The notes under the pieces were generated by a model that searched no databases, was not told where the DNA came from, and was given only the letters and a program-made list of their open reading frames with translations. Shown here in pieces: positions 1 to 38,453 of a DNA stretch of 38,453 bases (its first letter is position 1; each line of letters opens with the position of its first letter). The stretch is from Elainella sp. Prado103 (GTDB taxonomy: Bacteria > Cyanobacteriota > Cyanobacteriia > Elainellales > Elainellaceae). The translations under genes and the position numbers were made by a program. The stretch is from contig JALOOM010000039.1 in assembly GCA_025454395.1 (NCBI GenBank), forward strand, positions 1 to 38,453. Reading direction: 5' to 3'.

Positions 1-1173
1 CCCTTCTTCAGCATCTCCGGTTCCGAATTTGTGGAAATGTTTGTCGGGGTGGGGGCCTCTCGGGTGCGAGACCTGTTCAAAAAGGCGAAAGAGAATGCGC
101 CCTGCATCATCTTCATTGATGAGATTGACGCGGTGGGACGGCAGCGAGGAGCGGGCATTGGCGGCGGCAACGACGAGCGGGAGCAAACCCTTAACCAGTT
201 GCTGACGGAGATGGATGGCTTTGAGGGGAACACGGGCATCATCATCATTGCTGCGACCAACCGTCCGGATGTGTTGGATTCTGCCTTGCTGCGTCCTGGT
301 CGCTTCGATCGCCAAGTCATTTTACAGGTTCATGCTCGTAACAAAAAGCTTGATGCAGAGATTTCTCTAGAAGCGATCGCCCGCCGGACTCCTGGGTTCT
401 CGGGTGCCGAGTTGGCCAACATGCTGAACGAAGCGGCGATTCTGACGGCTCGCAGACGCAAAGATGCCATCACCATGCTAGAAATTGATGATGCGATCGA
501 TCGGGTTTCGATCGGGGCTTCGATGGCTCCCCTTCTCGACAGCAAAGGCAAGCGGATCATTGCTTACCATGAGATCGGCCATGCTCTGCTGATGACCTTG
601 CTACCCCATGCTGACCCCTTAGATAAAGTCACCATTATTCCGCGCTCTGGTGGCATTGGCGGCTTTGCCAAACCGATCCCCGATGAGGATGACTTTGGAC
701 TAGAAAGCCGAGCTGAGCTGATGGATATGATTACCGTTTATCTCGGTGGTCGAGCGGCAGAGGAAGAAGTCTTTGGCACGGATGAAGTGACGCAAGGAGC
801 CCAGAGTGACATTCGAGCCGTGGCTAATTATGCTCGCCGCATGGTGACACGTTATGGGATGTCTAGTTTGGGTAATTTCGCGTTGGAAACCCATGGCAAT
901 GAAGTCTTTTTAGGTCGGGATCTGATGACTCAATCCGCTGAATACTCAGAGCAGATGGCCACTCAGATCGATCGGCAAGTTCGTTCTATTGCCATGCATT
1001 GTCATTCGGAAGCCTGCCGAATTATGCGTGAAAATCGAGATTTAATGGATCGGTTAGTCGATCTATTGTTGGAGCAAGAGACGATCGATGGCGATGAATT
1101 TCGGCGCATCGTCGCAGAATACACCACCTTGCCCAGTAAAAAACTACTGTCTCAACAGGCTGCTGATCGCTAA
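1..1173 (+). CDS. ftsH: ATP-dependent zinc metalloprotease FtsH (5' end outside window)
   Basis: This is the C-terminal 390 residues of a membrane-anchored AAA+ zinc protease; the frame is open from base 1. Visible are the [20 protein letters not shown] pore segment, Walker B (FIDEID), the second region of homology with its arginine fingers (ATNRPD ... RPGRFDR), the zinc motif HEIGH and the downstream Asp ligand in QGAQSDI. The SGGIGGFA segment resembles the cyanobacterial FtsH1/FtsH3 type, by recall. In that family it degrades damaged thylakoid or plasma-membrane proteins. The odd feature is RFDRQVI running directly into LQVHARNKK: the roughly 12 residues that usually lie between (VDxPDxxGRxxI in the family and in the second FtsH of this window) are absent, with the frame intact. 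Function of this copy is therefore uncertain. It ends 59 nt before the next likely start, and the two may be co-transcribed. Confidence 0.95.
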
Positions 1174-1232
1174 AGCTAGCTAAGCTGTCTATTTTTCAGT
1201 ATAAAGTGCCACCCAGAAGTGGAGCGATAGCC

Positions 1233-2102
1233 ATGGTCAAACTGCAATTCATGGGGCTCAAATCCGATGATTTTCGGCATCCGCTCGATCGACAAGCCAC
1301 TCAGTCTCTGAAGCAACTGCCAGGGTTAGATCTGCTGGTGCGCATGGCGTTAGGGCCAGTAGCTGAGCAGTTTTTCTATTTGGAAAATATGGCTTCTAGT
1401 GTGCGAGTCAGCGATCGGCAGTTACCCGATTTACATCAACTGTTATTAGAAGCCTGTGCCATTCTCGATCTGGAGCCCCCTCAGCTCTATGTCAAGCAGA
1501 ATCCCGCTCCGAATGCTTACACCTTTGCGATGCGAGGCAAGCAGCCGTTTGTCGTCTTGCATACTTCTTTGATTGAACTGCTGACTCCTTCAGAAATCCA
1601 GGCTGTGATCGCCCATGAGCTAGGACATTTAAAGTGTGAGCATAGTGTGTATTTGACCCTAGCCAATCTCGTGATTTTAGCGGCTGGACAGTTAACCCCT
1701 TGGGGTGGCTTAGTGGTGCAAAACTTGCAAAACCAGATCATGGAGTGGGTGCGCTGTGCTGAGTTTAGTTGCGATCGAGCTGCCTTACTGGTCGTGCAAG
1801 ATCCACGGGTGGTAGCTTCGGTATTGATGAAACTAACGGGGGGATCTCCATCCCTGGCATCCCAACTGAACCTGGATGCTTTTTTAGAGCAGGCTCGTTC
1901 CTATGAAGCGATCAGTCTGGATGAAATGGGGCAGATGCTGAAGCAAATTCAGACTGCCCGCTTAAGTCATCCTGTTCCAGTACTCCGTGCGAAGGAAATT
2001 GATCGTTGGGCTAGCAGTGTTGATTATCAGACCTTGCTACAACAGCGATCAATCCCCTATAATAGAAAAGCTGACATCCAGGGCGGATGGCGAAACTGGT
2101 AG
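1233..2102 (+). CDS. M48-family zinc metalloprotease
   Basis: This is a 289-residue zinc peptidase of the HtpX/Ste24 superfamily (M48). HELGH sits at about residues 128-132 and the third ligand is probably Glu177 in CAEFSCDRAA, the usual ExxxD arrangement. A hydrophobic stretch between them (LANLVILAAGQL) may contact the membrane. The substrate is unknown; relatives do membrane-protein quality control, which would suit its place after ftsH. I start it at ATG 1233, which has GGAG about 8 nt upstream; a GTG at 1206 is in frame but has no ribosome-binding site. The last 22 nt, including the TAG stop, lie inside the following tRNA-Leu gene, so the stop codon falls in the tRNA D-loop. Confidence 0.9.
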   Translation: MVKLQFMGLKSDDFRHPLDRQATQSLKQLPGLDLLVRMALGPVAEQFFYLENMASSVRVSDRQLPDLHQLLLEACAILDLEPPQLYVKQNPAPNAYTFAMRGKQPFVVLHTSLIELLTPSEIQAVIAHELGHLKCEHSVYLTLANLVILAAGQLTPWGGLVVQNLQNQIMEWVRCAEFSCDRAALLVVQDPRVVASVLMKLTGGSPSLASQLNLDAFLEQARSYEAISLDEMGQMLKQIQTARLSHPVPVLRAKEIDRWASSVDYQTLLQQRSIPYNRKADIQGGWRNW

Positions 2103-2162
2103 ACGCACCACACTCAAAATGTGGCGACTTCGGTCATGGGAGTTCGATTCTCCCTCTGCCCA
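2081..2162 (+). tRNA. tRNA-Leu (CAA anticodon)
   Basis: A complete class II tRNA can be folded by eye. The acceptor stem GGGCGGA (2081-2087) pairs with TCTGCCC (2155-2161) with one G-T pair; the discriminator is A2162. The anticodon stem CCACA/TGTGG encloses the loop CTCAAAA, giving anticodon CAA, which reads UUG. A long variable arm follows, then the T-arm GGGAG-TTCGATT-CTCCC. CCA is not encoded. A T-rich run follows the 3' end and may end transcription. Its first 22 nt overlap the M48 protease reading frame. Confidence 0.95.
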
Positions 2163-2310
2163 TTTTTATTTTGATTTGATTGCCGGAATGTTGCCTTCAC
2201 TCGCTGAAGTCATTTAATGGGTTCGATCGACCTAGTTCAACTGAGATGAAGGTTTGAACGATCGCATCGCACCCAAGCATTACACCAAGCTTTAGGAGTA
2301 GGGAGTCCCC

Positions 2311-2616
2311 ATGAGTCAACGATTGAAGCGCTGGGAATCACCGCGCCGTACAGGACGAAATGACAAAGGTCGGGGTGGAAGCGCCAGACAACGTCAAAAG
2401 CGCAAACAAATGCAAGCCCTCCGACGAAAACTGAAAGCTGATCCAACCTCTCAACCTCCAGCGCCTGATTCAAGTCATCCAGTTCATCATTCAACTATCC
2501 ATCTAACAACCACTCGAGGGAAGTCAACCAGGCTTCCCTTTTTTGATGGCGTTTACAGGCTATATGGAACAAGCGCTGAATTAGAGACTCAAAAATTCCA
2601 GATAATGATTGCTTAA
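2311..2616 (+). CDS. small very basic hypothetical protein
   Basis: This ORF of up to 101 residues starts at an ATG preceded by an AGGAG-like site (TAGGAGTAGGG). Its first 45 residues are very rich in Arg, Lys and Gln (RTGRNDKGRGGSARQRQKRKQ), as in nucleic-acid-binding tails. I do not recognise a family. A clean intrinsic terminator (2518-2544) lies inside the last third of the ORF, so the residues after about 65 may not be real. A TAA at 2504-2506 in another frame would give a protein of about 65 residues ending just before the terminator. The far end also overlaps the convergent creatininase-like gene. The N-terminal half may be real; the C-terminus is doubtful. Confidence 0.45.
   Translation: MSQRLKRWESPRRTGRNDKGRGGSARQRQKRKQMQALRRKLKADPTSQPPAPDSSHPVHHSTIHLTTTRGKSTRLPFFDGVYRLYGTSAELETQKFQIMIA
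2518..2544 (+). terminator. intrinsic terminator
   Basis: GGGAAGTC and GGCTTCCC form an 8-bp stem (one T-G pair) around the 5-nt loop AACCA, followed at once by six T residues. The T-tract is on the plus strand only, so it would stop rightward transcription from the small basic ORF and possibly from the upstream tRNA. Confidence 0.75.
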
Positions 2617-3324
2617 CTCCTTAACCGCCAACTCATAAAACTGTTTGCCATGTTCAGGAGTAGCCAAAGCCGGATTAGATCCCATGCGACCATCCGGATA
2701 ATGCCGCCGAAAATCAACGGCTCCATAGATTGGATGCCCCGATCCTACTTCCGGTGACAGCTCAGCCTGTTTAATGGCTGCTGGATAGAGGTATTGGGTG
2801 AGAGCAACTTCACTAGGTGTGGCATGGGAACCTTCCTGACTGCCATACAATTGCTTGGCAAGCTGATAGACCGATCCAGCCATAAACCAATTGGCTAACC
2901 GGCATTGCACGCGATCGGCATTGGGCAATTGCAGATCAGCTAATACTGCGTAAGTTTCTGAGAACGCGGCTTTGAGGGTGGCGATATTGCCACCATGCCC
3001 ATTGATAAAGAAAAATTTTGTGAACCCTGCTTTCGTCAAACTCGTCAGGTAGTCACGGATCAGCAAAATCAGGGTGCTAGGGCGCAGACTGATGCTACCC
3101 GGAAAGGCAGTGTGATGAAGCGCCATCCCCACATTGATCGTAGGAGCCACCATTGCTGTGGTCGCCTCACCCACTCCCTGGGCGATCGCTTCAGCGCAAA
3201 TCGCATCTGTACCAATTAACCCGGTTGGGCCATGTTGTTCAGTGGAACCGATCGGCAGAATAATGCCTTGGGAATGCTGGAGATAAGCTTCAACTTCAGT
3301 CCAGGTACTTAAATGGAGCAACAT
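2581..3324 (-). CDS. creatininase-family metal-dependent amidohydrolase
   Basis: This 247-residue protein belongs to the creatininase/formamide-hydrolase fold family. Candidate metal ligands are visible in order: Glu29 and His31 in GSTEQHGPTG, Asp40 in LIGTD, His110 in INGHGGN, and Glu164/Glu172 in QEGSHATPSE. Members cleave cyclic or linear amides (creatinine, formamides, mycofactocin or riboflavin-pathway intermediates); the substrate cannot be told from sequence. I chose ATG 3324 because the family begins near this point; a TTG at 3342 would add six residues. It stands alone, convergent with the small basic ORF. Confidence 0.85.
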   Translation of the reverse strand: MLLHLSTWTEVEAYLQHSQGIILPIGSTEQHGPTGLIGTDAICAEAIAQGVGEATTAMVAPTINVGMALHHTAFPGSISLRPSTLILLIRDYLTSLTKAGFTKFFFINGHGGNIATLKAAFSETYAVLADLQLPNADRVQCRLANWFMAGSVYQLAKQLYGSQEGSHATPSEVALTQYLYPAAIKQAELSPEVGSGHPIYGAVDFRRHYPDGRMGSNPALATPEHGKQFYELAVKELSNHYLEFLSL

Positions 3325-4196
3325 AGTGGGTTTAATACGCAAGAAGCACCGTAGTCAGAGTAGGGCAATTCACGGCAATCAATAGCCTAACAGCTTAACC
3401 TTGGCCGAAAGGAACGATTCCTTAAATTTCTCGTTAGAATAGGAGATAATTTTGGCACTTTCGCTGACATCAGTGGGATAATCTTACTTAGTTTTGGAGG
3501 AAAATCTGGTAACGCGATTGTTGAGTTGGTAATCTCGCCTCACGCTATCGAACTGACTCTGACCGATTGAGATTACTTTTCCAGCTTAACGCAGTGTTAT
3601 GACTCAAGTGCTATGACTCAACAATGCTGTAACTCAACAGTGTGGTCATTAAACGCGATTGTCTCGAAGCCAGTTCGTCTTCAAGGCAGCTTGTGAGTAA
3701 CGACGGTACTGTGACTGAGCAGCGTTTTGATCGGATTCGCGTTCGATATAGGCTCTAGCTGCCGGGTTATGTGAGCAAAACTCGCGAAATTCATGGTTAA
3801 CCCGCCTTAGCACTAGCTTTATCCACCCTTTAGCTGAATCTTGAATGATGCATGAAACGGCTCTCTGTGTTTTCCCCAATCGATTGCCCCGTTCTTCGAT
3901 CCACTGGACGGTTTTCCGCTTCACCCGGTCTCACCCATTCATGACTGCTGTTGTTAGTCTAGAACGATGACACAAGTAAACTTTGACGAACAGGGCACTG
4001 AGTGGATCGCAATGACCAAAATGAGGTCGATCGATTGGCTACTCGCCAGCTCCCCTTTCATCCTTAGGCCCAGTCGGTTGGGAGCTTATTTGTTCATCAG
4101 TCAGGTCTAGCCATTGCATACCCCTAGCGAATTCGCTTAGGTGCGCATGGTTGAGGCATTTTGTTTGAAAACCAGTTTGCTCAGGAGACGTATTAC
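3325..4196. other. long intergenic stretch, mostly non-coding
   Basis: About 870 bases between the creatininase-like gene and the DUF6679 gene hold only the doubtful minus-strand ORF at 3649-3924. Near 3597-3640 there are loosely repeated copies of TATGACTCAA and TAACTCAACA. A strong SD-like GGAGGAAAA near 3497 is not followed by any usable reading frame. No RNA gene could be recognised. Confidence 0.5.
3649..3924 (-). CDS. possible small hypothetical protein
   Basis: This is an open frame of 91 residues with a GTG start and only a weak upstream GGGTGAG. The product is basic and hydrophilic, with a plausible C-terminal helix (NPAARAYIERESDQNAAQS) and protein-like composition. No family is recognised and no partner gene is adjacent. 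It is the only candidate gene in an otherwise non-coding stretch and may be spurious. Confidence 0.35.
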   Translation of the reverse strand: MKRKTVQWIEERGNRLGKTQRAVSCIIQDSAKGWIKLVLRRVNHEFREFCSHNPAARAYIERESDQNAAQSQYRRYSQAALKTNWLRDNRV

Positions 4197-4508
4197 ATGC
4201 TACACCGCAAGATCTATCAACTCTGTAGTGATGGTCGCGAGGTTTGGATCTTTTTGCGGGATCAACAGCGTTGGATTGAGCGTGCTCGCATTCTAGATAT
4301 TGAAGGCGATTTAGTCACAGTGCGCTATGAAACTGAAGAAGATGACGAAATCTGCTCTTGGGAAGAGATGATTCGTCTGGAAAGTATCGGTTCGGTCATG
4401 CAGAAGTTAGCAACGGTTCCCCGAGGTGATGTTGAACCTTTGGTTTCGGAAGATTGTCCGGAGGCAGAGCGCATTCGCAACCACCATCCGGATGGCAACC
4501 CGGACTAG
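4197..4508 (+). CDS. DUF6679-type conserved cyanobacterial protein
   Basis: This 103-residue acidic soluble protein begins MLHRKIYQLCSDGREVWIF and contains RARILDIEGDLVTVRYETEEDDEICSWEEM. By recall it matches a family of unknown function that is widespread in cyanobacteria (DUF6679). The short beta-rich core with VTVRYE resembles a small barrel, but no catalytic motif is visible. ATG 4197 is chosen because CAGGAG lies about 10 nt upstream; a TTG at 4161 is in frame but unsupported. It is convergent with the minus-strand small gene that follows. Confidence 0.85.
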   Translation: MLHRKIYQLCSDGREVWIFLRDQQRWIERARILDIEGDLVTVRYETEEDDEICSWEEMIRLESIGSVMQKLATVPRGDVEPLVSEDCPEAERIRNHHPDGNPD

Positions 4509-4518
4509 AACTGGTCAG

Positions 4519-4809
4519 TTAACTGGGGTTATGAAGCAGCTCGGATTCCAGCTCCTCCCATTGGGGGTTTGGTCGTCGCTTCAGTAAGTTATGAATGATA
4601 TCGGCTTCGATCGCTTCAATTTCATCTTGCTGAAATAGATCGATCAGGGCCTGTAAGTCTCGTGCCCGCAGGGGCATTAATGGTGCAGCATGGCTGATAA
4701 GGGCATCTTTTAACAGCTCTGCTGTGTTTGGATGAGGTGATGGCTCTGAGCTAGCTATCGCATTAGCGAGAACAGAAAAGCTTGATTCTGGCTCTTGTCC
4801 CAAAGTCAT
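4519..4809 (-). CDS. small hypothetical protein downstream of ftsH
   Basis: This is a 96-residue acidic, mostly helical protein. The N-terminal 30 residues are Ser/Pro-rich and the C-terminal part (LRARDLQALIDLFQQDEIEA, then a WEELESELL motif) looks like a compact helical domain. No family is recognised. It lies 70 nt downstream of the complete ftsH on the same strand and is probably transcribed with it. No strong ribosome-binding site precedes the ATG. Confidence 0.6.
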   Translation of the reverse strand: MTLGQEPESSFSVLANAIASSEPSPHPNTAELLKDALISHAAPLMPLRARDLQALIDLFQQDEIEAIEADIIHNLLKRRPNPQWEELESELLHNPS

Positions 4810-4879
4810 GGCAGGCGAATGAAAGAGAGTGGATGCAATTGCAAGTTGTGAGTAGGGGGAGATGGGTCGATCGATAAGT

Positions 4880-7033
4880 TCAGGCTGACCCTGCGGTATC
4901 CAACTGGCCTGATTGCAGCCAGTCTGCCAAGGCTGCTGGAGCTTGGGCTTGTTTCAGATAGGCTTGAAGGGAGTCTCCCTCTAAGACTTCATCTTGTAGT
5001 AGAGTTTGGGCAATGGTTTCTAGCAACTCTTGATTCAGGCGGAGGGTTTCCTGGGCCATCTGATGCGCTGTATCAATAATTCGCTGTACTTCTCGATCGA
5101 TCAAAGCAGTTACCTCTGGGCTGATTGGACGGCGAGCACTATTTGTACTTAAAAACTGTTGCTGCATTCGCTCAAAGGCGACCGGGCCAAGCTTGCTATC
5201 CATTCCGTAAAGCGTCACCATCCGTTCTGCCAAATCGGTGGCTTTCTGAATGTCATCGCTCGCACCAGTTGAAACTTTACCAAATACCACTTCTTCGGCC
5301 GATCGCCCTCCCAACAGGGTGGCAATCCGACCGCGAATTTCATCTTCCGCCATCAAAAATCGATCCTCTTCTGGGAGTTGGAGGGTATAGCCCAAAGCCC
5401 CCACCCCACGAGGCACGATCGAGATTTTTTCAACGCGATTTGAACCGGGCATCAACGATCCAACGATGGCATGACCCACCTCATGGTAAGAGACGATCTT
5501 ACGCTCTAGCGGATTTAAAACTCGCGATTTGCGTTCTAATCCAGCGATGACGCGCTCGATCGCCTCATTCAAATCCGCCATTTTCATCACGGTCTGGTTT
5601 TTGCGGGCCGCCAGCAAAGCTGCTTCGTTGATCAGGTTGGCCAGATCGGCACCAGAAAATCCAGGGGTGCGGGTAGCAATGGCACTGAGATCGACATCGC
5701 CACCTAACTGAACCTTTTTCGCATGAACTCGCAGGATGGCTTCTCGTCCTAGCTTATCCGGTCGATCGACCGTGACTTGCCGATCAAAGCGACCGGGACG
5801 ACGCAGCGCCAGGTCGAGCACCTCTGGTCTGTTAGTAGCAGCAATAATAATCACGCCCGTGTTCCCCTCAAACCCGTCCATCTCGGTCAGCAATTGGTTG
5901 AGGGTTTGCTCCTGCTCATCGTTACTGCCCAAGGCACTGTTGCTACTGCGAGCTTTGCCTAAGGCATCTAACTCGTCAATAAATACGATGCAGGGGGCTT
6001 TTTGCTTCGCCTGCTGAAACAAATCACGGACGCGAGCGGCTCCTACCCCGACAAATAATTCAATAAACTCTGAGCCAGAAATACTGAAGAACGGCACTCC
6101 CGCTTCTCCGGCGATCGCTTTAGCAAGCAAGGTTTTGCCGGTACCGGGTGGCCCAACGAGGAGTACACCTTTAGGAATCACTGCTCCAATCTTGGTGTAT
6201 TTATCAGGCTGTTTCAGAAACTCAACAATTTCTTCAAGCTCTGCCTTGGCTTCATCTTCGCCGGCCACATCGTTAAAAGTGACACCTGTGTTGCCTTCGG
6301 CATAAATGCGAGCTTTACTTTTACCGACCGTCAGTGCTGCCGATCCTCCCTGGGCTTTCTGTAAAAACCAGGCCCAGATTCCCACGAAAATCAACGGTGG
6401 AATCACCCAGCCCAACAGAGTGCCCAGAAAACTGCCTTGATTGGGGGGAGCCGCGCCAAATTTGACCTGTTGCTGTTCTAGCAAACTCACCAGTTCACGG
6501 GTGTTATCGGCGATCGGAATGGTGGAAAAAATCTCTCGCTGATCTTGGCGATCCGCTTCTGGACTGGCTTCTGGACTGGCTTCTGGACTGGCTTCTGGAC
6601 TGGCAGGATTTATTTCTGCATTGGCAGCGGGGCTAGGTGCTGGACTCGGCGAAGGCGAAGCTTCTACAACCGGAGCAACTGGATCAGCCACAGGCGCAGG
6701 GGAAACAGCCTCTGGAGTCGTTGACGGATTGGGTGGAGTGATTGATTCAGTCTCGGATTTAGTTTCGGATTCAGGATTGGTCGCACCTTGGGTTGCCTCT
6801 GGTTTGAGGATATAGCGAATTTCCGCATCTCCCAATAGGACTTCATCGACGTTGCCCGATCGCACTTGTTGTAAAAAGTCACTGTAGGCAACACGGGTAG
6901 GTCTGGAAATGAACCTGGGAAGCACAACAAAATTGAGGAGAAATAGGGTAATTAACAGAGAAAACAGCCCACTACCAACGTTGCGGGGTGGTGAGGGTTT
7001 GTTATTCCCTTTAGGATTCGTCTCAATTGGCAT
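4880..7033 (-). CDS. ftsH: ATP-dependent zinc metalloprotease FtsH, complete
   Basis: This is a complete 717-residue membrane AAA+ protease. Order: N-terminal TM (about 22-40), periplasmic or lumenal domain with a long Pro/Ser/Ala/Glu-rich insert (about 85-165), second TM (about 205-225), Walker A GPPGTGKT (294-301), Walker B FIDELD (351-356), arginine-finger region RRPGRFDR, zinc motif HEVGH (517-521) and the Asp ligand in STGASDDIQ. The [15 protein letters not shown] segment suggests the FtsH4-like cyanobacterial subtype, by recall. Most family members are about 610-640 residues; the excess is the low-complexity insert, which carries four SPEA repeats. A GGGAG site precedes the ATG. It probably degrades misassembled membrane proteins, possibly in hetero-oligomers. 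Here the [12 protein letters not shown] segment missing from the first FtsH is present. Confidence 0.96.
6555..6603 (-). repeat. 12-bp tandem repeat coding SPEA x4
   Basis: Four near-perfect copies of a 12-bp unit (CTTCTGGACTGG on the plus strand) encode Ser-Pro-Glu-Ala repeats in the extracytoplasmic linker of FtsH. The unit length keeps the frame, so copy number could vary without harm. Confidence 0.9.
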
Positions 7034-7183
7034 CCAGATCTCCCAGTCGTTAACTTGTTTAGATGGTTGAATTGATGAGGTCGTTTAATAGTTGTTCAGA
7101 GGTCTATCTAAACCCATGGTCTATAACCTAATAGTCTGTAACCTTCTTTCAATTCTAGAGAGTGAGCAGCCAGCCTGGGGCAT

Positions 7184-8047
7184 TCATCTCTGCTGGTGCC
7201 GAGCGATCTGCCGTCGCCGTTTTTCGGGAGTTAAGTCCTGGTAGCAGTGGGGACAGATGATCCCATACTCAAATAAGGGAGACTCCTGATCCGCCTGCGA
7301 CAAAGGATGCCCACAACTTAAGCACATTTCATGGCTGCCCAACGCTAACCCATGCTGAACCGCAACCCGCTGGTCGAATACAAAACATTCCCCTTGCCAT
7401 AGGCTCTGTTCAGGTGGCACGTCTTCCAAATATTTCAAGATGCCACCCTTGAGATGGTAAACCTGCTGAAATCCCCGCGCTAACATCAGAGCCGAAGCCT
7501 TTTCACAACGAATGCCACCTGTGCAAAACATTGCCACCTTCGGATGCTGAGCTGGATCGAGCTGCTGGACATAGTCAGGAAATTGCCGAAACGAAGCAGT
7601 TTCTGGATTCTGGGCTCCTTGAAAAGTGCCGATCGCTACTTCATATTGGTTGCGGGTGTCAATCAAGATCACGTCCGGATCGCGAATCAGCGCATTCCAA
7701 TCCTTGGGTTCTACATAGGTGCCAACCTGCTGGGTAGGATCGGCTTCCGGCACCCCCAAGGTGACAATTTCTGATTTCAACCGTACCTTCATGCGATCGA
7801 ACGGTGGGCTGAGGGCAGTAGATTCTTTGTAATCCAGATCAGACAATCGTTGATCGGAGCGCAAGTAACCTAACACCCGATCGATAGCTTGTCGCGTACC
7901 GGCGATCGTGCCATTAATCCCTTCTGGGGCCAGCAAAATGGTGCCTCGCAACGCTTGAGCCTGACAGTATTCTAATAAGACGGGCTGAAGGGTAGCACAA
8001 TCCGGCAAACGAACAAACTTGTAAAAAGTAGCAACAACGAGGGTCAT
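7184..8047 (-). CDS. trhO: tRNA uridine(34) hydroxylase TrhO (rhodanese-domain protein)
   Basis: This 287-residue protein has the TrhO/YceA layout: an N-terminal ferredoxin-like domain (FYKFVRL ... GTILLAPEGINGTIAG), a rhodanese domain with the active-site Cys175 in MFCTGGIRCEKAS, and a C-terminal cysteine-rich tail (CLSCG ... CPHCYQ) that may bind zinc. The family hydroxylates U34 of certain tRNAs to ho5U using O2. ATG 8047 is chosen over an in-frame TTG at 8074 because the family starts near TLVVATFYK. It is transcribed towards ftsH but separated by about 150 nt. Confidence 0.92.
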   Translation of the reverse strand: MTLVVATFYKFVRLPDCATLQPVLLEYCQAQALRGTILLAPEGINGTIAGTRQAIDRVLGYLRSDQRLSDLDYKESTALSPPFDRMKVRLKSEIVTLGVPEADPTQQVGTYVEPKDWNALIRDPDVILIDTRNQYEVAIGTFQGAQNPETASFRQFPDYVQQLDPAQHPKVAMFCTGGIRCEKASALMLARGFQQVYHLKGGILKYLEDVPPEQSLWQGECFVFDQRVAVQHGLALGSHEMCLSCGHPLSQADQESPLFEYGIICPHCYQDLTPEKRRRQIARHQQR

Positions 8048-8144
8048 GATCGGTTGAAGTGCGTTAACCCGCAAGGGGATAAATTTCCGATCCCAGTCTA
8101 GCCCGATCGCTTAGGATGTTGAACTGGATAGTTTCACTCGCATT

Positions 8145-8204
8145 GTCATGAATAGAATTGTCATGAATAGAATTGTCATGAATGCAATCATCATGAATGC
8201 AAAA
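8145..8204. repeat. 15-bp tandem repeat, about 4 copies
   Basis: Two exact copies of GTCATGAATAGAATT are followed by two diverged copies (GTCATGAATGCAATC and ATCATGAATGCAAAA). It lies in the divergent promoter region between trhO and the next gene. Confidence 0.85.
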
Positions 8205-8273
8205 AATTAGAGCCCGATCATTAGGTCAAGAAAACTCAGTCCACCAGCGTTTCAGAAACGATTCAGAAACAAT

Positions 8274-9092
8274 ATGAAAGAACCTAACAAACAATTGGTC
8301 AGTGTTAAAACAGGTGAACCTTATCAGCCTGTCCGGATCTATTATCAAATTTTCAAAAATAAGAAAAAGACTATATTGAGTGCTTTCCAAAAGTTGAGAT
8401 GTGTGGAGTATGAGCCCGAAACCGATCGATGGAACTGGTTGTATGAAGCCGAAGCCAAAAAGCTACACTTCACACGCTCGTACAATACATTGACCGCCAA
8501 GGATAAACCCCTGGTTCTGGGATATTTTACCTTTCGGGGCGATGATCAACTGCTATTTGATCTGCGATCGGGGCAACGAGCTATCTATGGATTAGACTTT
8601 TTCGATAAGCGGATTAATCGCTATGCCGCCAACCCTACCCACATGCGGCTAGTCAATCGGCTGTTTTCTGTGGATGAAATGCCGAATCGGGAAATTCACC
8701 CTTCCCTGGATCCATTTTTCGATCGCGATCAGATCCCTTGTCTGGCTCGAGAAATGGAAGCTGAAATCGATCGAATTGAGCAGACCTATGCGGATGATCC
8801 GGAGGGCAAACAGGCTGCCATCAACACCTATATGGATCAACAGTTGAATCGCTCTCATCCAGAAATTGAGGAACTGCTGATCCATCCAGATAAAATTGAT
8901 CGCTTGGGATTACCCATGGCGCTTCAACTGCGGCAGATGGAAGCCTTTGAGCATTGGCGAGGCAACTTCACCTTTCGATCGGGGGATGCTTTGCAGCAGT
9001 GGCTCGATTCTGTAGACTTCGGGGGTTTTGCTAATCCGGGTGAAGCGGGTGAGGAGGACGAGCCAGATGTCATGGAGGCAGACCCGTCCTGA
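8274..9092 (+). CDS. conserved hypothetical protein
   Basis: This is a soluble 272-residue protein that I do not recognise by name. It opens with a basic, aromatic-rich region (PVRIYYQIFKNKKKT), has an alpha/beta middle (LVLGYFTFRGDDQLLFDLRSGQRAIYGLDFF), a helical acidic part with EMEAEIDRIEQTY, and an acidic disordered tail (EEDEPDVMEADPS). No catalytic signature or membrane segment is visible. The ATG follows an A-rich leader without a clear SD. Codon use matches its neighbours, so it looks like resident chromosome. It is convergent with the exchanger gene, with 6 nt between stops. Confidence 0.75.
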   Translation: MKEPNKQLVSVKTGEPYQPVRIYYQIFKNKKKTILSAFQKLRCVEYEPETDRWNWLYEAEAKKLHFTRSYNTLTAKDKPLVLGYFTFRGDDQLLFDLRSGQRAIYGLDFFDKRINRYAANPTHMRLVNRLFSVDEMPNREIHPSLDPFFDRDQIPCLAREMEAEIDRIEQTYADDPEGKQAAINTYMDQQLNRSHPEIEELLIHPDKIDRLGLPMALQLRQMEAFEHWRGNFTFRSGDALQQWLDSVDFGGFANPGEAGEEDEPDVMEADPS

Positions 9093-9098
9093 TTGAAT

Positions 9099-10202
9099 TT
9101 AACCCGCCCGTTTGGGAGCTTGTAAGGATCGGCTCACCACAATACCCAAAGTTAAAACAGTGATGGGAATGACGAACCAGAGCATGACATGACTGTAGAC
9201 CGGCAGGCTCGTGTGTTGAGTCGAGTCGAGGATCAAATAAATGGCATAGGCAATATAGTAGGCGGTGAAAATGAAGCCCTCCCAACGGGCGATCAAATTT
9301 CCGCTCACGAAAACGGGTAAGCAGGCGATCGCCACAGCAATCATCACCGGAATATCCAATCGCAGTGCCGCATCAGAGACCACTAAACCAGCAGGTGCTA
9401 CCGTCCCAGAGAGACCTAAGACGGCCAGAATATTAAAGATATTGCTGCCGACTACGTTGCCTACGGCGATATCCCGTTCCCCCTTGATGCTGGCCACCAC
9501 TGAAGTTGCCAATTCTGGTAAGGAAGTGCCTGCGGCCACGATCGTGAGTCCAATCACCAGATCACTGATCCCAAACGATCGGGCGATGACGATCGAACCA
9601 TCCACTAACCAACGAGACCCTAATACCAGGAGCGCCAAACCAATCCCGATGTAACCTATGTTAATTAACCAGCCGCGTAAGGAGCGATCAATCGATTCTC
9701 CTGGAGTGCTATATTCCTGCTCATATTCCAACTGCACGTCCGGGTTTTTCTCTTGCCGCCCTTGATAGATCAGAAAAATAGTGTAGGTAACCCCCAGCGT
9801 AAATAAAATAATGCCATCGACTCGGCCAATCCGGCCATCCAAGCCAAACACAAACATCAGTACTGAAACTCCGATCATAATCGGCACATCCAGCCGGATC
9901 AACTGCTGTGCGACCACCAGCGGAGTCACTAGGGCTGACACCCCTAAAATGAACAACACATTGAAAATATTGCTGCCGACCACATTTCCCACTGCAATAT
10001 CTGCTTGTCCCGATAAACTGGTAATCACGCTAACGGCCATTTCTGGGGAACTCGTCCCATAGGCCACGATCGTCAAACCAATGACCAGGGGAGAAATGCC
10101 AGCGATCGTCGCAATCTTTGATGCGCCTCGAACCAGTGCCTCAGCCCCAATCACCAGCAACACTAGCCCCAAAATGAGCAACACAACCACTGTAAAACTC
10201 AT
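9099..10202 (-). CDS. Na+/Ca2+ exchanger (CaCA family, YrbG-like)
   Basis: This is a 367-residue polytopic membrane protein with the duplicated alpha-repeats of the CaCA family. Alpha-1 contains GLTIVAYGTSSPE and GNVVGSNIFNVLFILG; alpha-2 contains GLTIVAAGTSLPE and GNVVGSNIFNILAVLG. Both Glu residues needed for cation binding are present. The two halves are joined by a cytoplasmic loop (GRQEKNPDVQLEYEQEYSTP) of modest length, and about ten TM helices can be seen. It probably exports Ca2+ (or another cation) against Na+ or H+ across the plasma membrane. Ion choice cannot be settled by sequence. Confidence 0.93.
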   Translation of the reverse strand: MSFTVVVLLILGLVLLVIGAEALVRGASKIATIAGISPLVIGLTIVAYGTSSPEMAVSVITSLSGQADIAVGNVVGSNIFNVLFILGVSALVTPLVVAQQLIRLDVPIMIGVSVLMFVFGLDGRIGRVDGIILFTLGVTYTIFLIYQGRQEKNPDVQLEYEQEYSTPGESIDRSLRGWLINIGYIGIGLALLVLGSRWLVDGSIVIARSFGISDLVIGLTIVAAGTSLPELATSVVASIKGERDIAVGNVVGSNIFNILAVLGLSGTVAPAGLVVSDAALRLDIPVMIAVAIACLPVFVSGNLIARWEGFIFTAYYIAYAIYLILDSTQHTSLPVYSHVMLWFVIPITVLTLGIVVSRSLQAPKRAG

Positions 10203-10557
10203 AAATTGCCTACCCTTATTGACACCAAACCCCGCCGCATTCTTGAAGTGAACGGACGATCCAGCGAATCTCTACTCGACATCACCGTTGTTCATCATCG
10301 CGTCTGACGATCCCCGTTGTCAAAGCTGTTTTGCGGATCAACACAATGATTCAACACAATGATCCAACCGTGACTCAACCGTGACTCAACCGTGACTCAA
10401 CCGTGACCCAACCATCAAATCAAAACTTATAGAGTCGTAAATACCTCGGGGTCAGTGCCCGTTGAGCAACCGTTGAGCTGCTCCAAAAACAGCCACGAGT
10501 GAGACGAATGCTTTAGACTGAGAGATTGAACTTCAGACGAATCTAGGGAATTACACT
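10203..10557. other. divergent intergenic region with repeats
   Basis: These 355 bases separate the exchanger and proS, which are transcribed away from each other, so both promoters should lie here. The centre is taken up by short tandem repeats (about 10338-10409). No open frame or RNA gene is recognised. An AGGGA site (in CTAGGGAATTACACT) immediately precedes the proS ATG. Confidence 0.6.
10366..10409. repeat. 11-bp tandem repeat x4
   Basis: Four contiguous copies of AACCGTGACTC, the last with one change. Just before it, ACACAATGAT is also duplicated (10340-10365). There are no spacers between copies, so this is not a CRISPR array. Confidence 0.9.
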
Positions 10558-12381
10558 ATGCGCCTGTCTCAAATGCTGTTTGCCACCTTACGCGAAGATC
10601 CAGCAGAGGCAGAAATTCCCAGCCATAAATTGTTAGTGCGGGCAGGTTACATTCGCCGGGTGGGGAGTGGGGTCTATGCCTATCTGCCATTTTTGTGGCG
10701 GGTGCTACAAAAAATCTCCCAGATTGTGCGGGAAGAGATGAACGCGACGGGTGCCCAAGAATGTCTGCTGACCCAACTGCAACCCTCAGAACTGTGGAAA
10801 GAATCTGGGCGCTGGGAAACCTATACCAAAGCAGAAGGCATCATGTTTGCCCTCACCGATCGCCAAGGTCGAGAACTGGGGCTGGGGCCAACCCACGAAG
10901 AGGTGATTACCCTGATCGCCCGCGACATGATCCGTTCCTATCGCCAGTTACCCCTTAATCTCTATCAAATTCAAACCAAGTTCCGGGATGAAATTCGCCC
11001 CCGATTTGGACTGATGCGGGGTCGAGAATTCATCATGAAGGATGCTTACTCTTTTGATGCGGATGAGGCGGGGATGAAAGTCTCGTACCAGAAGATGAAC
11101 CGGGCGTATCACAATATTCTGCACCGCTGCGGTCTGGCGTTTCGGGCAGTGGATGCCGATTCCGGGGCGATCGGCGGATCGGGATCCCAAGAGTTTATGG
11201 TGTTGGCAGATGCAGGCGAAGATGAAGTGCTTTACACCGCCGATGGTAAATATGCTGCCAACGTTGAAAAGGCCATCTCACTGCCACCAGATGCCGTGCC
11301 TTCACCATTTAAAGCCTATAAAAAGTTGGATACCCCCAACACACCCACGATCGCCAGTTTGGCTGACTTTCTCCAGTGTTCTCCCACCCAAATCGTCAAA
11401 AATGTTCTCTATCAGGTGACTTACGACAACGGCATGAATGTGCTGGTGCTGGTGAGCATTCGGGGGGATCAGGATGTGAATGAGGTGAAACTGCAAAACG
11501 AACTGGGGCGGTTAGCGGGTGAATATGGTGGCAGTGCGGTGATCGGTCTGAAGGTGCCCAGTGAGGAAGACCAGCAGCAATGGGCAACCAAACCGTTACC
11601 CCTGGGTTACATCGCTCCTAACCTGAGTGATGACTATATTCAGCCTGCTAAAAATCTGGCCGCTCAGTTTTTGCGCCTGATCGATCCCACAGCGGTTGAA
11701 TTGGAAAATTTTGTCACCGGCTCTAACGAATCGGGCTATCACGTTGTTGGGGCTAACTGGGGTCAGGAGTTTCCGCTCTCCAAACATCAGGTTGATCTAC
11801 GCAAGTCTGTAGCGGGCGATCGATCCATTCATGATCCGAGCCAAACATTACAAACGGCCAGAGGCATTGAGATCGGTCATATTTTCCAGTTGGGCACCAA
11901 GTATTCCAAAGCGATGGGTGCGACTTATACGAACGAACAGGGCGAAGAAGTGCCGTTGGTGATGGGCTGCTATGGGATCGGCGTGTCTCGGCTGGCTCAG
12001 GCGGCAGTGGAACAATCCTACGACAAAGATGGCATTATCTGGCCGGTGGCGATTGCGCCCTACCACGCGATCGTGGTGATTCCCAATATCAATGACAACA
12101 AGCAAGTCTCGGCTGCGGAAGTCATTTACAGTGAATTGAACCGGGTTGGGATTGAAGCATTGTTGGATGATCGGAACGAACGGGCTGGCGTGAAGTTTAA
12201 GGATGCCGATCTGGTGGGAATTCCCTATCGGATCGTCACAGGTAGATCGCTGCAAGAAGGCAAGGTGGAAGTGGTGAACCGAGCCACTCGCGAGTCTCAG
12301 GAGATTTCAGTGCATGAAGTGGTGCCCACCCTCAGACGCTGGATCGATGAAGCAATCACTGCCAAAACCGACGTGGCATAA
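10558..12381 (+). CDS. proS: prolyl-tRNA synthetase
   Basis: This 607-residue class IIa aminoacyl-tRNA synthetase is of the bacterial type. Visible are motif 1 in the N-terminal region ([17 protein letters not shown]), motif 2 ([20 protein letters not shown]), an inserted YbaK-like editing domain between motifs 2 and 3 (about residues 230-400), motif 3 ([13 protein letters not shown]) and the C-terminal anticodon-binding domain ([21 protein letters not shown]). It charges tRNA-Pro in the cytoplasm, and the insertion domain removes mischarged Ala. The ATG has AGGGA upstream. Only 3 nt separate its stop from the next start, so the JAMM gene is translationally coupled. Confidence 0.98.
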
Positions 12382-12384
12382 GCC

Positions 12385-12936
12385 ATGGCTCTTTATCTGA
12401 CGGCAAGCCAACTGGCTCAGATCCAGGCTCATGCAGAACACACCTACCCCGAGGAATGTTGTGGCATTTTATTGGGGACGATCGAGCGATCGGTGAACTC
12501 CCAGGAGGAGGATCGCAAAACCCTGATGCAGGTGATCGAAACAGTGAATGCCTGGGACGCAACCACAGCGCAGCAGTATGCCGATCTGATCGAGCCTTCT
12601 CGTTACCCAACCTCTTCGACTGCCAGCTCTGCGGCTACTTCTTCTCCCTGCTCAGCCAAACGGGATCGCTACTGGATCGATCCCCAAGATTTACTCCAGG
12701 CTCAAAAGCAAGGGCGCGATCGAGGACTGCAAATCATCGGTTTCTACCACTCCCATCCCGACCACCCAGCCCTGCCTTCGGAAACCGATCGCCGGTTGGC
12801 CTGGGCAGAATATGCCTATCTGATTGGATCGGTGCAGCAAGGACGGGCAGTCGATTGGCAATCCTGGCGGCTCAATCAGGCAGAGCAGTTCGAGGCAGAA
12901 ACGGTCGTGGTTCTGGCGGCAGAAAGGGGCAAATAG
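12385..12936 (+). CDS. JAMM/MPN+ zinc metalloprotease (Mec+-like, M67)
   Basis: This 183-residue protein carries a full JAMM motif: Glu near residue 23-24 (YPEECCGILLG), His122 and His124 in FYHSHPDHPALPS, and Asp135 in SETD. In bacteria such proteins (for example mycobacterial Mec+) cleave amino acids or peptides from the C-terminal Gly-Gly of ThiS/MoaD/CysO-type sulfur carriers. A Ser/Thr/Ala-rich insert (residues about 73-92) precedes RYWIDPQDL and looks unstructured. It is coupled to proS upstream (3 nt) and followed 158 nt later by an E1-like MoeB-rhodanese gene, a pairing that suggests sulfur-carrier processing. No carrier gene is in the window. Confidence 0.9.
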   Translation: MALYLTASQLAQIQAHAEHTYPEECCGILLGTIERSVNSQEEDRKTLMQVIETVNAWDATTAQQYADLIEPSRYPTSSTASSAATSSPCSAKRDRYWIDPQDLLQAQKQGRDRGLQIIGFYHSHPDHPALPSETDRRLAWAEYAYLIGSVQQGRAVDWQSWRLNQAEQFEAETVVVLAAERGK

Positions 12937-13033
12937 CAGTAGAGCAGGAACGGGGAGGCAGAAATCTAAAATCTCCGATCAAAATGCCACCATTATGCGA
13001 GACACCTGCTCTAATAGAAAGGCAAGCCATTTT

Positions 13034-13066
13034 CCCCTCAAATACCCCTCAAACACCCCTCAAACA
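13034..13066. repeat. 11-bp tandem repeat x3
   Basis: Three contiguous copies of CCCCTCAAAYA lie in the leader of the MoeB-like gene, about 30 nt before its start. Confidence 0.85.
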
Positions 13067-13094
13067 AATTCAACCCTTGTTTTAGTCATTAACC

Positions 13095-14270
13095 ATGCTC
13101 AATCCTAATCTGGATGAAATCCAGCTCAGTAAAGACGACTATGAACGCTACTCGCGTCATCTGATCCTGCCAGAGGTGGGAATGGACGGGCAAAAGCGCC
13201 TCAAGGCTGCGAGTGTGCTCTGTATTGGTACGGGCGGTTTGGGTTCGCCCCTGTTGCTGTATTTAGCGGCAGCGGGGATTGGTCGGATCGGTATTGTGGA
13301 TTTTGATGTGGTCGATACCTCAAACCTTCAGCGTCAGGTGATTCACGGCACTTCTTGGGTGGGCAAGCCTAAGATTGAGTCAGCCAAGCAACGCATTTTG
13401 GAAATCAATCCCTATTGCCAGGTTGATCTGTACGAAACCCGGCTCAGTGCGGAGAATGCGCTGGGTATTGTCGAACCTTATGACATTGTGGTGGATGGAA
13501 CGGATAATTTTCCAACCCGCTACCTGGTGAATGATGCCTGTGTGCTATTGAACAAGCCCAATGTCTACGGCTCAATTTATCGGTTTGAAGGTCAAGCCAC
13601 CGTCTTCAACTATGAAGGTGGGCCCAACTATCGCGATCTCTATCCAGAACCGCCGCCGCCCGGACTGGTGCCTTCCTGTGCCGAGGGAGGGGTCTTGGGT
13701 ATTCTGCCTGGTATTATCGGGTTAATCCAGGCGACCGAAACTGTCAAGATTGTGTTGGGTGCAGGGCAGACCCTCAGTGGTCGGTTATTGCTCTACAATG
13801 CCCTCAATATGAGTTTCCGGGAGTTAAAGCTGCGGCCTAATCCAGAACGTCCGGTGATTGATAAACTGATCGACTACGAAGAATTTTGTGGTATTCCTCA
13901 AGCCAAAGCGGCTGAAGCTCAACAACAAGCCAACATGGAAGAAATTACGGTTCAACAACTCAAGCAAATCCTCGATAACGGTGCAGCAGAGTATGTGCTG
14001 CTTGATGTTCGTAACCCCAACGAATATGAGATCGCGAAGATTCCTGGATCGGTATTGGTGCCGCTCCCAGATATCGAAAATGGGGACGGCGTGGCCAAGG
14101 TACAGGAAATGCTCAACGGTCATAAACTGATTGTGCATTGTAAGATGGGCGGTCGATCGGCTAAAGCGATCGGCATCCTTAAAGAAAAAGCTGGTATTGA
14201 TGGCATCAACGTTAAAGGTGGTATCAATGCTTGGAGCCAGGAGGTGGACAACTCAGTACCGCAATATTAA
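13095..14270 (+). CDS. moeB: MoeB/ThiF-type E1 adenylyltransferase fused to rhodanese
   Basis: This 391-residue protein has an N-terminal E1-like domain (ATP loop GTGGLGS at 45-51, DGTDNFPTRYLVND at 134-147, candidate catalytic Cys195 in PSCAEGG) and a C-terminal rhodanese domain (about 284-391) with active Cys349 in VHCKMGGRS. This Uba4/MoeZ-like architecture activates the C-terminus of sulfur-carrier proteins and then passes persulfide sulfur to them, for molybdopterin, thiamine, cysteine or tRNA thiolation. No CxxC zinc pairs are seen, as in MoeZ-type proteins. The neighbouring JAMM protease is the natural counterpart. Product choice (MoeB or MoeZ) is inference. Confidence 0.93.
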   Translation: MLNPNLDEIQLSKDDYERYSRHLILPEVGMDGQKRLKAASVLCIGTGGLGSPLLLYLAAAGIGRIGIVDFDVVDTSNLQRQVIHGTSWVGKPKIESAKQRILEINPYCQVDLYETRLSAENALGIVEPYDIVVDGTDNFPTRYLVNDACVLLNKPNVYGSIYRFEGQATVFNYEGGPNYRDLYPEPPPPGLVPSCAEGGVLGILPGIIGLIQATETVKIVLGAGQTLSGRLLLYNALNMSFRELKLRPNPERPVIDKLIDYEEFCGIPQAKAAEAQQQANMEEITVQQLKQILDNGAAEYVLLDVRNPNEYEIAKIPGSVLVPLPDIENGDGVAKVQEMLNGHKLIVHCKMGGRSAKAIGILKEKAGIDGINVKGGINAWSQEVDNSVPQY

Positions 14271-14400
14271 TTCATAAAGACGAATGCGGCAGGATGAACC
14301 AAGAACCAGGCTGGCAATTTGCTGATTCCAAGCAAGGAACCCGGAACCAGTCGATGGTGCTGCTCACCGGCCGCATTCAGTCTTATCCTGCGGTGTTCAT

Positions 14401-17400
14401 TCAATTGCTAGTTCTGGTCACTAACGCTGGTAACGCCAATGGCCGATCGAATTGTTGCTCCAGATCGGCGGTCAATGTATCCAGATATTGCAACAAGTAT
14501 TCTAGAGCATGACGATTAGCGACGTAGATCCGATCGGCCGTTTTGGTGAAAATGGGGGTCAGCCGGATGGCAGCATAATCTGGATTCTCGGCCGACTCAG
14601 CCAGCAACAGCGGTAGGTCTGCGGTGGCTGGAATGCAACCGATCGGCAGGTGATTCTCGAGCAGTGATAAAATTCGGAGGCGGCAGGCAGCAGTATCAAT
14701 CCCCTGAGCCTCCAGTAACTGCATGATTTCCGCCACAGTAGCAGATTGGGCTGGAAAGCAGCGCAGCAATGATCGCAGCAGAAAATAATCATTAAACTGA
14801 TGACGAGCCCGATCGATCACTTGTGGATGAAGCGGCAGGGTAGCCAGCCCATAGGCAACACGACTACAGCTAGGAATGGTTTGTCCACCGCTGATGGATT
14901 GGGGATAGGTGTCTTGAATGATCGTGGCATTCGGCAACTTTTGGCGTAACCAGCGAGCGATCGCACTCAAAGCTGCCGTACCGCCTGTGCAAATGACTTG
15001 ATTAACAGCAGAGGCAGTGGTGTTGGTTTGAGCCAACAAGGTATTCAATTCGCGATTGAGGCGCTGCACATAGGGCAACAAAACTCGGCTGGTCAAATCC
15101 TGCCGATCGATCGTTAGGGTTTGCAAACCGTAGCGGAAGCTGAAGTGAGGCTGGTGTTGTAGCGTAATTTTCAGTAATTGGGCTAAGTGGAGCAACTGAG
15201 TGCCAGCGGGCGTATAGTCGAGTCGTTGTTGCAAATGATAGCGATCGATCGGTGCCAACTCGGCTGCGGCTGGCATCCAAGGCTCAATCTGAAGTTGGTT
15301 CAGGTCTAGCGGTGGAATTTCCGTATCTGGGGTGCGAGTGACGGGTTGTGGCTCTGGCAATTCAGCCTCATCAGGCAGATGACTTAAAACAGGGTATAGA
15401 AGCTGACAGATAATGTCTTGATCAATCCCTTGACCCGCGAAAGGCACACTCCGAACATAAAAATCAGTTGGGTTCAGTTGGGCCAGATCAGCAGGTAAGT
15501 GAACCAACACCAACTCGGTCAAGCAAGCGCCAGCAGTCAAAACCAGCGTTGTACCCTGCCAATCTGCATTGTGCAAATGTCCTGCCTGCCCTTGGGCTTG
15601 GGCTAATTTCACCGATCGCCCATCCTCGCTGGGTAAGGCCGAAAGTAAGGTGGCAACAGCATCCTCAACCAGCAACACCTGATCGGCTTGCTGCACCAAT
15701 CCGGCTTCCAGCCCAGCTTCCTGAATATTGACCCGATAGGTATCCGTCCAACTGCTGGGATGACCCACCACAATTCCCGCTAAATCCCGCAGGATTGCCT
15801 GGAATTCTGCGGGTTCTAGCCCTAAAGCCCCACAACTTACGGTCGGCATAAAGGATAGGCGATCAGGATTGAGGGTTGCAAACAGTTGCTGAAGTGCTTC
15901 TTGCAAGGTTCTCAATGGTACGGCTGGCTGGCCGATTTGTGCTAGGACAGGTTCCCACCGAGAGGTTTGCGGTGAATAGTGGGGTAACGCAATGCGTAGA
16001 TAGGGTTTCCAATGCTTAAGGCAAACTGGGGTAGTCTCGGAACTGGGCTCAAAGCGAATGGTGGGCAGGGGAGAAGCGGCAGGCTCGCTGGTGGCTAAGG
16101 TCACCGTGGTTGTGAGCCGGAATTGCTTGGGAGCGGCAAATTCTGATGCAGTGCTGGTTTGCCAATAAATGGGGTACAGCAAACACTGAGCAGCGTTGAG
16201 CAACACAGCAGAAATTCCTGTGGTGCCAAAGTCAATCCCGAGGAACCATTGATCGGGCGATTTTAATAAGGAATGTTCGGGGGTTGGAGGGGTTGCTAAA
16301 AGAGCATCCAGTTGATCGACGATCGCTGCATCTAATTCAGTCGCTGTATCGATTCCTGCCAACTCTGTGGGCACCTCAGGTATATCAACTGGTATATCGA
16401 GCAGTTGTGAGGTTGTGGAAAAAGCGGGTGTCTCCGATCGATCTCCTGATACCGAGGATTCAGCGTCTATTTCTCCTTCTACATCTACTTCTCCCCCTCC
16501 TTCTACATCTACTTCTCCTTCTACATCTATTCCTAAATCACCTGTGAAATCTATTGCAGATTCTATTTCCTCCGAAGATATATATGCTGCAAATAAGGGA
16601 AACCTATTTTCAAGACTCTCAAAATCGTTCTCAGATTCAAACTCAATTGCATTCCCTTCAGGTAGATTCAAGTTGGATCGGGTCAGCTCAGGTGAATCTT
16701 CCTCCAAGCTAGGTGCAGATCGATCGGTTTCAGAGGAAGCGCTTTCAGGCAATTCAAGACCAGTTGGATCAATTTCAAATGGCTCAACTGGATCAATTTC
16801 AAATGGCTCAACTTCAGTAGCGTAATCTCCTGAGTTCAGTTGAGCGAATTCAGCAATCTGCATTGCTAACGCATCGGGTGCGACTGGATCTGTTTCGATC
16901 GAATCGATTGTGCTAGGATTTGCAATTACATCTCTCGTATCACCTTCATGAGCATCAAAATCATTCGGATTAGTATTTTCCGAATGGAGTGAAGCGAATG
17001 GTTCAGAGGATGTTGCAGATATGTCTTCGATCGGCTGATTGAAGAAATCAAATTGATCAAATAAAACTTCATCGGCAATTGCAAAAGAGCGCGATCCCGC
17101 TTCAGGTGACAAGCTGGCAGAAGCACTGGAGGCAATTTCAGCTTGGTTAAGCGCGATCGAGTCATTTTCTGTCAAGCACTCTAGCGTATTAGTTGCATCA
17201 GACAGATTCTCCGCTCCTGCCGGATTATCCAATGCTAGAGATAAATCTTCTAAAAAGGCATCAAGTGTATTAGCCCAATCCTCATCAGGCTCGATCGGGG
17301 TGATTGTTTCCCCTGGCTCGATCGGGCTGATGATTTCATGGCTAGCTTCGTGACTGGCTTCATGCCCAATTTCACTCCCAAAGCTGGCCGAAAACGCAGA

Positions 17401-17541
17401 CAGGGAATCCTCAGCCTCTATCTCTGATACTGAGTTTGATACTGAGTCTGATACTGAGTCTGTCGCGAGCAGCGTCAACAGAGGTTCCTCAAAGGTCAAA
17501 GTCGGAGGAGTTTGAGGGGTTTCCAACCACAAATCCTGCAT
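14401..17541 (-). CDS. Hsp70/actin-fold protein with long acidic disordered N-terminus
   Basis: This 1046-residue ORF has about 425 residues of low-complexity Asp/Glu/Ser-rich sequence with short repeats (EASHEASHE, EPFEIDP twice, DVEGEVDVEGG-like), then an Hsp70/actin-like module. Phosphate-1 is GIDFGTTGISAVLLN (435-449); a VVGHPSSW strand and VEDAVATLLSAL connect-like helix follow; the adenosine motif is VICTGGTAALSAIARWL. The phosphate-2 loop reads LVLTAGACLTELVL in place of DLGGGT, so the usual Asp is missing and hydrolysis may be weak or absent. ATG 17541 has no Shine-Dalgarno. The frame is open upstream to 17628, into the A11 tract ending the preceding gene, so this may be the -1 frameshift extension of that gene. 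The role is unknown; a scaffold or chaperone is inference. Confidence 0.85.
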   Translation of the reverse strand: MQDLWLETPQTPPTLTFEEPLLTLLATDSVSDSVSNSVSEIEAEDSLSAFSASFGSEIGHEASHEASHEIISPIEPGETITPIEPDEDWANTLDAFLEDLSLALDNPAGAENLSDATNTLECLTENDSIALNQAEIASSASASLSPEAGSRSFAIADEVLFDQFDFFNQPIEDISATSSEPFASLHSENTNPNDFDAHEGDTRDVIANPSTIDSIETDPVAPDALAMQIAEFAQLNSGDYATEVEPFEIDPVEPFEIDPTGLELPESASSETDRSAPSLEEDSPELTRSNLNLPEGNAIEFESENDFESLENRFPLFAAYISSEEIESAIDFTGDLGIDVEGEVDVEGGGEVDVEGEIDAESSVSGDRSETPAFSTTSQLLDIPVDIPEVPTELAGIDTATELDAAIVDQLDALLATPPTPEHSLLKSPDQWFLGIDFGTTGISAVLLNAAQCLLYPIYWQTSTASEFAAPKQFRLTTTVTLATSEPAASPLPTIRFEPSSETTPVCLKHWKPYLRIALPHYSPQTSRWEPVLAQIGQPAVPLRTLQEALQQLFATLNPDRLSFMPTVSCGALGLEPAEFQAILRDLAGIVVGHPSSWTDTYRVNIQEAGLEAGLVQQADQVLLVEDAVATLLSALPSEDGRSVKLAQAQGQAGHLHNADWQGTTLVLTAGACLTELVLVHLPADLAQLNPTDFYVRSVPFAGQGIDQDIICQLLYPVLSHLPDEAELPEPQPVTRTPDTEIPPLDLNQLQIEPWMPAAAELAPIDRYHLQQRLDYTPAGTQLLHLAQLLKITLQHQPHFSFRYGLQTLTIDRQDLTSRVLLPYVQRLNRELNTLLAQTNTTASAVNQVICTGGTAALSAIARWLRQKLPNATIIQDTYPQSISGGQTIPSCSRVAYGLATLPLHPQVIDRARHQFNDYFLLRSLLRCFPAQSATVAEIMQLLEAQGIDTAACRLRILSLLENHLPIGCIPATADLPLLLAESAENPDYAAIRLTPIFTKTADRIYVANRHALEYLLQYLDTLTADLEQQFDRPLALPALVTRTSN

Positions 17542-17563
17542 CCAATCCGAAAGGGTGGCTGTG

Positions 17564-17636
17564 TCTGAGGTTTCTCCATGCGGAGCAGAATTGGCGATCC
17601 CCTCAGAATCTATTTTTTTTTTTCGGAATCAGCCTC
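17564..17636 (-). promoter_or_regulatory. candidate -1 recoding (frameshift or slippage) signal
   Basis: Reading the minus strand, SD-like GAGG (17636-17633) lies 9 nt before an 11-base A-run (17623-17613). TAG follows, and 5 nt after the run TCTGAGG (17607-17601) can pair with CCTCAGA (17570-17564), enclosing an inner CTCC-GCAT-GGAG hairpin (17585-17574). The incoming frame is GAA AAA AAA AAA TAG; the -1 frame continues ATA GAT TCT GAG with no stop into the Hsp70-like ORF. The E. coli dnaX signal has the same three parts at similar spacing. An A-run this long could also cause RNA-polymerase slippage, as in Thermus dnaX. Confidence 0.65.
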
Positions 17637-20177
17637 ATCTGCATCAAATAACTGTGACCAGTCTGCTAATTTCGCGGTGCCATCGGTTGGGCTGATCCCT
17701 GGCTGGCGAGTCAACAGATCACTCAGATTGGTTTCTACCGTAGGTAGGGCAGGTGGAACAGGAGGCTGACCGGGCTTAGCCGTCGTATCTGGCAATTCAG
17801 CAAATAATCCCTCCAATTCCTCGATCGTCACTTCTGTAGTTGCAGTGGGTGACGTGGGCATAGGTTGTGGTGGGATCGGGGCAGATGGAACGGAAGCGAA
17901 GGGAGGCTGATCTTGAGCCTGATCTTGAGCCTGATCTTGAGGAGGAGATGGCTCAGAAGCAAAATCAGCCGTAAACCGATCAAGCGATTCGATCGCAGAC
18001 AGTTCAAATGAGCTTGAAGCCAGACTAGGAGAGGACGTGAATCCTAAATCAAGCGCCTCACTTGCAGCTTCTTCTACGGGTAGAGGGGTTTGATCCAAAT
18101 TGACAGCATCTAGGGTGGCATTACCCAGGCTGGATCCATCTGTCCAGTCCGGAGGGAGCAGATCGGTCAAGTTTGGCATCCTATCTAAAGGCTCAGCCGC
18201 AGGGAAATCCGGTAGTGGTTGGGCAATTTCAGATGCATCAGACCTGCCGAAATCGGCAAATAATCCCTCGCTCTCCTCCCTAGTTGCGGTTGAATTACGA
18301 TTGGAGTCGCTGCTTAGATTTGGGTCACTGCTTAGATTTGGGTCACTGCTCAGAAAGGTATCAAACGATCGGCTCACAGACTGAGTTGCAATCTCTGATG
18401 CTGGTGCTGGAGCTTGGCTGGCTGGATCCTCTAAACCACCAAACCAAGTCTGCTCTAAAGTGAGGGCATCTAAACGGCTCCAGTCTTCGTTGGCTGAGAT
18501 CGAATTTGATTCGGGCAGGTTAGCTTCCGGTTCAGACAACCCTTGGTAAAAGGCATCTGTATAGAGGCTGTCTAGTGAGGCAATCAGATCCGGTGCATCT
18601 GCTCCCTCTATGGCTTGATTCCCAGATGCAGAAATGGTTGGATCGGGCTCCAACGGACTATTCTGCATTTCAGCACTCAATTGGTTGATTAAATCCAAGG
18701 CCGAGTCGAAATCATCGTTTTCTGAGTGATCGTTTTCTGAGTGATCGTTCACTGAGGCATGATCTGCTGAGGCATGGCTTGCTGACGGATGTTTAGCCTG
18801 ATCTGCCAGTAAATCCACTTGAATCATGCGTCCGCTTGAGGTGGGGGCAATCGATCGAGCGGAAGGCTCAGGAGCGGTGGAAATGTTAGAGGCGTTAGGA
18901 AACAAATCTCCTGAAAAGAGATCACTGCTGCTTGACTCACCCGTCAAATCTAGCTGGCTCAACTCTCGGCTCAAATCTTCCAAGGTGCCCGTTAGATTCA
19001 ATTCACTCTCAGGAGAATCACCAGGTTGTCGCTCTGATGGAATTCTGTCTGCTGCTGCCCCGGCATCTGCCCCAAGATGGGTCGCCAGATCGGCAATGTC
19101 GAGCACCTCTTCGGAAAGATTGAAGGGCACGGCAGGCATAAAACTAGATGATTCAGGGGTTGCACTAGGAGGCTGGCTCAGAAAATCTGCAACCGTAAAT
19201 GAAGGGGTATCGGCTGATGTTGCATCCAGTAAGGGAGCATCCGATCGATCCGGCTGTTCAGAAGCTTGCCTAGAAGGCTGTTCAGAAACCTGTCCAGAAG
19301 CTTGCCCAGAAGCCTGTTCAGCGGTTTGCGAAGGAGACGGTTGAAGCGAAGATTGTTGTAACAGGGTGGAGGCTTCTCGCCCAACTTGCTGGGCAAATCG
19401 ATTGACGAGATAGGCAAAAACCGCTTCCCCTTGTTGACCTAAGCTATGCATCCGGTTCAATCCCTGTTCCAGCGAATCCTGGTAAGACTGCACATTCCGG
19501 CTGAGGGATTCAAAAATCATTTGCAGAGTAGTGTCGAGCTTCAGCATCAACTGATCCGACTGAGACTGCATTTTCTGGAGCTGGGCCAATCGTTCGGCTG
19601 GACTCAGTGCCATCAAACCTTGGGGATCGGTACGATCGATCGCTGGCAGCGCCGGAGTGGTTTGGGCAGCAATCATCTGGGTCATTTGAGCGGAGAGATT
19701 TGCCTGCATCTGAGCCATGGCAGATTGCAGAAATTCCATCAACATTTGCTGATTTTGCCCTGACATCCCCCCATACTGCTGTTTTTGAGACTCTAATCGT
19801 CGCAGATCTTGGCTAATCATTTCACGCTGAAGCTGGAGCGCATCCACCTCGGCCCGCAAAGGTTGCAGCATGTTAACTCGCCAGTAGTTCATTTCCTGCA
19901 ACACCGCTTGTAACACCTGTTGAGCCGATTCTGCAGATGGATGCTCAGCCGATGAAGCAACTGGAGGGCTTGACGCTGGAGAACTTAGCGAGGGAAACGA
20001 TCGATCGTCTGCGAGTTGCTGTTGAAGCGAAAGCAAATATTGACGAGTTTGCTCCAGCATTTGCCGTTGTTGGGCTGCATCGTTAGACATCACCCACGGC
20101 AGGCGAGGAGAAGTTTTGCTTAAAACCTCATCAATTCCATTCAGGAGTGCTTGAATTTGCGCTTGTTGAGAAGTCAC
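17610..20177 (-). CDS. coiled-coil protein with long acidic disordered tail
   Basis: This 855-residue protein begins with a conserved-looking helical segment (IDEVLSKTSPRLPWVMSNDAAQQRQM, residues 15-40 approximately), then a predicted coiled coil (about 85-275, rich in Gln, Leu and Met), then more than 500 residues of Ser/Asp/Glu/Ala/Pro-rich sequence with short repeats (GQASGQVSEQ, SDPNLS, QDQAQDQ). The C-terminus carries short hydrophobic-acidic motifs (IEELEGLFAELP, LADWSQLFDAD) and ends SEKKK at the A11 tract. The GTG start is supported by AAGGA 7 nt upstream. No family is recognised. The downstream Hsp70-like ORF continues in the -1 frame and has the same composition, so the two may form one protein or a partner pair. 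Confidence 0.85.
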   Translation of the reverse strand: MTSQQAQIQALLNGIDEVLSKTSPRLPWVMSNDAAQQRQMLEQTRQYLLSLQQQLADDRSFPSLSSPASSPPVASSAEHPSAESAQQVLQAVLQEMNYWRVNMLQPLRAEVDALQLQREMISQDLRRLESQKQQYGGMSGQNQQMLMEFLQSAMAQMQANLSAQMTQMIAAQTTPALPAIDRTDPQGLMALSPAERLAQLQKMQSQSDQLMLKLDTTLQMIFESLSRNVQSYQDSLEQGLNRMHSLGQQGEAVFAYLVNRFAQQVGREASTLLQQSSLQPSPSQTAEQASGQASGQVSEQPSRQASEQPDRSDAPLLDATSADTPSFTVADFLSQPPSATPESSSFMPAVPFNLSEEVLDIADLATHLGADAGAAADRIPSERQPGDSPESELNLTGTLEDLSRELSQLDLTGESSSSDLFSGDLFPNASNISTAPEPSARSIAPTSSGRMIQVDLLADQAKHPSASHASADHASVNDHSENDHSENDDFDSALDLINQLSAEMQNSPLEPDPTISASGNQAIEGADAPDLIASLDSLYTDAFYQGLSEPEANLPESNSISANEDWSRLDALTLEQTWFGGLEDPASQAPAPASEIATQSVSRSFDTFLSSDPNLSSDPNLSSDSNRNSTATREESEGLFADFGRSDASEIAQPLPDFPAAEPLDRMPNLTDLLPPDWTDGSSLGNATLDAVNLDQTPLPVEEAASEALDLGFTSSPSLASSSFELSAIESLDRFTADFASEPSPPQDQAQDQAQDQPPFASVPSAPIPPQPMPTSPTATTEVTIEELEGLFAELPDTTAKPGQPPVPPALPTVETNLSDLLTRQPGISPTDGTAKLADWSQLFDADEADSEKKK

Positions 20178-20801
20178 GTCTAAATCCTTGCTAGTCTGAC
20201 TCGGTTGGAACGTTTCGGAAAACAGCTAATGCCTCAATCGATCATGCCTCAACGAAGCTCTGCCCCACCTGTTGCGGCATTTCACCCCGGCATTTTGTGG
20301 CTAGACCGTGGCTAGACCGTGGCTAGACAACCGCCTCTAGATATTTACGTCTCTAGAGATTTGGTACTGAATGCTCTTCGGCCTAGATACTTCTGTCTAG
20401 ATACTAAGGTTAACCGCTCTAATCCGAGAAGGAACAGGATCGCAACAAGACTTGTCTCAAACATGCGATCGTTCGATCTGAGAGAATCAAAGCAAATTCC
20501 CCGGCATTATTATGACCAGCTTTTGCGATTTGTGACACATTTTGATTTGCTTGATCGATCAGCTTTTTAGTTTTGCCTCTTTTTCGCCGTGAAATCGCTA
20601 GCGGGTCTGTTCTTTCGGTTGCGTACCCCGATCGCTGCTCCTCCTCCTCTCGGCCACTCCGCCATCCCTATCCTAGCTACACGGCTGTAGCCATACAGTA
20701 AGATCAGCAGAAAGATCAGCAGAATCAGTAAATTGGAGCAGGCTTAAAAAGATGAGCAAATCAGTAAAATCGACCCATTGGGTTTTGAGAGGCAGATAGC
20801 G
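20178..20801. other. long divergent intergenic region
   Basis: About 620 bases separate the coiled-coil gene and aroB, which diverge. It holds a 3-copy 11-bp repeat (20297-20329), a near-duplicate AGATCAGCAGAA (20702-20725), and several CTAGATAC/CTAGAGAT motifs around 20336-20403. An 83-codon frame at 20319-20570 has no ribosome-binding site and poor composition, and I do not call it. Both promoters should be here, but none is clear by eye. Confidence 0.5.
20297..20329. repeat. 11-bp tandem repeat x3
   Basis: Three contiguous copies of GTGGCTAGACC, the last with one change, upstream of the coiled-coil gene. Confidence 0.85.
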
Positions 20802-21902
20802 ATGAAATCCGTGATTCCAGTCCAACTTCCTCAGCAGTCATACGAGGTTGTGATTGCGCCCGATAGTCTTGCTCAGGTCGGGCAGTGGCTCCAACCGTTA
20901 AAGCTGGGCAAGAAAGTACTGGTAGTATCCAACCCGATGATTTTCCGACGCTATGGTGAATCAGTCCTCACTTCTCTCACGGCTGCCGGGTTTCAGGTGT
21001 CCTCTTGCTTGCTTCCGCCTGGAGAACGCTACAAAACGCTGTCTTCCATTCAAAAAATCTATGATGTCGCTTTGACCGAGCGGTTGGAGCGCTCCTCGAC
21101 GATCTTAGCGCTGGGGGGTGGCGTAGTGGGCGATATGGCAGGCTTTGCGGCGGCAACTTGGTTACGAGGGATCCGATTTGTACAGGTGCCGACTTCGTTG
21201 TTAGCCATGGTTGATGCCTCGATCGGTGGCAAAACGGGGGTTAATCATCCGCAGGGAAAAAACTTGATCGGAGCCTTTCATCAACCCCGTTTGGTCTTGA
21301 TCGATCCACAGGTACTCACCACCTTGCCTGCCAGAGAGTTTCGGGCGGGTATGGCCGAGGTGATTAAATATGGAGTCATCCGAGATGCTGTGCTCTTCGA
21401 TGCTTTAGAAGCAGCCAAACGCCTTGATCAACAGCGTTATGTGCCGATAGAATTGCTGCAAGAAATTTTGACCCGCTCCTGCCAAGCGAAAGCTGATGTG
21501 GTGAGTCAGGACGAAAAGGAAGCGGGGCTGAGGGCAATTTTGAACTACGGTCATACGATCGGCCATGCGGTAGAGAGTTTAACCGGCTATCGACGGGTCA
21601 ACCATGGAGAAGCCGTGGCGATCGGAATGGTTGCAGCGGGGCAAATTGCGGTCGCCCTGCAAATGTGGGATCAAACCTCGGCCGATCGACAAACTCAGTT
21701 AATTCAAAAAGCCGGTCTGCCCATTCAGATTCCGAGTGGTCTTGATAGTGAAGCGATGATCGTTGCCCTCCAGTCTGATAAGAAAGTGTTAGACGGGCGA
21801 GTGCGATTCATTCTGCCGACTCAAATTGGACAGGTTGAAATTACCGATCAGGTAGATGCCGCGCTACTTCGGGCTGTGCTGCCATCGATGATGGACACCT
21901 GA
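20802..21902 (+). CDS. aroB: 3-dehydroquinate synthase
   Basis: This 366-residue NAD- and metal-dependent enzyme performs the second shikimate-pathway step, converting DAHP to 3-dehydroquinate. Diagnostic segments are present: [19 protein letters not shown] (NAD binding), [19 protein letters not shown], the metal ligand Glu in [10 protein letters not shown], His in NYGHTIGHA and His in [12 protein letters not shown] 20802 is chosen since GAGAGG lies upstream and the family starts here; a TTG at 20778 would add eight residues. It appears to stand alone; the next gene is 187 nt away. Confidence 0.97.
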
Positions 21903-22089
21903 GAATAGCGGCTCAATTTTGTTTTGCTCCGGCTTCTTGACCCAGACTGCTTGCCCCCAGCTTTTTGATCCAGACTGCTTGATCCGACTGAGCAGTATGG
22001 CAGCCGTTCGTTTTCGTTATAGTGCTGAGAGCGCTCCTAGTGCGCTAACGCTCCAATGTCACCCAATGTCACCCCATCTCCCCTGACGG

Positions 22090-23139
22090 ATGCACCTTGC
22101 CGAATTGGTTCGACGCTACTTGCTCTATGGTCTCAGTGGGCCAGTGATCGTCCTGAATTTATGGGTATTAGGACAGGTATTCAAGTATTTTGAAGGGTTG
22201 ATCACTTTCACGATCCTCAGCGCGATTTTGGCCCTGATTCTGGATTATTTGGTGCGGTTGTTAGAACGATTTCGGCTCACCCGCACCCAAGCTGTACTGG
22301 TTGTGCTGTTTCTCTTTCTCTTCTTGATGGTGATTTTGGGCTTCACCCTGATTCCGATCGTGCTGGGGCAGGCGACCCAACTGGTACAAGGTTTACCTGG
22401 ATTGCTGGAGGCGGGCGATCGAAATTTTACGGGGCTGCGTCGATTTATTAACCAATACGATTTGCCTTTGGATATCGATCAGATTACCCGCCAGATCAGT
22501 AGCCAAATTCAAGCGATCGTCGCTAATCTGCCAGAGTTGGCGATCAATACGGTTGGGCAAATTTTCGCTTCGATTCTACTGGTGGTGCTTGCGTTCTACA
22601 TGCTGCTTTATGGCGAGCGCTGTTGGAAAGGGGTGATTAACTTGTTGCCACCTAAATTGGGGAATGCCCTCAGTACCTCCTTAAAACAGCAATTTCATCA
22701 GTTTTTTCTCAGCCAGTTACTGCTGGCGCTGGTGATGGTGCTGTTTCTCATTCCTACCTTTTTAATCTTGCAAATCAAATTTACCCTGCTGCTAGTTTTG
22801 ATTATTGGGCTTTTGCAGGTGATTCCTCTGTTTGGGGCCACGATCGGCATTGGATTAGTGACATTATTGGTTTTGGGACTCCAAGGATATTTACCAGCAA
22901 TCCAGGTTGTGGTTGCGAGCGTCTTCTTTCAACAGATCACGGACAACATCATCGCACCACGGCTGCGGGGAGATTTTACCGGGCTCAACCCAATCTGGAT
23001 TATTATTGCGTTGCTGATTGGTGGGCGGGTTGCTGGTTTTATTGGGGTGGTGCTGGCGATGCCCGTGGCAGCAACGATCAAAAGCACGATTGAAACGATG
23101 CGGTTCTCAGAAGAATTACGAAAAATCAAGACAAGTTAA
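22090..23139 (+). CDS. AI-2E family transporter (PerM/YdiK-like permease)
   Basis: This 349-residue membrane protein has about eight TM helices: two or three N-terminal, a soluble middle segment (about 95-155, LPGLLEAGDRNFTGLRRFIN), then the conserved C-terminal block with GLLQVIPLFGATIG, ITDNIIAPRLRGDFTGLNPIWI and LLIGGRVAGFIGVVLAMPVAA. These are hallmarks of the AI-2E transporter family, which includes quorum-signal exporters and Na+/H+ antiporters. The transported species in this organism cannot be inferred. The gene is monocistronic by spacing; its leader carries the duplicated CCAATGTCAC. Confidence 0.92.
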   Translation: MHLAELVRRYLLYGLSGPVIVLNLWVLGQVFKYFEGLITFTILSAILALILDYLVRLLERFRLTRTQAVLVVLFLFLFLMVILGFTLIPIVLGQATQLVQGLPGLLEAGDRNFTGLRRFINQYDLPLDIDQITRQISSQIQAIVANLPELAINTVGQIFASILLVVLAFYMLLYGERCWKGVINLLPPKLGNALSTSLKQQFHQFFLSQLLLALVMVLFLIPTFLILQIKFTLLLVLIIGLLQVIPLFGATIGIGLVTLLVLGLQGYLPAIQVVVASVFFQQITDNIIAPRLRGDFTGLNPIWIIIALLIGGRVAGFIGVVLAMPVAATIKSTIETMRFSEELRKIKTS

Positions 23140-23353
23140 TGGCTTGCTCATTTTCTGCAAAGAATTGCGAAGTTACCCCAGAGAATGGTAAAGTCCATTA
23201 CACAAAAATAAGTGAATTACACCATCCACCTGCCCAGTCAGCAGAGTCAAGAAAAGGTTGGAACGATCGGGCGGCTGTGGATCCATGCCATTGAGTTGTG
23301 TTGTTTTAGTTGTGCTGCTTTAGTTGTGTCGCTCTCCGGAATTTTGCTGCGAT

Positions 23354-24079
23354 ATGCAAATGCTCTCTCAGACTTCTTACCCATCGACCCTCTCCCATTT
23401 GCCCCGCCCCAGTTCGTCGGCAGATTCTGTCTCGGTTGAGGCGGCACTTCGCATTGTGGCCCTAGGGGACAGCCTGATCTACGGCTTTGGCGATCCAGAA
23501 GGCGGTGGCTGGGTAGAGCGGCTGCGGCGGCGATGGATGACCCCCGAAAGTCCGGCCCATGCGCTCTATAGTTTAGGGGTGCGGGGCGATCGAGTGCGGC
23601 AGGTCGCTCGCCGATTAGAAGGAGAATTTCGCTATCGAGGGGAGTTGCGGCATCGGGTACCTGATGTGATTATCCTCTCGGTCGGACTAAACGATTCTCC
23701 GCGACTGGGTCGATCCAACGGCAAAAACTTCACTGATTTTCACGAGTTTGAAGTTGATGTCGCCAATTTGCTCGATCAAGCTCAGCAACTCTGTGCCGTC
23801 CTGTTTGTGGGGATGACTCCAGTGAATGAACAGCGTATGCCGTTCTCAAATTGTCTTTACTACAATCATGCAGATCAGATACGTTACAAAAACTCCACCC
23901 GGCAAGCCTGTCAAGCTCGCCAAATTCCCTATCTAGATATTTTTGAGTTGTGGCAGCAGCGGGGAACAGACTGGTGGCAACCTCGGCTCACCCAAGATGG
24001 CTTACATCCCAATAGTGCAGGTTACGCTGCGCTGCTAGAAGATTTCCTCAACTGGGATGCGGTACGTCCCTGGATGTAA
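23354..24079 (+). CDS. SGNH/GDSL-family hydrolase
   Basis: This protein of about 241 residues has the SGNH blocks: block I IVALGDSLIYGFG (nucleophile Ser), block II in GVRGDRVRQVA (Gly), block III VGLNDSP (Asn) and block V DGLHPNSAGY (Asp and His). Such enzymes are esterases, lipases or acyl-thioesterases, and the substrate is unknown. The start is uncertain: ATG 23354 and ATG 23360 are both possible, neither has a strong SD, and a TTG at 23324 is in frame. No signal peptide is obvious, so it is probably cytoplasmic. Confidence 0.9.
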   Translation: MQMLSQTSYPSTLSHLPRPSSSADSVSVEAALRIVALGDSLIYGFGDPEGGGWVERLRRRWMTPESPAHALYSLGVRGDRVRQVARRLEGEFRYRGELRHRVPDVIILSVGLNDSPRLGRSNGKNFTDFHEFEVDVANLLDQAQQLCAVLFVGMTPVNEQRMPFSNCLYYNHADQIRYKNSTRQACQARQIPYLDIFELWQQRGTDWWQPRLTQDGLHPNSAGYAALLEDFLNWDAVRPWM

Positions 24080-24084
24080 GGCTT

Positions 24085-24126
24085 ATAGGTTTGAGCTAAT
24101 AGGTTTGAGCTAATAGGTTTGAGGCT
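24085..24126. repeat. 14-bp tandem repeat x3
   Basis: Two exact copies of ATAGGTTTGAGCTA and a third ending GGCT lie immediately downstream of the SGNH hydrolase stop codon, in the convergent gap. Confidence 0.85.
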
Positions 24127-24156
24127 CAGATGCGAGACGCTAGACTCAGAATAGAC

Positions 24157-24738
24157 TCAGAAACGACACCCCAAGCTGTCTCGCGTTGCCACCCCTGTTA
24201 TTGAATTGATCCCAGTTGCCCGCTGACAGAGCTTGGCCAATTCGTAGCGATCGAGAATCGCATCTGTGAAGTCGGCCCCATCAATGGTGACTTGCTCAAA
24301 ACTCGTTCGGGCTAGAGTCGCTCCTTCTAAAATGGCATCGGTTAGATCGGCTCCGACCCAAAATACTCGATCGACCAGAGCCCCACTCAGGTTCGCGCCT
24401 CGCAGGTTGGCATCCAGAAGTACCCCTTTGGTTAGCATGGCATTGCTCAGATCAGCTCCAGACAGATCAATGCCCCGCATTTCCGCAGCGACAAAGGTTT
24501 TGCCTCGCAGATTAGCATGGGAAAAGTCCTGCCCATTCAGGTTGGCATTATTGTAGTTGACAGTGTCGCCCGATTCCTCGGCCCCAAACAAGCCAGGTTC
24601 AGCGATCGCCGGTTGAGCAGCCAAGAGCATCCACAAGCCGGCCAAGAGCAAGGCAATCAAAAGCCGCCACCCATGCTGCCGCCATCCGGAGCCCAACCCC
24701 AGCCCATCTCCTCCCAGCCATCGCTCGAAGAATGCCAT
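24157..24738 (-). CDS. exported pentapeptide-repeat protein
   Basis: This protein of about 193 residues has an N-terminal signal peptide (WRLLIALLLAGLWMLLAAQPAIA, cleavage likely after AIA) and then about 15 pentapeptide repeats of A(N/D)LxG type (NLNGQDFSHANLRG ... GADLTDAILEGATL), which fold as a right-handed quadrilateral helix. The C-terminal part has two cysteines (LCQRA and LGCRF) that could form a disulfide. It resembles thylakoid-lumenal pentapeptide proteins; the role is unknown. I prefer ATG 24738 because it places the signal peptide near the start. ATG 24846 is in frame and would add 36 residues overlapping the LCP gene upstream. Confidence 0.85.
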   Translation of the reverse strand: MAFFERWLGGDGLGLGSGWRQHGWRLLIALLLAGLWMLLAAQPAIAEPGLFGAEESGDTVNYNNANLNGQDFSHANLRGKTFVAAEMRGIDLSGADLSNAMLTKGVLLDANLRGANLSGALVDRVFWVGADLTDAILEGATLARTSFEQVTIDGADFTDAILDRYELAKLCQRATGINSITGVATRDSLGCRF

Positions 24739-24805
24739 AGGCTTCAGAATGGCTCGATCGCCCAATTGAGCCAGACTGATCCCAGGGTGGTCGGGGCTAA
24801 TGCGC

Positions 24806-26209
24806 TTAATAGCTGCTCTGAAGCCGAGGTTTTTCAGTCCAGTCATTGCCTACCCGAATTGTTAAATCTGATTGAATATCACCCGTGGAAGCCGGGATCA
24901 CCTCTCCTAACCCTAACACTGATTCCAGCATCCGAGCGCTCTCCAAATCGCCGCGTTGGGCAATAATCTTAGTTTGAGAGTCAGGTTCGGGCCAGTCTTC
25001 AATCACATAAACATCCGGAAAGCCTTGCGCTTGTAAATAGGCAGCGACCTGACTGCCCAGTTGGGGATTATCCGAAGCATTCTGAACGGCGATCCGAAGT
25101 TCAGCCCGATCGTGGGATTGGGTCACGGTTGCTACTGAACTGACATCAAAATATTCCTGCATGACGGCATCTTTGGCCACTGCATCAAAAATCCAGTAGC
25201 TGGCCACAGACTCATCGGGGGTGCTGAACCGCCCCGGTAGCATCACCATCCGGAAGTTCTCCTTTTCGAGCCCCAGTCCCATATTAGCTAGGGCCAGCAT
25301 TTCCTCTAGAGTGAGGTTGGTATCGATGTATCGACGAAACAGCTCGATCGCCTGAGGTAAGCGAGTCACCATCGCTGGACTGCTGATCTTTTCCCGCAAA
25401 GCCCGAATCACCTGTTGCTGACGCTGCACTCGCCCAATATCTCCGTTGGCATCATTCCGGAATCGGGCAAACTGCTCCGCTTGGGAACCATTCAGCACTT
25501 GCTGTCCTGGGTAGAGGTCGATTTCCAACTTTTGGGTATTATCCACATACTCCATCCGTTCGGGGACATAGACTTCGATGCCGCCCACCAGATCCACCAG
25601 TTCTCGAAAGGCACCCGTACTCACCCGCACATAGCGATCGATGGTCACCCCATTTAAGGTACGACTCACCACCTGAGCCGACAAGGTTGGCCCACCTAAG
25701 GCATTGGCATAGTTAATTTTCTCAATCCCTTGCTCCGGAATCTCTACCTGAGTATCACGCGGAATGGACAAAACGTTCACTGTATTATTCGGCGGATCGA
25801 TCCGTACCAGGAGCATCGTATCGCTACGACCCGCGAAAACATCATCGGAAACTTTGCCATCGGGTAGATCTAGCGGCAAATCTAGACCCATTACCAGGAT
25901 ATTGACCGGGCGGGTAATGTTATAGCGAAAGCCATGTTGCCAGAGATCGCCCAAGGAAAAAGGCTCCCGACTGCCTTCAGGCGCTAAAGCGGGGGGCAAA
26001 GGAGTGGCTAGCATCAACACGGTGCCGATCGTTGCTGAAACCATTGCACTGACTCCTAACACGAAACTTCGGAACAGCCAGTTTCGACCTGAGGTGGAGG
26101 GATGTTCTGAAACCTCTGCCTCTGTCAACTCCGCAGATGGCTTGTCTAAGCCGCCTTGCGGTAATTCTACGATTTGTGGCTTCCCAGTTTTTTGTTCCGG
26201 TGGATTCAC
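24806..26209 (-). CDS. LytR-CpsA-Psr (LCP) family glycopolymer transferase
   Basis: This 467-residue protein has a short cytoplasmic N-terminus, one TM (about 45-70, FVLGVSAMVSATIGTVLML), the LCP catalytic domain (NILVMGLDLP ... GRSDTMLLVRIDP ... VLSIPRDTQVEIP ... KINYANALGG ... FARFRNDANGDIGRVQRQQQV) and a C-terminal LytR_C-like domain (LRIAVQNASDNPQLGSQVAAYL). The family attaches glycopolymers to peptidoglycan or related acceptors in the periplasm. The GTG at 26209 has an excellent TAGGAGA 6 nt upstream; ATG 26263 has none. It sits with sugar-nucleotide and glycosyltransferase genes, which fits envelope polysaccharide work. Confidence 0.93.
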   Translation of the reverse strand: MNPPEQKTGKPQIVELPQGGLDKPSAELTEAEVSEHPSTSGRNWLFRSFVLGVSAMVSATIGTVLMLATPLPPALAPEGSREPFSLGDLWQHGFRYNITRPVNILVMGLDLPLDLPDGKVSDDVFAGRSDTMLLVRIDPPNNTVNVLSIPRDTQVEIPEQGIEKINYANALGGPTLSAQVVSRTLNGVTIDRYVRVSTGAFRELVDLVGGIEVYVPERMEYVDNTQKLEIDLYPGQQVLNGSQAEQFARFRNDANGDIGRVQRQQQVIRALREKISSPAMVTRLPQAIELFRRYIDTNLTLEEMLALANMGLGLEKENFRMVMLPGRFSTPDESVASYWIFDAVAKDAVMQEYFDVSSVATVTQSHDRAELRIAVQNASDNPQLGSQVAAYLQAQGFPDVYVIEDWPEPDSQTKIIAQRGDLESARMLESVLGLGEVIPASTGDIQSDLTIRVGNDWTEKPRLQSSY

Positions 26210-26545
26210 GCAATTTCTCCTAACTGCTAACCAAGCGACCGTACCAGTACAACGTCGATCCATCGATCGATTGAGCCCCGATCGATGATTTAGTTGTCAT
26301 AATGTTGAGTTTCATTAAATCGTCCCGAAGATTATAACCCGAACTCTGGAGCGATGCCCTCCCACGCCTGGGGTGATCTGCGCCCAGATCAACCTGCGAT
26401 TCTTCCTGATTTTAGGGAAGAATTGGCTGATTTACGGCTGATTTGTATTGTTAAAGATGTGATAAAGTCCTGTGACACAGCACACTGGCATCATTCGGGA
26501 GATTGCTAGGATGGGGCGGAACGATAGCAGAATTTTTGGACTGTC
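26210..26545. other. divergent promoter region
   Basis: About 335 bases lie between the LCP gene (leftward) and the guanylyltransferase gene (rightward). It holds promoters for both. TTGTTA...GATAAAG near 26448-26466 is a weak candidate. No RNA gene or repeat is seen. Confidence 0.4.
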
Positions 26546-27595
26546 ATGATCCCCGTAATTTTAGCTGGTGGTAAAGGGGAGCGCTTTTGGCCTCTCAGTC
26601 GCAAACATCGCCCCAAGCAGTTTCTCAGCTTAGATGGCAGTGGTCGGAGTCTATTACAAGCAACTGCTGATCGACTCTTGAGCTTGTCCGATGGCTGGCA
26701 AGGGCTATGGGTGATCACGGCCGCCCACTTGGAGTCTGGTGTGAAAGCACAATTGCCGGAACTGCCATCGGAAAATTTGTTAGTGGAAATAGAAGGTCGA
26801 GATACTGCTCCTGCGGTGGCTTGGGCAACATTAGAAATTGCCAAGCGATATGGTGAAGATGCTGTGATTGGGTTCTTCCCAGCCGATCACTGGATTCAGG
26901 AACAAGATATTTTCGAACAAACCCTCCAAGCAGCGGCTGATCTGGCGGTAAGCCAATCGGCCATTGCGACTCTGGGGATTACTCCCAACTATGCCTCGAC
27001 GGGCTATGGCTACATTGAGCAGGGGGAGCCGATCGGTGAATTTCAGGGAGTTGCCGGTTATAAAGTGAGCCGGTTTACTGAGAAACCCGATCAAGCAACC
27101 GCCGAGCAGTTTCTATCTACGGGGCGATTTAGCTGGAACGGTGGCATGTTCATCTTCCCGGCTGGGGTGATGCTGCAAGAGCTAAAAACCCACGCTCCTG
27201 AAATTTTACAACCGCTGGCAACGCAAGGATCCGCCGTCTATCCGAATTTACCCAAGTTGAGTATTGACTACGCCCTGATGGAGAAAACCGATCGCGCCTA
27301 TGTGCTACCCGTGCGGTTCGGCTGGGATGATCTGGGTGACTGGAACGCGATCGATCGCTTACTCAAAGATGAGCGTCCTAATGTGGAGTTGGCAGCCCAT
27401 GTTGGTTTAGATACTCAAGGGGCATTGCTCTATTCCTCGGATCCAGAAGAGTTAGTGGTGACGATCGGACTAGAAGACACTGTAATTGTCCGGGATGGCA
27501 AGGTGACCCTGGTGGTTCACAAAGATCGCACCCAAGACATCAAAAAAGTGCTGAAACAGCTTCAAGACCATCCAGAATGGGCAAAATTGCTGTAG
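26546..27595 (+). CDS. manC: mannose-1-phosphate guanylyltransferase
   Basis: This 349-residue nucleotidyltransferase forms GDP-mannose from mannose-1-phosphate and GTP. The signature is N-terminal: VILAGGKGERFWPLSRKHRPKQ (nucleotide loop and catalytic Arg/Lys). Other family blocks are present: VEIEGRDTAPAV, FFPADHWIQ, GYGYIEQG, FTEKPD, WNGGMFIF and DYALMEKTD. It has only the pyrophosphorylase domain and a short C-terminal beta region, not the cupin isomerase domain of bifunctional ManC/AlgA proteins. GDP-mannose feeds exopolysaccharide and glycan synthesis, which suits the downstream glycosyltransferase 28 nt away. Confidence 0.93.
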   Translation: MIPVILAGGKGERFWPLSRKHRPKQFLSLDGSGRSLLQATADRLLSLSDGWQGLWVITAAHLESGVKAQLPELPSENLLVEIEGRDTAPAVAWATLEIAKRYGEDAVIGFFPADHWIQEQDIFEQTLQAAADLAVSQSAIATLGITPNYASTGYGYIEQGEPIGEFQGVAGYKVSRFTEKPDQATAEQFLSTGRFSWNGGMFIFPAGVMLQELKTHAPEILQPLATQGSAVYPNLPKLSIDYALMEKTDRAYVLPVRFGWDDLGDWNAIDRLLKDERPNVELAAHVGLDTQGALLYSSDPEELVVTIGLEDTVIVRDGKVTLVVHKDRTQDIKKVLKQLQDHPEWAKLL

Positions 27596-27623
27596 CTGTT
27601 TTGAGGTTAGATGGCACTGCTTT

Positions 27624-29276
27624 ATGGCAATGTGGCCGATGAAATCACCGTGGCCGATGAAATCACCACTCCGTTTTGTGCTGATGGTGCTGATTATTTT
27701 TGGCACCCTCTGCCGGTTCGTTCAGCTCGACCACAAACTCTACTGGTATGATGAAACCTTCACATCTCTGCGGGCAGCAGGCTATACCGAAGCAGAGATT
27801 GTTGTCCATTTTGCCGATACTGCGGTTGTTTCGGCGGCTGAGCTGCAACAATATCAGCATCCCATTGCCGATCGAACCTTAGCAGATACACTCCATAGTT
27901 TAGCTATAGAAGATACACAGCATCCGCCGCTTTACTATATCCTTGCCCATGTTTGGAGTCGCTGGGTTGGCAGTTCCGTTGCGGCTTTGCGGTTCCTGCC
28001 CGCTTTACTGAGTCTGTTCAGTTTGCCAGCTATGTATTGGTTAGGACAGGAATTGTGGCTGCGGTTGGGAGCAAGTCAAACCTCGTTGCTTGTATGGATT
28101 GGAGTAGCGCTAATCGCGATTTCACCTTTCCAACTCAGCTATGGACAAGAATCCCGGCAGTATAGTCTCTGGGCCACCTTAACCCTTGTGATGACTGCGG
28201 CCCTCCTACGGGCTTTACGGCTGCCCAATTGGCGGAATTGGCTCCTCTATGCCATTACGGTGGCGACTGGTCTTTATACATTTTTATTTACAGGGTTGAT
28301 CTGCCTGGCTCACGGCATTTATGTCTTCAGTGAGTCCATCTGGAATCCGGATGGCTTTGATCCACCCCACCGTCGATCGCTCCTCGGCTGCTTAGGGGCA
28401 ACCCTCTTGGCCGGTCTGTTGTTTTTGCCTTGGGCAATCACCTTGTGGCAGAACCTGGAACAGGCCCAAACGGTGACCGACTGGACTAATTATGTTCGAC
28501 CCAGCTATGAGTTAATCCGATCGTGGTTACAAAGCATGGCGCGTGGTTTCTACGATCGGAAAGTCTTTTGGCTCGACCGGGGGATCCAAATTGCCATCAT
28601 TGCGATCGTGCTATATGCCTTTTACTGGCTACGTCGAACTGCGGTGCCTGCGGTATGGCGCTTAGTGTTCAGCTTAACGCTGGTGCCATTTCTACCGTTG
28701 ATGCTAGCGGATATTACGGTCGGAGGAATGCGATCGATGGTGCCGCGCTACTTCATCCCCTCTTTGCTAGGAATGCAGCTTGCAGTCACCTATTTGTTTG
28801 GGACAAAACTCGCCGCCCCCCAAGCTCGACCTGGTCTTTGGCGTGGGCTGTTTTGCTTTCTCTGTAGCGCGAGCTTAGTGGCCAATTTAACCAATCTTCA
28901 GGATACGACTTGGTGGCAAAAAGATCATAATCAAGCGGTGCCAGAAATTGCTGAATGGGTGCGCCAAACGCCCCAGAGTATTCTGATCAGCGATGCCGAA
29001 ACGGGTGATCTGCTCTCCCTAGCCCAGGCTTTAGACCCGGATGCTCAGATCCTGATTCGCCCCCGTTGTTACACCTGCACAACCCATTTGCCGGATGTTT
29101 TCGATGCACAAATCCTGAGCTTGGTTCCCCCTCAAACCACTCTATATTTATTTCATCCGCGGAGCACAGCGCAATGGCGAGCATCGCTCATCCATCCCCA
29201 GTATGATTTTGAGGTCATTTCACTGCAAACAGAAGAAGCAATTAATAAACTTTTCTGGAGAATTGTAAAAAAATAA
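27624..29276 (+). CDS. GT39/ArnT-like glycosyltransferase (GT-C fold membrane protein)
   Basis: This 550-residue polytopic protein has about 11 TM helices. The first periplasmic loop carries LDHKLYWYDETFTSLRAAG, an acidic-motif arrangement typical of GT-C enzymes (dolichyl- or undecaprenyl-phosphate-sugar mannosyltransferases). A second loop has HPPLYYILAHVW, characteristic of the PMT_2 family. The C-terminal third is a soluble periplasmic domain (about 440-550). It probably transfers a sugar from a lipid carrier to a glycan or protein. The first 16 residues contain a duplicated WPMKSP, made by an 18-bp tandem duplication next to the start, so the true start could be any of several Met codons. 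It is likely co-transcribed with manC. Confidence 0.87.
   Translation: MAMWPMKSPWPMKSPLRFVLMVLIIFGTLCRFVQLDHKLYWYDETFTSLRAAGYTEAEIVVHFADTAVVSAAELQQYQHPIADRTLADTLHSLAIEDTQHPPLYYILAHVWSRWVGSSVAALRFLPALLSLFSLPAMYWLGQELWLRLGASQTSLLVWIGVALIAISPFQLSYGQESRQYSLWATLTLVMTAALLRALRLPNWRNWLLYAITVATGLYTFLFTGLICLAHGIYVFSESIWNPDGFDPPHRRSLLGCLGATLLAGLLFLPWAITLWQNLEQAQTVTDWTNYVRPSYELIRSWLQSMARGFYDRKVFWLDRGIQIAIIAIVLYAFYWLRRTAVPAVWRLVFSLTLVPFLPLMLADITVGGMRSMVPRYFIPSLLGMQLAVTYLFGTKLAAPQARPGLWRGLFCFLCSASLVANLTNLQDTTWWQKDHNQAVPEIAEWVRQTPQSILISDAETGDLLSLAQALDPDAQILIRPRCYTCTTHLPDVFDAQILSLVPPQTTLYLFHPRSTAQWRASLIHPQYDFEVISLQTEEAINKLFWRIVKK
27631..27666 (+). repeat. 18-bp tandem duplication at glycosyltransferase start
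   Basis: TGGCCGATGAAATCACCG is followed at once by a second copy with the last base changed. It doubles the WPMKSP segment at the N-terminus. Confidence 0.85.
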
Positions 29277-29516
29277 TCTTTCAGATGAATTTACATTCTT
29301 TTTTTAGTCAAACTGTGATCTCACGGTTTAAAAATTCACATTGAATTTATTCTATTCTTTTAAAAGAATTACGATTTTACTTAACAGAAAAAGCTAAGAA
29401 AAATGGAAGGTTTCAAATTAGAAACGATCGCTCAAGCTCAATCAAATCCAGCTTTCTAGCCCAATCAAACAGACTTTTGTTGAAAACAGGCGAGCTATAG
29501 TTGCTGGTAGTACGCT
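29277..29516. other. AT-rich intergenic stretch
   Basis: These 240 bases are clearly richer in A and T than the surrounding chromosome. They separate the glycosyltransferase from the receiver-like gene. A T-run at 29298-29304 has no convincing hairpin before it. No gene or RNA is recognised. Confidence 0.5.
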
Positions 29517-29918
29517 ATGGCTCCTATGGAACAGTTGCAGAACTACATTTTGATTTTTGATCAAGGCTCGGATGATCTCCCGCTGATTGAATCTCTGTTG
29601 GGGCATTTACGCTGCCCCTTAGTGATTGCAAGTTCACTAGAGCAAGCGATCGCTCGAGCCAGTCAAGCCCCTCCCTATTTGCTGATTCTGGCAGGACAGC
29701 ATGAGTGGTCGAGATCGATCGTGCATCAATTTCGCAGCCTGGCCGACACTTGTGGCATCACCATTGTGGCGCTAACGGATGTCCATGCCCCTAGTTGGCC
29801 GCGACAAGAAGATAATCCTGGTGTCGATGGATTTTTAGTCAAACCGTTGAACGGCGATATTTTGAGTTCCCTGGTGCAGTCTGCTTGGGTACGTCAGAAT
29901 TATTGTTCCAGTCATTAA
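29517..29918 (+). CDS. receiver-like protein lacking the phospho-Asp
   Basis: This 133-residue single-domain protein has the response-regulator fold outline: YILIFDQGSDDLP at the N-terminus, a central LLILAGQHEWS strand where the phospho-acceptor Asp would lie, IVALTD with the conserved Thr, and FLVKPLNGDIL with the conserved Lys-Pro. At the acceptor strand the usual LxxxD is replaced by LILAG, so it cannot be phosphorylated there. Pseudo-receivers often act as protein-interaction or redox-sensing modules, for example in the cyanobacterial clock protein KaiA (established for that family). No output domain or kinase is adjacent. Two in-frame ATGs (29517 and 29526) could start it. Confidence 0.75.
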   Translation: MAPMEQLQNYILIFDQGSDDLPLIESLLGHLRCPLVIASSLEQAIARASQAPPYLLILAGQHEWSRSIVHQFRSLADTCGITIVALTDVHAPSWPRQEDNPGVDGFLVKPLNGDILSSLVQSAWVRQNYCSSH

Positions 29919-30014
29919 TCGGCAGATGCGGTTGCATGGCCTGAGACAAGGCGGGCGATCGATTGAGATGATATACTCACTGATAGGTAGGGAATATATC
30001 GGTGAAATATTTTG

Positions 30015-30033
30015 GATGAGCGATCGGCTCATC
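30015..30033. terminator. perfect palindromic hairpin, possible terminator
   Basis: GATGAGC and GCTCATC form a 7-bp stem around the loop GATCG, followed by TCTCCTTTATTT. It lies about 100 nt after the receiver-like gene. The T-run is poor, so termination is only likely, and a HIP1-related palindrome is the alternative. Confidence 0.4.
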
Positions 30034-30060
30034 TCTCCTTTATTTCCAGAGTTAAATCTA

Positions 30061-30216
30061 ATGGCCGATCAGGTATTGGCAGCAGTCCAGTAACCGACAG
30101 ATTTTTACAGGATTTTTCTCAGCATTTTGGAGCGGTTGGCAGCCGCGACGGGTGTGGAACTCGGTAAGTTGATCCTGGAACAGGTGCTTAATCTGGGAAA
30201 GTCAGCCTATTTCTAG
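30061..30216 (+). pseudogene. possible gene remnant with internal stop
   Basis: One frame runs ATG at 30061 (MADQVLAAVQ), a TAA at 30091-30093, then an open segment reading ILERLAAATGVELGKLILEQ... to a TAG at 30214-30216. The second part has good protein-like helical composition but no start codon with a ribosome-binding site. It may be a decayed small gene interrupted by one stop. No family is recognised. Its stop overlaps the stop of the convergent MNT gene within one CTAG. Confidence 0.3.
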
Positions 30217-30506
30217 AAGGCACGAATTGCCTCCTTTAATACCACTTCTCTAAGCGTTGGACGTAATGATTGGGGAGTCCCTAAATCAACCGAACAGTTT
30301 AAGATTTCTTCCAGATATTCTTTTAGCTCAATAAAGGTGAACAAGCCTACGGGTTTTTCAAACTCTACAAGTAAATCAACATCACTTTCGGCATGGGCTT
30401 CATCCCGCGCCACAGAACCAAACAATAGAAGTGTGCTAACCGCAAATCTTTTAAGCTGCTCTTGATGATTGACTAACGTTTGTATGACGATTTGGCGACT
30501 CAGCAT
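30213..30506 (-). CDS. minimal nucleotidyltransferase (MNT domain, MntA-like)
   Basis: This 97-residue protein has the Pol-beta-type nucleotidyltransferase signature GSVARDEAHAESDVDLLVEF, with GS and the DxD pair, and the common LKEYLEEILNCSVDLG segment. Proteins of this type are usually antitoxins that AMPylate a HEPN-domain partner toxin. Here no HEPN gene lies next to it: the downstream side has only a remnant on the other strand and the upstream side a palindromic element. ATG 30506 follows a strong GGAGG 8-9 nt upstream; a TTG at 30515 is less likely. It may be an orphaned antitoxin. Confidence 0.9.
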   Translation of the reverse strand: MLSRQIVIQTLVNHQEQLKRFAVSTLLLFGSVARDEAHAESDVDLLVEFEKPVGLFTFIELKEYLEEILNCSVDLGTPQSLRPTLREVVLKEAIRAF

Positions 30507-30561
30507 CCAAGCCAACCTCCTATTTTTTGAGTAGAAGACAAACTGAAACCCCCTGCTGAAT

Positions 30562-30716
30562 GCTGATTGGCTGACAAAACTTTTCCCCTCATCCCTAAAT
30601 CCCTTCTCCCACTAGGGGCGAAGGGACTTGCAATCAAATCCTGGTTCGACAGCCCCTCGCCCGCTCTGGGAGAGGGGTTGGGGTGAGGGTAGTTTGAGTT
30701 TTGTCAGTCAATCAGC
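30562..30716. repeat. palindromic MITE-like element
   Basis: The ends form a near-perfect inverted repeat: GCTGATTGGCTGACAAAAC (30562-30580) against GTTTTGTCAGTCAATCAGC (30698-30716), one mismatch. Inside, CCCCTCATCCC and GGGGTGAGGG form a second inverted pair, and TCCCTTCTCCC...GGGAGAGGGG strings resemble a palindromic repeat common between bacterial genes, by recall. No transposase is present. It begins exactly at the stop codon of the methylase remnant. Confidence 0.7.
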
Positions 30717-31366
30717 TACTGAATGTCAAAGACATTTTCATCCTTGGAGCCATCGGGTGTGACTTCTTTCTTTTTCGTATTACTGTGCAAATCCATCTCG
30801 TAAATTTGATCAAACGTTTGCTCTAAACTGCGACGCATACCGCGAAATGGGGAATTATCCAGATAGCCATGATTCGTAATAAACGCCAGAATGCCTTGCT
30901 TGGTTTGATCAATCCGCCACTGTCCAAAGCGAATAAATTTCACATAGTCATCGAGTAGCATTTTGGGATTCTGTTCTTTCATTTCATCTTTGGGATAATA
31001 CGCATCCCGAACTAGCATTGTCACCCATTTGCTTTTATTGGCAGAGTTCAACTGGCTCCGGCGTATAGTAAACCCCTCGTCTCTCCCGCATCTGGGGCAG
31101 TGCCCGTAAATCTCGCGCTGCTGTTCATCCGCCATTAAGAACTGCTTGATGTCACCATCGGTCAATCCATCTAGTTCAGCGTAGAAACCAACGGCGATCG
31201 GGCAGGTGTCTTCTGCTTCGTCTTCATCAGCACCAGGTCGCAAAAACCAGAATCGGGAGCCTTCAGGGTCACGCTGCTTTAAGGGGTACTCCAGAATTTG
31301 CCGTAGTGCTTCAACTCGGCTTTCTTGGGTTCCAGAGATAACAGCTTGTAAATTCACAGCAGACAT
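30716..31366 (-). pseudogene. chimeric remnant with a type ISP/IIG-like DNA methylase fragment
   Basis: This is an open 216-residue frame. Its second half (about 130-216: DDYVKFIRFGQWRIDQT, ILAFITNHGYLDN, FRGMRRSLEQTFDQIYEMDL, then PDGSKDENVFDIQ) matches by recall the segment after the NPPY motif of large adenine-methylase/restriction proteins (type IIG or ISP). In those proteins the sequence continues QGVAI; here it stops at the edge of the palindromic element. The catalytic NPPY motif is absent. The first half (residues 1-120) has a CPRCGRDEG zinc-knuckle-like pair and is not typical of that family. It is probably a fragment left by deletion and rearrangement, with no methylase activity. 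Confidence 0.7.
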
Positions 31367-31550
31367 AGAGAACTGACCCAGGCAAAGAGCTTCTTATCAA
31401 GATAGCTTATGGCTCAATTGGGCTCCGGTATCAGCAATAGATGACAATGTTCAGTAAGGTTTCCGTCACTAGAAGGATGGATAAAACAAACAAGACAAAT
31501 CCCTGAGGAGTCGCCAGCAGATTTCAGGTTGTTGCCCCGACCCAAAACTG

Positions 31551-31580
31551 AGCCGCATCTCCAAGAGCCGCATCTCCAAG
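31551..31580. repeat. 15-bp tandem duplication
   Basis: AGCCGCATCTCCAAG is duplicated exactly, 27 nt before the oxidoreductase start. Confidence 0.85.
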
Positions 31581-31606
31581 AAATATTCCTTCAAGTATTG
31601 CTTGCC

Positions 31607-32758
31607 ATGAAACAAGTCACGATCGTCGGCTGTGGCGTTGTAGGTGCCATGATCGCCTACGAGCTGAGTCATCTGCCTGAATTGAAAATTACCGTGCTCG
31701 ATCGCCAACCCCCGGCCCAAGATTCCACTGGAGCGGCATTAGGGGTATTGATGGGGATCATTAGCCAAAAAACAAAGGGGAAAGCCTGGAATCTACGCCA
31801 AGCGAGCATTCAGCGCTATGCAACCCTGATTCCCGAATTGGCAGCCGCGATCGGTCGATCTCTACCCTGGAATACGCAGGGTATTTTGAAACTGTGTTTT
31901 GATTCGGCAGAATTACCCCGCTGGCATCAACTGGCAACCTTAAGACAACAGCAAGGCTGGACGCTGGAAGTCTGGTCGATCGATCAGGTGGCTCAACGCT
32001 GTCCCCAAGTTCGGTGTGACGGGGGATCGGCTCACAGGCTGGTCGGAGCCATCTACTCACCTCAAGATTATCAGATTGATCCGACAGCGCTCACCCTGGC
32101 CCTCGTGCAGGCTGCCCAGGCTCGTGGGGTCACCTTTCGGTTTGATGCGCCGGTCGAGCGATTACTGCCTGCGGTCTCTGCCGAAGCTGCCCATGCCCAC
32201 TCACAAGCTTGTCAGCAGCTTCAAACTGCTACAGAAGTTTTGGCTAGCGACTGGGTGGTGATCGCGGCCGGACTGGGCTCCACCCCCCTGACCCAATCTG
32301 CCAGCCCCCCTGTGGCTCTGCAACCTGTGCTGGGGCAAGCACTCAAAATCCACTGTCCAGCCCTGGATCAGTCCTCCTTTCAGCCTGTCATAACTGGAAA
32401 TGACATTCACCTCGTCCCGATCGGCCATAGCGAATATTGGATTGGCGCGACGGTTGAGTTTCCTCCTGATCCGGCCGGTATTGCCCCCAACCATTTCCTT
32501 CAACCTGAGGCTGCCAGACTAGAATCCCTTTGGCAAGGTGCGATCGAGATTTGGCCCGCCTTGATCAAGGCCACCGTCCTCAAAAGCTGGTCTGGATTAC
32601 GGCCCCGTCCTGTCAACCGGCCTGCGCCCATCATTGAGTTTCTACCCGGCTACACCAATGTCTGCGTCGCCACTGGGCATTACCGGAACGGAGTCCTGTT
32701 GGCACCTGCTACCGCTCAGTTAGTACGATCGATGCTCCAGACCGCTTGGGGTGGATGA
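31607..32758 (+). CDS. FAD-dependent oxidoreductase (DAO family, ThiO-like)
   Basis: This 383-residue flavoenzyme has the N-terminal dinucleotide-binding motif VTIVGCGVVGAMIAYEL (GxGxxG), a glutamate-type acidic turn at VLDRQ, and the DAO-family second half with WVVIAAGLGS and a C-terminal SGLRPRPVNRPAPIIEFLPG ... ATGHYRNGVLLAPATA. The latter resembles glycine oxidase ThiO, which makes iminoacetate for the thiamine thiazole ring. Other amine or amino-acid oxidases share the fold, so the substrate is inferred. No other thi gene is nearby. ATG 31607 is chosen because the FAD motif begins directly after; the upstream frame is repetitive and unlikely to be coding. Confidence 0.87.
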   Translation: MKQVTIVGCGVVGAMIAYELSHLPELKITVLDRQPPAQDSTGAALGVLMGIISQKTKGKAWNLRQASIQRYATLIPELAAAIGRSLPWNTQGILKLCFDSAELPRWHQLATLRQQQGWTLEVWSIDQVAQRCPQVRCDGGSAHRLVGAIYSPQDYQIDPTALTLALVQAAQARGVTFRFDAPVERLLPAVSAEAAHAHSQACQQLQTATEVLASDWVVIAAGLGSTPLTQSASPPVALQPVLGQALKIHCPALDQSSFQPVITGNDIHLVPIGHSEYWIGATVEFPPDPAGIAPNHFLQPEAARLESLWQGAIEIWPALIKATVLKSWSGLRPRPVNRPAPIIEFLPGYTNVCVATGHYRNGVLLAPATAQLVRSMLQTAWGG

Positions 32759-32772
32759 GCCACCCAGTCCGA

Positions 32773-32798
32773 AAGATTGCCGGGATCCGGTAAATCTT
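32773..32798. terminator. imperfect palindrome between convergent genes
   Basis: AAGATTGCCGG and CCGGTAAATCTT can pair around GAT with mismatches. The location between two convergent stops suits a two-way terminator, but no T-tract follows on either strand. Confidence 0.3.
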
Positions 32799-32856
32799 GG
32801 CCACGCTGCCGCTCATCCCCTTGCCTTCCTTTCCCCGTTCTCAGGGATCAGAGAAG

Positions 32857-33609
32857 CTAGTGAGAGAGACTAGAACTAGAACTAGAACGGGAGGTCGGTG
32901 GATTATCGGCTTCTAGATAACGCTCAAAGTAGTCTACTCGCGCATCAAAACCGAAACCTTGCAAACGACCAGCCACTTCCCGCGCACTGGCATAGTTGGG
33001 ATAGCCACCAGCATTGATGAAGGTACCGGGCAACGCCCCATCGATCACCGCATCGGGGACAATTTGCTGCACGGCTGACAGACGACTGGCATCCGCATGA
33101 GGCACGATCACCACATAGGGTCCGATCACCGCAGGGGGCAAGACAGACGAAGGGGGTTCGATTCCAGGGACTAGAATGTTATTCCCAACGGGGGTAAAAC
33201 TGGGGCTACTGGAGCTACTGGGGACACTGGCGATCGGCACAGCATTAACCGGGAATGGCACACTGCTACCAAACAAGGCAGTCCAAGTCTCTGGGCCAAC
33301 GATGCCATCGACTAACAAACCACACTTTCGTTGAAACCGCATAACAGCCCGTTCCGTTTGCCGACCAAAGACCCCGTCAGCCGAAATACCCAGTGCCGCC
33401 TGCACATCAGACACGGCTGGCCCCACAGCTCCCCGTCGCATGTAGGCATAGGCATCGGAAGTCAACCCGACCACGCCAGCCACGATCGCCAGTCCTAAAA
33501 ATCCTTGGAGGGCAGACCTTGACAATTTTCGAGTCAGCGCCTTAAATTGCTTCAGCTTAGATAACCCTGCCTTGTTCGCAAAAGCAGAGTGATTGGATAG
33601 CGATTTCAT
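32857..33609 (-). CDS. exported peptidoglycan-binding protein with SPOR-like C-terminus
   Basis: This 250-residue protein has an N-terminal signal anchor (about 26-50, ALQGFLGLAIVAGVVGLTSDAYA), a PG_binding_1 domain (RRGAVGPAVSDVQAALG ... DGVFGRQTERAVMRFQRKCGLLVDGIVGPETW), a Ser/Pro linker, and a C-terminal SPOR-like fold (VVIVPHADASRLSAVQQ ... NYASAREVAGRLQGFGFDARVDYF) ending in a Ser-rich tail. Both domain types bind peptidoglycan, so it probably acts in the periplasm at the wall. ATG 33609 follows GAGGAAACC, a good ribosome-binding site; a longer in-frame start (33693) lacks one. Confidence 0.88.
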   Translation of the reverse strand: MKSLSNHSAFANKAGLSKLKQFKALTRKLSRSALQGFLGLAIVAGVVGLTSDAYAYMRRGAVGPAVSDVQAALGISADGVFGRQTERAVMRFQRKCGLLVDGIVGPETWTALFGSSVPFPVNAVPIASVPSSSSSPSFTPVGNNILVPGIEPPSSVLPPAVIGPYVVIVPHADASRLSAVQQIVPDAVIDGALPGTFINAGGYPNYASAREVAGRLQGFGFDARVDYFERYLEADNPPTSRSSSSSSLSH

Positions 33610-34307
33610 GGTTTCCTCGCTCAACTTTGTGATTGTTTGAACAAACTCAGGAATGGTGGGTGACGGCTCGATCCGACAATCGGGCCTGGGCACTCTAAGC
33701 CGCAGTAGGGCGATCCAACTTCTGAGATAGGCTTCAACCGTCCTGGCAGACGATCGAAGATCTGTCTCAGAAACGCCTACTTGCTCTTCCGAGACTGGGC
33801 TTTACGGGTTAAAGGAATTGAGATAGCAGGTCTCTCATCAGACGATCGCCCGGGCGGATCGGTTTCCCACTCGGCGCATTCTGATTTGATCCCTACAGAT
33901 TTGATCCCTTTAAAATTTCCTGAATTATCTTTAGCTAATATTTATTCTTACCTGAAAATTCCCATCACGCTAGATGGTACAACCCTTTCAGGCGATCACT
34001 GCAATTCCTTGATCTCTAAATCTGATGTATCGGTGGGGAGATTTTTGGCTCAGGACGCTATAATTAGCGTTATTTAAATTTTCTGAAAAGAGATTAATTT
34101 TTAGTCTCAGCCTTTGTTCAGGCCAAATCCGCCTGTATATAGCGTATTTTGTGGCGGATTTTCAGGTCATCCACTGCCCTAGCCGGGCCTGCCCCTAATT
34201 TTAATTCATCAGAGAAAAAGTGAGCGGTCTGGGGGAGGTTATTTTGGCGAAGTTATTTTAGGGAGAGAGTAAAGTCCCTGATCATGCCGCTCTCCCCCTC
34301 GCTCGCT
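33610..34307. other. long intergenic stretch
   Basis: About 700 bases lie between the peptidoglycan-binding protein gene and the prolyl oligopeptidase gene, both on the minus strand. It contains a 15-bp duplication (GATTTGATCCCTACA at 33883, second copy at 33898), an AT-rich tract (33900-34110) and the imperfect palindrome GAGATTAATTTTTAGTCTC (34091-34109). A 98-codon frame at 33781-34077 lacks an ATG and is not called. No RNA gene is recognised. Confidence 0.5.
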
Positions 34308-36383
34308 TTACTCCTCTACCGCGATCCCCAGCACTGCAACCAGAAAGCCAAATCGATCAGCAACTTCCTCAATCACTTTGGTCGTGGGTTTGCCAGCACC
34401 ATGCCCCGCTTGCGTTTCGATCCGAATCAGGACGGGGGCTTCACCTCGATGGGCTGCCTGTAGGGCGGCGGCAAACTTAAAGCTGTGGGCAGGCACCACA
34501 CGATCGTCATGGTCGGCCGTTGTGATCAAGGTGGCCGGGTAGGCTGTGCCCGGACGCAGATTGTGCAGGGGCGAATAGGCATAGAGGATCGGGAAGTCTT
34601 CTGGATGCTCGGCAGAACCATACTCCGAACACCAAGCCCAGCCGATCGTAAACTGATGAAACCGCAGCATATCCATGACACCCACTGCCGGTAGAGCTGC
34701 CGCAAACAGATCGGGGCGTTGGGTCATACAGGCTCCTACCAGCAACCCGCCATTACTGCCACCGGAAATAGCTAACTTCTGGGATGAGGTATACCCTTGG
34801 GCAATCAGCCATTCGGCGGCAGCAATAAAGTCATCAAACACATTTTGCTTGTTTTGCTTCATGCCAGCCTGATGCCAGGCTTCGCCATATTCGCCCCCAC
34901 CGCGCAGATTCGGTACAGCATAAATCCCGCCCAGATCCATCCAGACAATATTGCTGGGGGAAAACGACGGGGTAAGCGACACATTAAAACCACCATAACC
35001 ATAGAGGATCGTGGGATTTTGACCCTGCAGTTGCAGCCCCTTTTTGTAGCTCATAAACATGGGGATGCGGGTGCCGTCTTTACTGGGGTAGAACACCTGT
35101 TGAGTTTCGTATTGGGCAGGGTCAAAGGCTACCTGCGGTTGTCGAAAGAGCGTACTCTCACCCGTAATCATGTTGTAGCGGTAGAGCGTTGTGGGAGTAG
35201 TAAAGCTAGTGAAGCTATAGAAAGTTTCGGTGTCTTCTCGCTTGCCACCAAACCCACCGGCCGATCCCACCTCAGGGAGTAGCACTTCTCGCACGAAATG
35301 ACCCTCTAGATCAAAAATTTTGATTTGGGTGTGGGCATCTTGCAGATAGGAAGCCACAAACTGCTGGTTTAGCAGCCCTACCCCTTCTAGCGTTTCCTTT
35401 GCTTCAGGGATCAGTTCCCGCCAGTTCGATCGATCGGGATGGCACACATCAATCGCTATCACCCGACCGCGAGGGGCATCAAGATCGGTTTGTAGCCAGA
35501 ATAGAGTGCCCGCGTTATCGATCAGGCTATAGTGGGCTTCAAACTCTGAAATGAGCTCCACAACGGGGCTACCTGGTTGGGTCAAATCCTGATAAAACAG
35601 CAAATTTTTCGGATCGGTGCCCTGCCAAACCGAGATGATCAAATATCGGCCATCTTCGGTGACATAGCCTCCAAAGCCCCATTCTTTCTGATCGGGACGT
35701 TCGTAGATGAGCACATCCTCTGACTGGGGTGTCCCCAATTGGTGAAAGTAGAGCTTCTGAAAATAGTTGACCTCTTCCAGTTGGGCCGTGGTGTTGGGCT
35801 CGTCGTAGCGAGAATAGAAAAAGCCCGATCGATCCAGCTTCCAACTCGCACCAGAAAATTTGATCCATTTCAGATGGTCTGGGAGGTCTTCGCCGGATTC
35901 CACATCCCGCACTTTCCACTCTTGCCAGTCCGATCCGGCCGTTGACAGTCCATAGGCCATCAGTTGGCCGTCTTCACTGATCGCCAACCCAGAAAGTGCC
36001 ACCGTACCGTCGGGAGAGAGCTGGTTGGGATCGAGCAACACACGCGGTTCCGCTTCCAGGTGCGGCAAGGTATAAAGCACACTTTGATTTTGCAGCCCAT
36101 CGTTTTTAAAGTAAAAATAGCGATCGGCTTTTTTGAAGGGGGTGCTAAATTTTTCGTAGTTCCAGAGCTGGGTGAGCCGCTGCTTCAGGTGATCGCGAAT
36201 GGCAATCTGATTCAGAAAGCCAAAGGTTACCTGGTTTTGCGCTTGGATCCAGGCTTGAGTCTTTTCAGAGTGGGGATCCTCTAACCAGCGATAGGGGTCA
36301 GGAACCCTCACCCCATGATAGAGATCGGTCTGATCACTCTGAAAGCTGGAGGGATAGGGCAGGGAAGGAGCTGGCTGAGACAT
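34308..36383 (-). CDS. prolyl oligopeptidase (S9A serine peptidase)
   Basis: This 691-residue protein has the full S9A layout: an N-terminal segment (YHGVRVPDPYRWLEDPHSEKT), a seven-bladed propeller (about 75-410) and a C-terminal alpha/beta-hydrolase domain. Catalytic residues are visible: Ser in AISGGSNGGLL, Asp in TADHDDRVVP, and His in AGHGAGKP. It cleaves short proline-containing peptides in the cytoplasm; no signal peptide is present. ATG 36383 is chosen as the first Met before the family start; a GTG at 36413 would add ten residues. No operon partner is evident. Confidence 0.96.
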   Translation of the reverse strand: MSQPAPSLPYPSSFQSDQTDLYHGVRVPDPYRWLEDPHSEKTQAWIQAQNQVTFGFLNQIAIRDHLKQRLTQLWNYEKFSTPFKKADRYFYFKNDGLQNQSVLYTLPHLEAEPRVLLDPNQLSPDGTVALSGLAISEDGQLMAYGLSTAGSDWQEWKVRDVESGEDLPDHLKWIKFSGASWKLDRSGFFYSRYDEPNTTAQLEEVNYFQKLYFHQLGTPQSEDVLIYERPDQKEWGFGGYVTEDGRYLIISVWQGTDPKNLLFYQDLTQPGSPVVELISEFEAHYSLIDNAGTLFWLQTDLDAPRGRVIAIDVCHPDRSNWRELIPEAKETLEGVGLLNQQFVASYLQDAHTQIKIFDLEGHFVREVLLPEVGSAGGFGGKREDTETFYSFTSFTTPTTLYRYNMITGESTLFRQPQVAFDPAQYETQQVFYPSKDGTRIPMFMSYKKGLQLQGQNPTILYGYGGFNVSLTPSFSPSNIVWMDLGGIYAVPNLRGGGEYGEAWHQAGMKQNKQNVFDDFIAAAEWLIAQGYTSSQKLAISGGSNGGLLVGACMTQRPDLFAAALPAVGVMDMLRFHQFTIGWAWCSEYGSAEHPEDFPILYAYSPLHNLRPGTAYPATLITTADHDDRVVPAHSFKFAAALQAAHRGEAPVLIRIETQAGHGAGKPTTKVIEEVADRFGFLVAVLGIAVEE

Positions 36384-36555
36384 GGATCCATGGATCTGAA
36401 CAACACCTTCCACTTTATCGAGGTCGCCCCCTGTTTGCTTAAAGAGAGTATTAATAATTATCGATGCTCAAAGGGTTTGAGCTAGATTTAAGAATATTGG
36501 TTCTGTTTGGCTGCAAATTCGGTTACGGCGTTAATGCCGTCTTGATTTCATCTCG

Positions 36556-37062
36556 TTGGTTGGATTCTGGGTTCGTTTCATCATTGGCTTGTTTGATCGC
36601 TGTTTCGGTTTGCCTTTAAAAAACTCACCAAAAAACTCACCTTGCGTTGCGCCTGTGCATTCCCCAAAACTTCAAAAAGTTGACTTAAATCACGATTATC
36701 CCTGCCCCTGCCGTCGTCGGGGGCGCTTGGTACCGATTACCCTAACCGAGGCATTTGGTTGTAATCGCTGCCAGCAAATTTTTGTGTTGCAGGAGAATGG
36801 CTATGTGATCGAGCAGTTGTCTACCACCTATCCCTATAAGCGAGCTTGGCGCTGGACAGGGCATCAGTGGAATGTGGCCCATTCTTCGCTAGCCAGAGGA
36901 TATTTTCCCCTGACACTGGCGATCATTTTTGGGCTACTATTCCTGCTGCTGTTGACGACCCTCAATTCTCCTCTCAGTGCCAGTGTGACGTTTCGAGTGA
37001 TTGCAGCATTGGTGCTGTCTATGATGCTAGTCTTGATGCTATTGCTGGCTTGTAGACGTTAA
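36556..37062 (+). CDS. zinc-ribbon membrane protein (conserved hypothetical)
   Basis: This protein of up to 168 residues has a zinc-ribbon-like domain (CPCRRRGRLVPITLTEAFGC-NRC, about 70-90), an aromatic linker (YPYKRAWRWTGHQW), then two TM helices at the C-terminus (about 115-138 and 146-165). By recall similar proteins occur in other cyanobacteria, but no function is known. The start is uncertain: the TTG at 36556 is in frame, and GTG 36652 would give a shorter protein that still begins before the ribbon. It lies 19 nt upstream of the ProA-like gene and is probably co-transcribed with it. Confidence 0.75.
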   Translation: MVGFWVRFIIGLFDRCFGLPLKNSPKNSPCVAPVHSPKLQKVDLNHDYPCPCRRRGRLVPITLTEAFGCNRCQQIFVLQENGYVIEQLSTTYPYKRAWRWTGHQWNVAHSSLARGYFPLTLAIIFGLLFLLLLTTLNSPLSASVTFRVIAALVLSMMLVLMLLLACRR

Positions 37063-37081
37063 AGCAAGACATTGGTTCCCC

Positions 37082-38338
37082 TTGAACGCACCTTCTGATC
37101 TCACCCGAATTGCCTATCACGCTCAACAGTCCTCCCTGACGTTATCCACGCTGCGGGGTACAGATCGCAGTCGAGCTTTGCAGCTCATGGCAGACTCCCT
37201 GCACGATCGGCAGAATGAAATTTTGGAGGCAAACACTCTAGATTTGGAAGAAAGCCGGGAGATGGCGATCCCCGAACTGGTGCTGGAGTGGTTGAAGTTG
37301 ACTCCAGAACGGCTGCAAACGGCTGGGCAGATTCTAGAACGGTTGGCTGAACTCTCTGATCCGATCCAGCAGGTGCTGAATACTCCGTCCTATCGAGTTG
37401 ATCAGTGCCAAACTTACTGTCAGTTGATGCCGTTAGGGGTGATTGCCCTGGTTTATGAAGCGCTGCCTGAACTGGGAGCGATCGCCGCAGGCATGTGTTT
37501 ACGGGCAGGAAACAGCCTGATTCTACGGGGCGGCACCGAGGCCAGTCATTCTAACCGCATCATTACCGAAACCCTGCAAATGGCGATCGAAGATGCTGGT
37601 CTCCCCACAGGCTGTCTGCAACTGCTGCCGACCGATCAAGGCGATCTGACCCGCGAGCTGGTCACCTTGGATCGCTACGTTAATTTGGTGATTCCCTACG
37701 GGCGATCGAGTTTAGTTCAACAAGTAGTTCGGCAGGCTACAGCCCCGGTTTTGCGCACTGCGATCGGCAATTGCTACCTCTACTGGTCGCCTTCTGGCAG
37801 TTTAGACATTGCCCGCTGGATGATTTTGGATAGCCATCAGAGCGAACCCGATCCAATTAATGCGATCGAAAAAGTGCTGATCCACCGTCACCACAATTTC
37901 ACCGCTTTAACGATGCTCTGGCACGGTCTGAAGGAGAAAGGCTTCCAGTTGCGAGGGGATCCGGAGTTGGTGGCCGAATTTCCGGAGTTATTTACGGTGG
38001 CGGAGGCGGCCGAGTGGAACCAAGCCTACCTGAACGACTCTATTGCCTTCAAAGTCGTCGATGGCTTAGAAACTGCGATCGACTGGATCAATAGCCACAG
38101 TAGCGGCCATGCCGATTGTTTGGCCACCGAGTCTTACCAGGAAAGTCGGCTATTTGCCACCCGCATCAATAGTGCCATGACCTACATCAATGCCTCGCCC
38201 CGGTTCTACCGCAATTCTAAACGGGGTAGCCCGATCGCGCTGGGGATGTCGAATCAAAAAGGGTATCGACGGGGTTTGATTAGCCTGGAAACCCTGACGA
38301 CGGTGAAGCATATTGTGCAGGGCAATGGGAGCCTTTGA
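37082..38338 (+). CDS. ProA-like aldehyde dehydrogenase, catalytic Cys absent
   Basis: This 418-residue protein has the gamma-glutamyl-phosphate reductase fold throughout: MPLGVIALVYEALPELGAIAAG, CLRAGNSLILRGGTEASHSN, VIPYGRSSLVQ, AIGNCYLYWS, SSGHADCLATESYQ and LETLTTVKHIVQGNG. Proline-pathway ProA reduces gamma-glutamyl phosphate using a Cys in the segment ending ...VCNAAE. Here that segment reads SEPDPINAIEKVLIH, placing Ile259 at the Cys position. The later FGLGAEIG region is also changed (RGSPIALGMS). It is probably a paralogue with another or a regulatory role. The start codon is TTG 37082, with no clear SD and no nearby ATG alternative. Confidence 0.87.
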   Translation: MNAPSDLTRIAYHAQQSSLTLSTLRGTDRSRALQLMADSLHDRQNEILEANTLDLEESREMAIPELVLEWLKLTPERLQTAGQILERLAELSDPIQQVLNTPSYRVDQCQTYCQLMPLGVIALVYEALPELGAIAAGMCLRAGNSLILRGGTEASHSNRIITETLQMAIEDAGLPTGCLQLLPTDQGDLTRELVTLDRYVNLVIPYGRSSLVQQVVRQATAPVLRTAIGNCYLYWSPSGSLDIARWMILDSHQSEPDPINAIEKVLIHRHHNFTALTMLWHGLKEKGFQLRGDPELVAEFPELFTVAEAAEWNQAYLNDSIAFKVVDGLETAIDWINSHSSGHADCLATESYQESRLFATRINSAMTYINASPRFYRNSKRGSPIALGMSNQKGYRRGLISLETLTTVKHIVQGNGSL

Positions 38339-38367
38339 ATCTCCCATGTTTGTACCGCTTATCAATC

Positions 38368-38431
38368 AAAGTTCTGACCCACTAAAGTTCTGACCCACTA
38401 AAGTTCTGACCCACTAAAGTTCTGACCCATC
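38368..38431. repeat. 16-bp tandem repeat x4
   Basis: Four contiguous copies of AAAGTTCTGACCCACT (the last ends ATC) lie just after the ProA-like gene, followed by a partial copy. There are no spacers, so it is not CRISPR. Confidence 0.92.
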
Positions 38432-38453
38432 AAAACTCTGTTAGATGGCTCCG

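Follow-up and report, generated by a model that had tools for sequence, protein, structure and literature searches.

Two large open reading frames (ORFs) of the cyanobacterium Elainella sp. Prado103 meet in different frames at a run of 11 adenines, which raises the question of whether they encode one protein, two proteins, or both a short and a long form of the same protein. They lie on the 38,453-nucleotide contig JALOOM010000039.1, the whole of which we refer to as the window. A preliminary description of this DNA proposed that a dnaX-like recoding signal may fuse the two ORFs. We re-read the junction, compared it with orthologous loci, and weighed the ways in which the change of frame might be produced.

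Layout of the frame junction

The following features, listed in order of transcription, were located in the window.

19278 to 20177, minus strand: conserved N-terminal domain common to both predicted products, predicted long helices (alignment A2, 33 sequences)
17610 to 20177, minus strand: ORF1, the upstream frame, with an N-terminal coiled coil and a long acidic low-complexity stretch (855 aa, GTG start, ends at the A-run)
17613 to 17623, minus strand: A11 run, putative slippage run (direct read)
17610 to 17612, minus strand: TAG immediately 3' of A11 in the ORF1 frame (L+1), predicted end of the short product
17603 to 17605, minus strand: TGA closing the third frame (L-1), 10 nt past the run
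17564 to 17607, minus strand: stem arms TCTGAGG/CCTCAGA, present in the window and unsupported as a conserved element
17539 to 17541, minus strand: first ATG of ORF2, inside LSDWMQDL
14401 to 17612, minus strand: downstream frame (L), linker and Hsp70-like ATPase, putatively entered by a slip of +1 A or -2 A
14404 to 16248, minus strand: predicted Hsp70-type nucleotide-binding domain and C-terminal helical part (alignment A1; AlphaFold2 pLDDT 86)

On the minus strand, the 3' end of ORF1 reads GAT TCC GAA AAA AAA AAA TAG, and the -1 frame at A11 is open to 14401, a distance of 1,075 codons from stop to stop. The preliminary account of the junction, with ORF1 ending at A11 and TAG and the -1 frame open into the Hsp70-like ORF, was therefore accurate in its sequence facts and needed correction in one respect, as the gene pair is on the minus strand. 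Its two predicted forms also follow from the arithmetic, with a fused product of 1,925 aa (855 + 1,070) alongside the 855-residue product. Both of the flanking elements that it described could be located: a Shine-Dalgarno (SD)-like GAGG at 17633 to 17636, 9 nt upstream of A11, and a 7-bp stem with arms at 17607 to 17601 (TCTGAGG) and 17570 to 17564 (CCTCAGA), the first of which begins 5 nt past the run.

Predicted products

Of the 119 loci described below, 86 (window included) matched the N-terminal ~280 aa of ORF1 over almost the whole length. An AlphaFold2 model of this domain consists of long helices at modest confidence (pLDDT 73, pTM 0.31). The ATPase model resembled the DnaK nucleotide-binding domain in Foldseek (E = 5.5e-13), and its best VIA-align match (4rtf) had a Z score of 21.7 and an rmsd of 3.5 over 329 aligned residues, so that the model appears to adopt the Hsp70 nucleotide-binding fold. 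The likeness to Hsp70/DnaK is thus one of predicted fold. It differs from that family in that the window protein had no match to the Pfam Hsp70 profile up to an E value of 0.1, that identity was 10 to 18% among the structural matches shown, and that the cyanobacterial protein carries a coiled-coil N-terminal arm. NCBIfam chaperone profiles gave weak matches below cut-off. The long form is likely to combine a coiled coil with an Hsp70-like ATPase, the latter assigned by predicted fold. A match to the NCBIfam XopZ profile in one relative's ORF1 (E = 0.0022) was far below cut-off and was set aside as a likely chance match to the coiled coil. The gene is flanked upstream by dehydroquinate synthase and an AI-2E transporter and downstream by a ThiF/rhodanese protein and a JAB protein; these genome neighbors provided no functional lead.

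The A-run recurs at orthologous junctions and is scarce elsewhere

We examined 119 loci, comprising the window, 40 first-batch loci, and 78 second-batch loci, a selection whose counts are not to be read as frequencies. The first batch came from 46 other genomes with a match among 60; one of these (G031) was left unread, and five others fell into the second batch. For the second batch, we picked one or a few loci from a genus, 78 in all, mostly out of 162 matching genomes among 290. Six later loci, two of them with A10 (L153 and L154), stand outside the totals, and L142 and L143 were unused. In a separate tally of 146 genomes drawn from the phylum, all 38 matches (38/38) lay in the window's class, the share of other classes in the draw being unstated.

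A run of A9 to A11 was present at the orthologous junction in 72 of the 119 loci, window included (71 of 118 without it), and in 16 of the 23 families sampled. These loci thus carry at the frame junction a homopolymer of about nine or more A/T, as expected of programmed transcriptional slippage. Run length was constant by tally in 11 of the 14 genera having at least two run loci, and the sequence flanking the run had little information content. The run was absent from 45 of the 78 second-batch loci. Among run-less loci, 41 were a single frame as far as their contigs extend (contig ends cut some of these: L084, L131, L137, and L151), two (L073 and L094) had an ORF2 start coupled through ATGA, two (L125 and L138) were two separate genes, and L136 and L139 were left unassigned. 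In family f32 the run persists, yet the sister loci L100 and L127 are without any run. The preliminary description had left it to an alignment of homologues whether these are one gene, two genes, or carry a conserved A-run with shifted frames; we found the conserved run with shifted frames, and separate or coupled genes in only those few run-less lineages.

Runs of this length are otherwise rare. The junction A11 is the sole run of A10 or longer on either strand of the window's 5.84-Mb genome, in which A9 or longer occurs in five places. Apart from the junction, there was no sense-strand run of at least A9 across the examined loci (1.006 Mb, 119 loci). In the 60 genomes searched, 32 had a junction run of at least A10, and in 13 of these it was the sole such run on both strands (raw counts). 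Such scarcity elsewhere in the genome, here in raw counts, is a mark of programmed transcriptional slippage sites. Because the run of A10 or longer is unique in the genome and A9 to A11 recurs at orthologous junctions, the junction run is beyond chance.

The template frame varies and a stop lies close past the run

With run lengths taken as assembled, the templates of 71 run loci were split in the -1 direction (39 loci), split in the +1 direction (11 loci), or fused (21 loci). L049 (A9), in which ORF1 is broken, is counted in the 72 and is absent from these states. A quick ATPase tree implied at least 14 state changes among 68 run loci (L104 and L147 were excluded from this count, and L135, a broken gene, from the tree and the stop test). 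Each state was also found in a single-contig assembly: -1 in G059, +1 in G011, and fused in G053. Runs of A9 or longer occupied all codon phases (48, 15, and 8 of 71). The state differed even within one genus (L035 versus the window), and the congeners L039 and L040 had unlike states although each carried A10 in an identical codon phase; what set them apart was the spacer. The accessible part of Antonov 2013 infers transcriptional realignment where orthologues differ in shift direction. The direction varies among these orthologues, with run lengths as assembled, which points to slippage by RNA polymerase and favors an option that the preliminary description had named from Thermus dnaX.

A stop in frame L+1 lay within 14 nt past the run in 61 of 70 run loci, compared with 20% at control positions; without family f32, the figure was 60 of 63. 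The pattern extended to fused and +1 loci, 22 of 23 of which had an alternative-frame stop within 14 nt outside f32, compared with 20% at control positions (L147, whose contig begins at the run, was excluded). In f32 the near stop was not enriched, as 1 of 7 loci had it within 14 nt, the chance level there (26%). An alternative-frame stop close past the run, as expected of transcriptional slippage, is thus seen except in f32. In fused and +1 loci it could be a relic of a -1 ancestor. A near stop would also be expected if runs were miscounted and the true state were always -1, so the state and near-stop lines of evidence are not independent.

The three-part signal of E. coli dnaX is not conserved

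Of 69 loci, 12 had an SD-like 4-mer upstream of the run, slightly above the 10% at control positions. The 60 nt past the run folded no more strongly than nearby sequence (mean z, -0.18; standard error, 0.16; 69 to 70 run loci). The run loci therefore have no conserved SD-like stimulator, no conserved downstream stem-loop, and no constant -1 direction. As the SD-like and stem elements are unshared by relatives and the shift direction varies across these 69 to 70 loci, we rejected an E. coli dnaX-type three-part ribosomal signal. Comparison supports one part of the original dnaX-like recoding claim well, the joining of the ORFs, but not the E. coli layout.

Alternative sources of the frame change

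It is also conceivable, though we consider it unlikely, that the ribosome makes the shift, either by sliding on consecutive AAA codons in either direction or by a classical -1 slip. An in-frame A_AAA_AAN was present in 27 of 28 rows, the exception being L035, which was later classed as fused, and the window has its GAGG and stem. A classical -1 slip, however, would be of no use to the 11 +1 loci, its stimulators are not conserved, and it needs just seven A's in phase, yet at least nine are kept in every codon phase. This evidence leaves direction-free sliding as the main rival. Such sliding on poly(A) would be expected to give a nearly identical pattern, and Koutmou 2015, in the part available, reports that on iterated AAA codons E. 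coli ribosomes slide into several frames, terminating at stops that are out of frame.

The remaining alternatives are less probable still. Phase variation, in which run length changes at DNA replication and the long protein is switched on or off between cells, would suit the mutability of homopolymers and the varying template state, even within a genus, but fits poorly with the uniform run length in most genera and with the L039/L040 difference, which sits in the spacer; we regard it as improbable. Translation of a second ordinary gene from its own start through coupling is the very layout of the run-less L073 and L094, and an ATG or GTG precedes the ATPase in 35 of the 51 split run loci. In the other 16, neither codon occurs from the run up to the first conserved ATPase residue; 6 of 51 lack TTG as well, and 41 of 51 have no start with a 4-nt SD. 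As the preliminary description stated, the window's first ATG (17541) is without an SD, having no 4-nt match. It falls within a motif resembling LADLIQDL/LAELIQDL, found 20 to 35 residues past the runs of four congeners (a pattern match, no alignment), and for this reason is probably not a start. An independent ORF2 start is thus disfavored by these sequences, if not in every locus; a two-gene model also leaves the retention of the run without a reason, above all in the 21 fused loci, and we consider it very improbable. Slightly less probable even than this is that run lengths were miscalled and the gene is truly fused, or truly -1, everywhere. Homopolymers are error-prone and many source genomes are drafts, but miscalls would be needed at one and the same junction in 50 split loci, with congeners in agreement and single-contig genomes included. 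A gene truly fused everywhere would fail to explain the near stop; one truly -1 everywhere would explain it, but a conserved recoding site would remain.

Proposed mechanism

We therefore favor, with good though incomplete confidence, the reading that one cyanobacterial gene yields two proteins through slippage on A9 to A11, with transcribing RNA polymerase as the likeliest agent. What the sequence itself provides is the run and its conservation, the near stop, the frames, and the predicted fold; from these we infer that slippage occurs and that it is transcriptional. Transcripts whose run length leads to the near stop would encode the short protein, a coiled coil with an acidic tail and a lysine end. 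Those one or two A's off (or none, if the template is fused) would encode the long protein, reaching the Hsp70-like ATPase. The A11 template of the window species would read short, and a gain of one A or a loss of two would read long. Both proteins are presumably made and needed and, by analogy with gamma and tau of dnaX, the balance between subunits with the arm only and subunits with arm plus ATPase may matter. We more tentatively suggest that the DNA of this gene does not fix its reading frame: slippage on A9 to A11 might supply all three frames, with the run and near stop under selection and the template drifting among fused, -1, and +1. If so, in much of a bacterial class it would be RNA polymerase, not the genome, that determines which frame is read and in what ratio the two subunits are made.

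Relation to known recoding systems

A mechanism of this kind is already known, and our literature search found no report of the gene family or site, which may be listed in Sharma et al. 2011 or in the cluster tables of Antonov 2013. Cellular users of slippage named in the portions of the literature consulted are dnaX, Shigella secretion genes, S. aureus mapW, and endosymbiont genes, with insertion sequence (IS) elements beside them. A non-mobile gene that has such a site in 16 families of cyanobacteria would be unusual in its breadth. Dozens of natural variants covering all template frames make transcriptional versus ribosomal recoding directly testable, and the family also points to a large uncharacterized coiled-coil/Hsp70-like protein whose two forms merit study. 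Such genes may appear in annotations as two genes or as frameshifted.

The A-rich slip site recalls E. coli dnaX -1 ribosomal frameshifting, as do the SD-like element and stem of the window; the difference is that neither stimulators nor direction are conserved in the cyanobacterial family. IS630-family transposases, which are assigned to transcriptional realignment, likewise have both -1 (495 members) and +1 (185 members) orthologues in the source as available, but are mobile elements, whereas the cyanobacterial gene mostly has one match per genome. Baranov 2005, as far as accessible, describes Nostoc IS elements with runs of 8 to 10 A's whose expression is attributed to slippage. Two-ORF dnaX genes, as covered in the part of Antonov 2013 available, share the -1 split template, the junction poly(A), and a long form that requires recoding; 9 of 17 have 10 A's. 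They differ in being another gene, and the Chlorobi mentioned carry runs of 9, 8, and 7 A's. A close parallel is Thermus thermophilus dnaX, in which, according to the accessible portions of PMC5009743 and PMC1088944, transcriptional slippage on A9 yields tau and gamma: in both, the A-run lies within a cellular gene, stops follow closely in the alternative frames, and the long and short products have a common N-terminus. Thermus dnaX belongs to another gene family and is one ORF, whereas the cyanobacterial template is fused, -1, or +1, and slippage on it is deduced from sequence.

A recoding junction between two large reading frames

The two frames that meet at the junction are a coiled-coil frame (ORF1) and an Hsp70-like ATPase frame (ORF2), and the homopolymer of A at which they meet is here referred to as the run.

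20177 to 17610, minus strand: ORF1, 855 aa, GTG start
17613-17623, minus strand: A11 run

ORF1 ends GAA AAA AAA AAA TAG. The preliminary description proposed a gene pair joined by recoding at this run, and all the details that we checked hold, on the minus strand. The -1 frame is uninterrupted across the run and down to position 14401, the GAGG element and the TCTGAGG/CCTCAGA arms are present, and the ATG of ORF2 at 17541 has no Shine-Dalgarno (SD) sequence upstream. A transcript with one additional A would encode ...EKKKIDSEG... and 1925 residues in total, in agreement with the predicted product of about that length. Elsewhere in the window, a 209-aa ORF (12456-13085) is overlapped in a different frame by a JAB-domain ORF (12385-12936), and this overlap (12385-13085, plus strand) adjoins a ThiF/rhodanese gene.

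Conservation of the run and of a nearby stop

A first set of 60 genomes yielded relatives of ORF2 in 47, counting the genome of the window, and a draw of 290 genomes from the window's class yielded them in 162; named records with relatives are uncultured cyanobacterium PMM_0073, Pegethrix bostrychoides, and filamentous cyanobacterium CCP2. Of 119 loci read, 72 have A9-A11 at the junction (53 A10, 12 A9 counting L049, and 7 A11; lengths as assembled), and these run loci span 16 of the 23 families sampled. Over 30 bases on each side, the flanks carry at most ~0.4 bit per base, except for the two bases bounding the run. Because the flanking bases carry so little information, it is the bare run that has been conserved. 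Within the last 40 residues upstream of the run, short motifs, for example TLEDVF, SLEQIGDLF, TLEQAFASLMG, or TIDDAF, recur in many loci (uncounted). One broken copy (L135, in genome G280) retains A10 and has three stops in the ATPase frame after oriented position 6524.

Long A-runs are scarce in these genomes. The junction is the sole run of A≥10 on either strand of the window genome (5.84 Mb, 157 contigs), where about eleven A10 sites would be expected in random sequence with equal base use (an arithmetic estimate, not a shuffle). A≥9 occurs at five places in this genome, the other A9 runs being only those at C9:8071, C26:49299, C76:33933, and C84:35986 (contig:position). In 53 of 60 genomes there are at most 7 ten-base A windows, counting both strands (maximum 44, in G036), and the junction is the only A≥10 run in 13 of the 32 genomes having A≥10 there. 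The sense strand of the loci (1.006 Mb) contains no A≥9 beyond the junction runs and T≥9 once.

We next consider the three template states, that is, the relation of ORF1 to the ATPase frame in the assembled DNA. Among 71 run loci, 39 are split -1, 11 are split +1, and 21 are fused. On a quick ATPase tree (118 rows), the state changes at least 14 times among 68 run loci, and presence or absence of the run changes at least 10 times. Two congeners, L039 and L040, have A10 in identical codon phase; it is the spacer downstream of the run that gives them different states. Family f34 shows all three states (L111, +1; L112, -1; L153, fused), as do single-contig genomes (G059, G011, and G053).

Taking the ATPase frame as L and the other two as L+1 and L-1, an L+1 stop lies within 14 nt past the run in 60 of 63 loci outside family f32, compared with 20% at control positions in the same genes. 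This near stop is the ORF1 stop in 37 of the 39 -1 loci. It is also present in all 11 +1 loci and in 11 of 12 fused loci outside f32 (L104 is the miss; L147, whose contig begins at the run, was left out), in neither case in the template frame. L-1 stops near the run show no clear excess (17 of 70, versus 19%). The predicted short product would end 0 to 3 residues past the run in 60 of 70 loci. Caution applies to the near-stop evidence, since the stop would follow automatically if the run lengths had been counted wrongly and every locus were in truth -1. In f32, A10 is kept in a fused gene, yet only 1 of 7 loci has the near stop, and the sisters L100 and L127 lost the run through several substitutions; the site may be idle in this family. 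These data indicate that the junction is a real recoding site in 16 cyanobacterial families, apparently under selection. Our literature search found no report of such a site in this gene family.

Separate starts and loci without the run

A separate ORF2 start is disfavored, if not in every locus. In the 51 split run loci, the stretch from the run to the first conserved ATPase residue contains no ATG, GTG, or TTG in 6 cases and neither ATG nor GTG in 16, with one or the other present in 35; in 41 cases, no start there has an SD match of four bases. The window's first ORF2 ATG falls within LSDWMQDL, and pattern matching found the similar LADLIQDL/LAELIQDL in four congeners, 20 to 35 residues past the run.

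The run is absent from 47 loci. Of these, 41 show a single frame over the whole stretch that their contigs cover. In L073 and L094, AAG codons are present and the second start is ATGA-coupled; the frames are separate in L125 and L138, and L136 and L139 are unassigned. Of 10 run-less loci, 9 (L057, L091, L083, L085, L121, L079, L103, L074, and L065, but not L139) have no KK pair in the stretch of up to 450 aa that precedes the ATPase, which means that the lysines were either lost with the run or never present. In two genomes of one genus, G029 (L061, ~9312-9350) and G034 (L072, ~8216-8250; oriented coordinates), the ATPase frame changes at a position common to both, close to a GCGATCGC site that has no long homopolymer, and G020 of the same genus matches unbroken across it. 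Either both assemblies contain the same error or the break is genuine.

Mechanism of the frame change

An E. coli dnaX-type ribosomal -1 signal, as initially suggested, predicts a conserved direction, SD, and stem, none of which holds across loci. Mixed shift direction among orthologues is described as a mark of transcriptional realignment (Antonov et al. 2013, PMC3711429), and transcriptional slippage, a known kind of mechanism, is most likely at this junction. The main rival is that ribosomes sliding on poly(A) make the shift, which is reported to be likewise direction-free (Koutmou et al. 2015, PMC4363877). Phase variation of run length could also place the frames in different states; it is less likely, since 11 of the 14 genera having at least two run loci each show one uniform run length.

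Predicted products and comparison with known systems

The ATPase model (pLDDT 86) has an Hsp70 nucleotide-binding fold, matching the DnaK nucleotide-binding domain with a Foldseek E value of 5.5e-13 and aligning in VIA-align with Z 21.7 and rmsd 3.5 across 329 residues; a Pfam search of the window protein gave no Hsp70 match. The N-terminal part common to both predicted products is modeled as long helices (pLDDT 73, pTM 0.31). We infer that the products may form a coiled-coil scaffold in which only a fraction of the subunits would bear the ATPase.

Similar runs are described elsewhere: 9 of 17 reported two-ORF dnaX genes have 10 A's (Antonov et al. 2013, PMC3711429), and runs of 8 to 10 A's occur in Nostoc IS elements (Baranov et al. 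2005, PMC1088944). For Thermus dnaX, slippage is reported at a site where each of the two alternative frames soon meets a stop (Atkins et al. 2016, PMC5009743). The two products predicted here can be likened to tau and gamma of dnaX, which have a common N terminus.
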